Assembly (NCBI RefSeq): GCF_009831625.1
Contig: NZ_WUUS01000001.1
Span: 434,301 to 498,300, forward strand
DNA: 64,000 nt
DNA from: Halobaculum saliterrae
GTDB taxonomy: Archaea > Halobacteriota > Halobacteria > Halobacteriales > Haloferacaceae
Direction: 5' to 3'
Below the pieces are notes generated by a model, which worked only from the letters and a program-made list of their open reading frames with translations, did not search any database and was not told the origin of the DNA. This document shows positions 1-64,000 of the stretch, one piece after another. The stretch's first letter is position 1. Every line of letters starts with the position of its first letter. The translations under genes were made by a program, and so were the position numbers.

Positions 1-1014
1 GCCGACGGCGGTCGCCCAGTTGAAGATCCGCTCCTTCACGCTCGACTCGGACGCCTGTTCGCGGATCGCGGCGTACAGCTTCTCGTAGACGCGGGGGACG
101 CTCGTCGCCGTCGACGGGCGAACGAGCCCGAAGTCCTCCCGGAGGGTGTCGGGCGACTCGGCGTACGCCACCGTCGCCCCCGCCGCGTACATCATGAAGT
201 GCCCGGCGAGGCGCTCGAACACGTGCGCGAGGGGGAGAAACGACAGGGTGACGCTCTCCTCGTCGACGACGGGTACGTCGTCGGGCTTGTCCGGGCGGTC
301 GCCGAACCGTCGCATGCACTGGTCGACGTTGGCGAGGAAGTTCCGGTGGGTGAGCTCGGCGCCCTTCGGCGTGCCGGTGGTGCCCGAGGTGTAGATGAGG
401 CTCGCGAGGTCGTCGAGGTCGCGGTCGATCACCCAGCCGTCGCCGGGATCGACTTCGGCGCCGAGGTCGTGGACCTCCCCGAGCGTGTACACGTCGTCGC
501 GCTCGTGCGCCTCGCCGTCGACGAGGACGACGAACTCCAGATCGAGGTCGTCCTCGACGGCGAACACGCGCTCCAGCAGGTCGCGGTTCTCGACGACGAC
601 GCCTGAGGCGTCGGGGTCGTCGAGGAGGTGGCGGACCTGGTTCGACGACGACGACTTGTACACCGTCGTGACGACCGCGCCCGCGCCGAGCAGGGCGAAG
701 TCGCTGTGGGCCCACTCCATGCGCGTGTTCGAGAAGATCCCGACCCGGTCGCCGGCGGCGACGCCGAGCTCGCGAAACCCGGCCGAGAGCCGGCGCACGA
801 GGTCGCGCATCTCGGCGTACGTGAGGTCGGCGTACTCGCCGTCGGGGGCGCCGTCGACGACGCCCGCGCGGACGAGCGACCGATCGTACACCCCGCCCTT
901 GTATCGCTGTGCCACCCGATCGGCGTGCTCGCGGGCGCTCGCGTCGAACGTCGCCGCCAGCGAGTCCCGGGTTACCTCCGGGTCGTACTCGCGCTCCGCC
1001 TGGCGCCAATCCAT
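1..1014 (-). CDS. Long-chain acyl-CoA synthetase (AMP-forming), C-terminus beyond window
   Basis: The N-terminal 338 codons of an ANL-superfamily ligase, which activates a fatty acid to acyl-AMP and then acyl-CoA at the membrane or in the cytosol. The ATG is at 1014 (start MDWRQAEREYDP). The AMP-binding signature YTSGTTGTPKGAELTHRN is clear at roughly residues 213-230. It is followed by SFLPLAHVFER, typical of the long-chain FadD/ACSL group rather than acetyl-CoA synthetases. The frame is open to the left edge, so the C-terminal catalytic-lysine domain is outside the window. Substrate chain length cannot be read from this part. The next gene on the same strand lies 115 nt upstream, so operon membership is possible but not shown. 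Confidence 0.9.
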   Translation of the reverse strand, partial: MDWRQAEREYDPEVTRDSLAATFDASAREHADRVAQRYKGGVYDRSLVRAGVVDGAPDGEYADLTYAEMRDLVRRLSAGFRELGVAAGDRVGIFSNTRMEWAHSDFALLGAGAVVTTVYKSSSSNQVRHLLDDPDASGVVVENRDLLERVFAVEDDLDLEFVVLVDGEAHERDDVYTLGEVHDLGAEVDPGDGWVIDRDLDDLASLIYTSGTTGTPKGAELTHRNFLANVDQCMRRFGDRPDKPDDVPVVDEESVTLSFLPLAHVFERLAGHFMMYAAGATVAYAESPDTLREDFGLVRPSTATSVPRVYEKLYAAIREQASESSVKERIFNWATAVG

Positions 1015-1129
1015 GTCACTTCCTGCCGCGCCGGCCGTAATAAGTCGGTCCCCTCGCGACGCCCGTTGTTGTGCGTTTTTCCGCCGTCGCCGCAGCCAGC
1101 CGCGCTGTCGACGGGGCCGGACTCCCGCC

Positions 1130-2062
1130 TCAGATCGTCTCGTCTCGCTCCTCCATGTAGTCGAGGTAGCCGAGCACGCCGCGGGTGTTCATCCGCTGTT
1201 CCTCCCGCGCCTTCCGCTCGCCCCACACGTCGATGAGCTCCTGGGGTGCGTGTTCTGCGAAGTGGTCGAGGACCGCCTCGTCGTCGTCCAGCGACTCGCG
1301 CCGCCGACGAACCGCCTCGACCCACTCGGCGAGCGTGCGCTTGTAGCCGGCGAGCATGTCGTCGTCGAACTCGCGGGGGCCGAAGTGACCGAAACAGAGG
1401 TATCGCGGGTCGATATCGCGGATCATGTCGGCGTCCTCCTGACAGCCGTGGAGGTCGAACTGGGACGGGGGCGAGGTCTGCTCGATGGCGTCGAGTTGCG
1501 GGACGTAGATCCCGGCGGCGTCGGCGGTGAACACCACGTCGTCGCCGGGGTCGTGGAAGACGACCTGGTGGGGGGCGTGGCCCGGCGCGTAGTGCACGTC
1601 GAGATCCCGGTCGCCCAGGTCGATCGTCTCGCCGCCCGAGAGCGACTCGATCCGTTCCTCGGGGATCGGCTCCGGCTCGACGTAGAAGCGCCACTGGTCG
1701 CCGACGGCGGCCTTCGTGCCCGCGACGAGCCGCCCCGGATCGACGAGGTGCTCGACGGCGGACTCGTGGATCATCACCGTCGCGTCCGGGTAGCGCTCGG
1801 CGAGGAATCCTGCGCCGCCGGCGTGGTCGAGGTGAACGTGCGTGGGGAGAATGAACTCGGGCGTCATCCCGAGGTCGTCGAGCGCGTCGAAGAGGAACTC
1901 GCGGTTGGTGCCGAGTCCGGTGTCGATCACCGCGGGACGCTCGGCGTCGAGGAGGTACACCGAGCCGTAGTTGGCGGTGTCGTACATGTCGGTGTCGAGG
2001 TAGTACAGGTCCGCACACCCGGGGACCGGAGCGTACTCGCCGGGCTCGATGTCCGTGGCCAT
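1130..2062 (-). CDS. MBL-fold metallo-hydrolase
   Basis: A 310-residue metallo-beta-lactamase-fold protein. The metal-binding motif THVHLDHAGG (HxHxDH) lies near residue 95. Further ligands are likely in APGHAPHQ (third His), FTADAAG (bridging Asp) and CFGHFG (last His), so both metal sites look intact. The family hydrolyses thioesters, lactones or phosphodiesters; this member resembles the glyoxalase II-like hydrolases common in haloarchaea, but the substrate is not predictable. I chose the ATG at 2062 (MATDIEPGEY) because upstream in-frame sequence is Arg/Pro-rich shadow and the conserved fold begins soon after. A further in-frame ATG at 2251 exists and is unlikely to be used. Confidence 0.88.
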   Translation of the reverse strand: MATDIEPGEYAPVPGCADLYYLDTDMYDTANYGSVYLLDAERPAVIDTGLGTNREFLFDALDDLGMTPEFILPTHVHLDHAGGAGFLAERYPDATVMIHESAVEHLVDPGRLVAGTKAAVGDQWRFYVEPEPIPEERIESLSGGETIDLGDRDLDVHYAPGHAPHQVVFHDPGDDVVFTADAAGIYVPQLDAIEQTSPPSQFDLHGCQEDADMIRDIDPRYLCFGHFGPREFDDDMLAGYKRTLAEWVEAVRRRRESLDDDEAVLDHFAEHAPQELIDVWGERKAREEQRMNTRGVLGYLDYMEERDETI

Positions 2063-2141
2063 ACACGAACCCGCGTCAGTCGATGCCAAAAGGATTCGGG
2101 AGCCGTCGCCGTACACCGCGTCGGACACCGTGGAACGCTCA

Positions 2142-2173
2142 GGCTCGCGAGCCCGCGGCTCGGGGACCGAGCC
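2142..2173. other. Two adjacent intergenic hairpins
   Basis: Between the two minus-strand genes lie a 12-nt perfect palindrome (GGCTCGCGAGCC, 2142-2153) and a 7-bp stem GGCTCGG/CCGAGCC with a 3-nt loop (2157-2173). No T-run follows on either strand, so this is not a convincing archaeal terminator. The rest of 2063-2293 shows nothing else I can identify. Confidence 0.35.
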
Positions 2174-2293
2174 ACGCGGAGGGCGAGGCGGAGAGCGGTC
2201 GGGGATCGAGCGGGGTCGCGTGCGGCGGGGACGGCGCGGCGGGGGCGACACGACGTCGAGCGGCGCCGGTGTCCGTCCCGGGGCCGGCGTCGG

Positions 2294-2587
2294 TCAGGCG
2301 TTCACGTCCGGGCCGTCGTCGACGAACCGGACCGTGAACCGCTCGTAGCCGCCGTAGGCGGTCTCGAGGGAGCCGAGCCACCAGTTCCATCGTTCGACCA
2401 GGTCGTGGTCGTCGGGGGCGTCGACCATGTTCTCGATGACGTCCTCCACGGTGAGCTCGTGGCCGCGGTCCGCCTCGATCGCGCCGGAGTCGGCCAGGTC
2501 CCGTGCCTGACGGGCGACGGTCCGGCGGGTCGCCTCGGTCCCCCCGAACTCGCGCTCGAGGGCCGCCGTGAGTTCTCTGCTGTCCAC
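2294..2587 (-). CDS. Conserved small haloarchaeal protein
   Basis: A 97-residue acidic soluble protein beginning MDSRELTAALEREFGG. The N-terminal 50 residues look like a small helical, possibly winged-helix, module (ELTAALEREFGG...ARQARDLADSG...LTVEDVIENM). A Trp-rich segment (VERWNWWLGSLE) and a short beta tail ending DGPDVNA follow. There is no catalytic motif, signal peptide or membrane segment. The reading frame has the codon bias of the neighbouring real genes, and the minus-strand start is followed by continuous acidic coding sequence. Function unknown; a DNA-contacting or adaptor role would be a guess. Confidence 0.7.
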   Translation of the reverse strand: MDSRELTAALEREFGGTEATRRTVARQARDLADSGAIEADRGHELTVEDVIENMVDAPDDHDLVERWNWWLGSLETAYGGYERFTVRFVDDGPDVNA

Positions 2588-2724
2588 ACCCTCAGTTGGT
2601 GGTCCAGCGGTTTTAGTTAGTCGGGTGCGTGTCAGACACTCGCACGACCGCCGTCGGACGGTAATCGTCCGCCTACCGTGGAGTTAGTCGGGAGCCCGGC
2701 GCCGTCGCTGGCGAGCGCGAGAGC

Positions 2725-3190
2725 GGCTGAGGGGAGTAAGCCCCCTTCTGTTCGGCCCGACATTCGGCTGAGCGTCCGCGTCGGTCGCGGGGCGCGTGCC
2801 CCGGTCGCTCGCGCGGTCCGCGCGAGCACCCGGACTACCATCGGGGCGGCCGCCGCGCGGCGGCCGCCCGTCGACGCGGGCTTGCACCGGCGAGGATTCG
2901 CCGTTCCATCCGTTCCCGCCCGTCTCGCGGCGAGGCCGCGGTCCTCGGTGGGTTCACTCCCTCCCCTCTCGGGTCGGTTCGCGCGTCGCGGCGGAGCCGT
3001 GAACGCCGGCGACGACCGGTGGTCGCCGCGCGCACCTCATGGGTCGGGGCGGGGGGTCTCGTTGCTGTTCCAGAGCCAGTCGTCTCCGACTCCGGGCTTG
3101 CGCCCGGTCGCCCGTCCGGGGGTGGGGGGACTTTCCTCATGCGCCGTCGCCCGGGGGGTCGGGCGCACGGGGGTCGGGCTCCCTCTGCCG
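2725..3190 (-). ncRNA. rnpB: RNase P RNA (catalytic RNA of tRNA 5' processing)
   Basis: Read on the minus strand, this gap carries the universal RNase P landmarks in order. GAGGAAAGTCCCC (around 3126-3138) is conserved region I, the 5' half of helix P4. An internal GGAACAGCAACGAGACC segment (about 3055-3071) resembles conserved regions II/III. ACAGAAGGGGGCTTACTCC (about 2733-2751) is conserved region V, the 3' half of P4. The ends can pair as P1: GAGGGAG near 3178-3184 against CTCCCCTC near 2730-2737. A TATA-like CTTTATCC lies 25-30 nt before the inferred 5' end. The length, about 460 nt, fits the archaeal type A RNA. Ends are accurate to perhaps 10-15 nt. Open frames crossing this region are artefacts. 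Confidence 0.9.
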
Positions 3191-3212
3191 ATCCGGAGTA
3201 CGCCGCTCCCCC

Positions 3213-3220
3213 GGATAAAG
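3213..3220 (-). promoter_or_regulatory. TATA box of rnpB
   Basis: CTTTATCC on the minus strand, centred about 27 nt upstream of the inferred RNase P RNA 5' end. This spacing is normal for archaeal TBP/TFB promoters. Confidence 0.55.
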
Positions 3221-3349
3221 CGTTCGGGGAGAGATCGGGCGCGTGTGAGTCGGCCGTGATCGGTCGGCTCGTCGGTCCTCCGACGATAGGGTGGTAGTAA
3301 CCCGCACGAAGAGGGAAGCCTTCAAGTCGGCACGGGCCCCAGCAGAGGT

Positions 3350-3952
3350 ATGTCCGAAGCGAAGGCCGTGCAGCTCACCTACGAGGACGGTGCACGCGCG
3401 GTCGAACTGGCTCGGGAGTCGGTCGAGGCGTTCGTACTCCAGGGCCAGCGCGAACAGCCGGGCAGCATGCGCGACGCCTTCTACGCCCGGACGGGAGCGT
3501 TCGTCCGGCTCCAGTCCACCCGCGGCCGCGGGCGGATGCGAGGCTGCGCCGGGTCGTATCGAGGCAAGGATCAGCTCGGTCACGCCATCGTCGAGGCGGC
3601 GATCAAGGCGGCCTCCGACGACACCGGCGGCTCCGAACTGGAGCCGAAGGAGCTCGACTCCGTGGTCGTCTCCGCGTGCGTCGTCTCCGGCGTCACGCTC
3701 ACGAACGACCCCGTGGAGGACCTCGAACTCGGCCGCCACGGCGTCGCGATCGACCACAACGGCAAGCACGGTTGGCTGTACCCGACGATCCCGGTCGAGA
3801 ACGGCTGGAGCAAGGAGCGGTTCCTCTCGCGCGTCTGCCGCAAGGCCGGCCTCTCGCCGATGGCCTGGCAGGAGGAGGACACGATGGTGACGCTCATCGA
3901 CGGACAGGTGTTCCGCGAGCGCCCCGACGGCGGCAGCGTCGAACAGCTGTAG
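3350..3952 (+). CDS. AMMECR1 family protein (TIGR00296)
   Basis: A 200-residue protein spanning the whole AMMECR1 domain. The family's signature hexapeptide appears as MRGCAG within GRGRMRGCAGSYRG (about residues 62-67; the usual form is LRGCIG). The C-terminal WLYPTIPVENGW and KAGLSPMAW segments are also family-typical. The biochemical role is unknown; it is structurally conserved from archaea to humans, and a nucleic-acid- or redox-linked function has been suggested. It starts 160 nt from the divergently transcribed RNase P RNA and is convergent with the next gene. The start is the ATG at 3350, directly followed by conserved sequence. Confidence 0.9.
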   Translation: MSEAKAVQLTYEDGARAVELARESVEAFVLQGQREQPGSMRDAFYARTGAFVRLQSTRGRGRMRGCAGSYRGKDQLGHAIVEAAIKAASDDTGGSELEPKELDSVVVSACVVSGVTLTNDPVEDLELGRHGVAIDHNGKHGWLYPTIPVENGWSKERFLSRVCRKAGLSPMAWQEEDTMVTLIDGQVFRERPDGGSVEQL

Positions 3953-4034
3953 CGACGGTCCAACGCGGCGATGACTGAGCGAGGTTCACGTTCTCCGCGA
4001 GCCGTGCGGCCGCGTCGGCGGTTCCCCGAAGCCG

Positions 4035-5198
4035 TCAGTCCCCGCCGAACGCGACCCGGTCCGCGTCGGCCGACGCCCGTCCGGCGGCGTCGTCGATGTC
4101 GAACTCCCGGACGATCTCGCCGTCGCGGATCAGCGGCTCCATGAGCGACTCGCCCCCCTCGGGGCCGTCGCGGCCGCGGAGGCCGACGTGGTGGCCCCCG
4201 TCGGGCGTGCGGTACACCTCCTTCACCCCGGAGAGCTTCCCTCGCTTGGCGACGGGTTCCCCGTCGACCTCGACGATGTCGAGCGCGAAGTCGACCGGGT
4301 CGGCGTTGGAGACGTAGCCGCCGACGCCGAAGCCGTCGGCCACGTCCCGGAGGCTCCGGAGTTCGGTCGGCCCGAGTCCGCCCGAGAGGAACACGTCCAC
4401 GTCGCCGTGGCCACGGGCGTCGAGCTCCCACTGTACCTCGCGGACGATGTGGCGGAAGTCGCCCCGGCGGGAGCCGGTGGTGTCGAGACGGACGCCGTCG
4501 AGGCGGTCGCCGAGGGTCTCGACCGCCCGGATCACCTCGTCCTTCTCGTCGGAGAAGGTGTCACACAGCGCGATCCGCGGGACCGACTCGGGGACGGCCT
4601 CGTCGAAGGCGCGCCAGGCGTCCTCCTGGTTGCCGCGGCCGAAGCAGATGAGCAGCGCGTGCGGCATCGTCCCCGACGGCTCCCGGCCGAGCACCTCGCC
4701 GGCGGCGACGTGCGAGAAGCCGTCGAGCCCGCCGACGAGCGCGCTCCGCTCGACCATCGCGGCGATCGAGGGGTGGACGTGGCGCGCACCGAAGGAGAGC
4801 ACGGTCGACTCGGGAGCCGCGCGGCGACACTCCAGCGCCGCCGTGGCGACCCCGGAGGCGTGCGAGAGGAAGCCCAACAGCGAGGTCTCGAGCGCCGCGA
4901 ACTCCAGATACGTTCCCTCGATTCGCAACACCGGACCGCCGTCGAACAGCGTTCCCTCCGGGACCGCGTCCACGTCGACCGCGTGGTCGGCCAACAGCGC
5001 GGCGGCGTCCTTCACGCCCGCGAACAGCTCGAAGTCGCCGTCGGGGAACTGGTCGGCGGTCACCTCGGCGACGACCGTGGGGTTGCGGTCGGCGTGGCGA
5101 AGCGTCTCGACGGTCCGCTCGAAGTACGCGTCCGTCGCCGACCCGTCGCGGACGGCGTCGGCCCCGACGATGTCGAACCCGGGGGACGGGGAGGTCAT
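4035..5198 (-). CDS. Nicotinate phosphoribosyltransferase
   Basis: A 387-residue enzyme of the NAPRTase/quinolinate PRTase fold, making nicotinate mononucleotide from nicotinate and PRPP in NAD salvage. Recognisable features are LSFGARHVHPS (substrate pocket, around residue 125), ALCDTFSDEKDE and GVRLDTTGSRRGD (barrel strand ends contacting the phosphoribosyl group), LSGGLGPTEL and GVGGYVSNADP (phosphate-binding strands), and a C-terminal KRGKLSGVKEVYR segment. I chose the ATG at 5198 (MTSPSPGFDIV); an in-frame ATG nine codons upstream (5225) would add only a short Arg/Pro stretch. It forms a functional pair with the nicotinamidase at 8633. Confidence 0.85.
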   Translation of the reverse strand: MTSPSPGFDIVGADAVRDGSATDAYFERTVETLRHADRNPTVVAEVTADQFPDGDFELFAGVKDAAALLADHAVDVDAVPEGTLFDGGPVLRIEGTYLEFAALETSLLGFLSHASGVATAALECRRAAPESTVLSFGARHVHPSIAAMVERSALVGGLDGFSHVAAGEVLGREPSGTMPHALLICFGRGNQEDAWRAFDEAVPESVPRIALCDTFSDEKDEVIRAVETLGDRLDGVRLDTTGSRRGDFRHIVREVQWELDARGHGDVDVFLSGGLGPTELRSLRDVADGFGVGGYVSNADPVDFALDIVEVDGEPVAKRGKLSGVKEVYRTPDGGHHVGLRGRDGPEGGESLMEPLIRDGEIVREFDIDDAAGRASADADRVAFGGD

Positions 5199-5268
5199 GT
5201 CCCCGGGTTCGCCGGGACGACGCAAAAAGTCACGCCATCCGCTGGACGCGGTGCGGGCGTCGGGGCGG

Positions 5269-6693
5269 TCAGTCGGGCGGGTCGTGGACGGCGTCCAGAC
5301 CGGCCACGGTCGGCGCGTTCGTGATCACGACCCTCCGGCCGTCGCGCTCGATCCGGAAGGCGTCGGCGAACGGGCCGTCGGGAATCCGATACGCGCCGGC
5401 CTCGCGGTCGACGACGCGGGCGCCCAGGCGGAGTTGGAGCATCGTGCGGTACGACCGACGGAACTCCCTCGCCTCGGCGTCGTCGTCGAACCGGATCGCC
5501 CAGACGTAGCCGTAGGCGGCGTCGTCGCCGTCGCCGCGGCGGTACGGGACGAGACGGTCGCCCGCCCAGCCGTCGGCCGGCGCCGCGGTGTAGTTGCGCG
5601 TCGAGTACGGAAGGTCGCCCGTCCGGTACCCGTCGGCGGCGTAGTCGTTGTACCAGAACATGGCGAACAGGCCCGCCTCGCCGAGCCGTTCGCTCGGCCG
5701 GCCGAGGTCGAACCGCGACCAGCGGTCGCCCGAGCGGTCGGGGACCGCGACCTCCTCGGGGCGGTCCTCGGGGTAGCGCTCGGGGTGGATCGTCTGCTCG
5801 GTCGAGACGGGCCGGTCGTCGTAGGCGGCGTTCACCGCGGCCCACCCGCCGCGCTCGCGAAGGCGGTGGACGAACGCCGGACCGTCGGCGTACGGCTGGT
5901 AGACGTACGCGAACAGCCCGCGGTTCACCGGGTCGCTCCCGCTCTCGCCTCCCCCGCCCGCGCGCTCGGGTCGCGGGACGCACGCCCAGCCGGCGGGGCC
6001 GGCCGCGCTCTCGTTGCCGGGGCCGGCCGCACACCGATCGAGATACAGCGTCTCGACGTAGCGGGCGTCGCCCTCGGTGAGGCCGTTGTGCGCGAGCCCC
6101 GCGTCACGCGAGCGCGTGCCGACGAAGCCGAAGTGCTGGTCCTGGAGCGCGTGGACGAGCTCGTGGGCGAGCGTCGCGCGGTCGATCCGGGGGTCCTCGG
6201 CGTCCGAGACGACGACGATCCGGTCGTCGGACGGCGTGTAGTACCCCTGAACCGATCCGCCGTACAGCGCGTCGAACTCCCGGGCGACGTCGCGATCCTC
6301 GCCGACGATCAGCGCCGCCTCCCACACCTGGTTGTGCCACGCGCCGTACCCCTCCGGTCGGTCCCCGGAGAACACCGACCGCTCGCGGTACTCGGCGCGG
6401 GAGATCACCTCGACCGGCACCGACTCGCGGAACTCCAGCCCGCGGACCCGCTCGATCCGGGCCATCGTGCGGGCGACGAACGCCTCGCGCTCGGCCGGGG
6501 AGAGCCCGTCGCTCTGGTTCACCTCGATCGACTCGTTCCACCAGACGCCCGCCTCCCAGCCGAGGCGGTCGCTCGGCGGGTCGTCGGGGTACGACCAGTC
6601 GTCATCGTCGTCGGGCGCCGGGCCCGCGGTGGGTGCGCTACAGCCGGCGAGCACGAGCATCGCAGCCAGCAGGACGGGGAGCACGGGACGCAC
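5269..6693 (-). CDS. Surface lipoprotein with HExxH zinc-protease motif (Hvo_1808-like)
   Basis: A 474-residue secreted protein, paralogous to the next gene upstream. The GTG at 6693 gives a clean lipoprotein signal: a hydrophobic stretch then LVLAGCSAP, with the lipidated Cys about residue 18. Earlier starts would put Arg/Pro-rich residues before the signal. Mature domains begin GWEAGVWWNESIEVNQSDG. A metalloprotease-like AHELVHALQDQ (HELVH near residue 177) is followed after 25 residues by E in LTEGDARYVE, giving HExxH-x25-E, as in gluzincins. Two Cys near residues 212 and 233 could form a disulfide. The family is annotated as a surface protein; proteolysis is inferred from the motif only. 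Confidence 0.75.
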   Translation of the reverse strand: MRPVLPVLLAAMLVLAGCSAPTAGPAPDDDDDWSYPDDPPSDRLGWEAGVWWNESIEVNQSDGLSPAEREAFVARTMARIERVRGLEFRESVPVEVISRAEYRERSVFSGDRPEGYGAWHNQVWEAALIVGEDRDVAREFDALYGGSVQGYYTPSDDRIVVVSDAEDPRIDRATLAHELVHALQDQHFGFVGTRSRDAGLAHNGLTEGDARYVETLYLDRCAAGPGNESAAGPAGWACVPRPERAGGGGESGSDPVNRGLFAYVYQPYADGPAFVHRLRERGGWAAVNAAYDDRPVSTEQTIHPERYPEDRPEEVAVPDRSGDRWSRFDLGRPSERLGEAGLFAMFWYNDYAADGYRTGDLPYSTRNYTAAPADGWAGDRLVPYRRGDGDDAAYGYVWAIRFDDDAEAREFRRSYRTMLQLRLGARVVDREAGAYRIPDGPFADAFRIERDGRRVVITNAPTVAGLDAVHDPPD

Positions 6694-6801
6694 GGTCGTC
6701 CGGGGAGGGAGGGGACCCGGCGCGAAAAGCGTTCGGCCGAAGGAAGCGGGACACGGCACGGACTCCCGGCGGGGAAGCGATGACCCGCGCGGGCAGCCGC
6801 G

Positions 6802-8517
6802 TCAGCGTCGCCGTCGGGCCAGGATCCCCGCGACCGCCACCGCGACGGCGGCGACGCCGAAGCCGAAGCCGGCGCCCCCGACCTCCGTCGTGCCGGACGT
6901 GTCGTCGCCGGCGTCGGCGTTGTCGCCGGTGTCGTCGCCGGCGTCATCGCCGTCGGCGGCGGTTGCCGTTGCCGTCGCGTCCGTCCCGTCGCCGTCCTCC
7001 GGCGTGTCCGCCTGCGCCGGTTCGAGCGTCGGCCGGATGTCCCGGACGTCCTCGACGGTTGGCCCGTTCACGATCGTGACTCGCTCGCCGTCGAGGCGGA
7101 CGAGGAACGCGTCGGCGAAGGGACCGTCGGGGACGACGTAGTAGCCCCGGTCGGTCTCTCGGACGTCGTGGGCTTCGAGCATCCGGAGGTACGTGTCGTG
7201 GAACTCCTGTGCGTCGGTCTCGGTGTCCCACTCAGTGATCCACACGTAGCCGTACTCGGCGTCGTCGCCCTCGCCGGTACGGTACGGGAACAGCCGGTCG
7301 TTGGCCCACCCGTTCGAGGGTTCGGAGTCGTAGTTGTACGTGTCGTACGGACCGCTCGTCTGGAACAGCCCGTTCGGGTTGATCGTGTCGGCCTGGTACT
7401 CGCGCGCTTGGTACCAGAACATCGAGTAGATGGACGCCTCACCCACGGTGTCGGAGCCGTTCTGCCCGAGCCGCGGGTTGTCGCGGGGGAACGTACTCCA
7501 GCCGTTCGTTCCCTCGTCGGTGAACTCGATGGGTCGCGGCGTCTCGTCGGTCCGGTGGATCACCTGTTCCGAGGAGACCGGCGGGTCCTGGAAGCGCTTC
7601 TCGAAGGCGTCCCAGCCGCCCTCCTCGATGATCTCGTTGACGTACACCGGCCCGTCCGAGTAGGGGTTGAGCAACGTCAACAGGATGCCGAGGTTGGGAC
7701 CACCGCCGCCGCCACCGCCGCCACCGCCGGCCTGCGGCGTGTCGACGCACTCCCACTCCTCGCCGCAACGCTGTGCGTAGTTCGTCTCGATGTAGTTCGC
7801 CTCGCCCTCGACGACGCCGTCGATCGCGAGGTCACCGTCCTGAGTGGAGGCCCGGTAGGTCTCGTTCGTCAGGTCGTAGCGCTGGTCCTGCAGGGCGTGG
7901 ACCAGCTCGTGGATCAACGTCGCGTTGTTGATCGTCGGCGAGTCCGGCGAGTCGGTGACGACCGTGATCTCGTCGCGCGTCGGCGAGTAGAAGCCGAGCA
8001 CCGACGACCCGGTGGTCTCGCCGATCGCGTCGCCGGAGCCGGTCGACTCGCCGACGATGAACAGCCCCTCCCACACCTGGTCGTTCCAGCGGTTGTACTC
8101 GGTCCGGTTGGCGTCGCCGCCCCCGCCGCCGGAGCTCCGATTGCGGTACTCCTCGCGGGTGATGACCGACACCGGAACCTCGCCGTCGAACTCCGCCTCG
8201 CGGAGGTACTCGACGCGGGCCATCGCACGCGCCACGTACGCGTCGAGTTCCTCGTCGCTCAGCCCGTCGGACTGGTCGACGTCGATGCTCTCGTTGTGCC
8301 AGTAGCCGTCCTCCCACCCGATCACGTCGGAGTCCGGATCCGGCGGGGCCTCCTGTTGGGCCGCGGTCACGCTTCCGTTCACGAGCCGGTCGGTCCCCGA
8401 GTCCGCCGCGGGGGACGCCGCCGCGGCGAGCGGCGGCGCCGCGGCGGTACACACGAGCGCGAGCGCGAGCACGAGGGCGCCGAGTCGCGAGAGCGGGGAC
8501 GGGGCCGATCGTCGCAT
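6802..8517 (-). CDS. PGF-CTERM-type surface protein with HExxH motif (Hvo_1808-like)
   Basis: A 571-residue paralogue of the gene 108 nt downstream. The ATG at 8517 gives a Sec/Tat-type signal peptide (MRRSAPSPL, then an Ala/Leu-rich core). The mature part repeats the family pattern: GWEDGYWHNESIDVDQSDG, then IHELVHALQDQ (HELVH near residue 203) and VEGEANYIE, giving HExxH-x29-E. An 11-glycine run follows the CGEEWEC pair. The tail has an Ala/Thr/Asp-rich linker, then GFGFG, a hydrophobic stretch and RRRR, as in PGF-CTERM proteins processed by archaeosortase. So it is membrane-tethered differently from its lipoprotein sister. Protease activity is inferred, not proven. Confidence 0.78.
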   Translation of the reverse strand: MRRSAPSPLSRLGALVLALALVCTAAAPPLAAAASPAADSGTDRLVNGSVTAAQQEAPPDPDSDVIGWEDGYWHNESIDVDQSDGLSDEELDAYVARAMARVEYLREAEFDGEVPVSVITREEYRNRSSGGGGGDANRTEYNRWNDQVWEGLFIVGESTGSGDAIGETTGSSVLGFYSPTRDEITVVTDSPDSPTINNATLIHELVHALQDQRYDLTNETYRASTQDGDLAIDGVVEGEANYIETNYAQRCGEEWECVDTPQAGGGGGGGGGGPNLGILLTLLNPYSDGPVYVNEIIEEGGWDAFEKRFQDPPVSSEQVIHRTDETPRPIEFTDEGTNGWSTFPRDNPRLGQNGSDTVGEASIYSMFWYQAREYQADTINPNGLFQTSGPYDTYNYDSEPSNGWANDRLFPYRTGEGDDAEYGYVWITEWDTETDAQEFHDTYLRMLEAHDVRETDRGYYVVPDGPFADAFLVRLDGERVTIVNGPTVEDVRDIRPTLEPAQADTPEDGDGTDATATATAADGDDAGDDTGDNADAGDDTSGTTEVGGAGFGFGVAAVAVAVAGILARRRR

Positions 8518-8632
8518 ATCTCCGCATTGGCCCGGGGGGTGAAGTACCTTGTCCGGCCGTCGGACGCGGAGCGCCGACGCCGCACCCCGACATCGCCGAT
8601 CGGTTTTACGATCCCGGGACCAACAGTCGGGT

Positions 8633-9220
8633 ATGAGTTCCGGACAGGACGCGTTCGATCCCTCCCGAACGGCCGTCGTCGTCGTCGACATGCAGAACGG
8701 CTTCTGTCACCCCGACGGAGCCCTCTACGCCGAGCCCAGCGAGGCGGCGATCGAGCCCGTCCGAACGCTCGTCGAGCGCGCCGGCGACGCCGGCGCATCC
8801 GTCGTCTACACCCGAGACGTCCACCCGCCCGAGCAGTTCGAGGACGCCCACTACTACGACGAGTTCGACCGCTGGGGCGAGCACGTCGTCGAGGGGAGCT
8901 GGGACGCGGAACTCGTCGAGGACCTCCCGACGGAGGACGCGGATCACGTCGTCGAGAAGCACACGTACGACGCGTTCCACAACACCGAGTTGGAGGGGTG
9001 GCTCGACGCCCGCGGCGTCGACGACCTGGTGATCTGCGGGACGCTGGCGAACGTCTGCGTCCTCCACACCGCCGGCTCTGCCGGCCTGCGCGACTACCGG
9101 CCGGTCGTCGTCGAGGACGCGCTCGGGTACATCACCGAGGACCACCGCGAGTACGCCGTCGACCACGCCGACTGGCTGTTCGGCGAGACGGCGGCGCTGG
9201 CGGACGTGACGTTCGCGTAG
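8633..9220 (+). CDS. Nicotinamidase / isochorismatase-family hydrolase
   Basis: A 195-residue cysteine hydrolase. The catalytic triad of the family is present: Asp19 in VVVVDMQNGFC, Lys109 in VVEKHTYDAF and Cys142 in ANVCVLHTA. The likely reaction is nicotinamide to nicotinate plus ammonia in NAD salvage, feeding the nicotinate phosphoribosyltransferase at 4035. Isochorismatase-family amidases with other substrates share the triad, so specificity is inferred mainly from context. The start is the ATG at 8633; the 28 upstream in-frame codons lie in the intergenic space shared with the divergent surface-protein gene. Confidence 0.82.
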   Translation: MSSGQDAFDPSRTAVVVVDMQNGFCHPDGALYAEPSEAAIEPVRTLVERAGDAGASVVYTRDVHPPEQFEDAHYYDEFDRWGEHVVEGSWDAELVEDLPTEDADHVVEKHTYDAFHNTELEGWLDARGVDDLVICGTLANVCVLHTAGSAGLRDYRPVVVEDALGYITEDHREYAVDHADWLFGETAALADVTFA

Positions 9221-9303
9221 CGGATCGCGCGTTCGCGTACCGTCCGTCCACCAGCCACCGGCCACCGACCGGCGACCGCGGCGGCGACCCGATCCGGGAC
9301 GGG

Positions 9304-9846
9304 CTACTCCTCGTCCGTCGGTTCGCCCCAGTCCTCGGGGTACAGGGTCCCCGGGTCCGAGAGCGAGAACACGACGCGTTCGGAGTCGTCGAGCGGGCGG
9401 AGGTAGGCGCGCAACTCGCCCGCGGCCTCGGCGCGCTCCAGCATCGGCTCGGCCTGTCGTTCGGCGTAGTACAGCGGGAACGCGACCGCCTCGCCCGCGG
9501 CCTCGGCCTTCATCACGACGACGAGGAACACCACCTCCGACTGCTGGGCGCGGTAGGCGTCGTACTCGTCGAAGGCGGCCGCGGTCCCGTCGGTCCCCGT
9601 CAGTTCCTCGACGAGCTCCTGTGCGGCGGAGAACTCGTCGCCCGGGAGGAGCACGTCGAACCCGGTTCGGTCCACCTCGATCCCGGTACCGTCGGTGGAG
9701 ACGTTGGGCAGGGGCGTCACGTCGCCCGGGTGGAGTTCGAGCACGTCCCAGCCCGCCTCGCGGTACTCCTCGGCGGTGGCCTCCATGTCGGCCATCACGT
9801 CGTCCCAGAACTCGGTGTATCCAGCGAGCGGGTGGCTGCCGGCCAT
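9304..9846 (-). CDS. Conserved haloarchaeal protein of unknown function
   Basis: A 180-residue acidic soluble protein starting MAGSHPLAGYTEFWDD at the ATG at 9846. It has alternating helix and strand character. A central FLVVVMKAEAAGEAVAFPLYY strand pair and a C-terminal RPLDDSERVVFSLSDP suggest a compact alpha/beta fold. No known catalytic motif, signal or membrane helix. It looks like a haloarchaea-restricted conserved family (I recall similar proteins annotated DUF7529, unverified). It is convergent with the nicotinamidase and upstream of dihydroorotase on the same strand, with an 89-nt gap. Confidence 0.7.
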   Translation of the reverse strand: MAGSHPLAGYTEFWDDVMADMEATAEEYREAGWDVLELHPGDVTPLPNVSTDGTGIEVDRTGFDVLLPGDEFSAAQELVEELTGTDGTAAAFDEYDAYRAQQSEVVFLVVVMKAEAAGEAVAFPLYYAERQAEPMLERAEAAGELRAYLRPLDDSERVVFSLSDPGTLYPEDWGEPTDEE

Positions 9847-9935
9847 ACACCACCGGCGGCGGCGCGGGGGGAAAACCGTTGTCGTGTGGAGCCGCGACGG
9901 CGACGGCCGAGCGCTGGACGTGTCGCCGGCGACGG

Positions 9936-11252
9936 CTACCGCCGGACGTTCTCGCCGATCGCGTCCCCGAACGCCTCGTCGTCGCCGCGAGCGTCGTAGG
10001 CGACGTGTCCGCGGACGAGCGTCAACTCGGGGAAGACGGCCTCGCGGCCGTCGAACGGCGTCCATCCGCACTTCGAGTGGAGGTCGTCGCCGCGGATCTC
10101 GCGGGTCGAGTCGAGGTCGACGAGCACGAGGTCGGCGTCCGCGCCCTCCGCGACCCGCCCCTTCCCCGGCACGTCGAAGATCGCCGCCGGGTTCGCGGCG
10201 ACGAGGTCGCGCACGCGCTCCAGATCGAGGGTGCCCTCGCGAACCTCCCGCAGGAGCAGCGGGAGCATCGTCTCGACGCCGGGCACGCCCGAGGGTGCGT
10301 CCCGAACGCTCGCGTCCTTCTCCGCTCGGGTGTGGGGCGCGTGATCGGTGGCGACGATGTCGACGGTGCCGTCGGCGACGCGCTCGAACACCGCCTTCCG
10401 TCGTTCCTCGCTCCGGAGCGGCGGGTTCATCCGGCCGAAGGTGCCGAGGTCGTCGAGGTCCGCGCGAGAGAGGAACAGGTGGTGCGGCGTCACCTCGCAG
10501 GTCGCGCCCGCGTCGCCGGCGGCGTCGATCCCCTCGGGCGTGGAGGTGTGGGCGATGTGGATGGCGGCGCCGGAGTCGGCGCCGACCGCGAGCGCGCGCT
10601 CGACGGCGGCGGCCTCGGCCTCGGCGGTTCGGTAGGCGCTCCAGGCGTCGACGTCGGCGTCGCGGCCGACTCCGTCGCCGGCACGCTCCAGCGCCGCCCG
10701 GTCGAACAGGTCGGCGTCCTCAGCGTGGACGGTGACGACCGTGTCCTCGGCCGCCGCGCGGGCGACGGCGTCGGCGAACAGGTCCGCCTCGATGCCCATG
10801 TCGCCGGTGGAGTCGGCCAGGAACACCTCCCCGAGCGCGAACAGCGGGCGCTCGAACAGCGAGTCGGGGTCCCAGTCGGCGGTGACGCCCCCGTTGATCC
10901 CGAAGTCGACGAGCGACTTCGCCGCGAGGTCGATCTTCTCGTCGACCGCCGCGCCAGTCACCGTCGGCGGGTCGGTGTTCGGCTGGTCGACGACGGTGGT
11001 GACGCCGCCGGCGGCCGCCGAGCGCGACCCGGTGTGCCAGTCCTCCTTGTGGGCGAATCCCGGCTCGCGGAAGTGAACGTGCGCGTCGATGGCGCCCGGG
11101 AGGAGGTGTCTCCCGTCGCAGTCGACGATCTCGTGGGCGTCGGCGGGGTCGAGCGTGCCTGCGTCGGCGACCCGCGCGATCGTCTCCCCCTCGACCAGCA
11201 CGTCGCGGACGCGGCCGTCCGCGAGCGTGGCGTCGGTGAACAGCGTACTCAT
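9936..11252 (-). CDS. pyrC: Dihydroorotase
   Basis: A 438-residue metal-dependent amidohydrolase that cyclises carbamoyl aspartate to dihydroorotate in pyrimidine synthesis. It shows the type I dihydroorotase/allantoinase pattern: GAIDAHVHFREPGFAHKED (metal HxH and substrate Arg, around residue 57), GGVTTVVDQPNTDPPT, a metal-ligand His in TVHAEDADLF and again in HIAHTSTPEG, and the catalytic Asp in VATDHAPH. Length and order match family members. The start is the ATG at 11252 (MSTLFTDATL). It is followed on the same strand, 39 nt upstream, by the lipoate-ligase-family gene; a shared transcript is possible. Confidence 0.93.
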   Translation of the reverse strand: MSTLFTDATLADGRVRDVLVEGETIARVADAGTLDPADAHEIVDCDGRHLLPGAIDAHVHFREPGFAHKEDWHTGSRSAAAGGVTTVVDQPNTDPPTVTGAAVDEKIDLAAKSLVDFGINGGVTADWDPDSLFERPLFALGEVFLADSTGDMGIEADLFADAVARAAAEDTVVTVHAEDADLFDRAALERAGDGVGRDADVDAWSAYRTAEAEAAAVERALAVGADSGAAIHIAHTSTPEGIDAAGDAGATCEVTPHHLFLSRADLDDLGTFGRMNPPLRSEERRKAVFERVADGTVDIVATDHAPHTRAEKDASVRDAPSGVPGVETMLPLLLREVREGTLDLERVRDLVAANPAAIFDVPGKGRVAEGADADLVLVDLDSTREIRGDDLHSKCGWTPFDGREAVFPELTLVRGHVAYDARGDDEAFGDAIGENVRR

Positions 11253-11291
11253 TGGCGGAGATGCGCGGTGGCCGGGCGTAAGTTCGGCGGA

Positions 11292-12029
11292 TCAGTCGTC
11301 GCGCGCCGAGAGATCGGCCACGTCCCGTACTTCTGCCTCGCGATCGGCGACGAACTCGGCCTCGATGGCGTCGCGGACCGCCTCCGGATCGGCGGGACCG
11401 CCCGCCTGCGCCACGGAGCCGACCGACTCCGGGTCGAACGGCACGTCGAGCGCGTCGTAGACGGGGGCGAGCACCGCCCGGATCGGCCCGCGCTCGGCGA
11501 CGGTCACGCACCCCGAGACGAGCGCGGCGTTCTGCCGGACACGCTGGGCGATACCGGCGACCTTGCCGCCGCCGACGACGCGGACGGAGTAGTCGCCCGG
11601 GCAGTACGAGGCCGGCGGCTCCCCCCGTTCCACGTCGGCGCCGGCGTCGCGGAGGGCGGCGACGAGCGTCGCGACCGCGTCCCCGTAGCGGTCGTTCAGG
11701 CCGGCCCGAGCGTCGTCGAGCGGGATCGCGTGGGCGAACGCCAGCGTCGACTCGGCGTACGCGACCGCCCGGCCGCCGACGGAGCGCTCGACCGGCGGGA
11801 ACCCGTGCTCGCGGGCCGCCGCAGTCGCGCGGTCGTAGCCGTCGGCGCGGGCGTCGCGGCGCCCGAACGCGAGCGATCGGCCGGGCGTCCACACCCGGAG
11901 GGAGGGGACGCCCGACTCGCCGGCCGCCGAGAGCATCGCGGCGGTCGCGGCGCGGTCGGTATCGCGGTCCGATCGGCGGCCGCGATACACCCGGACGCGA
12001 CCCTCGCCGCCTCGGCGCTCGTCGGTCAC
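11292..12029 (-). CDS. Lipoate-protein ligase A family protein
   Basis: A 245-residue member of the BPL/LplA/LipB fold. Signatures are LAFGRRDA, RSVGGRAVAYAE (the RxxGGxAV lipoyl-AMP binding loop), CPGDYSVRVVGGGKVAGIAQR (the invariant Lys in GGGKVAGIAQR) and GCVTV. These enzymes attach lipoate or octanoate to E2 or GcvH domains, or biotin in relatives. There is no separate C-terminal accessory domain, as in archaeal LplA-N proteins that require a partner LplB. No lipoylated target gene is in the window, so the true acceptor is open. The start is the ATG at 12029. Confidence 0.85.
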   Translation of the reverse strand: MTDERRGGEGRVRVYRGRRSDRDTDRAATAAMLSAAGESGVPSLRVWTPGRSLAFGRRDARADGYDRATAAAREHGFPPVERSVGGRAVAYAESTLAFAHAIPLDDARAGLNDRYGDAVATLVAALRDAGADVERGEPPASYCPGDYSVRVVGGGKVAGIAQRVRQNAALVSGCVTVAERGPIRAVLAPVYDALDVPFDPESVGSVAQAGGPADPEAVRDAIEAEFVADREAEVRDVADLSARDD

Positions 12030-12081
12030 GCCCGTCGCTCGGAGTCGGGTCGCCTAAGCGCTTGCGTCGCCTGCGGCGAGT

Positions 12082-13029
12082 ATGGAGGAGTCGCCGGGGG
12101 ATCTGTCGCGGGCGGACGGCGGCGACCGGGACACGCCGGCGCCGGTCGCACTCCCCGAGTTGGTGCTCGCTCGCTACCGGATGTTCTCGCTGTACAACTC
12201 GCCGTATCCCGCCCACGACAGCGCGTGTGCGGTGGACCTGTACCCCGAGTCGAACGCCGGTCTCTCGCCCGTCGCCGGCGAGGTGCTCGACACCCGGACC
12301 GTCGGCTGTCCCGACCGCGAGTACGCCGTCGACCACGACCACCTGATCGTGATCGACGCCGGCGACCACGTGGCGCGCGTGCTCCACGTCGATCCGGCGG
12401 TCAAAGCGGGCGACCGGGTCGCCGTCGGGGACCCCCTCGGGGAGATGGTCCGGTCGGGCTTCTTCGGCCGCTGGGTCGACAACCACGTCCACCTGGAGTT
12501 CCGCGAGCACGGGAGGAATCCGTATCGCGCGTCGGGGTCGCTTCCGCTCGTCGCCGACGCGGACGTGACGGCGCTCCCGTGGGACGGCACCGGGACGGTC
12601 GTCGAGACGGGCCCGAGCCACGCGGTGCTCGACGCGCCGACGGCGCCCCCCACGGACGGCGTCGCCGCGGACTTCACGGCCGTCACGACCGACGATGGCC
12701 GCCCGCTCGACGGCGGCCTCGCGCACTACACCGGGGGCGGTGTGCTCGACGGGGACATCGACGGTGACGGCGGGACGGACGGGGAGCCGGTATCGTTCCT
12801 CGGCGACGAGGTCGGCGACCGGACCGGTCGCCACGTCGATTGGGCCGACGTGGACGTGCTCGCGAACGGCGAGCGGATCACGGGGCTGTCGCTGTTCGCC
12901 GCCCGAGCCGACGCCGCCGCGGGCGTGAAACTGGTGACCCGACCCGAAGCTGGCGACCCGACGTTCGCCGTCGGCGACGAGGTCGACGTGCGGATCGCCG
13001 AGAGCGATGACCCCGTTCGCCTCGGGTGA
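12082..13029 (+). CDS. M23/LytM-like (duplicated hybrid motif) domain protein
   Basis: A 315-residue cytosolic-looking protein without a signal peptide. The N-terminal half resembles an M23 peptidase beta-sandwich: AHDSACAVDLYP supplies His45 and Asp52, then SPVAGEVLD and KAGDRVAVGDPLGEMV mirror the biotinyl-like strands, and DNHVHLEFREH supplies the HxH (His135/His137). So the classical Zn ligands H, D and H appear present. Halophilic archaea lack murein, so a peptidoglycan role is excluded; the domain may act on proteins or be a binding scaffold. The C-terminal half (Asp-rich, ending ESDDPVRLG) is unassigned. The ATG at 12082 is preferred. Confidence 0.65.
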   Translation: MEESPGDLSRADGGDRDTPAPVALPELVLARYRMFSLYNSPYPAHDSACAVDLYPESNAGLSPVAGEVLDTRTVGCPDREYAVDHDHLIVIDAGDHVARVLHVDPAVKAGDRVAVGDPLGEMVRSGFFGRWVDNHVHLEFREHGRNPYRASGSLPLVADADVTALPWDGTGTVVETGPSHAVLDAPTAPPTDGVAADFTAVTTDDGRPLDGGLAHYTGGGVLDGDIDGDGGTDGEPVSFLGDEVGDRTGRHVDWADVDVLANGERITGLSLFAARADAAAGVKLVTRPEAGDPTFAVGDEVDVRIAESDDPVRLG

Positions 13030-13166
13030 TCGACGGCGGCCGGGACGGCGGGAGTCCGCCTCACGGTCTCTGACAACGCGTTCATTCCTCCCCGGCTCGG
13101 CACGAAGACCTCGCCGCACGTGGCCGTGGCCTCGAACCTCCGGTTCTCGGCTACGCTTTCTCTGTG

Positions 13167-13229
13167 GGCGGCGCGCCCGCGAGCGCGCCGCCGAACACCG
13201 TGGTCCTCGGCCTCACGGCCTCGGACCAC
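13167..13229. other. Twin strong hairpins upstream of rps6e
   Basis: Hairpin 1 (13167-13192) has a perfect 10-bp stem GGCGGCGCGC/GCGCGCCGCC with a 6-nt loop. Hairpin 2 (13200-13229) pairs GTGGTCC with GGACCAC and, inside, GGCC with GGCC. They sit between the M23-like gene and rps6e, ending 43 nt before the S6e ATG. They may end upstream transcription or fold in the leader; no T-run follows hairpin 1. The rest of 13030-13272 shows no gene. Confidence 0.45.
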
Positions 13230-13272
13230 GCTTTCGACGGTCTTTTCTCTCACCGCCGAGCAGTACCCCGTA

Positions 13273-13689
13273 ATGGCTGAGTTCAAGATCGTCGTCGGCG
13301 ACGACACCGGCGACACGCGGCAGTTCGACGTGGACGGGCAGGACGCGAACCGATTCCTCGGTCGCGAGATCGGCGACGAGGTCGACGGCGCGGCCGTCGA
13401 CGTCGACGGCGACCTGACGCTGACGGGCGGCTCCGACAAGGCCGGCCGGCCGATGCGCGAGGAGGTTCCCGGCAGCGAACTGAAGGAGCTCCTGCTCGCG
13501 GGCGGCGTCGGCTACAAGCCCTCGCGCGACGGCGAGCGCAAGCGCGTCACCGTCCGCGGCCGCCAGATCTCCGAGGAGACCGTCCAGATCAACGCCCGCG
13601 TCGAGGGCTCCATCGCCGAGGCGCTCGGCGAGGACGAGCCGGAGGAGGACGAGGAGGCCGACGCCGACGCGGACGACGACGAGGAGTAA
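13273..13689 (+). CDS. rps6e: 30S ribosomal protein S6e
   Basis: A 138-residue archaeal S6e, a small-subunit ribosomal protein. The sequence [18 protein letters not shown], the [10 protein letters not shown] segment, [16 protein letters not shown] and the [18 protein letters not shown] segment are diagnostic. The eukaryotic C-terminal phosphorylated tail is absent and replaced by an acidic run ([15 protein letters not shown]), typical of haloarchaea. The start ATG at 13273 follows TACCCCGTA. The next gene begins 22 nt downstream on the same strand and is probably co-transcribed. Confidence 0.95.
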
Positions 13690-13711
13690 CGCGGTCACCG
13701 TTTTCAGGTTC

Positions 13712-14158
13712 ATGAGCGACAGACTCGCCAGCGACGCCGACGACGTCACCGCGTTTCGCGCGCGCCTCGCACGGTCGGGCGGCACGAGGCTCCCCTGCCT
13801 GCGGATCCCCGAAGAGGCCGCCGTCTCCGCCGGCGACGAGATCCGGCTCGTTCTCGACGGCGACCAGCGCCACGCCGAGGTGACGAGCGACTCGAAGGGG
13901 CTGCTCGTGCGCGGCGCCTACGACGACCGCAAGCGCATGCGCGAGGCGACCCGCGGGACCGGCGGCGACGTCGAGAACCGGCTGGTCGAGTGGGCCCGCG
14001 AGCACGACCGCGACCCCGGCGACCCGGTCGACCTCGACGAGGTCGATCCGGGCTACCTCTACGGGCTACGCGTCCCTGGCGAGCGCGCCGTCTACACGGT
14101 GACGAAGCGCCCCGACAAGGGGTTACAGGACATCGCCGATTCGCTGTACGACGAGTAG
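13712..14158 (+). CDS. Conserved haloarchaeal protein downstream of S6e
   Basis: A 148-residue acidic soluble protein (start MSDRLASDADDVTAFRAR). The middle has a beta-rich segment (EIRLVLDGDQRHAEVTSDSKG), and the C-terminal part ends YTVTKRPDKGLQDIADSLYDE. No catalytic motif. It lies 22 nt after rps6e. I recall this neighbour being annotated DUF7112 in haloarchaea, but cannot verify that here. Association with translation is inferred only from position. Confidence 0.75.
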   Translation: MSDRLASDADDVTAFRARLARSGGTRLPCLRIPEEAAVSAGDEIRLVLDGDQRHAEVTSDSKGLLVRGAYDDRKRMREATRGTGGDVENRLVEWAREHDRDPGDPVDLDEVDPGYLYGLRVPGERAVYTVTKRPDKGLQDIADSLYDE

Positions 14159-14186
14159 CCCGGGGAGCCGACGCCCGCCCGCGTCG

Positions 14187-15611
14187 TCACCCGTCGAGGA
14201 GCGGGACGCCGGTCACCTCGAACCGGGCGCCGCCGGCGTCGCTGGCCGTCACCGCGATGTCCCACCCGTGCGCACTGATCACCTGATCGACGATCGAGAG
14301 CCCGAACCCGGTCCCCTTCTCGGTGGTGGAGTAGCCGTTCTCGAGGACGGGCTCCCGCTCGGTGGGCGGGATCCCGACGCCGTCGTCCTCGACGAAGAAT
14401 CCCCCGTCCGACAGCGTTCCGACGGTCACGCCGACGCGTTCCTCGTTGTGTTCGATCGCGTTTCGAAGCAGGTTCTCGGCGGCCTCCTTGAGCCGAATCG
14501 GATCACATTCGATCGTCGCCGTGTCCTCGATCGCGAGCGTCGCCTCGGCCATCGCGACGTTGTCCTCGGCGGCCCGGACGACCTCGGCGAGATCGACCGG
14601 TTCGGTGTCGCCGATCTCGTCGCCGGTGCGTGCCAGCGACAGCAGGTCCTCGAGCAGCTCCTCCATCCGGACGACCGCCCGGGCGCTGGCCTCGAGGTGC
14701 TCGTTGTCGAACTGCTCGCGGGCCAGGCCGAGGTGGCCGTCCGCGATGTTGATCGGGTTCCGGAGGTCGTGTGCGACCGTCGAGGCGAAGCCGTCGAGCT
14801 GCTCGTTCCTGCTGGCGAGGTCCTGTTCGTGCCGCTTCCGGTCGGTGATGTCCCGCGTGAACCCCGTCAGCCGCTGGATCGAGCCCTCGTCGTCCGTGAT
14901 GGGGACGCAGTGTGACTCCAGCCACACGACCACCGACTCGGACTTGTGGACGCGGTACTCGACGCTCTGGGAGTTCCCGGAGGAGGCGCGTTCCATCGTC
15001 TGCCGTACGCGGTCGACGTCGTCGGGGTGGACGTGGTCGAGGAACGATTCGGGGTCGGCGTACAGCTCCTCGGTAGGCTGTCCGAACAGCCGCTCGTGGG
15101 CCTCGTTGATGAACAACAGCTCGTCCCAGCCGGGGGAGAACATCCAGAGGGCGTCGTTCGCGACCCCGGCGAGGTCGCGGAGCCGCTCGTCGGTTCGTCG
15201 GGCGCGCTGCTCGGCCCGACGACGGTCGACGTACGTGGTGATCTTCCGCGCCAGCAGTTCGTGTTGGCCCCCGATCGCCTCCTCGATGACGTAGTCGGTG
15301 ACGCCCGCGGAGATGGCCTCGCTCGCGACGCGCTCGTCCCCGGTCCCGGCGAACATGATGAACGGGACGTCCGGGTCGATCTCGCGGACCGACCGAAGGA
15401 ACTCGATACCCGTTCCCCCCGGCATCGCGTAGTCGCTGAGGATGCAGTCCACGTCGCCGTCGCCGAAGCGGTCGAGTCCATCGGCCGTCGTGGTCTCCGT
15501 CACCACCGTCAGTCGGTCCGACTCACGCTCGAGTCCGATGACGAGCAGCTCCAACAGGTCGGGCTCGTCGTCGACGTAGAGAACGGTGATCTCGTCGTTC
15601 TCTTGGTTCAT
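14187..15611 (-). CDS. Receiver-PAS-histidine kinase hybrid
   Basis: A 474-residue cytosolic signalling protein. Domains in order: a receiver (residues 7-120; VLYVDDEPDLLELL, phospho-Asp in CILSDYAMPGG), PAS (about 145-265, ending FTRDITDRKRHEQD), a HisKA-type dimerisation helix with His in TVAHDLRNPIN (about 290), and HATPase (N box NLLRNAIEHNEE, G1 DDGVGIPPTE, G2 GTGFGLSI). No membrane segment, so it must sense a cytoplasmic cue or protein. The ATG at 15611 (MNQENDEITV) is preferred over 15662 because conserved receiver sequence starts right after it. Its C-terminal 120 residues strongly resemble those of the kinase at 18864. Confidence 0.9.
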   Translation of the reverse strand: MNQENDEITVLYVDDEPDLLELLVIGLERESDRLTVVTETTTADGLDRFGDGDVDCILSDYAMPGGTGIEFLRSVREIDPDVPFIMFAGTGDERVASEAISAGVTDYVIEEAIGGQHELLARKITTYVDRRRAEQRARRTDERLRDLAGVANDALWMFSPGWDELLFINEAHERLFGQPTEELYADPESFLDHVHPDDVDRVRQTMERASSGNSQSVEYRVHKSESVVVWLESHCVPITDDEGSIQRLTGFTRDITDRKRHEQDLASRNEQLDGFASTVAHDLRNPINIADGHLGLAREQFDNEHLEASARAVVRMEELLEDLLSLARTGDEIGDTEPVDLAEVVRAAEDNVAMAEATLAIEDTATIECDPIRLKEAAENLLRNAIEHNEERVGVTVGTLSDGGFFVEDDGVGIPPTEREPVLENGYSTTEKGTGFGLSIVDQVISAHGWDIAVTASDAGGARFEVTGVPLLDG

Positions 15612-15757
15612 TGTCGAAGCGTTCTCGGCGGACACGTAAACCCGTTCACCTACAGATATCACCGATGGTAGTGGGGGGCGGCCGGTCGAGCGGCGCGACC
15701 GCGCCGGTTCCGACCCGCGACGGACGACCTTATCCCACTCGCGCGCCGATTCGGGGT

Positions 15758-16267
15758 ATGACCGACGACGCCGACGATGGCGCCGACGCCGCGGACCGTG
15801 CCGTGAACGACGGGAAGCTCGCGGAGTTCCTCGCTGGCGAACGCCTCGAGGACGTGGCGATCTATCTCACGCACGATCACCTCGACGAACAGGGGAAGAT
15901 CGCCAACATGGGCCAGGCCGTCGACGAGGGAGTCGTCCTCGTGCTCCCCGGCGAGGACGGACGCCAGGCGTTCGCCGCCGGCACCGGCATGGACCCGATG
16001 GAGTTCGCCAAGGGCGCGATGGACCGCGACGGGGTCGTCTACCCCGATCTGGGCGGCGGCGAGTGTCCGGACGCGGCCGAGGATCCCGAGGCGACCCATC
16101 GAGCGGAGTTCGTGTTCGCGTTCGCCGAGGAGCAGAACGAGGGCGTCGGCGGTCTGTACGCCGAGGGCGACGTGATGCACGCGTACGCGCACTGCTCGTG
16201 CGGCACCGACTACTCGCACAAGTGGGTCATGAGCGAGTACAGCGAGAACCCGACCGTCGAGGACTGA
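15758..16267 (+). CDS. Conserved haloarchaeal protein with CxC near C-terminus
   Basis: A 169-residue acidic protein starting MTDDADDGADAADRAVND at the ATG at 15758. Recognisable pieces are VAIYLTHDHLDEQGK, GVVLVLPGEDGRQAFAAGTGMDPMEFA and a C-terminal MHAYAHCSCGTDYSHKWVMSEY, where HCSCG and nearby His residues could bind a metal. No signal or membrane helix. It resembles proteins I recall as DUF5807, unverified. It lies between two minus-strand genes, so it is transcribed alone; upstream in-frame sequence is shadow of the divergent kinase promoter region. Confidence 0.72.
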   Translation: MTDDADDGADAADRAVNDGKLAEFLAGERLEDVAIYLTHDHLDEQGKIANMGQAVDEGVVLVLPGEDGRQAFAAGTGMDPMEFAKGAMDRDGVVYPDLGGGECPDAAEDPEATHRAEFVFAFAEEQNEGVGGLYAEGDVMHAYAHCSCGTDYSHKWVMSEYSENPTVED

Positions 16268-16380
16268 GACAGGAAGTTCCGGGCGATTGGCGCCGAGGTC
16301 GAAACGGGTCGGGCCGGGAGACCCCGCGGCGTCGTCGAGGGCCGTCGCTCACGAGTGTAGAGCGACGGGGTAGGTCAGTC

Positions 16381-16460
16381 GACGGTACCCGCGGCGGGGT
16401 GACCCACCTGGGTGAAAGGTGCCGCCTGACCGTGCCGTCCGCTCAACGGAGCGGCCGCGC
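16381..16460. other. Structured intergenic segment, possible small RNA
   Basis: The 295-nt gap holds an imperfect GGTGACCCACCTGGGTGAAA element and a perfect 6-bp hairpin CCGCTC-AACG-GAGCGG (16439-16454). The nearby palindrome ACCCACCTGGGT adds pairing potential. No coding frame of the usual bias is seen. I cannot match it to a known RNA family. It may be the 3' end of one of the two convergent transcripts. Confidence 0.25.
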
Positions 16461-16562
16461 GTACAAAGGGACTCCGATCGAAGCGGCGTCGAGCGGGACC
16501 CGGCCCGATCCGCCGATACCGGGTGAGCGCCGTCTCGACGGCCGCCGATCCGCTACGGCGAC

Positions 16563-17771
16563 TTACTCGGCCGCGTCGGCCGCGTTCTCCGCCGCCGCCT
16601 CGTCGGCGACGGACTCGAACGCCCGAAGGATAACGCGTTTCGCCGTCGCCCCCTCGGTCGTCCAGTGGTGTCCGTAGTCGAGCATGTCGTCGTAGACGTC
16701 GGGCTTACAGCCGGCGGCCTTCGGGTGGCCGCCGCCGTTGACCCGGCCGGCGACCTCGTGGCAGCGCTCGAAGTCGTCGGAGCCGCGGATCGACGCCGAG
16801 CCCGAGGGCTTGACGACGACCGCCGCGTCCATGCCCTGCTCGCGCAGGGCGTCGGCGACCTCGTTCTGTGAGCACCGGCCGTAGGTGACGCCGACCGACC
16901 AGTCGCCCACCTCGTGTTCGACCGCGCGGTCGACGGCCTTCTCGATCAGCAGGCGCTTCTCGACGCGGCGCTCCTCGACGTACTCCATCGCGACCGGCGG
17001 CAGGTCGACGCCGTGGGCGCCGACGATCGCCGCGTACTCCTCGCCGCCGGTCCAGTAGGCGAAGTCGGCGAGGTCGTCGGATCGCTCGTCCTCCTTCAGC
17101 CAGAGGTCGTGGTCGCGGGTGACGACCGCCAGTTCGTGGAAGCGGTCGCCGAAGTCGTAGTCGAGCGACCGGAGCGTCACGTCGGTCGAACACTCCTCGT
17201 CGCTCTCGCCGACGACCAGATCGATCCCCAGATCGCGAACCGACGCCGCCAGCTCCTCGTCCCACTGGTGGTGGTCGAACCAGCGGACGGTTCCCGCTCG
17301 GTCGACGACCGCGCCGAGGTCCTCGGCGATGTACTCGAACGCGTCGGGGCAGATGTCGCAGACGAACACGTCGGTTCCCTCCTCCAGGAACTCCGCGACG
17401 TAGCCGAGGTCCTCCTCGAAGGAGTGGGGGCCCGAGGGAAGGAGCGCGACCGACGACTCCGGGCGGTCGTCCTCTCGGTCTTCCTCGTCCTCACCTTCCT
17501 CGTCGGTCCCGTCGAGCTTCGCGCGGCGGCGCTCCTCGAACGGCGTCGGGTCGAGGGCGGCGTCGTACGCCTCGCGGATCAGCGCGATGCAGCCGAGTCC
17601 GTCGGCGTCGGAGTCGGTGATCACGACCGCCTCGGCGCCCTCCATGGCCTCCCTCGCGCGCTCCTCGGATCGGTCCTCGTCCAGCGAGTCCGGATAGAAG
17701 AAGCCCGTCCCGGGGAGCCGCGACTTGCGCTCCAGCGGGAGGGTGTCGCTCTCGATGAGTTCGTCGTCCAT
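16563..17771 (-). CDS. DHH/DHHA1 phosphoesterase (RecJ-like)
   Basis: A 402-residue member of the DHH superfamily. Motifs: VITDSDADGLGCIAL (motif I, metal-binding DxDGxG-type), VCDICPD (motif II), WFDHHQWD (motif III, DHH) and C-terminal VNGGGHPKAAGC (DHHA1 GGGHxxAAG). A long acidic insertion (EDEEDREDDRPE) sits near residue 100. The superfamily includes RecJ/GAN 5'-3' exonucleases, nanoRNases and cyclic-dinucleotide phosphodiesterases; this sequence does not settle which. I take the ATG at 17771 (MDDELIESDTL); the 49 upstream codons are Pro/Arg/His-rich and unlike the acidic protein. Confidence 0.85.
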   Translation of the reverse strand: MDDELIESDTLPLERKSRLPGTGFFYPDSLDEDRSEERAREAMEGAEAVVITDSDADGLGCIALIREAYDAALDPTPFEERRRAKLDGTDEEGEDEEDREDDRPESSVALLPSGPHSFEEDLGYVAEFLEEGTDVFVCDICPDAFEYIAEDLGAVVDRAGTVRWFDHHQWDEELAASVRDLGIDLVVGESDEECSTDVTLRSLDYDFGDRFHELAVVTRDHDLWLKEDERSDDLADFAYWTGGEEYAAIVGAHGVDLPPVAMEYVEERRVEKRLLIEKAVDRAVEHEVGDWSVGVTYGRCSQNEVADALREQGMDAAVVVKPSGSASIRGSDDFERCHEVAGRVNGGGHPKAAGCKPDVYDDMLDYGHHWTTEGATAKRVILRAFESVADEAAAENAADAAE

Positions 17772-17923
17772 ATTCGGGGGTCGCGGTGAGCGGTGAAAAC
17801 AGCGGTGGTGTGCGACGTGACCCGGTCGAGGCGGAGCCTTCGGAGGCGAGAACGGCGTCGGTCCGTGGTCGCGGGTGGCGGCGGCCGCTACCGTTTTCCG
17901 AGCGGGCGTGTCGGTCATCGACG

Positions 17924-18136
17924 ATGGCCGACCCCGATCTCGTGGCCCACCTCGTGGACCTCAAGTACCTCCTCGTCGCGCTCGTCGTCGCGACCGTCGC
18001 CGCGGAGGCCGCGGCGACCGGATACGACGGGAACTGGGCGGCGGTTCCGATCGCCGCGGCGATCGCCGTCCTCCCGGTCGCGCTCGTGTACTTCGTGTTC
18101 GAGTCGCCGTCGCGGGTGGACGACGCCGGTTCGTAG
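17924..18136 (+). CDS. Small two-helix membrane protein
   Basis: A 70-residue protein starting MADPDLVAHLVDLKYLL. Two hydrophobic helices (about residues 14-32 and 42-61) are separated by a short GYDGNWA loop, and it ends SPSRVDDAGS. No motif is recognisable. It is divergent from the DHH phosphoesterase, with 152 nt between their starts, and convergent with uspA. It looks like a conserved haloarchaeal small membrane protein; function unknown. Confidence 0.6.
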   Translation: MADPDLVAHLVDLKYLLVALVVATVAAEAAATGYDGNWAAVPIAAAIAVLPVALVYFVFESPSRVDDAGS

Positions 18137-18160
18137 CCGACCGCCGGGGCGCCCCCGGCC

Positions 18161-18625
18161 TCAGGCCGGCGCGTCGCCGTACCCGTCGGCGTCCTCGCCG
18201 GCCAGTTGTCGAACCGTGAGCACCGGGACGGGACAGGTCCGAACGACCCGCTCGGCGACCGAGCCGATGAGGAACCGGTTCTCGCCGTGGCGCCCGCGGG
18301 TGCCGGAGGCGACCAGGTCGGCGTCGATCTCGCGGGCGTAGTCGGCGATCTCGTTGGCGGGGCGGCCCTCGCGGACGACGGCGGTCACGTCGCGGCCGGC
18401 GCGCTTCTGCACGTCGACGATGGCCTCGCCGCCGCGCTCCTGGAGGGCGTTGCGCATCTGCTCGCGCACCGGCTCCGGCGAGGAGTCGACCTCGCCGCTG
18501 TCGACGACGTACAGCGCGTGTACCGCGGCGTCGAACCGCTCGGCCAGGTCGAGCGCGACCTCGACGGCACGCGAGACGCTGTCGGAGCCGTCGGTGGCGA
18601 CGACGATGGTGTCGAATCCGGGCAT
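18161..18625 (-). CDS. Universal stress protein (UspA family)
   Basis: A 154-residue single-domain Usp. It opens FDTIVVATDGSDSVSRA (strand 1 plus the conserved Asp) and contains VVREGRPANEIADYARE. The ATP-binding G-2x-G-9x-G(S/T) loop appears as SGTRGRHGENRFLIGSVAERV. The ATG at 18625 was chosen because conserved strand 1 follows immediately; upstream codons belong to the divergent promoter region. The domain binds ATP and is generally linked to stress responses. There is 238 nt of divergent intergenic DNA to the large sensor kinase, which contains a GGTTC/GAACC hairpin near 18707-18725 and no gene. Confidence 0.92.
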   Translation of the reverse strand: MPGFDTIVVATDGSDSVSRAVEVALDLAERFDAAVHALYVVDSGEVDSSPEPVREQMRNALQERGGEAIVDVQKRAGRDVTAVVREGRPANEIADYAREIDADLVASGTRGRHGENRFLIGSVAERVVRTCPVPVLTVRQLAGEDADGYGDAPA

Positions 18626-18863
18626 CGTACCGTCGTTCACCCGGCGCGTGCTTAAAACTCGGCGCTCCACGGCACCGTTGCGCCCCCGAGCGAGCAACCG
18701 ATACCTCCGGTTCGAACAGGGAACCGGTGCTCCGGACAGGGATCTGACCCGCCCGGAGATGGCACACCGCTCACGCGGCGCCGACGACCGTTCTCGGGGT
18801 CGATACGGCGACGACGATCGTTTAAGTTCTTCCGGTGTCTCTGGGCGACAGAACCAGGTTCCC

Positions 18864-21647
18864 ATGGCCGACACTCCCGACCCGATACGAGTGCTCCACG
18901 TCGACGACGAGCCGGAGTTCACCGAGCTGGTCTCGACGTTCCTCGAGCGCGAACACGACCGGATCGAGGTCCGCGGCGCGACCGACGCCGAGGCGGGGCT
19001 GGACGTGCTGGCCGACGATGACATCGACTGTGTCGTGTCCGATCACGACATGCCGGGTAGGGACGGGATCGAGTTCCTCCGGGCGGTCCGCGAGGACCAT
19101 CCCGATCTGCCGTTCCTGCTGTTCACCGGCAAGGGAAGCGAGGAGATCGCGAGCGAGGCGATCTCGGCGGGCGTGACCGACTACCTCCAGAAGGGGGCCG
19201 GCAGCGACCAGTACGCGCTGCTCGCGAATCGGATCGTGAACGCCGTCGAGGCGACCCAGTCGCGTCGGATGTTGACCGAGCGGACCCGCCGGTTGGAGAC
19301 GCTCATCGGAAACCTCCCGGGACTCGTCTACCGCTGTCGCAACGAGCCGACGTGGCCGATGGAGACTGTCGACGGCGAGGCCGAGGCGCTGACGGGGTAC
19401 ACCGCGGCGGAGCTGGAGTCCGACGACGTCGAGTGGGGTACCGAGATCATCCACCCCGACGACCGCGAGGCCATGTGGGACGCCGTGCAGGAGGAGCTCG
19501 CGGCCGACGGCGCGTTCGAGGTCACCTATCGGATCCGAACACGCGACGGGGATACGAAGTGGGTGTGGGAACGGGGCCGCGGCGTGTACGCGGACGACGG
19601 GAGCGTGGAGGCGCTCGAGGGGTTCATCACCGACATCACCGAGCGGAAGGAGCGGGAGGACCGCCTGACACAGACGACCGCCCGGCTGGAGGCGCTGTTC
19701 GAGGAGTCGCCGGACATGATCAACGTCCACGACGCCGAGGGGAACGTCCTCGACGCGAACCCCCAGTTCTTCGCGGAGACTGGATACACGGAGGAGGAGG
19801 TCACGTCGATGAAGGTGTGGGAGATCGATCGGACCCTCGATCGGACCACCGCACACGAGATCTGGGCGGACATGGAGGTCGGCGATCGACGCGAACTCGA
19901 CGGGGAGTACACCCGGAAGGACGGGTCCACGTTCCCCGTCACGATCCACGTCAGACGGCTCGACCTCGCCGGCGCCGACCGGTTCCTCGTGAGCAGTCGC
20001 GACGTGTCCGACCGCCAGCGCCGCGACCACAAGCTCAAGCGCCTCCGGGAGCGCTCGCGCGCGCTCAACTACACCCAGACGGTCGAGGAGACGGCGCAGT
20101 TGGCGACGGACGCCGCCGACGAGATCATCGGCGCCGAGTTGAGCTCCGTCCACCTCCTGAACGACGCCGGCGACCGACTGGAGCCGACCTCGGTTGCCGA
20201 CACCGTCGAGGCGGCGTTCGACGAGCTTCCGACGTACGATCGATCGGCGACGCCCGGCACTCGGGCGCACTTCGCGTGGGAGGCGTTCCGGGCGGACGAG
20301 TCGACGTACGTCCGGTCGGTGTCCGAGACGGACCGGATAACGGAGGAGACGCCCGCCGAGAGCGTCCTGTTCCATCCGATCGGCGACCACGGCCTGTTCA
20401 TCATCTCGTCGACGACCGCCGACGCGTTCACCGAGACCGACGTCCTCCTCGTCGAGATCCTCGCGAACTACCTCGAGGCCGCACTCGATCGCGTGGTCCG
20501 CGAGGGAACGCTCAGGGACCGCCAGCGCCGGCTCGAACTGCTGCACGACGCGACACAGGATCTCATCCGGGCGGACTCGCGGCAGGCGATCGCCGATCGG
20601 GTCGTCGAGGCCGCCGAGGAGATCCTCGGCTTCAGCGTCATCGTGGTTCGGTTCCTCGACTCCGACGCCGGCGAGTTGGTTCCGGTCGCCGAGTCCGACG
20701 CGGTCGCGGACGTGATCCCCGAGCGCCGACCGTTCGCCGACGACTCGGGCAGCCTCAACTGGGCCAGCTTCGAGGCCGACGAGGTCCGGGTGTACGACGA
20801 CATCGAGGCCGACACCGGGGCGGTCGACGCCGGGAGCGGTCTCCGGAGCCTCATGCTGCTCCCAATGGGCACTCACGGGACCGTCTCCGTCGGCGAGACC
20901 GCCCCGGACGCGTTCGACTCGACCGACGAGTTCCTCGCCCGGATCCTGACGACGGCCGCGGAGACGGCGCTCGACGAACGCGAGCGCGAGCGCCGCCTCC
21001 GCGAGAGCCGCGACGAGCTCCGCCGACAGAACGAGCGGCTCGAGGAGTTCGTCTCCGTCGTCAGCCACGACCTCCGGAACCCGCTGAACGTCGCGACCGG
21101 CCGGCTGGCCCTCGCCCGCGACGAGCCCGCCGACGAGCACTTCGACGCCGTCGAGCGCGCACACGACCGGATGGAGGCGCTGATCGAGGACCTCCTCGCG
21201 CTGGCTCGCGAGGACGACACGGCGGCGGACATCGAGCCGGTCGATCCCGGGTCGACGGTCCGCGAGTGCTGGGCGAACGTCGAGACGGGCGAGGCGTCGC
21301 TCGTCGTCGAGCTCGATCGGCCGATCCTCGCCGACGCCCGACGCCTGAGACAGCTGTTCGAGAACCTCATCCGCAACGCGGTCGAACACGGCGGCGACGG
21401 CGTCACCGTCACCGTGGGCGAGCTGGACGGCGGCTTCTTCGTCGAGGACGACGGCGTCGGGATCCCCGCCGACCGGCGCGAGTCGGTGTTCGAGGCGGGC
21501 TACTCGACGAGCGAGGAGGGGACCGGGTTCGGGCTCCGGATCGTCAAGCAGGTCGTCGCCGCCCACGACTGGGAGATCCGCGCGACCGAGGGTCGCGACG
21601 GCGGCGCCCGGTTCGAGGTGACGGGCGTGGCGTCGGTCGACGAGTAG
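18864..21647 (+). CDS. Receiver-PAS-PAS-GAF-GAF histidine kinase
   Basis: A 927-residue soluble multidomain sensor. Order: receiver (residues 7-125; phospho-Asp in DCVVSDHDMPGR), PAS1 (about 145-265), PAS2 (about 275-395, DMINVHDAEGNVLDANP), GAF1 (about 415-555), GAF2 (about 565-705), HisKA (His in VVSHDLRNPLN, about 735), and HATPase (NLIRNAVEHGGD, DDGVGIPADR, GTGFGLRI). No membrane helix and no output domain other than the kinase, so phosphotransfer to a separate regulator is expected. The ATG at 18864 is directly followed by the receiver. It is a paralogue of the kinase at 14187, with added sensory domains. No partner regulator is adjacent. Confidence 0.92.
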   Translation: MADTPDPIRVLHVDDEPEFTELVSTFLEREHDRIEVRGATDAEAGLDVLADDDIDCVVSDHDMPGRDGIEFLRAVREDHPDLPFLLFTGKGSEEIASEAISAGVTDYLQKGAGSDQYALLANRIVNAVEATQSRRMLTERTRRLETLIGNLPGLVYRCRNEPTWPMETVDGEAEALTGYTAAELESDDVEWGTEIIHPDDREAMWDAVQEELAADGAFEVTYRIRTRDGDTKWVWERGRGVYADDGSVEALEGFITDITERKEREDRLTQTTARLEALFEESPDMINVHDAEGNVLDANPQFFAETGYTEEEVTSMKVWEIDRTLDRTTAHEIWADMEVGDRRELDGEYTRKDGSTFPVTIHVRRLDLAGADRFLVSSRDVSDRQRRDHKLKRLRERSRALNYTQTVEETAQLATDAADEIIGAELSSVHLLNDAGDRLEPTSVADTVEAAFDELPTYDRSATPGTRAHFAWEAFRADESTYVRSVSETDRITEETPAESVLFHPIGDHGLFIISSTTADAFTETDVLLVEILANYLEAALDRVVREGTLRDRQRRLELLHDATQDLIRADSRQAIADRVVEAAEEILGFSVIVVRFLDSDAGELVPVAESDAVADVIPERRPFADDSGSLNWASFEADEVRVYDDIEADTGAVDAGSGLRSLMLLPMGTHGTVSVGETAPDAFDSTDEFLARILTTAAETALDERERERRLRESRDELRRQNERLEEFVSVVSHDLRNPLNVATGRLALARDEPADEHFDAVERAHDRMEALIEDLLALAREDDTAADIEPVDPGSTVRECWANVETGEASLVVELDRPILADARRLRQLFENLIRNAVEHGGDGVTVTVGELDGGFFVEDDGVGIPADRRESVFEAGYSTSEEGTGFGLRIVKQVVAAHDWEIRATEGRDGGARFEVTGVASVDE

Positions 21648-21727
21648 GGATCGCTTCCGGGGCTCGGCCGGCGGATCGAACGGAACCACGACACCTAAGC
21701 CGCCGACCCACACAACACACGATACTC

Positions 21728-22315
21728 GTGCCCCGGTTCGCGTACCCCTGTCCCGGCTGTCGCACCACGAACAGCCTGCACGACGCCGGCTGCGACTTCG
21801 AGGGGACCGAGTGGCACCACGTCGAGCAGGCGTACACGGACCTCCTGACGGTCCTCGTGGACGGCCCCGTCAGCGAGTCCGCGCTGCAACACGCCGTCCA
21901 CGACGAGTGGTCCGGCCTCCACCGCGCCGCGCTGGACCTGCTCCGGCGCGAGGGGCGCGTCGAGGAGAACGGCGACACGCTGGAGCTGCTCACCGCCGAG
22001 CGCTACCGCGAGGAGGTGTCCGAGCCCACCCGCGAACCGATGGCGACCATCTACCGTGAGGGGAGCTACCCCGGCTGCCACGACAACGCCGTGTTCGCGC
22101 TCGTGGCGTGGTACGAGATGGTCGGCCTCTCGTGGGCGGAGACCCGGGAGAACGTCGTCGAGTGGCTCCACCGCTCGGGGACGTGGGAGCGCGGCGGCTT
22201 CGAGGAGTCGAGTCCCGAACAGCTCGTCGACAGCAAGCGCCACGTGTACGAGGCCGGCTACGGGTGGAAGGAGAAGGCGCAGGCAGCGAAGCGCGTGATC
22301 GAGCGTCACGGCTGA
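21728..22315 (+). CDS. Zinc-knuckle protein of unknown function (GTG start)
   Basis: A 195-residue protein starting at GTG 21728 (VPRFAYPCPGCRTTN). The N-terminus has CPGC and, after seven residues, HDAGC, so C-x2-C-x7-H-x3-C could bind zinc. A middle region (LLTVLVDGPVSESALQHAVHDEW...ALDLLRREGRVEENGDTLEL) looks like a winged helix. The C-terminal half (CHDNAVFALVAWYEMVGLSW, LVDSKRHVYEAGYGWKEK) is helical. Together this suggests a nucleic-acid-binding role, which is inference. It follows the sensor kinase by 80 nt on the same strand. No ATG fits as well: the first ATG lies about 100 codons in. Confidence 0.68.
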   Translation: MPRFAYPCPGCRTTNSLHDAGCDFEGTEWHHVEQAYTDLLTVLVDGPVSESALQHAVHDEWSGLHRAALDLLRREGRVEENGDTLELLTAERYREEVSEPTREPMATIYREGSYPGCHDNAVFALVAWYEMVGLSWAETRENVVEWLHRSGTWERGGFEESSPEQLVDSKRHVYEAGYGWKEKAQAAKRVIERHG

Positions 22316-22461
22316 GTTCGGGGAGGTGCCCGGCGGCCGCGCCGCGGAACGCCGCCGCGGCGCGGTCGGCGGGCGTCGGCGGGAGCGGATGCGGACCCGG
22401 CGAACGTCCCGCCGTGAGAACTCACCACGGCGGATAAGTCCCCGCCGGCCGTCGGTCCGGT

Positions 22462-23841
22462 GTGCCCGCGTCTCCCGACCAGTCCCCGGCCGGTGACGAC
22501 GACGACGACGATGCCGCCGGCGGGTCCCGCCGCGCGGTCGCGGTCGTGATCGCCGTCGTCTTCCTCGACCTGCTCGGCTTCGGCGTCGTCATCCCGATCC
22601 TTCCCTTCTACGTCCGCTCGTTCGGCGTGAGCGACGTGTTCATCGGGCTCATCGCCGCCGCCTACTCGCTCGCGCAGTTCCTCGCGGCGCCGACGCTCGG
22701 GCGGATCTCCGACGAGCGTGGCCGGAAGCCGGTGATCGCCTTCTCGGTCGCGATGGCCGGGGTCGCGTGGCTGGTGTTCGGCTTCGCGACCGAGATCGGT
22801 TCCGTCGCCGGCTCCGCGGCCGCCGTCGCGACCCTGCTGCTCTCGCGGACGCTCGCGGGCGCCGCCGGCGGGAACATCTCCGCCGCACAGGCGTACATCG
22901 CCGACGTGACCCCGCGGGAGCGGCGGGCCGGCGCGCTCGGGCTCGTCGGCGCCGCCTTCTCGCTGGGGTTCGTGTTCGGCCCCGCGCTGGGGGGCGTCGC
23001 CGCGAGCGATCAGGTCGTCGCCGCCGCCGACGCGCTGCTCCCGTCGGTCGTTCCGACGACGCGGTTCACGCTCCCGAGCTTCCTCGCCGCGGGGCTGTCG
23101 TTCCTCGCGGCCGGCGCCGCCGTGGTCGTCCTTCGAGAGCCCGAGCGTACGCGACGGGGCAGCGCAAGCCGACGGTCGCTGGTCGGCCAGTTCCGCTCGG
23201 CGCTCGCGGACGACGCGCTCCGGCCGCTGGTCGCGTCGTACTTCGTCACCTCGGTCGCGTTCGCCGGCATCCAGGTGATGTTCATCCCGTTCGCCGCCGA
23301 CTTCTACGGCTACGACGCGACCGCCGCGGCCGTGTTCCTCACGTACATCGGCGTGCTCGGCACGATCAATCAGGGCGCGCTCGTCGGGCCGTTGGAGCGC
23401 CGCCTCGGCGCGGTCCGGCTGGCCGTGATCGGCGGCACCGCGCTGGCGGCGTCGCTCGCGATCCTCCCGTTCACGCCGGAAGTCGGCGGCCTGCTTCCGC
23501 TGCCCGGCGGGACCGGCGACGGCCTGTTGACCGGGCCGGTCCTCACCGGACCGACCGTCGCGCTGTTCGGGGTGGGCGCGCTGCTGTCGTTCGGCAACGG
23601 CTCGCTGAACGTCTCGCTGTCGACGCTGGTGTCCGAGCGGGCGAGCGACGAGACGCAGGGGGCGGCGTTCGGCGTCACCCAGGGGGCGGGGAGCCTCGGC
23701 CGGACCGTCGGCCCGCCGACGGCCGCCGCGGCGTACGTGCTCGCGTACTGGTCGCCGTTCGTCGCCGGGGCGGTGCTGCTGGTTCCGGTGGTGTGGGTGC
23801 TGTCTCGCGGTGGGGTGACAGAGTCGATGGAAGCGTGGTGA
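22462..23841 (+). CDS. MFS drug/metabolite transporter
   Basis: A 459-residue major-facilitator protein with about 12 membrane helices. The TetA/MdtG-like N-terminus is clear: VVFLDLLGFGVVIPILPFY (helix 1), then the loop 2-3 motif LGRISDERGRKPV (GxxxDrxGRR type) and helix 5 motif GAAFSLGFVFGPALGG. The N-terminal 25 residues are an acidic tail (DDDDDDAAGG). It likely exports small molecules by proton antiport; substrate unknown. The GTG at 22462 is the first start after a stop and lies 146 nt from the preceding gene. Similar motifs occur in bacterial multidrug exporters. Confidence 0.88.
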   Translation: MPASPDQSPAGDDDDDDAAGGSRRAVAVVIAVVFLDLLGFGVVIPILPFYVRSFGVSDVFIGLIAAAYSLAQFLAAPTLGRISDERGRKPVIAFSVAMAGVAWLVFGFATEIGSVAGSAAAVATLLLSRTLAGAAGGNISAAQAYIADVTPRERRAGALGLVGAAFSLGFVFGPALGGVAASDQVVAAADALLPSVVPTTRFTLPSFLAAGLSFLAAGAAVVVLREPERTRRGSASRRSLVGQFRSALADDALRPLVASYFVTSVAFAGIQVMFIPFAADFYGYDATAAAVFLTYIGVLGTINQGALVGPLERRLGAVRLAVIGGTALAASLAILPFTPEVGGLLPLPGGTGDGLLTGPVLTGPTVALFGVGALLSFGNGSLNVSLSTLVSERASDETQGAAFGVTQGAGSLGRTVGPPTAAAAYVLAYWSPFVAGAVLLVPVVWVLSRGGVTESMEAW

Positions 23842-23986
23842 GCGGCCGTTCGGGGGCGCTCGCGGAGGCCGCCGGAAACGGATCTCGAAGCCCGCCGGGG
23901 ACCGGATCAGGACGGGTCCCGCCGCGCTCGGCGGCCGAGCGGGAACGTCCCCGGGGATATTACTCCTCGGGCGGCGACCGTCCGGT

Positions 23987-24346
23987 ATGCACCCGGGGCG
24001 ACCCTCCACCCCGCAGCGAGCGACGAGTCGACTCTTGAGCACCCTCGCGACGGCGGCCGCGATCGGCGCCGCCGCGGCGATCCCCTCCCCGCGACCGTTC
24101 CTCGACGTCTTCGCGGCCCTGACGGCCGCGGGCGCCGCCGCGGCCGCCATCGTGGGGTCGGGCGCCGCGTGGACCGACAGCGGGCGGCTGTTGTGGGGCG
24201 CCGCGCTGGCGATGACCGGCGTCGCGCTCGCGGCCGTGGTCACCGTCGGCTTCGCGTTCGCGCCCGCCGCCGCGTGCCTCCTGAGCGCCGCCCTCGTGTC
24301 GGGGGCGGTCGGCGTCCCGCGCGCCGCCCGGGACGAGCCGACCTGA
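23987..24346 (+). CDS. Small Ala-rich multi-pass membrane protein
   Basis: A 119-residue protein (start MHPGRPSTPQRATSRLL) with about four hydrophobic Ala-rich helices (near residues 20-34, 40-58, 70-88 and 90-108), ending PRAARDEPT. No family motif. The extreme Ala content in GC-rich DNA calls for caution, but the frame has an ATG, sensible helix spacing and a charged tail. It lies 145 nt after the MFS gene on the same strand. Confidence 0.5.
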   Translation: MHPGRPSTPQRATSRLLSTLATAAAIGAAAAIPSPRPFLDVFAALTAAGAAAAAIVGSGAAWTDSGRLLWGAALAMTGVALAAVVTVGFAFAPAAACLLSAALVSGAVGVPRAARDEPT

Positions 24347-24406
24347 ACCGCCCGACGTGGTTGGCGGCCTCCCGATCCACCGACCGACTGATCCGCCGAC
24401 GGCAGC

Positions 24407-25021
24407 TCAGCGAACCGAGTCGACCGCGGCCGGAACGTCCGCGGGACCGTCGACGTGGACCGCCTCCCATCCGCGCTCTCGGGCGCCGGCCACGTCGGAC
24501 TCCTCGCCGTCACCGATCATCACCCGACGGTCCGCCTCGATGAGCGCCTCGGCTCGCTCGAACGGCTCCGGGGCGGGCTTGTGTGCCCCGGCCTCGTAGC
24601 TGACGACCGTCGCGTCGACGTGGGTGACCAGCCCCGAATCGCGGAGCTTTCGGCGTTGCCACTCGGGAACGCCGTTCGTACAGACGCCGACCGCGACGTC
24701 GTCTGCGGCCGCGAGCGTCGAGAGCGTCTCTCGGACCGCGGGCGGCGTCTCGACGGCGTCGTACTCCGCGTCGCGGACGGCCGTAACGAACGACTCGGGA
24801 GCGGCGTCGGCGTCGACGGTCGCGAGCGCGTCCGCGGCCGCCCGGCGATACGGCTCGGGCGTGAGGTCGCCGAAGTACTCGAAGAAGGCGTCGTTGTAGG
24901 CGGCCGCGAACGCGTCGGCGTCCCCGATCCCGACCGCCTCGCAGGCGGTCGCGAGCACCCTCCCGTAGTCGGGGAACGAGACGAGCGTGCCGTCGAGGTC
25001 GAACCAGATGGCGATCGTCAC
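24407..25021 (-). CDS. HAD-superfamily phosphatase
   Basis: A 204-residue haloacid-dehalogenase-like hydrolase. Motif I is FDLDGTLV (nucleophile Asp near residue 8), motif II CTNGVPEWQ, motif III Lys in AHKPAPEPF, and motif IV IGDGEESDVAGARERGW. The cap is a C1 helical insert (residues 15-85). This arrangement matches small phosphoglycolate/pyrophosphatase-type phosphatases; substrate not predictable. I chose GTG 25021 (VTIAIWFDLDG), as no ATG lies near the invariant strand and upstream frame is antisense to the PCNA gene. It follows PCNA on the same strand with a 53-nt gap. Confidence 0.85.
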   Translation of the reverse strand: MTIAIWFDLDGTLVSFPDYGRVLATACEAVGIGDADAFAAAYNDAFFEYFGDLTPEPYRRAAADALATVDADAAPESFVTAVRDAEYDAVETPPAVRETLSTLAAADDVAVGVCTNGVPEWQRRKLRDSGLVTHVDATVVSYEAGAHKPAPEPFERAEALIEADRRVMIGDGEESDVAGARERGWEAVHVDGPADVPAAVDSVR

Positions 25022-25074
25022 GCGCTGGAGCGCGGTCGAATCGGCCGAAAAGTCGTCGATCCCGATGCGAGGGA

Positions 25075-25818
25075 TTACTCGCTCTGGATGCGCGGCGCGA
25101 GCATGTACGTGACCTGCCCCATCCCCTCGCCGAACTCGTAGTGCAGCTTCACCGGGAACTCCTCGCCGAGCTCGACGCGGACCTCCGCGTCCTTCGGGAT
25201 GGCCTTGTTCATGTCCTTGAGGTAGTCGAGGCTGAACAGCGAGTCGGCCGGACCGGCCTGCAGGTCGATGAGGTCCTCGCGGTCGAGCCGGAGGTCGACG
25301 TCGTCGGTGTCGCCCTCGGCCTCGATGAAGAACGCCTCCTCCGCCTCGTCGACGCGCAGGCGGATGTGGTCGGACACCATGTCGGCGGCCGTGATCCCGC
25401 GGGCGATCTGGGCGCCCTCGACGACGATCTCCGCCGGGAGGTCCAGATCCGGGATGTCCGGCTCCTGTCGGATGGAGTCGGGATCGATGAGCGCGAGCGT
25501 GTAGCTCAGCCCCTCGATGTGGATGTGGAGCTTGCGGGTCTCCTCGTCGAGTTCCAACTGAATGAGGTCGCCGGAGTCGGCCATCCCGGCGATGTCCTCG
25601 AGCCTGTTGAGGTTGACCCCGATGACCCCTCCGTCGGCCTCGTAGGACTCGAACGCGGCGGCCTCGAGCGTGAGGTCGACCATGCCGACGTTGGCCGGGT
25701 CGACGGCGCGGATCGCGAGTTCGTCCTCGTTGAGCCGGATCTTGCACTCGTCGACCAGCACGCTCACCGAGTCGAGCGCGTCGCGGAGGGTAGACGCGCT
25801 CACGATGGCCTTGAACAT
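25075..25818 (-). CDS. pcn: DNA polymerase sliding clamp (main PCNA)
   Basis: A 247-residue archaeal PCNA, the homotrimeric clamp tethering polymerases, ligase and FEN1 to DNA. It starts [19 protein letters not shown] and shows the two-domain clamp pattern: [33 protein letters not shown], the interdomain loop [34 protein letters not shown] and the C-terminal [12 protein letters not shown]. Length equals other haloarchaeal clamps. A TATTTTTA box about 29 nt upstream implies a nearly leaderless mRNA. A second, divergent clamp lies at 59852; this one has the canonical sequence and is almost certainly the housekeeping copy. Confidence 0.97.
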
Positions 25819-25843
25819 ATATCCCGGGCTACGAGTGTGCCCG

Positions 25844-25851
25844 TAAAAATA
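25844..25851 (-). promoter_or_regulatory. TATA box of main PCNA gene
   Basis: TATTTTTA on the minus strand, centred 29 nt before the PCNA ATG, so transcription should start within a few nt of the start codon. Confidence 0.6.
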
Positions 25852-26104
25852 CCCGCGGTTCCCGCTCCGGATCGGAGCACGTTCGCGGTCCCGTTCCGCA
25901 CGGAGCGTCGAGTCGGAGCGCGATCGGTCACCTCGGGCCCGTTCGGGATCGGCGGGAGGCCGAGTTTCCGGGGGTCCCCGGTAGCTGTGGCACCGGCGAA
26001 GACCGGGACGGTATCGCGATGCCGTCCATCGGGCGTTCGATCGGGACGGGGACGGTCTGAAACATAGTTTGAAGGAACGGCACTGTGAAGCGGTAGCCAG
26101 TAAC

Positions 26105-27823
26105 ATGAGCGAATCAGGAGGCGGCGTGCTGGTGTCGACGTATCGAGAGCGGTTCGGGAACCCGTTCACCACCGACGAGGTGTACGGGTACTGGCTGTTC
26201 GTCGCCGGGACCGTCGTCGCGGTCGTGGGGATGGCGGTGTTCCTCACGTCGATGGGGGCGGGGCGGACCGGAACCCGGGGGATCGCGTACCTCCTCTCTG
26301 GTGTCGGACTCGCGACCGCCTTCTCCGGGCTCGTGGTCGGTCAGTCGTTCCACCGAACCGCGAAGCTGCTGGTGTACGTCGGGCTCCTCGTCTGTCTCGC
26401 CGCGATGGCGTGGTTCCTGACCGTCTTCCCCGGACAGTGGGCGCTCGGCTCGGGGAGCGCGCAGGGGGTCGTCGCGGTGTACACCCTCGGGCTGGCGCTC
26501 ATCACCCTCTCGGGCGCGCTCGCACCCATCTCGGTCGGGCAGAGCCGCGCGCGCCAGGCCGTCGAGGAGCAGTTGGCCGACGCCCGATCCGACGACGTGG
26601 CCGACGACCGGCGGATCGAGGAACTGGAGGCGGCGGTCGCCGAGCGCGACGACCGGATCGACGCCCTCGAGTCCGAGCTGACGGAGTCCCGGGCGGAGGC
26701 CGAGAGCGCGGCCGCGGAGGCCGAGTCCGCCCGCGAGGAGACCGCGGCTGTACGCGAGGAGACCGCCGCCGCACGCGAGGAGACGGCGTCGGTGCGCGAC
26801 GACCTGAACGCGGCGGCCTCACACGTCAACGCGCTCTCGAAGAGCTCGGCGACGTTCGACGTGTACCGCGACAAGTCCGGGCAGTGGCGCTGGCGGCTCG
26901 TCCACCGCAACGGCAACATCATCGCGACCTCCGGCGAGGGGTACAGCTCCGACCGGACCGCCCGCCGCGGAATGCGCAGCGTCAAGCGCAACTCGCTGGG
27001 CGCGGCGGTCGTCTGGCAGCGCGACGAGGAGGACCCCGAGCCGATCGTCGAGCCGGTCGCCGAGGAGCCGAACGCGCAGTTCCGACTGTACCGGGACACC
27101 GACGACGAGTACCGCTGGCGGCTCCGGCACGACAACGGCGAGACCATCGCGGCGGCGACCCGCGGCTTCTCCTCGAAGTCGTCGGCGAGGGACGGGATCG
27201 AGTCGGTTCGGTCGGCCATCGGTCCCGCCGACTACCTGGAGTTCGATCCGGCGGGGATCGAGGTGTACGAGGACGCGGCCGGCGAGTTCCGCTGGCGACT
27301 CGTCCACCGGAACGGGAACATCCTGGGCGACTCCGGCGAGGGCTACGCCAGTCGGTCGAACGCCCGCCGAGCCGCCGACCGCGTCCAGGACGTGGTCGGT
27401 GACGCCGCCGTCGACGCCGACTCCGGCGTCCGGTTCGAGACGTTCGAGGACGCCGAGGGCGGCCACCGCTGGCGGCTCGTCGCCGCCAACGGGGAGGCCA
27501 TCGCGGACTCCGGCGAGGGGTACAGCTCCCGGTCGAAGCTGACGGACGCGATCGAGCGCGTTCAGGAGTACACCCCCGACGCCGACCGACTCACGATGGC
27601 CACCGCGGCCATCGAGGTGTACGAGGACGCCGGCGGCGAGTTCCGCTGGCGCCTGCGTCACCGCAACGGGACGATCCTCGGAACGTCGGGCGAGGGGTAC
27701 ACGGGCCGGTCGAAGGCCCTCGACGCCGTGAACGGCGTGAAGCGACACGCGCCGAACGCGCCGATCGAGGAGGAGATCGAGGAAGCCGGCGACGAGGTAG
27801 AGTCCGCGGGCGACGAAGAGTAG
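26105..27823 (+). CDS. Membrane protein with coiled coil and five YegP/DUF1508-type repeats
   Basis: A 572-residue protein. Four membrane helices (about residues 30-50, 62-82, 90-110 and 125-148) are followed by a coiled coil (165-240) rich in AEAESA and REETAA heptads. Then come five tandem copies of a roughly 50-residue domain beginning near residues 250, 324, 385, 441 and 502. Each has the pattern (F/Y)xDxxGxxRWRLxxxNGxxIxxSGEGYxSRSxAxxxI, matching the YegP/DUF1508 (HVO_2922-type) fold. Repeats 1, 3, 4 and 5 keep SGEGY; repeat 2 is degenerate (ATRGF). Isolated domains of this kind are usually dimeric small proteins; here they are likely cytoplasmic and tethered. Function unknown. The ATG at 26105 is preferred. 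Confidence 0.85.
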
Positions 27824-27909
27824 GCCACGGCGGCGGAGCGGGGCCGAGTCGGGGGCGACTCCGGTGACGGTCGCCCCCGAGTCCCGCGAGTCCGGGCCGC
27901 ACGGACGCG

Positions 27910-28779
27910 TTAGTTGTACTCCGAGAGCGTCGTGCGCCGCTTCTCCGCGTCCGGGACGTTCGTTATCAACACCTCGGCGACCTCCCCACGGTTGTCCCCG
28001 TCGCTGTTGATCGAGCGGGTCGCGCCGACGACGGTCACGGTGAACTGATCGTACTCCTCGTACAACTCCGCGACCGGCGGCGAGTTCGAGATGACGACCG
28101 AGACGCCGTTCGCGTCGAGGTCGACCGCGAGGTCCCGAAGCCGTTTCTGGTCGTCCTTGTCGAATCCCTCGGCGTGGTAGTCGGTGAAGTTCGCCGTGGT
28201 CGAGACGGGCTCGTAGGGCGGATCGAAGTAGACCAGATCCCCGGCGTCCGCCTCCCCGCGGACGTACTCGAAGTCCTCGTTGTGGATCGTCGTGTCCCGC
28301 AACACCTCGTGGAGCGTGCGGATCCGCTCCGCCTGCACCCAGTCGGGGTTCGCGTAGCGGCCGACGGGGACGTTGAACTCGCCGCTGTTGTTCTCGCGGT
28401 AGAGCCCGTTGAAACACGTTCGGTTCAGATAGAGGAACAGCGAGGCCTCACGGAGTCGCTGGTCGTCGGTCTTGTCGTCGACCTCGTGGAGGTCGTTGAA
28501 CTCGTCGCGGGCGTCGTAGTAGTAGTCCTCGTCGTGTTCGTGCGTCTCGTTCTCCGCGATCAGGTCCTCGGGATCGCGGTCGCGGATGACCTCGTACAGC
28601 GTCACCAGCCGGTCGTTGAGGTCGTTGATCGAGCCGCGTTCCGGCTCCAGGTGGAAGTAGACGGCGCCGCCGCCGACGAACGGTTCGTGGTAGCGCTCGA
28701 AGTCGGCGGGAAACTGAGCCGTGATCTCGGAGAGCAACTGGCGTTTGCCCCCCGCCCACTTGAGGATCGGCTCGACCAT
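27910..28779 (-). CDS. Dam-family DNA adenine-N6 methyltransferase
   Basis: A 289-residue alpha-class DNA adenine methylase. It shows the N-terminal KWAGGKRQLL motif, SAM-binding FVGGGAVYFHL (FxGxG), LNDLNDRL-like INDLNDRLV, NRTCFNGLYRENNSGEFNVP (target recognition region), catalytic DPPY in VYFDPPYEPVS, and VVISNSP. Dam/M.DpnII-type enzymes methylate GATC; the site for this protein is inferred from family only. No restriction endonuclease is adjacent (neighbours are the five-repeat protein and a membrane protein), so it is an orphan. The start ATG at 28779 leads straight into the first motif. GATC is abundant in this window. Confidence 0.9.
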   Translation of the reverse strand: MVEPILKWAGGKRQLLSEITAQFPADFERYHEPFVGGGAVYFHLEPERGSINDLNDRLVTLYEVIRDRDPEDLIAENETHEHDEDYYYDARDEFNDLHEVDDKTDDQRLREASLFLYLNRTCFNGLYRENNSGEFNVPVGRYANPDWVQAERIRTLHEVLRDTTIHNEDFEYVRGEADAGDLVYFDPPYEPVSTTANFTDYHAEGFDKDDQKRLRDLAVDLDANGVSVVISNSPPVAELYEEYDQFTVTVVGATRSINSDGDNRGEVAEVLITNVPDAEKRRTTLSEYN

Positions 28780-28883
28780 GCTGTTGGTGCCACTCGCTCG
28801 CGGCCGTTCTTAAACGCTGGCAAGCGCCGCGTCGGCGGGCCGAGCGTGGACGCCACCCGCGGCGCGGCGGGAGATATCGGCGG

Positions 28884-29483
28884 CTACGCGGTCGGCGACA
28901 TGGAATCGAGGTTCGAGACCGACTCGTACGCCGCAAGCGCCGCGACGCCGAGCGCCAGCCCGCCGAGCGACTCGCCCCAGGTGTGGGCGCCCGCGAGGGG
29001 ACGGGCGACGACCATCCCGAGCGCGACGAGCACGAGCGGCGCCGCGCGCCGGTCGACGAGCGCGAGGAAGCCGGCCGGAACCACCGCGTACAGGACGTGG
29101 CTCGACACGTCCCACAGGGGCGTGATCAGGAGGTGCGGGACGGTCACGGCGACGAGCAGGAGCGCGTAGTCGGGGACGATCGACCCCCAGTCGGCACGCC
29201 GCCACCAGCCCCAGACGACCGAGAGCCCGACCCCGAGCCCCACGCTTCCGGTGGCGTCCGTCGTCCACGCGGGCGCCGCGGCGAGGAGCCGTGGGACCCC
29301 CAGGTAGACGACGAACGCGACCGCCCAGCCGAGTCCGAGGACGGCGATCCGGGCGGCGATCCCGGTCCACGACCGCCGGGTCGACCGCCACCACTCGTAG
29401 CAGACGGCCGTCAGTCCACACAGGAGCACGAACAGCTCGGGGGCGAACACCGCGGAGTACGTCGACGCGATCGACGCGGACAT
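28884..29483 (-). CDS. Multi-pass membrane protein, possibly PAP2-like
   Basis: A 199-residue protein with about six membrane helices. The segment WDVSSHVLYAVVPAGF followed by VARPLAGAHTWGESLGG recalls the type-2 phosphatidic acid phosphatase motifs PSGH and SRxxxxxHxxxD, with Ser-His, then Arg-x5-His-x3-Glu. The first motif (KxxxxxxRP) is not obvious, and Glu replaces the final Asp, so activity is doubtful. If functional it would dephosphorylate lipid-linked phosphates. It lies just downstream of the divergent Dam gene promoter region. The ATG at 29483 was chosen. Confidence 0.62.
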   Translation of the reverse strand: MSASIASTYSAVFAPELFVLLCGLTAVCYEWWRSTRRSWTGIAARIAVLGLGWAVAFVVYLGVPRLLAAAPAWTTDATGSVGLGVGLSVVWGWWRRADWGSIVPDYALLLVAVTVPHLLITPLWDVSSHVLYAVVPAGFLALVDRRAAPLVLVALGMVVARPLAGAHTWGESLGGLALGVAALAAYESVSNLDSMSPTA

Positions 29484-29535
29484 ACGGTGTCGGCGGCGGC
29501 GGAAGCGTGGTGGTCGTTTCGATCCGCGGCCGGGT

Positions 29536-30753
29536 TCACTCCCCGTTCCGGTCCCGCATGACCTCCTCGGCGGGGCCCGTCCGGGCGTCAGTGCCGAGCT
29601 TCACGCCCGCGTTCAGGCTCGTCTGGATCCCGGTCTTGACCCCGTCGCCGCAGACGACGCCGTACTTCCGTCGGTCCGTCGAGACCAGCTCCCCCTTCAC
29701 CATCGTCCGCACGGGCTCGTCGTCGTGTCTGAGGTTCGCGACGGTCGTCCCCGCGCCGAAGTTCACGTCGCGGCCGAGCACGCTGTCGCCGACGTACGAG
29801 AGGTGCCCGACCGTCGCGCCCTCCATCAGCACGCTGTTCTTCACCTCGACGGCGTGCCCGATCTTCGCGTCCGAACCCACGAGCGTCGCCCCCCTGACGT
29901 ACGCGTTGGGCCCGACGCTCGCGCCGGCGCGGACCAGCGCCGGTCCCTCGATCACGACGCCCGCGTCGACCGTCGCGCCCGCCTCGACGACGACGTCCCC
30001 GCGCAGGTCCGCGTCCGGGTGGACCTCGCCGTCGACCCGCCGGTCGAGCTCGCCGATCCGCCACTCGTTGGCCGCCAGCAGCTCCCAGGGGCGGCCGACG
30101 TCGAGCCAACGGTCGAACGGGACCGCCGAGACGGCGAACTCCTCGCAGGCGCGTTCGAGCACGTCGGTGAGCTCGAGCTCCCCGCGCTCGCTCTCCCCGA
30201 CATCGAGCCAGCCCTGGGCCTCGGCCGGGAACAGATACGCCCCGGTGTTGATCAGGTTCGAGGGCGGATCGGCCGGTTTCTCGATCACGCCGGTCACGCG
30301 GCCGTAGCCGTCGGTCCCGTCCTCGGTTCCTTCCGTCCGGAGCACGCCGTACGCGCTCGGGTTGTCGACGCGGTAGGAGCCGACGGCCGGGGCGTCGTCG
30401 TACAGCTCCCGAAGCGACGCCTCGTCGTACAGGGCGTCGCCGTTGAGGACCGCGAACGGCCCCTCGTCGAGGTGCGGTTCCGCCGCGCGAACGGCGTCGG
30501 CGGTGCCGCGTTGTTCCGGCTGTTCGGCGTACTCGACCGGGATTCCGGCGTACTCCTCGCCGAAGAACCCGCGCACGTCGGCCGACTCGTAGCCGACGAC
30601 GACGACGAGCCTCGAGGCGCCGGCGGCGGCGGCGGTCGCGGCGGCGTGTGCGACCAGCGGCCGGTCCGCGACCGGGAGCATCGGCTTCGGCCGACGGTCG
30701 GTCAGCGGGCGCATCCGGGTGCCGATCCCCGCCGCGAGAAGGACAGTCTGCAT
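29536..30753 (-). CDS. glmU: Bifunctional sugar-1-phosphate nucleotidyltransferase/acetyltransferase
   Basis: A 405-residue two-domain enzyme. Residues 1-230 form a nucleotidyltransferase: LLAAGIGTRMRPLTDRRPKPML (G-x-G-T-R and PKP), AVLNGDALYD (metal Asp) and VTGVIEKP. Residues 240-400 are left-handed beta-helix hexapeptide repeats (DVVVEAGATVDAGVVIEG, VRAGASVGPNAYVRGATLVG, LMEGATVGHLSYVGDSVLGR), then FGAGTTVANLRHD. The likely role is acetylation of glucosamine-1-P and UDP-GlcNAc formation, or dTDP-glucose-type activation, for glycoprotein or exopolysaccharide precursors. It is 87 nt from the divergent glycan operon at 30841, a suggestive placement. The start is the ATG at 30753. Confidence 0.9.
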   Translation of the reverse strand: MQTVLLAAGIGTRMRPLTDRRPKPMLPVADRPLVAHAAATAAAAGASRLVVVVGYESADVRGFFGEEYAGIPVEYAEQPEQRGTADAVRAAEPHLDEGPFAVLNGDALYDEASLRELYDDAPAVGSYRVDNPSAYGVLRTEGTEDGTDGYGRVTGVIEKPADPPSNLINTGAYLFPAEAQGWLDVGESERGELELTDVLERACEEFAVSAVPFDRWLDVGRPWELLAANEWRIGELDRRVDGEVHPDADLRGDVVVEAGATVDAGVVIEGPALVRAGASVGPNAYVRGATLVGSDAKIGHAVEVKNSVLMEGATVGHLSYVGDSVLGRDVNFGAGTTVANLRHDDEPVRTMVKGELVSTDRRKYGVVCGDGVKTGIQTSLNAGVKLGTDARTGPAEEVMRDRNGE

Positions 30754-30840
30754 ACACGTGGGACCGTTCGCCCGGATATTAAACGGTCGTCCGCCTCCGG
30801 ACCGTTAGTTCATTATGTCCTTCGCCACTGACGTGTAACA

Positions 30841-31221
30841 GTGAGCGCGACGATCGTCACCGTCGACGACGACGAGACGACGCGGCAGCTCCTCCGGCAC
30901 CGCCTGGGCCGGGAGGGGTACGACGTTCACGTGTTCCCCGACGGACAGGCGGCGGCCGAGGGGTTCGGCGACCTCCCGAAAGACCCGGACCTGCTGGTGT
31001 TGGACGTGATGATGCCGCGGCTGGACGGGAAGCGCCTGCTGCGGCGGATCCGGAACGGCGAGACCGCCCTCGACGCCGAAACCCCGGTCATCATGCTCAC
31101 CTCCCGCGCCAGGGAGGCCGACGTGCTCGACGGCTTCGAGTCGGGCGCGAACGACTACCTCGCGAAGCCGTTCAGTCCGTCCGAGCTGGTCGCCCGCGTC
31201 CGGAGACAGCTCCCCGGGTGA
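30841..31221 (+). CDS. Stand-alone CheY-like response regulator
   Basis: A 126-residue single receiver domain. Acidic pair VTVDDDET, phospho-Asp near residue 55 in LLVLDVMMPRLDG, Thr/Ser switch in VIMLTSRA, and the Lys in ANDYLAKPFSPSEL are all present. No output domain, so it must act by protein contact. It starts with GTG at 30841 and its stop codon overlaps the next GTG start (GTGA, 31218-31221), so translation is coupled to the HEAT-like protein. Confidence 0.93.
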   Translation: MSATIVTVDDDETTRQLLRHRLGREGYDVHVFPDGQAAAEGFGDLPKDPDLLVLDVMMPRLDGKRLLRRIRNGETALDAETPVIMLTSRAREADVLDGFESGANDYLAKPFSPSELVARVRRQLPG

Positions 31222-32525
31222 TCGCGCCGATGGATCCCGTTCGTTCCTTCCTCCGCTCCTCCCTCCGCGCTCGCCATCGACACGCCACGTCAGGGCCGCT
31301 CCAGACCGGATCGCTCGGCGGCATCGACGAACGGCTCGTGCTCTGGGTCGGCGTCGTCATCGGGTCGCTGCTCGTCGCCGTGTTCGTGCTCACGGTCGCG
31401 GTGTCGGGGTACGAGGCGTGGCTCCGACGGCGGCGCGAGGCCGTCCGCGACGACGTCCGGAGCGGCCTGCTCGATCGCCTGTACGACCCCGACGAGCCCG
31501 GCTGGGAGGCGTGGGTCGAGGGGATGAACGGCCCCGAGCGGCACGTGGCGACGGACTTGCTCGACGAGTACCTCCGGACGCTCGAGGGCGCCGACGCCGA
31601 CCGACTCCGCGGCCTCGGGGACGCGCTGGGGATCGGTGAGCGCTCCCGCGGCCGGCTCGACGCGCGCGACGAGTACGCCCGGCTCCGGGCGCTGGGGTGG
31701 CTCACGCTCCTGCGGGACGTCCCCGAGTCGGTCGCCGCCGGCGAGCACGACCCCGCGACCCCGCGCGAGCGCGCCGCCGTCGCCAGGCTGCTGTACGAGA
31801 CGGACCCCGAGGCGTACGCCGATCGGGCGGTCGACGTGCTCCTCGCGGACGCGCGCGAGCCGTTCCCGGCGTTCGGGACGGACACGCTCTACCGGCTGGC
31901 GACGACGGATCCGACGGCGGTCGTCGAGCGCGCCGCCGCCGACTACGGCCGGTGGTCGCCGGACCTCCTCGCGCAGGTGCTGGTGGTCTGTCGGGCCGTC
32001 GAGACCGGACTGGCGGGTGCGGACCTGTCGTGGATCGTCGCGCTACTGGAGCACGAGGCCGAGGCGGTCCGGGTCGAGGCGGCGCTCACCCTCGCGCGGT
32101 TCGGCTGGCGAACGCCGATCCGGGAGGAGGCGTTCCTCAGGCGGGCGACCGACGACGACTCCCCCCGTGCGCGCGGCGCCGGCTACGCCATGCTCGGCGC
32201 GTGGGGCGACGAGCGGTCCGTCGCGGTACTCGGGGCCGCGCTCCGCGAGGAACCGAACGACCGGGCTTTGCTCGCGGGCGCGGAGGCGCTCACGGACGCC
32301 GGCGTCCCCCGCGAGGAGGTCCCCGAGCGGGCGCGACCGGCCTGGGAGTGGGTCCGCGAGCAACGACGGTACGACGACCGCGCTCGCAACGTCGACCCCG
32401 GGGACGGGGAGGTGGCTGTGTCCTCCGACGGCCACGGGACACCCGACCGCGAGGAGTCCGAACGGGCCGAGATCGATGCGTTCGAGCCGGGTCCGACCGA
32501 GGGGCCGCCGGAGGGGGGTACCTGA
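31218..32525 (+). CDS. HEAT-repeat-like protein with one membrane anchor
   Basis: A 435-residue protein. A single transmembrane helix lies around residues 40-64 (LWVGVVIGSLLVAVFVLTVA, then charged RRRREAVRDD). The cytoplasmic remainder is all-helical with HEAT/ARM-like repeats (for example WIVALLEHEAEAVRVEAALTLARFG, then ARGAGYAMLGAWGDERSVAVLG), and ends in an acidic tail. It may scaffold the adjacent response regulator and glycosyltransferase at the membrane; that is inference. It starts at GTG 31218, overlapping the previous stop; an ATG at 31230 is an alternative. Its stop is 3 nt from the next gene. Confidence 0.82.
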   Translation: MIAPMDPVRSFLRSSLRARHRHATSGPLQTGSLGGIDERLVLWVGVVIGSLLVAVFVLTVAVSGYEAWLRRRREAVRDDVRSGLLDRLYDPDEPGWEAWVEGMNGPERHVATDLLDEYLRTLEGADADRLRGLGDALGIGERSRGRLDARDEYARLRALGWLTLLRDVPESVAAGEHDPATPRERAAVARLLYETDPEAYADRAVDVLLADAREPFPAFGTDTLYRLATTDPTAVVERAAADYGRWSPDLLAQVLVVCRAVETGLAGADLSWIVALLEHEAEAVRVEAALTLARFGWRTPIREEAFLRRATDDDSPRARGAGYAMLGAWGDERSVAVLGAALREEPNDRALLAGAEALTDAGVPREEVPERARPAWEWVREQRRYDDRARNVDPGDGEVAVSSDGHGTPDREESERAEIDAFEPGPTEGPPEGGT

Positions 32526-32528
32526 GCC

Positions 32529-33989
32529 GTGCACACCCTCAGACACCTCGTGCTCGCCGTACTCGCGACGACGGGGACCCTCGTCGTGGGCTACTACGCG
32601 GTCGTGAACGTCTTCTATCTCCTGATCCACGCGCTCGGGCTGCTGGAACTGCGTGACGACGTCCGCGAGGCGTCGTACGACCCGCCGTACCAGCCGTTCG
32701 ACAGTCCCTCCTACCCCGGCGTCGGGCTGCTCGTCCCGGCGTACAACGAGGCGGCGACCATCGCCGAGAGCACGCGCTCGATGCTCGCGCTCAACTACCC
32801 GGACATGGAGCTCGTCGTCGTCAACGACGGGTCGACCGACGACACGCTCGAGGTGTTGAAGCGGGAGTACGACCTCGAGCCCGTCGACGCCGAGGTGCCG
32901 CTCGCCGTCCCGTCCGAGCCGATCCGTGCGGTGTACCGCTCGACGATCTACGAGGAACTGCTCGTCGTCGACAAGGAGAACGGCGGCAAGAGCGACGCGC
33001 TCAACGCGGCGCTGTGGCTCACGGAGAAGGAGCTGTTCTGCGCGGTCGACTCGGACACCGTGATCGACCGGGAAGGGCTGTTGCAGATCGTCAGACCGTT
33101 CCTCGCGGAGCCCTCCCGAGCGGTCGCCTCCGGCGGCACCATCCGCGTCGCCAACGAGTGCGTCGTGGAGGGCGGCGTCGTCGAGGAGGTCAACCTCCCG
33201 AGGACCGGCCTCCCGGGGCTGCAGGTGATGGAGTACCTCCGCGCGTTCTACTCCGGCCGGCTCGGAATGAACCGGCTGAACGGGCTCATCCTCATCTCCG
33301 GCGCGTTCGGCGTGTTCCGGACGGACCTGGTCCGCGACATCGGCGGGTACGACCACGACACCATCACCGAGGACTTCGACGTGGTGATGCGGCTCCACAA
33401 GCACCTCTCGGAGCTCGACCGGGAGTACACGGTCGATTTCGTCCCCGAGCCCGTCGCGTGGACGGAGGTTCCCGCCTCCCGGACGGTCCTCAGCAGACAG
33501 CGCCGGCGCTGGTACCGAGGGATGCTGGAGACGGTCGTCACACACCGCGACATGCTGTTCAACCCCCGGTACGGGCCCGTCGGCCTGCTCGTCCTCCCGA
33601 TGTTCGTCGCCGCCGAGGTGTTCGGGCCGCTCATCGAGGGGATCGGCTACGTCCTCCTGCCGCTGGCGTGGTACGTCGGCGCGCTCAACGTCGAGTTCTT
33701 CGTCGTCTTCTTCCTGTTGACCACCGGGTTCGGGGTCTTCCTCTCGTGGTTCGGGATCTTCTCGGAGGCGTGGAGCTTCAACCGCTACGAGAAGCCGGGA
33801 CAGATACTTCGACTCCTCTGGTACGGCGTCCTCGAGAACTTCGGCTACCGGCAGTGGAAGACGGCCGTCTCCTGGCGGGGGCTCGTCGAGTACCTCCGCG
33901 GGAACACGGAGTGGGGTGCGATGGACCGAGCTGGATTCAGCACGGGCGCGGACGACGGGGACGGCGACGGCGGCGAGGAGAACGACTGA
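32529..33989 (+). CDS. Membrane glycosyltransferase family 2 (processive type)
   Basis: A 486-residue GT2 enzyme. An N-terminal helix pair (residues 5-40) is followed by the catalytic domain with VPAYNEAATI, VVNDGSTDDT, FCAVDSDTV (DxD), TITEDFDV (acid/base TED), and LSRQRRRWYRG (QxxRW acceptor motif). Three or four C-terminal membrane helices span about 350-430. This layout matches processive polysaccharide synthases such as BcsA, PgaC or HasA, so it likely makes and exports a surface polysaccharide using a nucleotide sugar. The GTG at 32529 is 3 nt after the HEAT-like protein. The Asp-rich tail (GADDGDGDGGEEND) is haloarchaeal. Confidence 0.92.
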   Translation: MHTLRHLVLAVLATTGTLVVGYYAVVNVFYLLIHALGLLELRDDVREASYDPPYQPFDSPSYPGVGLLVPAYNEAATIAESTRSMLALNYPDMELVVVNDGSTDDTLEVLKREYDLEPVDAEVPLAVPSEPIRAVYRSTIYEELLVVDKENGGKSDALNAALWLTEKELFCAVDSDTVIDREGLLQIVRPFLAEPSRAVASGGTIRVANECVVEGGVVEEVNLPRTGLPGLQVMEYLRAFYSGRLGMNRLNGLILISGAFGVFRTDLVRDIGGYDHDTITEDFDVVMRLHKHLSELDREYTVDFVPEPVAWTEVPASRTVLSRQRRRWYRGMLETVVTHRDMLFNPRYGPVGLLVLPMFVAAEVFGPLIEGIGYVLLPLAWYVGALNVEFFVVFFLLTTGFGVFLSWFGIFSEAWSFNRYEKPGQILRLLWYGVLENFGYRQWKTAVSWRGLVEYLRGNTEWGAMDRAGFSTGADDGDGDGGEEND

Positions 33990-34131
33990 CTCGATGAGGA
34001 CCGGAAGTGGGGGAGGCCCCCCGGATCCGGCTCGGCGGCGCGGAGGCGACCGCCGCGGTTTCGATTCATGTCCGATCGAGTTCACGATTTCATCCACAAC
34101 CGATATTCTCGTCCCGTGAGAAACGCGGCCC

Positions 34132-35301
34132 ATGACGGACGACCCCGAGCCGGCCGCCGACGAGTACTTCGCGGACCTCTACCGGCTCGCCGGCTCGACC
34201 GATATCCCCCTCGAGGAGAAGATCGAACGAGCGATCGAGATCGGGCGCGATCGGCTCGGCGCCACCCACGGCGTGCTCTCGTACACCGGCGACGGGCAGT
34301 ACGAGGTGCTCGACTCGACGATCGAGTCGGGGAAGTACGCACCCGGAGGCGTGAGCGAGCTCGCGACCACGTGGTGCCGTCACGTCGTCGACGAGCGCGA
34401 CGTCCTCGGGTTCGGCGACGTGGACGACAGCGAGTACGCCGACGACGTCGCCCGCGAGAGCACCGGGCTCCACTGTTATCTCGGCGCCCCGGTCGTCGTC
34501 GACAACGAGTCGTTCGGAACGCTGTGTTTCTCCAGTCCGGAGCCCCGCGACGCCGACTTCACCGAGACGGAACGGCGGTTCGTCGCGCTGCTCGCCAAGT
34601 GGGTCTCCTTCGAACTTGAGCGGGACAAGCACCACCGCGAGCTCCGCCGACAGAACGAGCGCCTCGACGAGTTCGTCGGGATCGTCGCCCACGACCTCCG
34701 GAACCCCCTCTCGACGGCGATGGGCTACACCGAGCTGGCGCTGGAGGAGGCGGAGGGACAGCAGCGGGAGTTCCTCGAGACCGTCGACGGCGCCATCGAT
34801 CGGATGGAGGCTCTCATCGCCGACCTGCTCGAACTCGCCCGAAACGGGTGCGACGTGGGCCAGCGGGAGGCGGTCGATCTGGCGGCGCTGGCCCGGGACG
34901 CGTGGAACCACGTCTCGACGCCGGAGGCGTCGCTCACCCTCCGGACGGACGCGACCGTCTACGCGAACCGCTCCCGGCTGCAGCAGCTGCTGGAGAACGC
35001 GTTCCGGAACGCCGTCGAGCACGCCGGCGACGACGTGACCGTCACCGTCCGCGACACCGACGACGGCTTCGCCATCGAGGACGACGGCCCCGGTCTCCCC
35101 GACCACATCGAGGGGACGCTCTTCTCCGAGGAGGTCGAGCGGGAGTCGGGAGCCGGCCTGGGCCTGCTCATCATCGAGCGGGTGGTGAACGGGCACGGCT
35201 GGAAGGGGTCGGTGCACTCCGACGACACCGGGACCGTGTTCGAGTTCCACGGCGTCGGCCGGGCGACGCCGACCGCCGTCCTCCCCGAGCAGACGGCCTG
35301 A
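34132..35301 (+). CDS. GAF-domain histidine kinase
   Basis: A 389-residue soluble kinase. A GAF domain (residues 25-160; ATHGVLSYTGDG, YLGAPVVVDNESFGTLCF) precedes HisKA with His in VAHDLRNPLS (near 188). The HATPase has NAFRNAVEHAGD, DDGPGLPDHIEG, and a degenerate G2 GAGLGLLI. No receiver or membrane segment. It lies 142 nt after the glycosyltransferase on the same strand, so it could regulate the response-regulator-led operon before it, but that is only an inference from position. The start is the ATG at 34132. Confidence 0.9.
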   Translation: MTDDPEPAADEYFADLYRLAGSTDIPLEEKIERAIEIGRDRLGATHGVLSYTGDGQYEVLDSTIESGKYAPGGVSELATTWCRHVVDERDVLGFGDVDDSEYADDVARESTGLHCYLGAPVVVDNESFGTLCFSSPEPRDADFTETERRFVALLAKWVSFELERDKHHRELRRQNERLDEFVGIVAHDLRNPLSTAMGYTELALEEAEGQQREFLETVDGAIDRMEALIADLLELARNGCDVGQREAVDLAALARDAWNHVSTPEASLTLRTDATVYANRSRLQQLLENAFRNAVEHAGDDVTVTVRDTDDGFAIEDDGPGLPDHIEGTLFSEEVERESGAGLGLLIIERVVNGHGWKGSVHSDDTGTVFEFHGVGRATPTAVLPEQTA

Positions 35302-35396
35302 TCGCGGGCCGCCACCGCGGTCCCGCGGAACCTGTCCTCGTCACACCGAGACAGGGATCACCGTTCCCGAGATCCTCCCCGTGTGTGACCAGCTGG

Positions 35397-35411
35397 ACCC
35401 GCAAAACGGGT
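35397..35411. other. Short hairpin ACCCG-CAAAA-CGGGT
   Basis: A 5-bp stem with a 5-nt loop in the 231-nt gap between the GAF kinase and rlmE. It may mark the kinase transcript's end or sit in the rlmE promoter region; no T-run follows. The rest of the gap, apart from the small frame noted next, shows nothing. Confidence 0.3.
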
Positions 35412-35449
35412 GCGTCAACCCTTTCAGCGCACGCAGCATTCTTCAGTGT

Positions 35450-35530
35450 ATGACTGAGCCGATCTCGCTCGCGCGGGTGGCGACCGAACACTCGGGCGGG
35501 CCGAACGCGTCGGGGAGGGTCGCGAGGTAA
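35450..35530 (+). CDS. Possible 26-residue leader peptide upstream of rlmE
   Basis: An ATG-started frame coding MTEPISLARVATEHSGG plus nine more residues, stopping with TAA 2 nt before the rlmE ATG. The wording TAA-CG-ATG suggests a uORF arranged for reinitiation, or simply chance in a GC-rich leader. There are no homologues I recognise. It is listed because no other short frame abuts a gene start so tightly here. Confidence 0.3.
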   Translation: MTEPISLARVATEHSGGPNASGRVAR

Positions 35531-35532
35531 CG

Positions 35533-36372
35533 ATGGCCGGCAAGGACGACTACTACAACCGGGCGAAACAGGAGGGCTACCGCGCACGGTCGGCCTACAA
35601 GCTCCGCCAGATCGACGACGAGGTCGACCTGTTCGATCACGGCGACACCGTCGTCGACCTCGGCGCCGCCCCCGGCGGGTGGCTCCAGATCGCCGCCGAG
35701 GCGGTGACCGAGGCCGGTCGCGTCGTCGGCGTCGACCTCCAGCGGATCGACGACCTCGACCACCCGCACGTCGAGACGGTCCGCGGCGACATGACCGAGG
35801 AGCGAACGCGCTACTACCTCCGGAAGGCGCTCGGCGTCGACCCGGACGGCCGTGACGCGCCGTCCGGATCCGCGGACCCGGACCCGGACGACGGCGTCGA
35901 ACCCGAGCGCCCCGTCGACGTGGTGGTCTCGGACATGGCGCCGAACATGACCGGCGAGTACCAGCTCGATCACGCCCGCTCGATCCACCTCTCCCGGCAG
36001 GCGTTCGACACCGCGCTGGAGCTCCTGAAGCCGGGCGGCGACTTCGTCGTGAAGGTGTTCGACGGGCCCGACCTCGCGGACTTCCGCGACGACGTGGCCG
36101 CCGAGTTCCAGTACGTCCGGGCGTACACTCCCGAGGCGAGCCGGAAGCGCTCCTCCGAGCGCTACCTGATCGCCCGCGGACGCACCGACTCCCCCGTCTC
36201 CGAGGGCGACCGGCTCACCGTCGAGGTGACCGACGTGGGCGAGGAGGGCGACGGGGTCGCCCGCGTCGACGGGTACACGCTGTTCGTTCCCGGCGCAGAG
36301 GCGGGCGAGACCGTCGAGGTCGTCGTCGACGACGTGAAGCCGCGGTTCGGCTTCGCCGAGCGCGTCGATTGA
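35533..36372 (+). CDS. rlmE: RlmE-type 23S rRNA 2'-O-methyltransferase with TRAM domain
   Basis: A 279-residue protein. An RrmJ/FtsJ methyltransferase (residues 1-210) has YRARSAYKLRQID, the SAM loop VVDLGAAPGGW, catalytic Asp in VVSDMAPNMTG, and Lys in FVVKVFDGPD; KDDYYNRAKQEGYRARSAYK supplies the first catalytic Lys. A C-terminal TRAM domain (about 220-279; VEVTDVGEEGDGVARVDGY) adds RNA binding and is typical for haloarchaeal members. It methylates the 2'-OH of the A-loop U in the 23S rRNA (family knowledge). An acidic insertion (DPDPDDGVEPE) falls near residue 115. The ATG at 35533 is favoured. Confidence 0.93.
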   Translation: MAGKDDYYNRAKQEGYRARSAYKLRQIDDEVDLFDHGDTVVDLGAAPGGWLQIAAEAVTEAGRVVGVDLQRIDDLDHPHVETVRGDMTEERTRYYLRKALGVDPDGRDAPSGSADPDPDDGVEPERPVDVVVSDMAPNMTGEYQLDHARSIHLSRQAFDTALELLKPGGDFVVKVFDGPDLADFRDDVAAEFQYVRAYTPEASRKRSSERYLIARGRTDSPVSEGDRLTVEVTDVGEEGDGVARVDGYTLFVPGAEAGETVEVVVDDVKPRFGFAERVD

Positions 36373-36417
36373 GGACGGCGCGGACGGCGTCCCGGACGGA
36401 ACGATCCGTCGGGCCGA

Positions 36418-36831
36418 TCACAGCGACTTCGCCGCCTCGATCTTCACGCGGTGGAACTCTCCCGGCCCGTACGGCCGGTCGAACTCGAAGGTGACCGCCG
36501 CCGGATCGTTCGCGAGCAGCACGTCGTTCCTGCGCTCCCGGACGACCGTGGTCCCGTTCGCGGCGAGGAGTTTGACTGCGACGTCCGCGGTGAGGCTGTC
36601 GCTCGATTTGTTCACGTAGACGGTGATGCCACTCGCGCCCGTTCCGTCGTACATGAGGTCGTAGCCGTCGACGACGATCGAGTCGGTCCCCGTGCGTCCG
36701 AGCACCTGCTCGGTTCGACTGTCGTCGCGGAGGACGGGCAGGCCGGCGGAGGCGACCCCCACGGACGCGACGTCGGCGAGGACGAGGACGACGACGGCGA
36801 GGATCCGGGCGTTCACGGTCGTTCCGGTCAC
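36418..36831 (-). CDS. Secreted or membrane-anchored beta-rich protein, second of a coupled pair
   Basis: A 137-residue protein with an N-terminal hydrophobic helix (residues 9-28) then an extracytoplasmic beta-rich region (VVDGYDLMYDGTGASGITVYVNKSSDSL, read in two parts with AVKLLAANGTTVV). The helix is a signal peptide or anchor. It starts with GTG at 36831, overlapping the TGA of the previous gene (GTGA), so the two are translated together. It is a paralogue of that gene: the same DGY/DAQ-xLxYDG-xxxxGITVxVN pattern. No enzyme motif. An Ig-like or pilin-like surface function is a guess. Confidence 0.72.
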   Translation of the reverse strand: MTGTTVNARILAVVVLVLADVASVGVASAGLPVLRDDSRTEQVLGRTGTDSIVVDGYDLMYDGTGASGITVYVNKSSDSLTADVAVKLLAANGTTVVRERRNDVLLANDPAAVTFEFDRPYGPGEFHRVKIEAAKSL

Positions 36832-37259
36832 GACGGGTCAGTCCGCTCGATAGTGACCTCGACCCGGTCGACGTCCGAGACGGCGTAGTCGGACCCCAAG
36901 TCGATCGTCGTGTTCGTCGTCGTCTCGGCCGCGAACTGCTCGCCGGTCACGGTCGAACTCGCGACCGTCGTCGACCCGTTCTTCAGCGCGAGGTGGACCG
37001 CGCCGGTGTGGTCGGTCGTCCCGGTGTTGTTAACGGTGACCGTGACGCCGGTGACGTTGATCCCGTCGTAGGTCAAGCGTTGGGCGTCGACCGTCAGGTC
37101 CGTCGACCCCGAGATGTCCCCCCTGACCGGAACGATCGGGTCGGGGTTGCGGTCGAGGACGGTGACCGCGGTCGCGGTGCCGACGCTGGTCACGACCACG
37201 AGGAGGAGCGCGAGTTTGATCGAGATGACCGCGTTGAGACTCGTCATGAGGGAACCCAT
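36828..37259 (-). CDS. Secreted or membrane-anchored beta-rich protein, first of a coupled pair
   Basis: A 143-residue protein: MGSLMTSLNAVISIK then a hydrophobic helix (about residues 14-34) and a Thr-rich beta domain (LTVDAQRLTYDGINVTGVTV, NNTGTTDHTGAVHLALKNGS). Many N-x-T/S sequons (INVT, NNTGT, NGSTT, TNTT) make N-glycosylation outside the cell likely. The start could be 37259 or the ATG four codons later (37247). It ends overlapping the next gene by 4 nt. It is divergent from the HTH-10 regulator at 37330; a shared control region of about 70 nt contains an AT-richer CCTATTAGATGTGATACC stretch. Confidence 0.72.
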   Translation of the reverse strand: MGSLMTSLNAVISIKLALLLVVVTSVGTATAVTVLDRNPDPIVPVRGDISGSTDLTVDAQRLTYDGINVTGVTVTVNNTGTTDHTGAVHLALKNGSTTVASSTVTGEQFAAETTTNTTIDLGSDYAVSDVDRVEVTIERTDPS

Positions 37260-37329
37260 ATGTACCTCCCCTATTAGATGTGATACCTGAGTGCGAAGGT
37301 ATTTCGACCGATCCCGCGACGTGACGAAC

Positions 37330-38022
37330 ATGATCGGAGGGGACGGGAAAGGGTCGATGGTAGAGCTGGAGTTCGACATCAGCGACGCCGGGTTCTTCCT
37401 CGTGGAGGCGTCCGAGGCCGAGGAGTGCGATCTCAGGCTGGAGGAGATCATGCAGCGGTCGGACGGCACCGTCGTCGAGTACCTCTCCGTCTCGGGGGCC
37501 GACCCCGACCGGGTGGCGCGGCTGGCGGGCGAGGCGGACGACATCGAGGACGTCCGGTTGGTGTACGCCGACGACGAGAGCGCGCTGTTCGAGTTCGTCT
37601 CCACGTCGGCCATCGCCACCACGCTCGCCAACGACCGGACGCACGTCAGCGACATCGAGGCGACCGCGGGCGACGGCCGGCTGGTCGTCGAGGTGCCGCC
37701 GCACGTCGACGCGACCGCGGTCGTCGACAGCTTCCTCACGAGCTACCCCGACGCCGAGTTGCTCGCGAAGCGAACGCTCGACCGGAAGTCGCCGCTCATC
37801 ACCCCGGCACAGGGCCGGGAGGCGGCGCTCCACGGGCTGACCGACAGACAGTTGCAGTCGCTGCGGACCGCATACGCGATGGGCTACTTCGAACGCCCCC
37901 GGGAGACGACGGCCGCGGAGGTGGCCGACGAACTGGGGGTCACGGACTCGACGTTCGGTCAGCACCTCCGGGTCGCAGAACGGAAAGTGTTCGACGAGCT
38001 GTTCGAGCCGGACCGACGGTAA
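37330..38022 (+). CDS. HTH-10 (Bat-type) transcriptional regulator
   Basis: A 230-residue haloarchaeal regulator. The C-terminal HTH-10 domain is clear (residues 170-228): LTDRQLQSLRTAYAMGYFE, TTAAEVADELGVTDSTFGQ and HLRVAERKVFDELF. The N-terminal about 160 residues form the usual alpha/beta ligand- or signal-binding part (VELEFDISDAGFFLVEASE onward). The start is uncertain: ATG 37330 is used here, but GTG 37291 or ATG 37357 (MVELEFDI) fit too. Such proteins act as activators or repressors of nearby genes; the divergent secreted pair is the obvious candidate target, by position. Confidence 0.88.
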   Translation: MIGGDGKGSMVELEFDISDAGFFLVEASEAEECDLRLEEIMQRSDGTVVEYLSVSGADPDRVARLAGEADDIEDVRLVYADDESALFEFVSTSAIATTLANDRTHVSDIEATAGDGRLVVEVPPHVDATAVVDSFLTSYPDAELLAKRTLDRKSPLITPAQGREAALHGLTDRQLQSLRTAYAMGYFERPRETTAAEVADELGVTDSTFGQHLRVAERKVFDELFEPDRR

Positions 38023-38036
38023 CGAACCCGCCCGCC

Positions 38037-38762
38037 TCAGACACCGACGCCCGCGGTGTCGGCGTCGCCGTCGCGCACGAGCGCGACCGCCGCGTACACC
38101 AGCGGCGTGTCCACCAGCGCGATGAGGAGCTTGAGGACGTACTGTCCGACGACGAGCGACACGAGCACCGGTGTGGGAAGCGCCACGCCGATTCCGAGGA
38201 CCGCGGGCGCGACCGCGAACGCGACGAGCGTGAACACGACCGTGTCGATGAGCTGGCTCGACGCCGTCGACCCGACGTTGCGCAGCCACAGCGCGTCGCC
38301 GTCGGTGAACTCGCGGATGCGGTGGAACGCGATCACGTCCCAGTTCTGACTGATCACGTAAGCGGCGAGCGAGCCGAGCACGACGTTGCCCGACAGCCCG
38401 AGCACCGTCTCGAAGGCTGCGGGGTCGACGGATCCCTGTGCCGCGGGCGTCGCGATGGTCGCGAACACCAGCGCCAGCAGGACGAAGTTCATTCCGAACG
38501 CGACGTTCACAACCTTCCGGGCGTACTCCTTGCCGTACAGCTCCGAGAGGCAGTCGGAGGCGAAGAAGGTGACCGCGTACGCGAGCGTCCCGCCCGGGGC
38601 GGTGACGGCGCCGAGCACGGGCAGCGAGACCGCGAGCAGCTTCGCCGAGATCACCTGAGCGGTGACCAGCGCCGACACGAACAGCGCGGTGAGCACGACC
38701 GCGGCCACCGGGACCTCTAGCCGGCGCGGCTCCGCGGCGGCGACGCCCTCGCCGCCGCTCAT
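38037..38762 (-). CDS. Queuosine/archaeosine precursor transporter (YhhQ/VUT family)
   Basis: A 241-residue protein with about six membrane helices. Family landmarks are AQVISAKL, APGGTLAYAVTFFASDCLSE (conserved acidic residue after a Thr-Phe), YGKEYARKVV, SQNWDVIAFHRIREFT, LWLRNVGSTASSQLIDTVVF and QYVLKLLIALVDTPLVY. It probably imports a 7-deazaguanine precursor such as preQ0 for archaeosine in tRNA. Its ATG at 38762 overlaps the stop of the preceding RHH gene by 4 nt (ATGA), so the two are coupled. Its 3' end is convergent with the HTH-10 gene, 14 nt apart. Confidence 0.85.
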   Translation of the reverse strand: MSGGEGVAAAEPRRLEVPVAAVVLTALFVSALVTAQVISAKLLAVSLPVLGAVTAPGGTLAYAVTFFASDCLSELYGKEYARKVVNVAFGMNFVLLALVFATIATPAAQGSVDPAAFETVLGLSGNVVLGSLAAYVISQNWDVIAFHRIREFTDGDALWLRNVGSTASSQLIDTVVFTLVAFAVAPAVLGIGVALPTPVLVSLVVGQYVLKLLIALVDTPLVYAAVALVRDGDADTAGVGV

Positions 38763-38968
38763 TCGGTGGCTTCCTCCGCTCCGTTCTCCCCCGATTCCTC
38801 CTCGGCCAGGCGACCGTGACGCGCGTCGATCTCGTCGAGCACGTCCAGCGTCTTGCGCACCGAGGCGCGGACCGCGTCGCTTCGGTTCACGAACTTCCCG
38901 TCGTCGCCGACGTGTTCGTCGAGGTCCGCGAGCAGCTCTCCGGGCATCTCGACGCTTATCTTGGGCAT
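38759..38968 (-). CDS. Ribbon-helix-helix DNA-binding protein
   Basis: A 69-residue RHH/CopG-type protein: MPKISVEMPGELLADLDEHV gives the beta strand and helix A, and FVNRSDAVRASVRKTLDVL gives helix B with the NRSDAVR turn typical of this fold. It ends with an acidic tail (EEESGENGAEEATE). It is translationally coupled to the downstream precursor transporter by a 4-nt overlap, so it may autoregulate or sense the transport state; that role is inferred from linkage only. The ATG at 38968 starts the strand. Confidence 0.85.
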   Translation of the reverse strand: MPKISVEMPGELLADLDEHVGDDGKFVNRSDAVRASVRKTLDVLDEIDARHGRLAEEESGENGAEEATE

Positions 38969-39242
38969 ACCACTATCACCACTCGGACAGGTCCGTCGGG
39001 ACTCGGACAACCGTGCTGCGGTCGCTGTGACGTTCAGGCATCGTAGTATTCTCTGTCGAATATCTGAATCGGACCATTAAAACGGTACTGCTTACGAAGC
39101 TCACGTTGGTCCGGCGATCGAACGGCGTCGGATCGTCACCCGCCGAGCCTTCCGTACGATGGCCTCGGTGCCTCACCGATGCCGGAGTGACGTCGCGACA
39201 ACTCTCACTATAACTTTCACTACAGGAGTGTACTCTCGGACA

Positions 39243-40088
39243 ATGGAACTCGGCGCCGAACTGCGGGAGCAGGGGCGGGGGATGGCGGGGGCGCTCTTGG
39301 TCCTCGGCATCTCCTTCGCCTACACTGTCGAGACCTGGCGGCTGGCCGTCGATATCCCGGTCACTCATCTGATCGGGTTCGTCGTCGCCGGCCTCGCGAT
39401 GGTCGTTTTGATCACGCGCAGCGTCGGCTTCAGATCCGAAGAGGGCACCGAGGCGGGAGGCACCGATACCGGACTGCGTCGAAACGGCGGGTCGCCCCTC
39501 TGGGTCGAGTCCGCCGAGATCGTCTTCCAGAGCCTCTTCATCGGGTATTCGACCCTGGCTTTGCTCGGGGTCATCGATCTCCGAACGCCGGTTCGCGTGG
39601 TGGTCCGGATAGGACTGATACAGGTCGTCCCGCTCGCGGTCGGCGCGGCGTTGGCCAACGAGTTACTCAGCGGCGATCAGGACGAGATACCCGAGGCGGG
39701 GTTCCCGCAGAACCTCGGCGTGTTCGCGCTGGGGGCGATCTTCTTCGCCGCCCCCATCGCGCCGACGGGCGAGATCGGGCTGATCGCCGCGCAGATCGAC
39801 TGGACGCGGGTCGGTGTCCTCCTCGTCGTCACGCTCAGCGTGGCGTATCTGATGCTCTATGAACTCGAGTTTCGCGGCCAGTCCCGACGGCTACAGGGTC
39901 GTTCGCGCTGGCGACGGGTCGGCCAGACCAGTATCGTCACCGCGGTGGGACTCCTCGTCGCCTTCGGGCTCCTCGTCGCGCTCGGCGGCATCGAGAGCGA
40001 ACCGGTCGCGACCTGGGCGCGTCGGACGGTCGTCCTCGCGTTTCCCGCCACCGTCGGCGCGAGCGGCGCACGGGTGGTCCTCGGATGA
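39243..40088 (+). CDS. TIGR02587-family multi-pass membrane protein
   Basis: A 281-residue membrane protein with seven or eight hydrophobic helices and a soluble loop (residues 65-85, SEEGTEAGGTDTG). The opening RGMAGALLVLGISFAYTVE and the FFAAPIAPTGEIGLIAAQ segment match the DUF2391/TIGR02587 family. Its partner TIGR02588 protein follows with a 4-nt ATGA overlap. Such pairs are otherwise mainly known from bacteria; function unknown. Upstream DNA (38969-39242) is AT-richer than the surroundings, with TATA-like stretches for both divergent promoters and CTATAACTTTC near 39205. The ATG at 39243 is preferred. Confidence 0.85.
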   Translation: MELGAELREQGRGMAGALLVLGISFAYTVETWRLAVDIPVTHLIGFVVAGLAMVVLITRSVGFRSEEGTEAGGTDTGLRRNGGSPLWVESAEIVFQSLFIGYSTLALLGVIDLRTPVRVVVRIGLIQVVPLAVGAALANELLSGDQDEIPEAGFPQNLGVFALGAIFFAAPIAPTGEIGLIAAQIDWTRVGVLLVVTLSVAYLMLYELEFRGQSRRLQGRSRWRRVGQTSIVTAVGLLVAFGLLVALGGIESEPVATWARRTVVLAFPATVGASGARVVLG

Positions 40089-40522
40089 CGTCCGACGAGG
40101 CGTCCGAGACGGACGTGTCCGACACTGACGACGACACCGCGCCCGAGGAGGTGATCGCCGGCGGCGACCTCCTCGAGGCCGGCATCATGGTCGTCAGCGC
40201 CCTCCTGATCGTCGGACTGCTCGGGTATATCGCGTCGCAGGCCATCGTCGCACCCACCGCCGCCGAGCCGACCGCCACCATCGACTCCGTCGAGCGAATG
40301 CCGCCCGAAAGCCCACAGGCGGGGCGCGTTCGCGTGACAGTCGGTCTGGAAAACGACGGGGAGACCGGCCTCGGTTCGGTCGAAGTGGCGGTTCGGTGCG
40401 GAAGCGTCGAGCGCTCTCTGGTGTTCACGCACGTTCCTGCGAGGGGCCACCGGACAGGGACCGTCATTTGTCCACGGGGAACGACCCCGGATGCCGACGT
40501 CGTGGCTTGGATCGAGGCGTGA
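40085..40522 (+). CDS. TIGR02588-family membrane-anchored protein
   Basis: A 145-residue protein: an acidic cytosolic N-terminus (TSDEASETDVSDTDDDTA), one membrane helix (about residues 33-55), then an extracytoplasmic beta domain (GRVRVTVGLENDGETGLGSVEV, read in two pieces; a Cys pair VRCGS and VICPRG). This matches the small partner of TIGR02587. The 4-nt overlap with the previous gene implies coupled translation and probably a complex. Downstream 40523-40722 holds no gene I can see. Confidence 0.82.
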   Translation: MTSDEASETDVSDTDDDTAPEEVIAGGDLLEAGIMVVSALLIVGLLGYIASQAIVAPTAAEPTATIDSVERMPPESPQAGRVRVTVGLENDGETGLGSVEVAVRCGSVERSLVFTHVPARGHRTGTVICPRGTTPDADVVAWIEA

Positions 40523-40722
40523 GCGTGCAGTCGCCGCCCGACGTTTCCGGCCGAACGACTCCTCGAACGGCGGAGATGGGATGACCGGGAGCGATGAGAA
40601 CCGAGGAGCGCGGATAACACGAACGAGTGGTGAGGGGGGATCGGTGTCGGGGTCGTCCTGAGCAGCGGACTCCCACCCGCATTGGCGATACGAAGACGGC
40701 CTCGGTGGCGGCCCGGCAGGAA

Positions 40723-43503
40723 TCAGCGGGTCAGATCCACGGTCGGCTCGGCGAGGTTTCGTCGGCCGCCGAGGGTCAGCACCCAGAGGATCAGCAGGCC
40801 GATGCCGTAGGCGGCCATCATCGGGATGGTCACGAGGAACATCGTGAACACGTCCGCCGGGGTGAACAGCGCCGCCGCGAGCATGAGCGCGACCGTCACC
40901 TCCCGCCAGCGCGAGCGCATCGCCTGGTAGGACACACCCGTCGTGTTGAGGAGGACCATGAGGATGGGGATGTCCGCGAGGAACCCGATCCCGACGGTGG
41001 TGAAGAACACCAGCCACGCGAAGTTGCTGATGCGGTAGCTGATCACCATGCCCGCCGCCAGCGCGTCGCTGACGAGCCACGAGATGACTGCCGGCGCGAT
41101 GACGGAGTAGCCGAGCGCGAGCCCGCCGAGGAGTCCCGCCAACAGCGCGGCCACCCAGCCGAACACGACCTGTCGGCGGCCGCGGACGAAGCCGCGGTCA
41201 CGCAGCGCGGGCCACGCGTAGTACGCCGCGAAGGGGAGGACCGCGACCGCGCCCGCGATGGTCGATATCTTCACCTCGAAGATGAGCGCCTCCACCGGGT
41301 GGAGCACGATGACCCCGAAGTTCTCGGCGCCGACGCCGACGATCTCCTCGGGGATGCGGTTCACGAAGTTGTTCTTCACGTCGCCGATCCCGCCGAGGTA
41401 GAGGAACGCGAACACGCCGGCGAGCGTGACGCCGAACACCGACACCAGAACGAACAGCCGCGAGCGCAGCGAGGCGGCGATGAACGCGAGGTCGTCGTAG
41501 TAGCCGCCGATGTCATCCTCGTCGCTCTCGCCGTCGGTGAGCCCCTCGAGGAACGTCCCGGTCGCCCGCGAGGCCCGGTCGCCGGCGTCGTTCGAGAGGC
41601 CCGGGATCGACGGGCCGCCCGAGCTCCCGGAATCGCCGGTCTCCGACGAGTCGGCGGCCTCGCGGGCCGACTGGATCTCGTCGAAGCGGTCCAGCACCGC
41701 GCGCGCCTTCGCCGAGTCGCCGGCGCCGGCCGCGCGGTCGGCGAGGTAGTTCGCACGGCGCTCCGAGATGCCCGCGAACACGGCGTCCGGAGCGCGACGC
41801 ACCTCATCGGCGGTGAGCACCTCGATGTCGACAGCCGTCGGATCCGTGCCCGCGACGTACGCGAAGTAGACGGCCAGCAGCACGCCCAACAGGACCGCGA
41901 GCGCGATCCCGCCGGCGACGAACGCGACGAGCGCGGCGGTGCCGCTCACGCCGACGGCCGCGAGGACCGCGGCTGCACTCGTGCCGTACTCGACGAGTAT
42001 CGAGTCCGCGAGCGCCGGTCGCTCGACGAGCACGTACCCGACCGCGGCGACGATCCCCGCGATCCCGAGCAGGACGTTCCACAACGACCCGAACCGGCCG
42101 CGCCAGTCGACGAAGCCGGCGCCGCGACGGAGCGCCCCGGCGACGCCCGCGTCGCCGGCGAACAGATCGCGGGGCGGGCCCGATCTGGCGACCCCGTCCC
42201 CGTCGGCGGCGTCCCCCTCGGTCGCGCCGGCGGTTCCCGCCGCCGCGGCCTCGTCGAACCGGTCGAGGATCGCCTGCGCCTTTCCGGGCTCGTCGGCCTC
42301 CATTGCGGCCGAGGCGGCCTCGAGCGCCTCGGGCTCGGTCATGCCGTCGAACGCCTCCGGCGGCGCGGCGCGAACGCCCGCCTCGTCCAGCGCCATGAGG
42401 TCGATCGCGTCGGGGTCGCCGGCGCGGTCGCCGACGACAGCCGTGGCCTCATCGAGTTCGACGTACACGAAGTACGCCAGCGCCACGACCGCGACGGCGA
42501 CGCCGACGCCGGCCGCCAGCGCCGCCAGCGCCGGGGGCGCGAGGCCCGTCGCGAACCGATAACTCGTCAGCCTCGTCCCCGCGACGAGGCCGTTGACCGC
42601 GGCCGCGCCGCCGCGGGCGTAAAACAGGTACACCGCGGCGGCGGCGGCGACGCCGACGCCCGCGAGCACGTTCCAGTGGCGGCGTGCGGTCGCGACGGCG
42701 TCGATCCGTTCGCTCCCCCGCTTGGCGGTGACGACGACCTTCGCGAGGTACAGCGACGCCCCGTACAACAGCAGCAGCGGCGCCGCCCACATCACCTGGG
42801 TAAACGGGTCCGGCGGCGAGAACACGGCGCCGAACACGAAGATACCGACGACGGCGTAGCGCCACTTCTCGCGGAACGTCTCGTAGGGAACGATCTCGGC
42901 GTACGACAGCGCCGTGATGGCCAACGGCATCTGAGCGGCGAAGCCGAAGGAGAACGTGAGCAGCGCGATGAACTGCGCCCACTTCACGATGGAGTACGTC
43001 GGGAGAATGCCCGCCGAGAGCGCGTTGTTCGCGAGGAACGCGAACATGAACGGGAAGAACACGAGGTAGCCGTAGGCGACGCCGCCCGAGAACAGGCCGA
43101 CCGCCAACACCGCGATGAGTACGAGCTTCCAGCGGGCGACCGGCGTCTGCGGCCAGGCTCCCCGCTCACGGAGGGCGTCACGGGAGAAGTACAGGAGCGG
43201 CGGGATCCCGACGACGATCCCGACGATGAGGCCGATCTTCGCCTGAAGGAGGATCACGTCGAAGGGCGTCTGCGCGATGATCTCGACCTCCTGTCCGGCG
43301 GCGTCGCTGAGCTGCGCGCGCGTGACGGACTTCAGGAAGTCCCAGACGTACAGCCGGAGGGCGTAGAACGTCCCCATGAATCCGGCGAGGAAGACGAGGA
43401 ACACCTTCTGGAGGTCCTTCTGGGCGGACCGAAGCATCGCGCCGGCGGCGGCCCTGCCGTCCGCCAGCGTCTGTTGGGTGTCCTCGTCGAGCGCGCTCGA
43501 CAT
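40723..43503 (-). CDS. tatCt: TatCt: fused double TatC twin-arginine translocase subunit
   Basis: A 926-residue protein made of two TatC domains (residues about 15-270 and 660-905) joined by a long linker with extra membrane helices and acidic segments. Each TatC part has its six-helix pattern (VFLVFLAGFMGTFYAL; later FVLVSVFGVTLAGVFAF, and FGWVAALLAGLLGGLALGYS). This fused form, TatCt, is a halophile speciality: haloarchaea export many folded proteins by Tat. The ATG at 43503 follows a TTGATAAC box by about 26 nt, so the mRNA is probably leaderless. It is divergent from tatCo, 167 nt apart. Confidence 0.93.
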   Translation of the reverse strand: MSSALDEDTQQTLADGRAAAGAMLRSAQKDLQKVFLVFLAGFMGTFYALRLYVWDFLKSVTRAQLSDAAGQEVEIIAQTPFDVILLQAKIGLIVGIVVGIPPLLYFSRDALRERGAWPQTPVARWKLVLIAVLAVGLFSGGVAYGYLVFFPFMFAFLANNALSAGILPTYSIVKWAQFIALLTFSFGFAAQMPLAITALSYAEIVPYETFREKWRYAVVGIFVFGAVFSPPDPFTQVMWAAPLLLLYGASLYLAKVVVTAKRGSERIDAVATARRHWNVLAGVGVAAAAAVYLFYARGGAAAVNGLVAGTRLTSYRFATGLAPPALAALAAGVGVAVAVVALAYFVYVELDEATAVVGDRAGDPDAIDLMALDEAGVRAAPPEAFDGMTEPEALEAASAAMEADEPGKAQAILDRFDEAAAAGTAGATEGDAADGDGVARSGPPRDLFAGDAGVAGALRRGAGFVDWRGRFGSLWNVLLGIAGIVAAVGYVLVERPALADSILVEYGTSAAAVLAAVGVSGTAALVAFVAGGIALAVLLGVLLAVYFAYVAGTDPTAVDIEVLTADEVRRAPDAVFAGISERRANYLADRAAGAGDSAKARAVLDRFDEIQSAREAADSSETGDSGSSGGPSIPGLSNDAGDRASRATGTFLEGLTDGESDEDDIGGYYDDLAFIAASLRSRLFVLVSVFGVTLAGVFAFLYLGGIGDVKNNFVNRIPEEIVGVGAENFGVIVLHPVEALIFEVKISTIAGAVAVLPFAAYYAWPALRDRGFVRGRRQVVFGWVAALLAGLLGGLALGYSVIAPAVISWLVSDALAAGMVISYRISNFAWLVFFTTVGIGFLADIPILMVLLNTTGVSYQAMRSRWREVTVALMLAAALFTPADVFTMFLVTIPMMAAYGIGLLILWVLTLGGRRNLAEPTVDLTR

Positions 43504-43525
43504 ACCGCATGAGAGCGACTTGCCG

Positions 43526-43533
43526 GTTATCAA
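43526..43533 (-). promoter_or_regulatory. TATA-like box of tatCt
   Basis: TTGATAAC on the minus strand, centred about 26 nt before the tatCt ATG; consistent with a leaderless transcript. Confidence 0.5.
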
Positions 43534-43640
43534 CCTTTTCAAGAGACGCGTCGTGCCGGCGGCGAGACCTAGGGGGCATCGGGTCGACAATCGGTCGATC
43601 GTGGGACCGCGACCGCCCTCGGTGACGCCATCAGAAAAGG

Positions 43641-43648
43641 CCTATAAC
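43641..43648 (+). promoter_or_regulatory. TATA box of tatCo
   Basis: CCTATAAC centred about 26 nt before the tatCo ATG at 43671, consistent with a leaderless transcript. Together with the tatCt box it forms a compact divergent promoter. Confidence 0.55.
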
Positions 43649-43670
43649 GGACCGGGGGCGAACCTCACCC

Positions 43671-44912
43671 ATGACCGCGGACTCGGATCCGCCGGAGGAG
43701 CCGTCGCCCGATGCCGACGGCGACCGCGACGCCGGGACTGCCGAGTCCGACGAGCCGTCCGAGTCCGCTGAAGCGTCCGAGTCCGAGGAGGACTCAGGGA
43801 TCGACCGTCGAAGCCCCTTCGAGGACGGCGACGACGCCGACGATACCGGGAAAATCGACGACGACACCGGCGACAGCAACGACGACACCGACGACACGGA
43901 TCGGGATCCCGACGGGGCCGCCGATCCCGAACGGGGGGATCTCGAGCCGACGCCGATCTCCGGCGACGCTCCCGATATCGACGACACACAGCCGGTTCCC
44001 GACGCGGTCGCCGGCGAGCGCTCGGGTGAGGACGGACAGTCGGCCGCCAACGGCGGGAGCGGACAGCCGGCCGCCAACGGCGAAGGGGCCATGACCGCTG
44101 CCCAGAAGGGGATGGAGGCGGTGAACAAGGGCGTCGGCGCGCTCGGCGGCGAGAGCGGCGAGGGCGGCGGCCCGGACTCCGACCAGGAGATGCCGCTTGC
44201 CGAGCACATCGAGGAGATGATGCGCCGCCTCGGCATCGTGTTCGGCATCGCCGGCGTCGTCGTGGTCGCGGTGCTGCTGATCGGCACCGTCTCGCCGACG
44301 GTCCCCAGCGCCGAGCAGATCATCGAGTTCCTGTGGGACACCCACGTCGGGTTCGAGCAGAACCAACCGCGGGTCTACGGTCCGCTGGAGTTCCTGCTCA
44401 CGAAGCTGAAGGTGGCCTCGCTCGCGGGGCTGCTCGTGGGACTGCCGGTGTTCGTCTACGAGACGTACCGGTTCATGCGTCCCGGCCTGTATCCCCACGA
44501 ACGACGCTACTACCTCGCGGCGGTGCCGACGAGCCTGATCCTCGGGCTCGTCGGCGTCGCGTTCGCGCACTTCATCGTCCTGCCGGTCATCTTCGACTAC
44601 TTCATCAGTTACACCGAGGGGAGCGCGGAGTTGGCGTTCAGCCTCCGGGAGACGTTCAACCTCATCCTGCTGTTGATGGGGTACATGGCCATCGTCTTCC
44701 AGATCCCGCTGTTCATCCAGCTGGCCATCATGATGGGGCTGGTGACCCGCGAGTGGATGGAGGACCGCCGGCTGCTGTTCTGGTCGGCGTTCGTCGGGCT
44801 GGCGTTCATCCTCTCGCCGGACCCGACCGGGATGGCGCCCATCATCGTCGGCGCGACGATGATCGGCCTGTTCGAGGGGACGCTCGCGCTGTTGCGCTGG
44901 ACCGGGAACTAG
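43671..44912 (+). CDS. tatCo: TatCo: TatC twin-arginine translocase subunit with acidic N-terminus
   Basis: A 413-residue TatC. Residues 1-165 are a highly acidic, low-complexity extension (DDDTGDSNDDTDDTDRDPDG) typical of halophilic TatCo. The core has MPLAEHIEEMMRRL (the conserved cytosolic Glu), six helices, VYETYRFMRPGLYPHERRY, FSLRETFNLILLLMG, FQIPLFIQLAIMMGLV and ILSPDPTG. It recognises twin-arginine signal peptides and builds the translocation site with TatA (absent from the window). A T6 run about 30 nt after the stop (44943-44948) is a plausible archaeal terminator. Confidence 0.95.
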   Translation: MTADSDPPEEPSPDADGDRDAGTAESDEPSESAEASESEEDSGIDRRSPFEDGDDADDTGKIDDDTGDSNDDTDDTDRDPDGAADPERGDLEPTPISGDAPDIDDTQPVPDAVAGERSGEDGQSAANGGSGQPAANGEGAMTAAQKGMEAVNKGVGALGGESGEGGGPDSDQEMPLAEHIEEMMRRLGIVFGIAGVVVVAVLLIGTVSPTVPSAEQIIEFLWDTHVGFEQNQPRVYGPLEFLLTKLKVASLAGLLVGLPVFVYETYRFMRPGLYPHERRYYLAAVPTSLILGLVGVAFAHFIVLPVIFDYFISYTEGSAELAFSLRETFNLILLLMGYMAIVFQIPLFIQLAIMMGLVTREWMEDRRLLFWSAFVGLAFILSPDPTGMAPIIVGATMIGLFEGTLALLRWTGN

Positions 44913-44942
44913 CCGCGGCCACGCCGATCGCCACTCGCTCCG

Positions 44943-44948
44943 TTTTTT
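44943..44948 (+). terminator. T6 run after tatCo
   Basis: Six consecutive T on the plus strand, 31 nt after the tatCo stop, in very GC-rich surroundings. Archaeal termination needs only a T-run, so this is a good candidate. Confidence 0.5.
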
Positions 44949-45118
44949 CGACCGACCACCGCCTCGCTCCGGGTACGGAACCGATCGCCGTGAGCGGCCG
45001 CGTCGGCCACGTCGGTTCCCGACGACGAGAGCCGAAGGCCCAGCCTGACGGACGCTCCGGACGACAGGTGCCGTCGTCGGTCGCCACGAGCCCATCCTGA
45101 TCTCCCCCGGGGCAACAC

Positions 45119-45145
45119 TTATATTAGCAGATGATTATATTAGCA
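45119..45145 (+). promoter_or_regulatory. arsR promoter with tandem TTATATTAGCA repeats
   Basis: The 11-nt word TTATATTAGCA occurs twice in direct orientation (45119-45129 and 45135-45145), 16 nt apart, inside an AT island unlike its surroundings. The first copy lies about 31 nt upstream of the arsR ATG (45155), as expected for a TATA box. Direct repeats overlapping the TATA box would let ArsR block TBP. The binding itself is inferred. Confidence 0.55.
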
Positions 45146-45154
45146 TATACTGAA

Positions 45155-45529
45155 ATGAGTAACCAGGCACCGAAGACCGGGACGGACGACGGAGCGCGCG
45201 ACGGGACGGCGGGGTGTTGCACCACGGAACACGCCCTGCGGGAGGACGAGATCGCCGCCGACGTCGAGACGCTGTCGGCGCTGGGCAACGACACGCGCTA
45301 CGAGGCGCTCAGGCTCATCGCGGGCGCCGAGGACGACGTCTGCGTGTGCGAGCTGGAGCCGTCGCTCGGTGTGAGCCAGAGCGCGGTGAGCCAGGCGCTC
45401 TCGCGGCTGTTCGGCGCCGGGTTGGTCGAGCGGCGCAAGGAGGGCCGGTGGCGGTACTACAGCGCGACGCCGCGCGCGGAGCGGCTCCTCGACGTGCTCG
45501 ACGAGACGAGGGGGGTCGGCGATGACTGA
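45155..45529 (+). CDS. arsR: ArsR-type metalloid-responsive repressor
   Basis: A 124-residue winged-helix repressor of the ArsR/SmtB family. The DNA-binding helix region reads VSQSAVSQALSRL, the wing GRWRYYSATPRAE, and helix alpha-3 carries CVCELEPS, the ELCVCDL-like Cys pair that senses As(III) in classical ArsR; an additional CCTTEH pair near the N-terminus could join. It is followed by arsM, overlapping by 8 nt (ATG 45522, TGA 45527-45529). It most likely represses the cluster through the tandem repeats just upstream and releases with arsenite. Confidence 0.9.
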   Translation: MSNQAPKTGTDDGARDGTAGCCTTEHALREDEIAADVETLSALGNDTRYEALRLIAGAEDDVCVCELEPSLGVSQSAVSQALSRLFGAGLVERRKEGRWRYYSATPRAERLLDVLDETRGVGDD

Positions 45530-46388
45530 CGACGACGACGCGCCGACGACGGACGGCACCGGCATCGACCCCGCACGGCAGCGAGCCGCGGTGCGGAAGC
45601 GATACGGCGAGATCGCCTCGGCGGCGTCGTCGTGCTGCGGCGACGTCGCCGGCGACTGCGGGGAGTCGAACGATCCGTCGATCGGGGGAGAGACGGAACT
45701 CGGTTACAGCGAGGACGACCTCGACGCCGTCGCCGCGGGCGCGAACCTCGGCCTCGGCTGCGGCAACCCGACCGCCATCGCGAGCCTCGAGCCGGGCGAG
45801 ACCGTCCTCGATCTGGGCTCCGGCGGCGGCTTCGACTGCTTCCTGGCGGCACGCGAGGTCGGCGACGGGGGGCGAGTCATCGGCGTCGACATGACCCCCG
45901 AGATGGTCGAGCGCGCTCGCGAGAACGTCGAGACGAACGACGCCACGAACGTCGAGTTCCGCCTCGGCGAGATCGAACACCTGCCGGTCGCCGACGGCGT
46001 CGTCGACGCGATCCTCTCGAACTGCGTGGTCAACCTCTCGGCGGACAAGCGGCGGGTGTTCGCGGAGGCGTACCGCGTGCTCCGGCCCGGCGGCCGCCTC
46101 GCCGTCTCGGACGTGGTGGCGACCGCCGACCTGCCGAACGACCTCCGGGACGACCCCGCGTCGGTGAGCGCCTGCCTCGGCGGCGCGGCCGCGATCCCGA
46201 CGCTCGAATCGATGCTCGCCGACGCCGGCTTCGTCGACGTCGCGATCGAGCCGAAGGACGAGAGCGAGTCGTTCATCCGCGAGTGGGACCCCGACCGCGA
46301 TCTCGCCGACTACCTGACCGCGGCGACGATCGAGGCGCGAAAGCCGACGAACGATCTCGAGTCCGCGAGCGAAGGGACGGCGGCGTGA
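45522..46388 (+). CDS. arsM: Arsenite S-adenosylmethionine methyltransferase
   Basis: A 288-residue ArsM. Class-I SAM motifs: VLDLGSGGGFDCFLAA, GVDMTPEMVERARE, LPVADGVVDAILSNCVVNLS (the conserved Cys of the active site). Other As-binding Cys: ASSCCGDVAG near residue 38 and SVSACLGGA near 213. It methylates arsenite to methylated species that are volatile or less retained. Its start overlaps arsR by 8 nt; it is separated from the next gene by 46 nt. C-terminal IREWDPDRDLADYLTAATIE is typical of the haloarchaeal type. Confidence 0.93.
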   Translation: MTDDDDAPTTDGTGIDPARQRAAVRKRYGEIASAASSCCGDVAGDCGESNDPSIGGETELGYSEDDLDAVAAGANLGLGCGNPTAIASLEPGETVLDLGSGGGFDCFLAAREVGDGGRVIGVDMTPEMVERARENVETNDATNVEFRLGEIEHLPVADGVVDAILSNCVVNLSADKRRVFAEAYRVLRPGGRLAVSDVVATADLPNDLRDDPASVSACLGGAAAIPTLESMLADAGFVDVAIEPKDESESFIREWDPDRDLADYLTAATIEARKPTNDLESASEGTAA

Positions 46389-46434
46389 CCGCCGTCGCGA
46401 TATCACACTACGGACGCCACCTCAGACACCAACC

Positions 46435-46719
46435 ATGCACAGAGCACCCGATCCGAACGGTCGTACAGGAGTCGAACAGTCGAGTTGGGGAAGCGTCCTC
46501 GCGGGCTACGCCGTGATCGCGGGAGTTCTCGCGTCCCTGTGGGCCGTCAGCAACCCGATTGCCGCCCTGACAGTCCTCCTCGCCGCCGTCGCCGTGCGCC
46601 GCGGAGCCCCCCGGGCGGCCGCCGCGGTCCGCTGCGTCCGTGTCTGTCGCGAGTTCACCGTCGATCTGGGCGGACGCCTCCGGATCACCCTCACGAAGCC
46701 CCCAGTCGACGATGTCTGA
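46435..46719 (+). CDS. Small membrane protein inside the arsenic operon
   Basis: A 94-residue protein starting MHRAPDPNGRTGVEQSSWG. A long hydrophobic segment or helical hairpin spans about residues 20-53 (VLAGYAVIAGVLASLWAVS, then LTVLLAAVAV), followed by a basic/Cys stretch (RCVRVCREF; CVRVC) and a short soluble tail. No family known to me. It overlaps arsN2 by 8 nt, the same overlap seen between arsR and arsM, so it is built into the operon. A role in metalloid efflux or sensing is a hypothesis; the CVRVC pair could bind As. Confidence 0.6.
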   Translation: MHRAPDPNGRTGVEQSSWGSVLAGYAVIAGVLASLWAVSNPIAALTVLLAAVAVRRGAPRAAAAVRCVRVCREFTVDLGGRLRITLTKPPVDDV

Positions 46720-47227
46720 TCGACCCCGCGAGGAGTCGGCCGGAGCGCCGGACGAACGGAGATATCCGGGCGACCGTACCGTCCTGCTGGCGGAGACGGA
46801 CGCCGCGGACCTCGACCGCGTCGAGGCGTTGCTGGCGGCCAACGGTCTCCCGACGAGCGACGTGCGAACTGGATCCGGACGGTTCTACCTCGCTCGCGAC
46901 GGCGACGCGGTCGTCGGGGCTGGAGGCCTCGAACGGGACGGCTCCGACGCGCTCCTCAGATCGGTCGTCATCGAGGAGTCGAGCCGCGGCGAGGGGTACG
47001 GTACGGCCCTGTGTACCGCCTTGGAGGAGCGCGCCCGGACGGAGGGCGTCGAGACGCTGTACCTGCTGACGACGACCGCGTCGGACTTCTTCGAGCGACT
47101 CGGATACGAGGCGGTCGACCGCGAGTTGGTCCCGTCCACGGTTCAGTCGACGACGGAGTTCGCCGACCTGTGTCCGTCGTCGGCGACCTGTATGCGAAAG
47201 TGGATCGGGGAGCGGCCGACCGAGTGA
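46712..47227 (+). CDS. arsN2: GNAT acetyltransferase of the ArsN2 group
   Basis: A 171-residue GNAT. The fold is shown by VVGAGGLER, then LLRSVVIEESSRGEGYGTALC (the acetyl-CoA loop RGEGYG) and LYLLTTTASDFFERLGYEAV (strand 5 and the following helix). ArsN2-like acetyltransferases commonly sit in arsenic clusters; ArsN1 acetylates phosphinothricin-type arsenicals, and ArsN2's substrate is unsettled. The ATG at 46712 overlaps the small membrane gene. A C-terminal VQSTTEFADLCPSSATCM contains two Cys (LCP, ATC) seen in this group. It ends 87 nt before the phosphatase gene. Confidence 0.82.
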   Translation: MSDRPREESAGAPDERRYPGDRTVLLAETDAADLDRVEALLAANGLPTSDVRTGSGRFYLARDGDAVVGAGGLERDGSDALLRSVVIEESSRGEGYGTALCTALEERARTEGVETLYLLTTTASDFFERLGYEAVDRELVPSTVQSTTEFADLCPSSATCMRKWIGERPTE

Positions 47228-47314
47228 CGAGCGATCCGCGTCCCTCCCCCTCCCCGTCGGGCGCGACGCCGAGTTCCCGGGCCACTTTTTCGGCTCCCTG
47301 TCCATCCACGCTCG

Positions 47315-47989
47315 ATGGGAACGATCCTCCTGTGTCGCCACGGCGAGACGCCGTGGAACCGCGATCGGCGCGTTCAGGGCTGGGCACCGACGGAGCTGAC
47401 CGAACGCGGCCGCGAGCAGGCGGACGCGCTGGCGGCGTTTCTCGACGCCGAGTACGCCGTCGACCGGATCGTCGCCTCCGACCTGGAGCGCGCCGCCGAG
47501 ACCGCCCGCGCCATCTCGCGGGCGACGGGCGCGGACGCGACGTTCGACGACCGGTGGCGCGAGCGCGACTTCGGCCGGTTTCAGGGGCTCACCTACGACG
47601 ACCTGTTCGGCACGTACCCGGAGTATACCCTCTCGGAGATCGGGTATGCGGCCGCCGAGACCGTCCCGGAGAGCGGCGAGTCATTGCTCGACATGTGGGA
47701 GCGTGTGGGGGCGGCCTTCGCGGACCTCCGCGCGGGGATCGGCGACGACGAGACTGTCGCGGTCGTCGCCCACGGCGGCCCGCTGTACGCCGTCACGGGC
47801 GATATCAAGGGACTCGACGTGGTCGCCGCGGTGCTCGATCAGGATCAGGGGAACTGCGCGGTCAACGAGATCCGGGTCGGACGCGACGCCGGCGGCGGAG
47901 TCGCGGCCGGCGGATCGGCGACGGTCGAGTTGGTCCGGGAGAACGTCACGTCGTTCCTGCCGGAGGCGACCACCCAGGAGAACTACTGA
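47315..47989 (+). CDS. Histidine phosphatase (phosphoglycerate-mutase-like)
   Basis: A 224-residue branch-1 histidine phosphatase. LLCRHGETPWNRDRRVQG holds the RHG catalytic His (about residue 8), LTERGREQADAL and VASDLERAAETAR are standard, Glu acid in RWRERDFGRFQG, and the second His in VVAHGGPLYA. It could act on 3-PGA, adenosylcobalamin or other phosphates. It begins with the ATG at 47315 after 87 nt and ends with a GGGVAAGGSA insertion and a Glu-rich tail. No link to arsenic genes is evident. Confidence 0.9.
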   Translation: MGTILLCRHGETPWNRDRRVQGWAPTELTERGREQADALAAFLDAEYAVDRIVASDLERAAETARAISRATGADATFDDRWRERDFGRFQGLTYDDLFGTYPEYTLSEIGYAAAETVPESGESLLDMWERVGAAFADLRAGIGDDETVAVVAHGGPLYAVTGDIKGLDVVAAVLDQDQGNCAVNEIRVGRDAGGGVAAGGSATVELVRENVTSFLPEATTQENY

Positions 47990-48040
47990 GGGGTGCGACG
48001 GCCGTCCGCGGTGATCGGAGTGGTCGCGGTGAGGACGACC

Positions 48041-48949
48041 CTACGACGTCGGGTAGTCGCGCGCGAACACGTCCTCGACGACCGGCTCGCCCTCCGTGTT
48101 CACCGCCCTCGCGTCCCCGGCGCCGTCGGCGTCGGCCTCGCTCGCGGGACTGACGCTCCCGGTCTCGTACCCCTGAAGGTCGAGCGTGACGTGGTCGAAG
48201 CCGAGGTCCAGCATGTGGTCGCGGGCGGCGGCGACGAAGTCGGGGTTCAGCGCGGTCTCCAGCTCGTCGGCGCCGACCTCGATGCGCGCGAGGCCGTCGT
48301 GGTCGCGGACGCGGAACTGCGAGAAGCCCCACGTCCGCAGCAGGCGCTCGGCCTTCTCGATGCGGGTCAGGCGCTCCTCGGTCACCTCCAACCCGGTCGG
48401 GATCCGGGAGGAGAGGCACGCCATCGAGGGCTTGTCCGCCACGTCGAGGCCGTAGTGCTCGGCGATCTGGCGGACCTCGTCCTTCGTGATGCCAGCCTGC
48501 AGGAGCGGGGAGACCACGTCGAGTTCCTCGACGGCGTCGAGGCCCGGTCGGTGCCCCTCCCCCGGGTCGGAGGCGTTCGTGCCGTCGCAGACCGTGCCGA
48601 TGCCGCGGTCCGCCGCGGCCTCGTACATCCGCGAGAGGCGCATCGTCCGGCAGTGATAGCAGCGATCGTCGCCGTTGGCGACGAAGTCCGGATCGTCGAG
48701 CTCGGAGAACTCCACGATCGTGTGGTCGATGCCGATGTCGTCGGCGACGCGGGTCGCGTCGTCCAGTTCCTCGGCCGGAAGCGTCTCGCTCTTGGCGGTA
48801 CAGGCGATCGCGTCGTCGCCGAGGGCGTCGCGCGCGAGCGCCGCGACGACCGACGAGTCAACGCCCCCCGAGAACGCGACGAGCACGCCGTCGCGTTCCG
48901 CGAGTTGCTCCCGCGCGGCCGCCGCCTTCGCCGCCACGTCGTCGTCCAT
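48041..48949 (-). CDS. larE: LarE-like ATP pyrophosphatase / sulfur transferase (three-Cys type)
   Basis: A 302-residue PP-loop protein. SGGVDSS in VLVAFSGGVDSSVVA binds ATP; KSETLPAEELDDA follows. LarE donates sulfur to nickel-pincer cofactor synthesis. Two features separate it from the classic Lactobacillus enzyme: CYHCR (CxxC, about residue 96) plus CLSSRIP (about 178) give three Cys, as in [4Fe-4S] LarE that uses external sulfide. No larA, larB or larC occurs in this window. The ATG at 48949 was chosen from the start of the domain. Confidence 0.85.
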   Translation of the reverse strand: MDDDVAAKAAAAREQLAERDGVLVAFSGGVDSSVVAALARDALGDDAIACTAKSETLPAEELDDATRVADDIGIDHTIVEFSELDDPDFVANGDDRCYHCRTMRLSRMYEAAADRGIGTVCDGTNASDPGEGHRPGLDAVEELDVVSPLLQAGITKDEVRQIAEHYGLDVADKPSMACLSSRIPTGLEVTEERLTRIEKAERLLRTWGFSQFRVRDHDGLARIEVGADELETALNPDFVAAARDHMLDLGFDHVTLDLQGYETGSVSPASEADADGAGDARAVNTEGEPVVEDVFARDYPTS

Positions 48950-49098
48950 GGCTCGGCCGAGGGGGCGGTGACGCAAAAGTCGTCCGAACGGGGCCGAGGC
49001 GGCGGCACGAACGTGTTCGCGTCGATCGCGTTCCCGCGGTCCTTCCCCGATCGAGCGCGCCCTGCTCACGGCTCACTGTGTTCGCCGTTCGCGTTTCC

Positions 49099-49182
49099 GA
49101 GGCGGTCGCTCCGCTCCCGCCTCGCCCCGTCACGGGTCGCTCCGCTCCCCGCTCGCGTTCACGTGGCCTCGCTGGCTTCGCT
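49099..49182. repeat. Repeated TCGCTCCGCTC loop hairpins
   Basis: In the gap before the MutS-like gene, the 11-mer TCGCTCCGCTC occurs twice (49106-49116 and 49137-49147), each flanked by a stem: GAGGCGG/CCGCCTC in the first and CGGG/CCCG in the second. A third imperfect hairpin, GGCC...GGCC, encloses TCGCTGGCTTCGCTCGC (about 49166-49182). The period of the first two is 31 nt. No coding bias is seen in 48950-49240. Confidence 0.5.
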
Positions 49183-49240
49183 CGCTCGGCCATGCACTCC
49201 CCGGCACGGTTTTGACCCCCGCCGCGCTACCGGGCGACGA

Positions 49241-51256
49241 ATGGAGTTCACGTCGGTCCCCGGCGTCGGCGAGAAGACCGCCGACGCCCTCGCGGAGCTG
49301 GACGGCGCGGAGACGGCGCTCCGGCGCGGCGACGTGGCGACGCTCGCCCGTGCTCGCGGGCTCACCGAGGGCCGGGCGGCCGCTATCGCCCGCGGCGCCA
49401 TCCGAGAACGCCACGACGACCCCGGCGGCTGGCTGGCGACCGATCGCGCCCGAGAGGTGTACGAGGACGCCCTCGGCCTCCTGCAGGAGCGGGCGGTCAC
49501 CGACTACGCCGAGAAGCGCCTCCGCACCCTCTACCCCTCGCCGACCGAGTCGCGCATCGAGGAGGTGCGCGGGTGGGCCGCCGAGGCGGTCGAGCGGGAC
49601 CCCGACGAGGCGGTTCTCGACGCGTTGCAGGACGTCGAGCAGCCGACCGAGCCGCGCGGGCTCCGCGTTCGCGAGCGGGCGCTCGCGACCGCCGACGCCG
49701 AGCGCTACGCCGCGGTGAAGGACGCGTTCCCGGAGCTGTCCGTCGAGGTCGTCGAGGACGCGCGCGACCTCGCGGAGCTCGCCCGGTCGTACGCCACCGT
49801 CGTCGCGGTCGACGAGGCGTTCGCCGGCGTCGACGTCGAGGGCGACGTTCGAGTGATCACCGATCCCGAGCGCCACCCGGAGGAGGTCGTTCCCGAGCGC
49901 CTGCTCGCGTTCTTCGCGGAGAACCGCGCGGAGCTGCTGGCGGCGCTCGACGTCCACGAGGCGGCCGACATCGACCCCGCCCTCGACCCCGAAGCGCTGC
50001 GGGACGCGCTCTCGCGGCTGGACGACGACGGCACCGTGCGGGGCGACGAGGAACTGGAGCGGCTGTCGAACGCCGTCGACGACCTCGACGCCGCGGTGTC
50101 GACGGCCGAGTCGGTTGCCAACGACCACCTCCGCGACGCCATCCGCGAGCAGGACGTGACCATCGAGGGCACCGACTTCCTCTCGTTGGTCGAGCAGGGC
50201 GCCCGCGTCGACAGCCTGCTCTCGCGGGAGCTGGCCGACGAGTACGACGACGCGATCCGGAGCGCACGCGAGCACCTCGCGGACGCGCTCCGGTTGGACG
50301 AGAGCGAGGCGGAGTTCACAGAGCGGATCTTCGCGGGCGATCCGACCTTCCCGACCGAGCACAACGAGGAGCCGCTGAACCGGCTGCGGACCGAGCTGAA
50401 GACGGCTCGCGACCGACGGGCGGCGGCGCTCAAGTCGGGGTTGGCGGGGGACCTGGCGGCGCTGCGCGAGCCCGCCGACGACCTCGTCGCCGAGGCGCTC
50501 GAACTCGACGTGGAGCTGGCGGTCGCGCGCTTCGCCCGCGACTTCGACTGCGTCGTCCCCGATATCGACGACGAGGGTACCGGGTTCGCGATCGACGGCG
50601 GGCGCTCCCCGCTGCTCGACGTACCGTTCGCGGAGGCCGAACCCGTCGACTACGCCGTCTCGGGGGTGACGCTCCTGTCGGGCGTCAACTCCGGCGGGAA
50701 GACCTCGACGCTCGATCTCGTCGCGCTGATCGTCACGCTCGCACACATGGGGCTGCCAGTTCCAGCCGGGTCGGCCCGCGTGGGACGCGTCTCGGAGTTA
50801 CACTACTACGCGAAGTCGCAGGGGACGCTCGACGCCGGCGCGTTCGAGGCGACGCTGCGTGACTTCGGCGACCTCGTGTCGGGCGCGTCCGGCCGGCTGG
50901 TGCTCGTGGACGAACTGGAGTCGATCACCGAGCCCGGCGCCTCGGCGAAGATCATCGCGGGCATCCTCGAGGCGCTCGACGAGCAGGGCGCCACGGGCGT
51001 GTTCGTCTCCCACCTCGCGCGGCAGATCCGGGAGGCCGCCGCCGTCGACGTCGCGGTCGACGGGATCGAGGCAGTGGGGCTCGATGACGGCGAGCTGGTG
51101 GTGAATCGCTCGCCGCGGAAGGACCACCTCGCTCGATCGACGCCGGAACTGATCGTCGAGAAGCTGGCGCGGGAGGCCGACGGCGGGACCGGTGGCACCG
51201 CATCCGGGGGTGACGCCGACCCCACGTTCTACGAGGGGCTGCTGGAGAAGTTCTGA
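49241..51256 (+). CDS. MutS-family ATPase with N-terminal helix-hairpin-helix
   Basis: A 671-residue protein. A helix-hairpin-helix begins it (VPGVGEKTADALAEL), followed by a helical region resembling MutS core/lever, then the MutS ABC-type ATPase: Walker A GVNSGGKTSTL (about residue 489), Walker B LVLVDELESI (about 552), and signature SEPGASAKII-like TEPGASAKII. It lacks the mismatch-recognition domain of MutS1, placing it with archaeal MutS5/MutS2-like proteins of unknown repair or recombination role. The ATG at 49241 starts the HhH. Upstream in-frame codons are antisense to larE. Confidence 0.88.
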   Translation: MEFTSVPGVGEKTADALAELDGAETALRRGDVATLARARGLTEGRAAAIARGAIRERHDDPGGWLATDRAREVYEDALGLLQERAVTDYAEKRLRTLYPSPTESRIEEVRGWAAEAVERDPDEAVLDALQDVEQPTEPRGLRVRERALATADAERYAAVKDAFPELSVEVVEDARDLAELARSYATVVAVDEAFAGVDVEGDVRVITDPERHPEEVVPERLLAFFAENRAELLAALDVHEAADIDPALDPEALRDALSRLDDDGTVRGDEELERLSNAVDDLDAAVSTAESVANDHLRDAIREQDVTIEGTDFLSLVEQGARVDSLLSRELADEYDDAIRSAREHLADALRLDESEAEFTERIFAGDPTFPTEHNEEPLNRLRTELKTARDRRAAALKSGLAGDLAALREPADDLVAEALELDVELAVARFARDFDCVVPDIDDEGTGFAIDGGRSPLLDVPFAEAEPVDYAVSGVTLLSGVNSGGKTSTLDLVALIVTLAHMGLPVPAGSARVGRVSELHYYAKSQGTLDAGAFEATLRDFGDLVSGASGRLVLVDELESITEPGASAKIIAGILEALDEQGATGVFVSHLARQIREAAAVDVAVDGIEAVGLDDGELVVNRSPRKDHLARSTPELIVEKLAREADGGTGGTASGGDADPTFYEGLLEKF

Positions 51257-51317
51257 GCGGAGGAGCAACGAGGGGAGCGCGGACGAACGGGGATCGACCC
51301 GAGCGGTGACGGCGGCG

Positions 51318-51950
51318 TCAGGCGTACAGGTCGGCGGGGGAGTCGTGTCCGTCGTCGCCGAGGTCGCGAAACAGGAGTTCGTAGTCCTCGTGGTCGAGCC
51401 GGTCGTGCAGGTCGTCGATCCCCGACTCCAGCGCCTCGCGACGCCGGACGAGTTCGCCGTACTCGCCGTCGACCTGAGCGATGCCAGCCTCCTCGAGGGC
51501 GGCGAGTTTGTGCATCACCGCGAAGTACTGGCGGACGCGGTCGTCGTATCGGGCGACCCGGACGAGCCGGTCGACCGCGTCGCGGAGGTCGTCGAGGTCG
51601 ACCGGCTTCTCCAGGTAGGCGTCGATCGGGAGGCCGACCACGTCGAGACCGACGCCGACGCCGGAGACGGCCGCAACGCGCACGTCGACCCCGGACGCGC
51701 GGATCCGTTCGAGCGTGTCGTCGCCGTGTAGCCCGGGCATCCGTCTGTCCAACAGGACCACGTCGACCGAGTCGTCGAGCACGTCGAGCGCCTCCGATCC
51801 CGACGCCGCCGTCGACACGTCGTACTCGTCAGCGAGCTGATCCGCGTACAGCTCTCGGACCTCCGCCTCGTCGTCGACGACGAGCACGTGCGGGCGCTCC
51901 TCCTCGGCCGGGGGTGCAGTTCTCTCGTCCCGCACAGACTCCTCCGTCAT
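51318..51950 (-). CDS. Response regulator with HalX domain
   Basis: A 210-residue regulator. Receiver (residues 22-130): HVLVVDDEAEVRELY, phospho-Asp near 68 in DVVLLDRRMPGLHG, Lys in AYLEKPVDLDDL. The C-terminal about 65 residues are helical with a leucine-rich ALEEAGIAQVDGEYGELVRRRE and ESGIDDLHDRL pattern, matching the HalX coiled domain of haloarchaeal regulators. A kinase partner is not adjacent. The ATG at 51950 is preferred over 51962 four codons upstream. The gene is divergent from the orc gene. Confidence 0.88.
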   Translation of the reverse strand: MTEESVRDERTAPPAEEERPHVLVVDDEAEVRELYADQLADEYDVSTAASGSEALDVLDDSVDVVLLDRRMPGLHGDDTLERIRASGVDVRVAAVSGVGVGLDVVGLPIDAYLEKPVDLDDLRDAVDRLVRVARYDDRVRQYFAVMHKLAALEEAGIAQVDGEYGELVRRREALESGIDDLHDRLDHEDYELLFRDLGDDGHDSPADLYA

Positions 51951-52230
51951 TGACTCCCCCAACGGTCGGTTCCCTCCTCAATCCCGTCGACCCGTTCGCC
52001 GGATTAAGCCGGATTCACCCGACAGGAACGCCGGACAGGGCGGTGAAACTGCGGCCTCGTCGCCTGCTGGATGGTCCACGGATCGCGGTCGATCACCGGG
52101 TCGACGACCGGAGCGATACTGAACCGGATTCCGACGATATCCCATCCGACACGTCGTCTCGAATTCAGTTTCACTTTCACTCCGGCACCGGGGAACGATT
52201 AAGTGATCGGGCGAGCGAGAGTCCGGTATC
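51951..52230. other. Intergenic region between HalX regulator and orc: no clear origin
   Basis: This 280-nt gap beside an Orc1/Cdc6 gene was read for repeated origin-recognition boxes. It has modest AT-rich words (GGATTAAGCCGGATT and TTTCACTTTCACTCC) but no repeated long ORB-like element on either strand. It is unlike the strongly repeat-bearing origins of haloarchaea, so it is called plain promoter DNA. Confidence 0.4.
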
Positions 52231-53361
52231 ATGGGCGGGGACCCCGAGGACGGGATGCTGTCGTGGGACGAGTCCGTCTTCCGGGACGAACACGTCTTCG
52301 AGATCGACTACGTCCCCGAGACGTTCCGCCACCGCGAGAGCCAACTGGAGTCGTTGAAGTACGCGCTCCGGCCGGCCGCACGCGGGTCCCGCCCGCTCAA
52401 CACCGTCGTCCGCGGGCCGCCCGGCACCGGCAAGACCACCTCCGTTCAGAAGCTGTTCTCGGAGCTGCGTGCCCAGACGGACGTGCGAACCGTTCGGGTG
52501 AACTGCCAGGTCGACTCGACGCGATACGCGGTGTTCTCGCGCATCTTCGAGGGCATCTTCGACTACGAGCCCCCCTCGTCGGGCATCTCGTTCAAGAAGC
52601 TGTTCGGGCAGATCGCCGACCGCCTCGTCGAGGACGACGAGGTGCTCGTCGTCGCGCTCGACGACGTGAACTACCTGTTCTACGAGAACGAGGCCTCCGA
52701 CGCGCTGTACTCGCTGTTGCGCGCGCACGAGGCCCACGCGGGCGCGAAGGTGGGCGTCATCTGTATCTCCTCGGACCTCTCGCTGTCGGTCATCGAGGAG
52801 CTGGACTCGCGGGTACAGTCGGTGTTCCGCCCCGAGGAGGTGTTCTTCCCGAAGTACGACGTGGACGAGGTGGTCGACATCCTCCGCGAGCGGGCGAGGC
52901 GCGGCTTCCACGACGGCGTCCTCGGCGACACCGAGCTCGACCGCGTGGCGGAGCTGACCGCCGAGTCGGGCGACCTCCGGGTCGGCATCGACCTCCTGCG
53001 CCGGGCCGGGCTCAACGCCGAGATGCGCGCCTCTCGGACGATCAGCGTCGAGGACGTGGAGGAGGCGTACGACAAGTCGAAGTACGTCCACCTCTCGCGC
53101 AGTCTCCGCGGACTCTCGGAGTCGGAGACGGCGCTCGTGGAGGTGCTCGCGGAGCACGACGGCGAGCAGGCGGGCTCCGTGTACGAGGCGTTCCACGACC
53201 GGACCGACCTGGGCTACACGCGCTACTCCGAGATCGTCAACAAGCTCGACCAGCTCGGGATCGCGGAGACGGAGTACGCCGAGGTGGAGGGCCGCGGGCG
53301 CTCCCGTTCGATCTCGCTGGCGTACGACCCCGAGCCGGTGCTGGAACGGATCGAAGGGTAG
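52231..53361 (+). CDS. Orc1/Cdc6-type replication initiator
   Basis: A 376-residue AAA+ protein. Walker A RGPPGTGKTT (about residue 64-73), Walker B VVALDDVNYLF, sensor 1 (ICISSDLSL), and a C-terminal winged helix (ETALVEVLAEHDGEQAG, LDQLGIAETEYAEV). It would bind origins and load MCM. Several Orc1/Cdc6 paralogues exist in haloarchaea, some remote from origins; this one seems of the latter kind, as no ORB repeats flank it. It is followed by tyrS after 100 nt. The start is the ATG at 52231. Confidence 0.9.
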   Translation: MGGDPEDGMLSWDESVFRDEHVFEIDYVPETFRHRESQLESLKYALRPAARGSRPLNTVVRGPPGTGKTTSVQKLFSELRAQTDVRTVRVNCQVDSTRYAVFSRIFEGIFDYEPPSSGISFKKLFGQIADRLVEDDEVLVVALDDVNYLFYENEASDALYSLLRAHEAHAGAKVGVICISSDLSLSVIEELDSRVQSVFRPEEVFFPKYDVDEVVDILRERARRGFHDGVLGDTELDRVAELTAESGDLRVGIDLLRRAGLNAEMRASRTISVEDVEEAYDKSKYVHLSRSLRGLSESETALVEVLAEHDGEQAGSVYEAFHDRTDLGYTRYSEIVNKLDQLGIAETEYAEVEGRGRSRSISLAYDPEPVLERIEG

Positions 53362-53461
53362 CCGGGAACCGGCGAGGGGACCGGACGACCGGGACGGAAC
53401 CGCCGGATACGCCGTCACACACATCCGAAAGACATACTCGGCGGACGCGACACCCACCGGT

Positions 53462-54475
53462 ATGGACGCCTACGACCGGATCACCCGGAACGCGACCGAG
53501 GTGGTCACCGAGGAGGAGGTACGCACGCTGGCCGAGGACCCGGAAGGCAAGCGGGTGTACGTCGGATACGAGCCGTCTGGCGTCCTTCACATCGGGCACA
53601 TGCTGACGGCGAACAAGCTCATCGACCTGCAGGAGGCGGGCTTCGAGGTCGTCGTCCTCCTCGCGGACGTCCACGCCTACCTCAACGACAAGGGGACGTT
53701 CGCCGAGATCCGCGAGACGGCCGAGCGCATGCGCGACCAGTTCCTCGCGTACGGTCTCGACGCCGAGTCGACGGAGTTCGTCTACGGCTCGGAGTTCCAG
53801 CTCGACGAGGAGTACGTCCTCGACACCCACGAGCTGGAGGTGTCGACGACGCTCAACCGCGCCCAGCGCGCGATGGCGGAGATCCAGGGCGGCGACACCG
53901 CGAAGGTGAGCCACCTGGTGTACCCGCTGATGCAGGCGCTCGACATCGTCTACCTCGATCTCGATCTCGCGGTCGGCGGTCTCGACCAGCGGAAGGTCCA
54001 CATGCTCCACCGCGAACAGGTGCCCGGGATGGACGGCGAGAGCGACCACACGTACGAGGCGCGGCCGTGCATCCACACGCCGATCCTCGCGGACCTCGAC
54101 ACCGGCGTCGGCAAGATGTCCTCCTCGTCGGGCACGACCATCTCGATGGAGGACTCCGCCGAGGACATCGAGGAGAAGATCAACGGCGCGTTCTGTCCGC
54201 CGACGCGCGACCCCGAGCCGGACGACGAGGGCAACGAGCGGGAGAACCCGGTGCTCGAGATCTTCGAGTACTCGGTGTTCCCGCGCTTCGAAACGGTCGT
54301 CGTCGAGCGCCCCGACGAGTACGGCGGAGACCTCGAATACGACGACTACGAGTCGTTGGCGGCGGATCTGGAGTCGGGGGAGCTCCACCCCGCGGACGCG
54401 AAGGGCGCGCTCGCGAGCCACCTGAACGAACTGATCGCTCCGGGGCGGGAAGTGCTGCGGGAACTGGACGGGTGA
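53462..54475 (+). CDS. tyrS: Tyrosyl-tRNA synthetase (archaeal type)
   Basis: A 337-residue class Ic synthetase. VYVGYEPSGVLHIGHM supplies the tyrosine pocket and HIGH at residues 43-46; KMSSSSG near 218-224 is the KMSKS loop. VYPLMQALDIVYLDLDLAVGG and DQRKVHML are also diagnostic. The C-terminal region lacks the S4 domain of bacterial TyrRS, as in archaea. It charges tRNA-Tyr in the cytosol. The start is the ATG at 53462. Confidence 0.95.
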   Translation: MDAYDRITRNATEVVTEEEVRTLAEDPEGKRVYVGYEPSGVLHIGHMLTANKLIDLQEAGFEVVVLLADVHAYLNDKGTFAEIRETAERMRDQFLAYGLDAESTEFVYGSEFQLDEEYVLDTHELEVSTTLNRAQRAMAEIQGGDTAKVSHLVYPLMQALDIVYLDLDLAVGGLDQRKVHMLHREQVPGMDGESDHTYEARPCIHTPILADLDTGVGKMSSSSGTTISMEDSAEDIEEKINGAFCPPTRDPEPDDEGNERENPVLEIFEYSVFPRFETVVVERPDEYGGDLEYDDYESLAADLESGELHPADAKGALASHLNELIAPGREVLRELDG

Positions 54476-54556
54476 ACGGTCGCGAAAAACGATCCGCTCG
54501 CTCGTTCACGGCCACCGCGACGGCGGCCGGGGCGGTCGACTACGCCGGCAGCGACC

Positions 54557-54937
54557 TTACCCCTCCACGGGGATCGTCGTGCCGGTCGCCGTCGCGTCAA
54601 CGACGGCGGGAAGCGTCACCTCGAGCACGCCGTTCTCGTAGCGGGCCGAGATGGCGTCCTCGTCGATCTCCCGCGGGAAGCGGAAGCGTCGGTGGTACGT
54701 CTTCCGGCGTCCGCGCTTCTCGTCGACGTGCTCGGCCGCGACGTTAAGGACGCCCTCGTCCCACGCGAGATCGATCTCCTCCCGGTCGAAGCCGGGCATG
54801 TCGATCGTGAGGACGAACTCCTCGTCCTCCTCGTACAGTTCGTAGTCGGTGCCACCGAAGCCGCCCTCGCCGAAGACGCGGGACGGCAGGTCGAGGTTCT
54901 GCATCCAGGAACTCGCCGTGTTCGTCGGGAGTGCCAT
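54557..54937 (-). CDS. Hsp20 / alpha-crystallin small heat-shock protein
   Basis: A 126-residue small heat-shock protein. The alpha-crystallin domain covers about residues 32-120: VLTIDMPGFDREEIDLAW, then TYHRRFRFPREIDEDAISA and NGVLEVTLP. It holds unfolding proteins as an ATP-independent chaperone. Upstream (54938-55073) contains the AT-richer TAAAGAATGTTTTG, probably its promoter. It is convergent with tyrS and lies downstream of katG on the same strand. The ATG at 54937 precedes the N-terminal arm (MALPTNTASS). Confidence 0.93.
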   Translation of the reverse strand: MALPTNTASSWMQNLDLPSRVFGEGGFGGTDYELYEEDEEFVLTIDMPGFDREEIDLAWDEGVLNVAAEHVDEKRGRRKTYHRRFRFPREIDEDAISARYENGVLEVTLPAVVDATATGTTIPVEG

Positions 54938-55073
54938 GGTTGTTCACCTCGAATGCAGTCGATCGTTGTTTGTGATTCGTAAAGAATGTTTTGCCTAATG
55001 AGAGGTGACGGTGAGTGGTCGACTCGGACGAGCCCTCGACGCGACTCGATCGACGACCCCCGCCGGGGTCGGA

Positions 55074-57302
<2,229 letters not shown>

Positions 57303-57407
57303 AAAAAATCGGTCGCCGCGATGCCGAACGGGCCGGCGGCGCCACCGGTCGGTCGATGGCCGGACGGGAGCCGGTCGATTGTCGGGCGCCGTCCCCCCGA
57401 TCGCCGC

Positions 57408-57587
57408 TCAGGCGAAGCCGAACTGTCGGAGCAGATTGGTCGCGAGCCCCTTCACCACGAGGCCGGTGCCGGCCAGCACCAGCGCGAGGCCGACCGCGAC
57501 GATCGGCGCCGACCACGCGACGAGCGCGAGGCCGGCGAACAGCAGGACCGCGCCGGCGACGCCGGCAGTACCGAGTTTGTCGATCAC
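57408..57587 (-). CDS. 59-residue two-helix membrane protein
   Basis: A short minus-strand frame from GTG 57587 ([19 protein letters not shown]) to TGA 57408. It is nearly all hydrophobic, forming two membrane helices (about 8-27 and 29-47), with a final [15 protein letters not shown]. It resembles small conserved haloarchaeal membrane proteins that I recall as DUF7470, unverified. It is divergent from the eIF1A gene and upstream of katG on the same strand. It is too short for routine gene calling, and the call rests on helix pattern and start. Confidence 0.6.
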
Positions 57588-57671
57588 ACCCGGTCGTCTC
57601 GGTAGCTCCTGAAAAGGCCGGCGGGTTCCGGGCGGGCGGCACCCGCCCGTGGATCGGCTTCGCTCGCAGTT

Positions 57672-57732
57672 CGCTGTCGAGGCCTCACGCTGTTCGACCG
57701 CGCTCGTTCCCCGTACGCTGTCGAGGCCTCAC
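57672..57732 (+). repeat. 17-nt direct repeat upstream of eIF1A
   Basis: The word CGCTGTCGAGGCCTCAC occurs at 57672-57688 and again, identically, at 57716-57732 (period 44 nt). It lies between the small membrane gene and eIF1A, ending 55 nt before the eIF1A ATG. The core AGGCCT is palindromic, so each copy could be a half-site for a dimer. Confidence 0.5.
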
Positions 57733-57787
57733 CACGTTCTGCCTCGCACCCGCCGAGTTTAACTGTCGGACGCGAGAACACAGGAGT

Positions 57788-58078
57788 ATGAGCGACGGCG
57801 ACGGGACGGGTCGCAAGAACCTCCGAATGCCCGACGACGACGAAGTGTTCGCCGAGGTGACGGAGATGCTCGGCGCCAACCGCGTGAAGGTCCGGTGCAA
57901 CGACGGCACCGAACGCACCGCGCGGATCCCCGGACGGATGCAGAAGCGGACCTGGATCCGCGAGGGCGACCTCGTCCTCGTCAGCCCCTGGGACTGGCAG
58001 GACGAGAAGGCGGACATCGAACACCGCTACGAGAGCCAGGACGCCGACCAGCTGCGCGACGAAGGCCACATCGCCTGA
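57788..58078 (+). CDS. eif1a: Translation initiation factor aIF1A
   Basis: A 96-residue OB-fold factor. It has the characteristic [40 protein letters not shown] and [21 protein letters not shown] pieces. It binds the 30S A-site region during initiation. It begins at ATG 57788 after AGGAGT. The next genes, RIO1 kinase and KH protein, follow on the same strand at 78 and 105 nt and make a ribosome-related cluster. Confidence 0.95.
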
Positions 58079-58156
58079 GTCGACCCCGGTCGCGGCGACG
58101 CGACGGCGCCCTCGGGTGCCGGTGCTTTTCACTCCCGAGCGCGTACGTCCCGAGAG

Positions 58157-59113
58157 ATGACCGGAGAGTTCGGGTTCGTCGAACCCGACGAGGCGGACGC
58201 GCCGGGCGATGAGTGGGAGGACCTCGACCTCGAGGACATCGCCCAGACTGAGGCCGACAAGATCGCCCGCAGACAGGACGACGAGTTCGACGAGTTCCGC
58301 AAACGGATCAAGAACACCGAGCAGTTCAAGGTCGAGGCGTCGGTGTTCGACGACGCCACGCTCGCGGCGCTGTACAAGCTCACCCGCGACGGCCACATCG
58401 CCGCGTTCGGCGGACCCATCTCCACCGGGAAGGAGGCGAACGTCTACGAGGCGCTCGGCGCCGACGACCGGGAGGTCGCCGCGAAGGTGTACCGCATCAA
58501 CACCTCGAACTTCCGGCAGATGCGCGACTACCTCGAGGGCGACCCCCGGTTCGAGGGGATCGGCTCCGACAAGAAGCAGGTCGTCGTCGCGTGGGTTCGC
58601 AAGGAGTTCTCGAACCTCTCACGGGCCCGCAAGGCCGGCGTGCGCGTGCCCGAACCGATCGCCGTCCAGCGCAACGTCCTCGTGATGGAGTTGGTCGGCC
58701 ACGCCGACGACCGCGCGCGCCGGCTCGCGGAGGTCGACGTGGAGAACCCCGAGACCGCCTTCGAGGTCGTCCGCGAGTACATGCGGCGCCTCTACTCGGC
58801 GGGGCTGGTCCACGGCGACCTCTCGGAGTACAACCTCATCATTCACGACGGCGAGCTGGTCGTCATCGATCTGGGACAGGCGGTGACGGTCCACCATCCG
58901 AACGCCGACGACTTCCTGAAGCGCGACTGCCGCAACGTCGCCTCGTTCTTCTCCAGACAGGGCCTCGAAACCGACGCGGACGACCTCCACGAGTACGTCA
59001 CTACGCCCGAGGCGGAGCCGGCCGCCGAGCCCGATCCCGCGACGGACCCGAACCCCGCGGACCGGACCCCCGAGGACTCGAACCCCGCGGACCGCGGCGG
59101 CGACGGGGAGTAG
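58157..59113 (+). CDS. rio1: RIO1-type serine/threonine kinase
   Basis: A 318-residue RIO1. STGKEANVYEA (about residue 90) is the RIO P-loop, VHGDLSEYNLII (about 220) holds catalytic Asp and Asn, and VVIDLGQAV the metal-binding Asp. In eukaryotes Rio1 finishes 40S maturation, and archaeal forms are thought similar. After the kinase, the final 40 residues are a Pro/Asp repeat (DPNPADRTPEDSNPADR), probably disordered. Neighbours eIF1A and the KH protein support a ribosome function. The ATG at 58157 starts a Glu/Asp-rich arm. Confidence 0.93.
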   Translation: MTGEFGFVEPDEADAPGDEWEDLDLEDIAQTEADKIARRQDDEFDEFRKRIKNTEQFKVEASVFDDATLAALYKLTRDGHIAAFGGPISTGKEANVYEALGADDREVAAKVYRINTSNFRQMRDYLEGDPRFEGIGSDKKQVVVAWVRKEFSNLSRARKAGVRVPEPIAVQRNVLVMELVGHADDRARRLAEVDVENPETAFEVVREYMRRLYSAGLVHGDLSEYNLIIHDGELVVIDLGQAVTVHHPNADDFLKRDCRNVASFFSRQGLETDADDLHEYVTTPEAEPAAEPDPATDPNPADRTPEDSNPADRGGDGE

Positions 59114-59218
59114 TCAGGGGACGCCGCCGTCGGACGGTCGACGGTTCGAGCGTGTGACCCGCTGACGCGGCGGGTTCCCGAGGGAACGCTTAACCGCGTC
59201 GGGGCGAAGATCCCGTGT

Positions 59219-59782
59219 ATGCAGCACGTGAAGGTTCCGCAGGACCGCATCGGCGTGCTCATCGGCGAGGGCGGCGAGACGATGCGGGAGATCGAGGACC
59301 GCGCCGAGGTCCGACTCGACATCGACTCCGAGTCGGGCTCGGTCGCCATCGACAGCGTCGGCGACCCGGTCGCCGGACTGGTCGCTCCCGACATCGTCCG
59401 CGCGATCGGACGCGGGTTCACCCCCGAGGTCGCCCTCTCGCTGTTGGAGCACGACCTGCGACGGTTCGAGTTGGTCGATCTCGCATCGGAGACGCGAAAC
59501 AAGAACGACCTCCAGCGCCAGAAGGGCCGCCTCATCGGCGAGAACGGCCGTACGCGGGAGCTGATGGAGGACCTCTCGGGCGCCGAAGTCGTCATCAAGG
59601 GGACGACCCTCGGCGTCATCGGCCAGCCCGAGGAGGTCGAGGCCGTCCGCCGCGCGACGGGAATGATCCTCGACGGCGCCCCCCACGGGGCCGTCTACTC
59701 GTTCCTGGAGCGCAAGCACAACGAGATCCACGGCGCGCCGGACCTCTCGACGCCGACGGGGAACGCCGAGGAGCCGCGGTAG
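59219..59782 (+). CDS. KH-domain RNA-binding protein (Dim2/Pno1-like)
   Basis: A 187-residue protein with two KH domains. KH1 (residues 2-60) has IGVLIGEGGETMREIE (GxxG as GEGG), KH2 (about 95-150) has KGRLIGENGRTRELMEDLSG (GENG). This two-KH layout is that of Dim2/Pno1, a small-subunit assembly factor that works with Rio and Nob1. The start is the ATG at 59219. Its 3' end is convergent with the second PCNA gene, 69 nt apart. Confidence 0.92.
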   Translation: MQHVKVPQDRIGVLIGEGGETMREIEDRAEVRLDIDSESGSVAIDSVGDPVAGLVAPDIVRAIGRGFTPEVALSLLEHDLRRFELVDLASETRNKNDLQRQKGRLIGENGRTRELMEDLSGAEVVIKGTTLGVIGQPEEVEAVRRATGMILDGAPHGAVYSFLERKHNEIHGAPDLSTPTGNAEEPR

Positions 59783-59851
59783 TCGCGGAGGCGTCGCCCC
59801 TCGCCGCCCGATCCCGCGGACCGCCCGATCCGGTGCCGTCCGTACCCGTTC

Positions 59852-60670
59852 TCACACCGCCTGTAGCCGCGGCGCCACGAACGCCTCCACGCGTCCGCCG
59901 CCGTCCGCGACCTCGTACTCGACGCCCAGCGGCGCCTCCCGCCCGAGGGTAACGCGCACGTCCGCTCCCGACGGGACCGCACGCTCGATGCACTCCAAGT
60001 ACGACAGCGAGAACAGCGACTCGGCCTCGCCTCCCTCGAACGCGGCCGCCTCCTCCGCGGGCACGACGAACCGCACGTCGTCGGTGTCGCCGTCGGCCGA
60101 CGCCACGAACGCTCCTTCGCCGGGATCGACTCCGAGCGTGAGGTGGTCGGCGACCATCCCCGCGGCCGCCACGAACCGCCCCACGGTCTCGCCGGGGAGC
60201 GTTAACGCCGCGGTGTGTTCGAAGCCCAGTTCATCGATGTCGGGGGGACCGCGGACGCTCTCGGGATCGAACAACCCCATCGCGTACTCCAGTTCCCCGG
60301 CGACGACGTGGAGTCGGCGTCCGTCCGGGTCGAACGCGAGCGTCACCGGGTCGTCGTCGTCGGCCATCCCGAGGACCTCCCGGAGCCGGGTCACGTCGAC
60401 GCCGACGGTCGTGCCGTCTGCCTCGTAGGCCGTCGTCGCCGACGCCGACAACTCCACCTCCACGGCCGCCACCGTCGCGGGGTCCATCGCGGCCGCCCGG
60501 ATCCCGTCGGGGCCGAACGTCACTCGACACTCGTCGACGAGCGAACCGACTGCCGAGAGGAGCGGGCGGAGGGTGTCGGCTCGGACGCGAACTCGAACGG
60601 GAGCGCCGACGGAGGACCCGGACGGGTCGGCGCTCGGGGAGAACTCTGTCGTGGGGTCGTCGTCCGCCAT
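59852..60670 (-). CDS. Second, divergent PCNA (sliding clamp paralogue)
   Basis: A 272-residue full-length clamp homologue. After a disordered 25-residue arm (TTEFSPSADPSGSSVG) it follows the main PCNA throughout: LVDECRVTFGPDGIRAAAMDP, VTRLREVLGMADDDDPVTLAF, the interdomain loop FDPESVRGPPDIDELGF, GDTDDVRFVVP, ESLFSLSYLECIERAVP, and C-terminal VEAFVAPRLQAV. Differences include many substitutions on the inner face and the missing N-terminal MFKAI strand start, replaced by APVRVRVRADT. It could form a heterotrimer with the other clamp, a damage-specific ring, or a clamp inhibitor. It is divergent from the gene at 60782. Confidence 0.88.
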   Translation of the reverse strand: MADDDPTTEFSPSADPSGSSVGAPVRVRVRADTLRPLLSAVGSLVDECRVTFGPDGIRAAAMDPATVAAVEVELSASATTAYEADGTTVGVDVTRLREVLGMADDDDPVTLAFDPDGRRLHVVAGELEYAMGLFDPESVRGPPDIDELGFEHTAALTLPGETVGRFVAAAGMVADHLTLGVDPGEGAFVASADGDTDDVRFVVPAEEAAAFEGGEAESLFSLSYLECIERAVPSGADVRVTLGREAPLGVEYEVADGGGRVEAFVAPRLQAV

Positions 60671-60692
60671 GGCGGATCACGGACCTGTTTCC

Positions 60693-60700
60693 CAATAAGT
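60693..60700 (-). promoter_or_regulatory. TATA-like box of second PCNA
   Basis: ACTTATTG on the minus strand, centred about 26 nt before the ATG at 60670; consistent with a leaderless transcript. Confidence 0.5.
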
Positions 60701-60781
60701 ATTTTTCCGCCATATCCGGTAGATACCCGGATACCGAGTATGAATCTATATGTCTTCAGAATCCATACTTCGATTTGGAGT

Positions 60782-61351
60782 ATGCCTGACGATCGAGATC
60801 GCGGGATCCTGACTCCCGCGGATCGGCGGTACCTGCGCGGGGAGACGGAGTTCGCGAGCGTACAGTCCGAACGCAACGCGCGAGCGCGCATTCGTGACAG
60901 GATACACGCCGCGCTGTACGACTTCGAGGTGCTAGTCGGGGGGATGAGCGAACGGGACCGGGAGTTGGTGTTCGCGGATCGCCTCGACCGCGAGGGGACC
61001 GCCGCGTTCGACGCGCTCGTGTCGGCGCTGGCGTTCCTGTACCGGGGCGTCGAGGACACCGAGCTCGACTTCGAGACGGTGTTGTCGGAGGGGGTGAACC
61101 TCGCGGAGGCGAGCGAGGAACGGGCGGCGACGGTCGATCTCGACGTGACGTTCCACGCGCTGAGCGTCGCGGAGGTGCGGCGGAAGATGCGCGCGGGCGA
61201 GCCGCTGTCGCTGACGGAGCTAGCGTTCGCGGACACGCGGACGGAGGTATCCGCCGACGAGTTCGCCGAGTACCTCCGCGGTACCGAGGGGACCGTCGAC
61301 GACGCCGGCGTCGACGATGGGCGGATCCAGTCGCGAGTGACCGACTTCTAG
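60782..61351 (+). CDS. Conserved haloarchaeal protein divergent from second PCNA
   Basis: A 189-residue soluble protein beginning MPDDRDRGILTPADRRYLRG. The N-terminal 50 residues, with RRYLRGETEFASVQSERNARARIRDR taken in parts, form a motif I have seen at the front of haloarchaeal helical proteins: a helix rich in Arg, possibly nucleic-acid-facing. The rest is helical (LVFADRLDREGTAAFDALVS). It ends RIQSRVTDF. No catalytic motif. An ATG at 60740 in frame would add 14 residues. The 111-nt space to the PCNA start contains AT-rich words (TATGAATCTATATG) probably serving both promoters. Confidence 0.68.
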   Translation: MPDDRDRGILTPADRRYLRGETEFASVQSERNARARIRDRIHAALYDFEVLVGGMSERDRELVFADRLDREGTAAFDALVSALAFLYRGVEDTELDFETVLSEGVNLAEASEERAATVDLDVTFHALSVAEVRRKMRAGEPLSLTELAFADTRTEVSADEFAEYLRGTEGTVDDAGVDDGRIQSRVTDF

Positions 61352-61386
61352 GCCTCGCCGGATCCCACCGAACGGAGCCAGATCGG

Positions 61387-61394
61387 TATATAAA
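61387..61394 (+). promoter_or_regulatory. Upstream TATATAAA element before thermosome
   Basis: TATATAAA lies about 110 nt before the thermosome ATG. Any transcript from here would begin near 61415. It may be a second, distal thermosome promoter or that of a small RNA. Confidence 0.35.
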
Positions 61395-61466
61395 TCATTC
61401 ATGACAAGCAGTCACATGCGGTTGGATCGGCTTCGTGAGAGCCGTTGACGGACCGTCGTCGATACC

Positions 61467-61474
61467 TTTTTATA
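61467..61474 (+). promoter_or_regulatory. TATA box of the thermosome gene
   Basis: TTTTTATA centred about 31 nt before the ATG at 61502, giving a short leader. Haloarchaeal cct promoters have this kind of strong AT-rich box. Confidence 0.6.
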
Positions 61475-61501
61475 GAATCGGAAACAATCAGAGAGTGACT
61501 C

Positions 61502-63184
<1,683 letters not shown>

Positions 63185-63356
63185 AGTAGGCCCCCAGCCA
63201 ACACCACACCCCACGACGCCGACACGCACCGCCTCCCGACCGAGACTCGATTCTTTCGACGCCGCGACCCGGAAGCCGCGGCTGTCCGTGTCGCGATCGC
63301 GCCGAGAACAGTTCCGGACTCGGACCGTCTCACCCTCGGCCCCGGGTCCGTTCCGC

Positions 63357-63743
63357 CTACAGCCCCGGCACCACGCCGCCGAGCACCAGCACGAGCGCGA
63401 CGGTGAGCACGAACAGCCCGAGCGAGAACACCCGCAGGCGCGCCCGACGGCTCCGGGCCACGTCAGGGACGTCGCCGTCCGCACTGCCGCCGCCACCGTT
63501 GCCGCCGAGACCGAGAATACCGCGCTGTTGCTCGCGTCCCCGGTCGGCCTCGGGGGGACGCATCCCGCCCGTCTCCGAGAGGGTGACGCCCGCCAACGTC
63601 GCCGCGGCGACCATCGACAGCGCGAGGACGACGAGCCCCGCGTCCCACCCGACCAGCCACGCGAGCCCCACGGCGGCCGCGACGCTGCCGACGGGGTAGG
63701 CGACCCCGACCCGCGCGTACGCCAGCGCACGCCGCCGGTCCAT
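63357..63743 (-). CDS. Small membrane protein with three helices
   Basis: A 128-residue protein starting MDRRRALAYARVGVAYP at the ATG at 63743. Two close hydrophobic helices (residues 13-31 and 36-54) are followed by a soluble Gly/Asp-rich linker (GNGGGGSADGDVPDVAR) and one last helix (about 107-125). No known motif. It is convergent with the thermosome gene (gap 63185-63356, no gene seen) and divergent from the last gene. Confidence 0.65.
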   Translation of the reverse strand: MDRRRALAYARVGVAYPVGSVAAAVGLAWLVGWDAGLVVLALSMVAAATLAGVTLSETGGMRPPEADRGREQQRGILGLGGNGGGGSADGDVPDVARSRRARLRVFSLGLFVLTVALVLVLGGVVPGL

Positions 63744-63860
63744 GTGCCTCGGTCCGGCCGGCGGACCGATAGCCGTTGCGCTGTCGACCGCGGCAGCGCG
63801 GGGTGTGCCGGAACCGGGCGCCCGCGATGGCTTTTCCTTCCCGTGTCGACACCGGGTGGT

Positions 63861-64000
63861 ATGAACAGAGAATCGGACGACATCGCGGGCGGGCACGACG
63901 GCCGGGCGGTGGGCCGAGGGTCGGCGTTCGGTCGCGACGACGCCCGCGCGGTCGCCGACGCCCACGCCGACGCGCTCGCGTCGCTGGCGGCCGACCTGAT
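63861..64000 (+). CDS. Start of an unidentified gene, cut by window end
   Basis: 46 codons from ATG 63861 (MNRESDDIAGGHDGRAVGRG, then a helix DDARAVADAHADALASL) run to the window edge. The segment before it (GGCTTTTCC) could be promoter. The piece is too short to assign; the Ala/Asp helix is generic. It is listed because codon bias and lack of overlap with the divergent gene support it. Confidence 0.45.
   Translation, partial: MNRESDDIAGGHDGRAVGRGSAFGRDDARAVADAHADALASLAADL

Follow-up and report, generated by a model that had tools for sequence, protein, structure and literature searches.

Sliding clamps are usually shared hubs. Second clamps are already on record in haloarchaea, where Lynch et al. 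(2012) described four cases of duplicate PCNAs, one of which was traced to phage PhiCh1 (PMC3404096). Of the 170 family genomes surveyed here, roughly 60 gave at least two clamp hits, although fragments are among them. The mere presence of a second clamp is therefore no novelty. The earlier note started from one PCNA as the usual euryarchaeal state, but multiple PCNAs are not unusual in haloarchaea; its report of a second clamp at this locus stands. Elsewhere in the archaea, Sulfolobus PCNA2 carries a double proline that shifts a loop, and it accepts a PIP motif different from that of PCNA1 (PMC3504372); we confirmed the double proline in its sequence. In phage T4, gp33 and gp55 act via the gp45 clamp, with a transcription factor bearing its clamp-binding motif on a linker (PMC7892883). 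NreA, NucS and TIP are archaeal accessory PCNA binders with known or possible PIP-type motifs, which are C-terminal in NucS and NreA (PMC4929162).

The locus described here lies in a window of 64,000 nucleotides of Halobaculum saliterrae DNA. It comprises a second PCNA gene and a divergently transcribed partner gene, and we read it, with moderate confidence, as a two-gene module in which an autoregulated, regulator-like protein has a dedicated clamp of its own, to which it would dock by its tail. The features are as follows, with gene starts as assigned in this analysis.

25075–25818, minus strand: canonical PcnA (247 aa), outside the module; the genome's other clamp
59219–59782, plus strand: KH-domain gene, bounding the module site on the left; in genomes without the module, the thermosome gene comes directly after it
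59852–60670, minus strand: module PCNA of 272 aa, the second clamp; an intact open reading frame with PCNA homology
60242–60247, minus strand: double proline (residues P142-P143) of the interdomain connecting loop, Glu-Pro in canonical clamps
60602–60670, minus strand: acidic, low-complexity N-terminal arm of the clamp (residues 1–23), not in canonical PCNA
60671–60781, no strand: divergent intergenic region common to both genes, 111 bp
60697–60706, minus strand: predicted TATA-like element AAAAATACTT upstream of the second clamp
60723–60741, no strand: putative operator copy 1, inverted repeat ATACCCGGATACCGAGTAT
60746–60752, plus strand: predicted TATA-like element of the partner, CTATATG
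60765–60783, no strand: putative operator copy 2, ATACTTCGATTTGGAGTAT, at a spacing of 42 bp from copy 1; it overlaps the start codon of the partner gene
60782–61351, plus strand: partner gene, 189 aa (570 bp), divergent from the clamp, with a predicted all-helical domain at residues 1–170
61310–61348, plus strand: C-terminal PIP-like tail of the partner, VDDGRIQSRVTDF, residues 177–189, pLDDT below 50
61502–63184, plus strand: thermosome gene, bounding the module site on the right

As in the duplicates of Lynch et al., a second PCNA accompanies the canonical one in a haloarchaeon and is patchily distributed; the PCNA section of that paper, in contrast, makes no mention of a partner gene, a tail, an operator or a changed loop (PMC3404096). 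The module clamp is like Haloferax volcanii PcnA (PDB 3hi8/3ifv) in its fold as judged by sequence, its overall length and its core residues, but differs in the loop of the PIP pocket, the C-terminal pocket residues, the N-terminal arm and its faster evolution. With Sulfolobus PCNA2 it has in common that both are paralogous archaeal clamps whose interdomain loop contains a double proline; the Sulfolobus protein, however, stems from a separate duplication and belongs to the PCNA1-2-3 heterotrimer, and the cited account mentions no dedicated divergent partner (PMC3504372). The parallel with T4 gp45 and gp33/gp55 is a works-like analogy alone. Finally, the partner departs from NreA, NucS and TIP in having no family-model match and in its link with a second clamp in place of canonical PcnA. 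We found no report of this clamp–partner module in the open-access PMC literature, which is weak evidence of novelty.

The second clamp has a two-domain PCNA sequence over its full length. It scored 33.8 bits against Pfam PCNA_N (cut-off 20.3), 21.1 bits against PCNA_C, slightly under the cut-off of 23, and 203.6 bits against NCBIfam PRK01115, slightly under the cut-off of 207; the two sub-cut-off scores are in line with a divergent clamp. Haloferax volcanii PCNA (3hi8) matched residues 29–271 (phmmer, E=1e-53), and identity to the canonical clamp of the same genome is 42% over 243 aa. A search of the whole genome (3.78 Mb, 21 contigs) returned exactly these two PCNA loci. The earlier note had proposed two sliding-clamp homologues, at 25075 and 59852, the second being full-length, divergent and equipped with a disordered arm, and all of this is confirmed; the arm corresponds to residues 1–23, and most module clamps have an N-terminal extension that is acidic, poorly conserved and usually 11–49 aa long. 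Decay of a recent duplicate, which the same note had raised as a possible counter-finding, is ruled out by open frames in relatives and a dN/dS below 1; one draft relative (G176) appears frame-shifted. Within Halobaculum, the canonical clamp is present in 11/11 genomes at 95–98% identity and the second clamp in five, with four orthologues 73–79% identical to the window copy; the clamp of a named relative, Halobaculum litoreum, is 75% identical to it. One module-bearing Halobaculum genome (G005) has a third clamp gene (L100, 2398343–2399101). Another Halobaculum chromosome (G002) carries three very divergent clamp genes, L024, L026 and L027, at 70865, 2786883 and 2808983, which match the window's clamp with equal score and 30% identity, and whose flanks are non-identical by position over 3.8 kb; these are possibly a repeated mobile element.

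A search for co-occurring genes, the check suggested for this clamp, was run and yielded an obligate divergent partner gene beside it. The earlier note had overlooked this gene and likewise the putative operator lying between it and the clamp gene. Clamp and partner are both present, at one site, in 5 of the 11 Halobaculum genomes and both absent from the other 6. Where they are absent, the gap between the KH-domain and thermosome genes is 163–251 bp in five of the six genomes. In G003 (L276) another open frame, resembling NAD(P)H-hydrate epimerase by eye, lies between the same two genes. The thermosome gene also flanks the pair in a further genus (g23), the chromosomal site is the same in two genera, and every member of the window clamp's tree group has the same divergent gene immediately upstream, even where the other neighbours differ. 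The tailed partner subfamily was found in exactly 14 of 170 family genomes (E at most 4e-55), in all 14 beside a second clamp; the next-best homologues in the family start at E 5e-25, and most of these fall short of the tail. Among 392 genomes of the order it was found in 44 (E at most 1e-56), again with a gap separating the paralogues. Merging both searches gave 48 genomes from 10 families, with a divergently adjacent PCNA in 48/48; the genomes are a sample of related organisms, and their counts are not counts of independent events. These order-wide figures are measured from the partner side, because the clamp profile scores canonical clamps as high as module clamps and so cannot resolve co-occurrence from the clamp side. 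In one genome (G388, L222) the canonical pcnA lies directly downstream of the partner, adjoining the module.

The partner is a single-copy gene in its own genome, and its product matched no model in Pfam, NCBIfam, PADLOC or PHROG. An AlphaFold2 model from 67 sequences predicts a helical domain with a pLDDT of 88 (pTM 0.73) followed by a tail with a pLDDT below 50; an earlier model from 15 sequences was poor (pLDDT 52). Searches of PDB and BFVD with this fold returned no significant match (no VIA-align Z above 3.2), and despite the confident helical model we recognised no DNA-binding fold or family match.

What the sequences do conserve is the C-terminal tail, which looks like a clamp-docking peptide. 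A QxxhxxF tail occurs in 48/48 clamp-linked partners and 0/36 paralogues, and in 46 the aromatic residue is the C-terminus itself. In 47 partners the tail reads [DE]DGR[IV]Q[SA]x[VM]Tx[FY], and in the remaining one DDWVQAKMTSF; a linker of variable length precedes it. A PIP box is defined as QxxhxxF(x), with h as Leu, Ile or Met, and the PIP consensus of Haloferax volcanii is QxxLxxFx (PMC7776575). Set against these, the Gln and the aromatic residue are kept in 48/48, with Val or Met at the h position, which makes the tail PIP-like. We also considered whether the tail might be a general PIP of these cells and rejected this, as its DNA pattern, across 167 family genomes, matches the 14 partner loci and just one other genome (G114).

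The face of the clamp that would receive such a peptide is altered as a class. Proline replaces the Glu at the position of H. volcanii E119 in 41/47 module clamps, in none of 41 canonical clamps and in none of 56 other second clamps, and 32 of the 47 have the double proline. Further PIP-facing changes relative to the 41 canonical clamps fall at M46, N43, F221 and M239 (H. volcanii numbering), and the C-terminal pocket residues also differ as a class. The pore is kept, with Arg at the positions of H. volcanii R140 and K205 in 38/43 module clamps each, as are core features, namely the invariant Tyr106 and the GDxD loop. We infer that the second clamp forms a closed ring around DNA, most probably a homotrimer, and that the partner tail docks in this clamp's altered pocket and not in that of canonical PcnA. 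Module clamps in G154, G356 and G181 have a canonical-like EEPD or KEPE loop beside partners that are still tailed, which shows that the proline is not essential and rules out the double proline as a strict requirement for the tail. Two of these three clamps (loci L067, L204 and L225) are also without the N-terminal arm, and it is possible that the clamp of these modules has been replaced.

The same three clamps stand apart phylogenetically: 44 of 47 module clamps form one clade with 99% support and G154, G356 and G181 fall outside it, although a single clade for all module clamps was not rejected by the AU test (p 0.16). A tree built from 85 clamps places the window copy among second clamps from other genera, in a group with 96% support that is separate from the clamps of phiH, PhiCh1, CGphi46, HSTV-1 and HATV-3. 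Five chromosomal second clamps in genus g18 (L059–L063), 58–62% identical to canonical PcnA, lie close to the module clade; they have no partner and their loop is canonical. On a plasmid of Halococcus dombrowskii (L158, 2836–4849), two clamp-like genes lie near each other in the same orientation.

The intergenic region would fit common control of the two genes. The start-to-start distance is 100–139 bp in 29/46 modules, and the region contains a 19-bp inverted repeat with the consensus ATAAyC-N7-GATTAT, for which the Halobaculum form is nearer ATACyC-N7-GAGTAT. Two copies lie either side of the partner's TATA-like box, the top two sites are 42–43 bp apart in 41/46 modules, and zero-mismatch matches in the genome of the window copy are limited to these two. 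Control by TrmB (TACT-N7-8-GAGTA box) was rejected: of the two copies in the window only copy 2 fits that box, and the consensus across families reads ATAAyC-N7-GATTAT. The partner has a conserved putative operator in its own divergent promoter, as a regulator would. The partner or a close paralogue presumably binds this 19-bp element and so governs both the partner gene and the clamp gene, though the element may instead serve a different regulator.

Paralogues of the partner without a tail display a similar arrangement. In 19 of 36 the 19-bp repeat sits at exactly −17, over the start codon as in the partner. All 18 tail-less loci inspected for neighbours (L281–L298) have an MMPL/RND transporter gene within the same 9-kb stretch, in most cases directly divergent from the paralogue; L281:1441-4811 is an example. 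A repeat over the start together with a divergent transporter is a layout typical of divergent, self-controlled regulators. The family may bind the 19-bp repeat, and the tail-less paralogues form an unnamed haloarchaeal family of probable local regulators.

Our preferred reading, a regulator-like protein with a clamp of its own, draws on sequence-based support of several kinds: adjacency in all cases, joint presence and absence, conservation of tail and operator, and an altered client-binding loop. In such a module the partner would sit on the operator and keep the pair at a low level. A clamp loaded on DNA would then capture the tail, tethering the partner to DNA away from the operator and providing feedback. 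Alternatively, the clamp might carry the partner to a site of action; whichever way it runs, this last step is the least certain part of the scheme.

The most serious rival, in our view unlikely, is a specialised repair or replication clamp, acting as a homotrimer or as a heterotrimer with PcnA, with the partner as a client enzyme or adaptor and the operator serving stress induction by another regulator. Retention of the pore and core clamp residues fits this, and the double proline of Sulfolobus PCNA2 is a precedent for the choice of clients between clamps (PMC3504372), but the partner matches no enzymatic family, and its nearest tail-less paralogues, close to transporter genes and under the same operator, suit a regulator better than a DNA enzyme. 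A bolder form of our preferred reading, which we regard as doubtful, is an archaeal clamp dedicated to a transcription regulator, in which the partner would ride its own PCNA to promoters or chromatin and couple gene control to replication or repair.

Clamp-binding proteins can also be inhibitors: p21 blocks PCNA, and TIP has been proposed to do likewise. An inhibitor–decoy pair, resembling a toxin and antitoxin, would have the tail block canonical PcnA and the second clamp soak the partner up. The patchy distribution, the joint gain or loss and the divergent layout with a common operator would all be expected of such a pair, and the module clamp does evolve faster, with a dN/dS within Halobaculum of 0.25–0.65 compared with 0.05–0.11 for canonical PcnA and 0.13–0.25 for the partner. 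However, the retained core and pore residues would be superfluous in a pure decoy, a single tail would need to fit both the canonical pocket and the unlike pocket loop of the module clamp, and PADLOC gave no match. We rank this below the repair or replication clamp, as improbable.

Regulation might also be the whole of the story, the partner acting, as its transporter-linked paralogues would, as a local repressor, here of the clamp gene, while the tail serves some role other than docking. The operator common to those tail-less paralogues and the imperfection of the tail as a PIP box are compatible with this, but the confinement of the tail to clamp-linked partners (48/48, against 0/36 paralogues), its fit to QxxhxxF and the class-wide change in the PIP-side loop of the clamp argue against it, and we give it still less credence than the decoy. 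Capture of a replication gene from a virus or plasmid, with no role of its own, is very improbable. Haloviruses and many plasmids do carry PCNAs and one member of the module clade resides on a Halomicrococcus plasmid, but the clamps of the module are separate in the tree from those of haloviruses and plasmids, the partner gene has no match in the phage collection or viral contigs, the chromosomal site is the same in two genera, and selection is purifying and pairing obligate; neither tree nor neighbourhood supports a viral or plasmid origin, and the virus-related ring that the earlier note had entertained is not borne out.

If the clamp is indeed inherited with one partner, shares an operator with it and has a client pocket specific to its class, the module would offer a simple natural system for how cells separate two clamps and their clients, and it could show whether a clamp serves gene regulation in archaea. 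Riding of the partner on the clamp, if true, would resemble T4 gp45 and gp33, but in a cellular organism. A further outcome of the analysis is the outline of a haloarchaeal protein family, as yet unnamed, whose members are linked to the operator and in part lie near transporter genes, and which lies outside the curated libraries used here.
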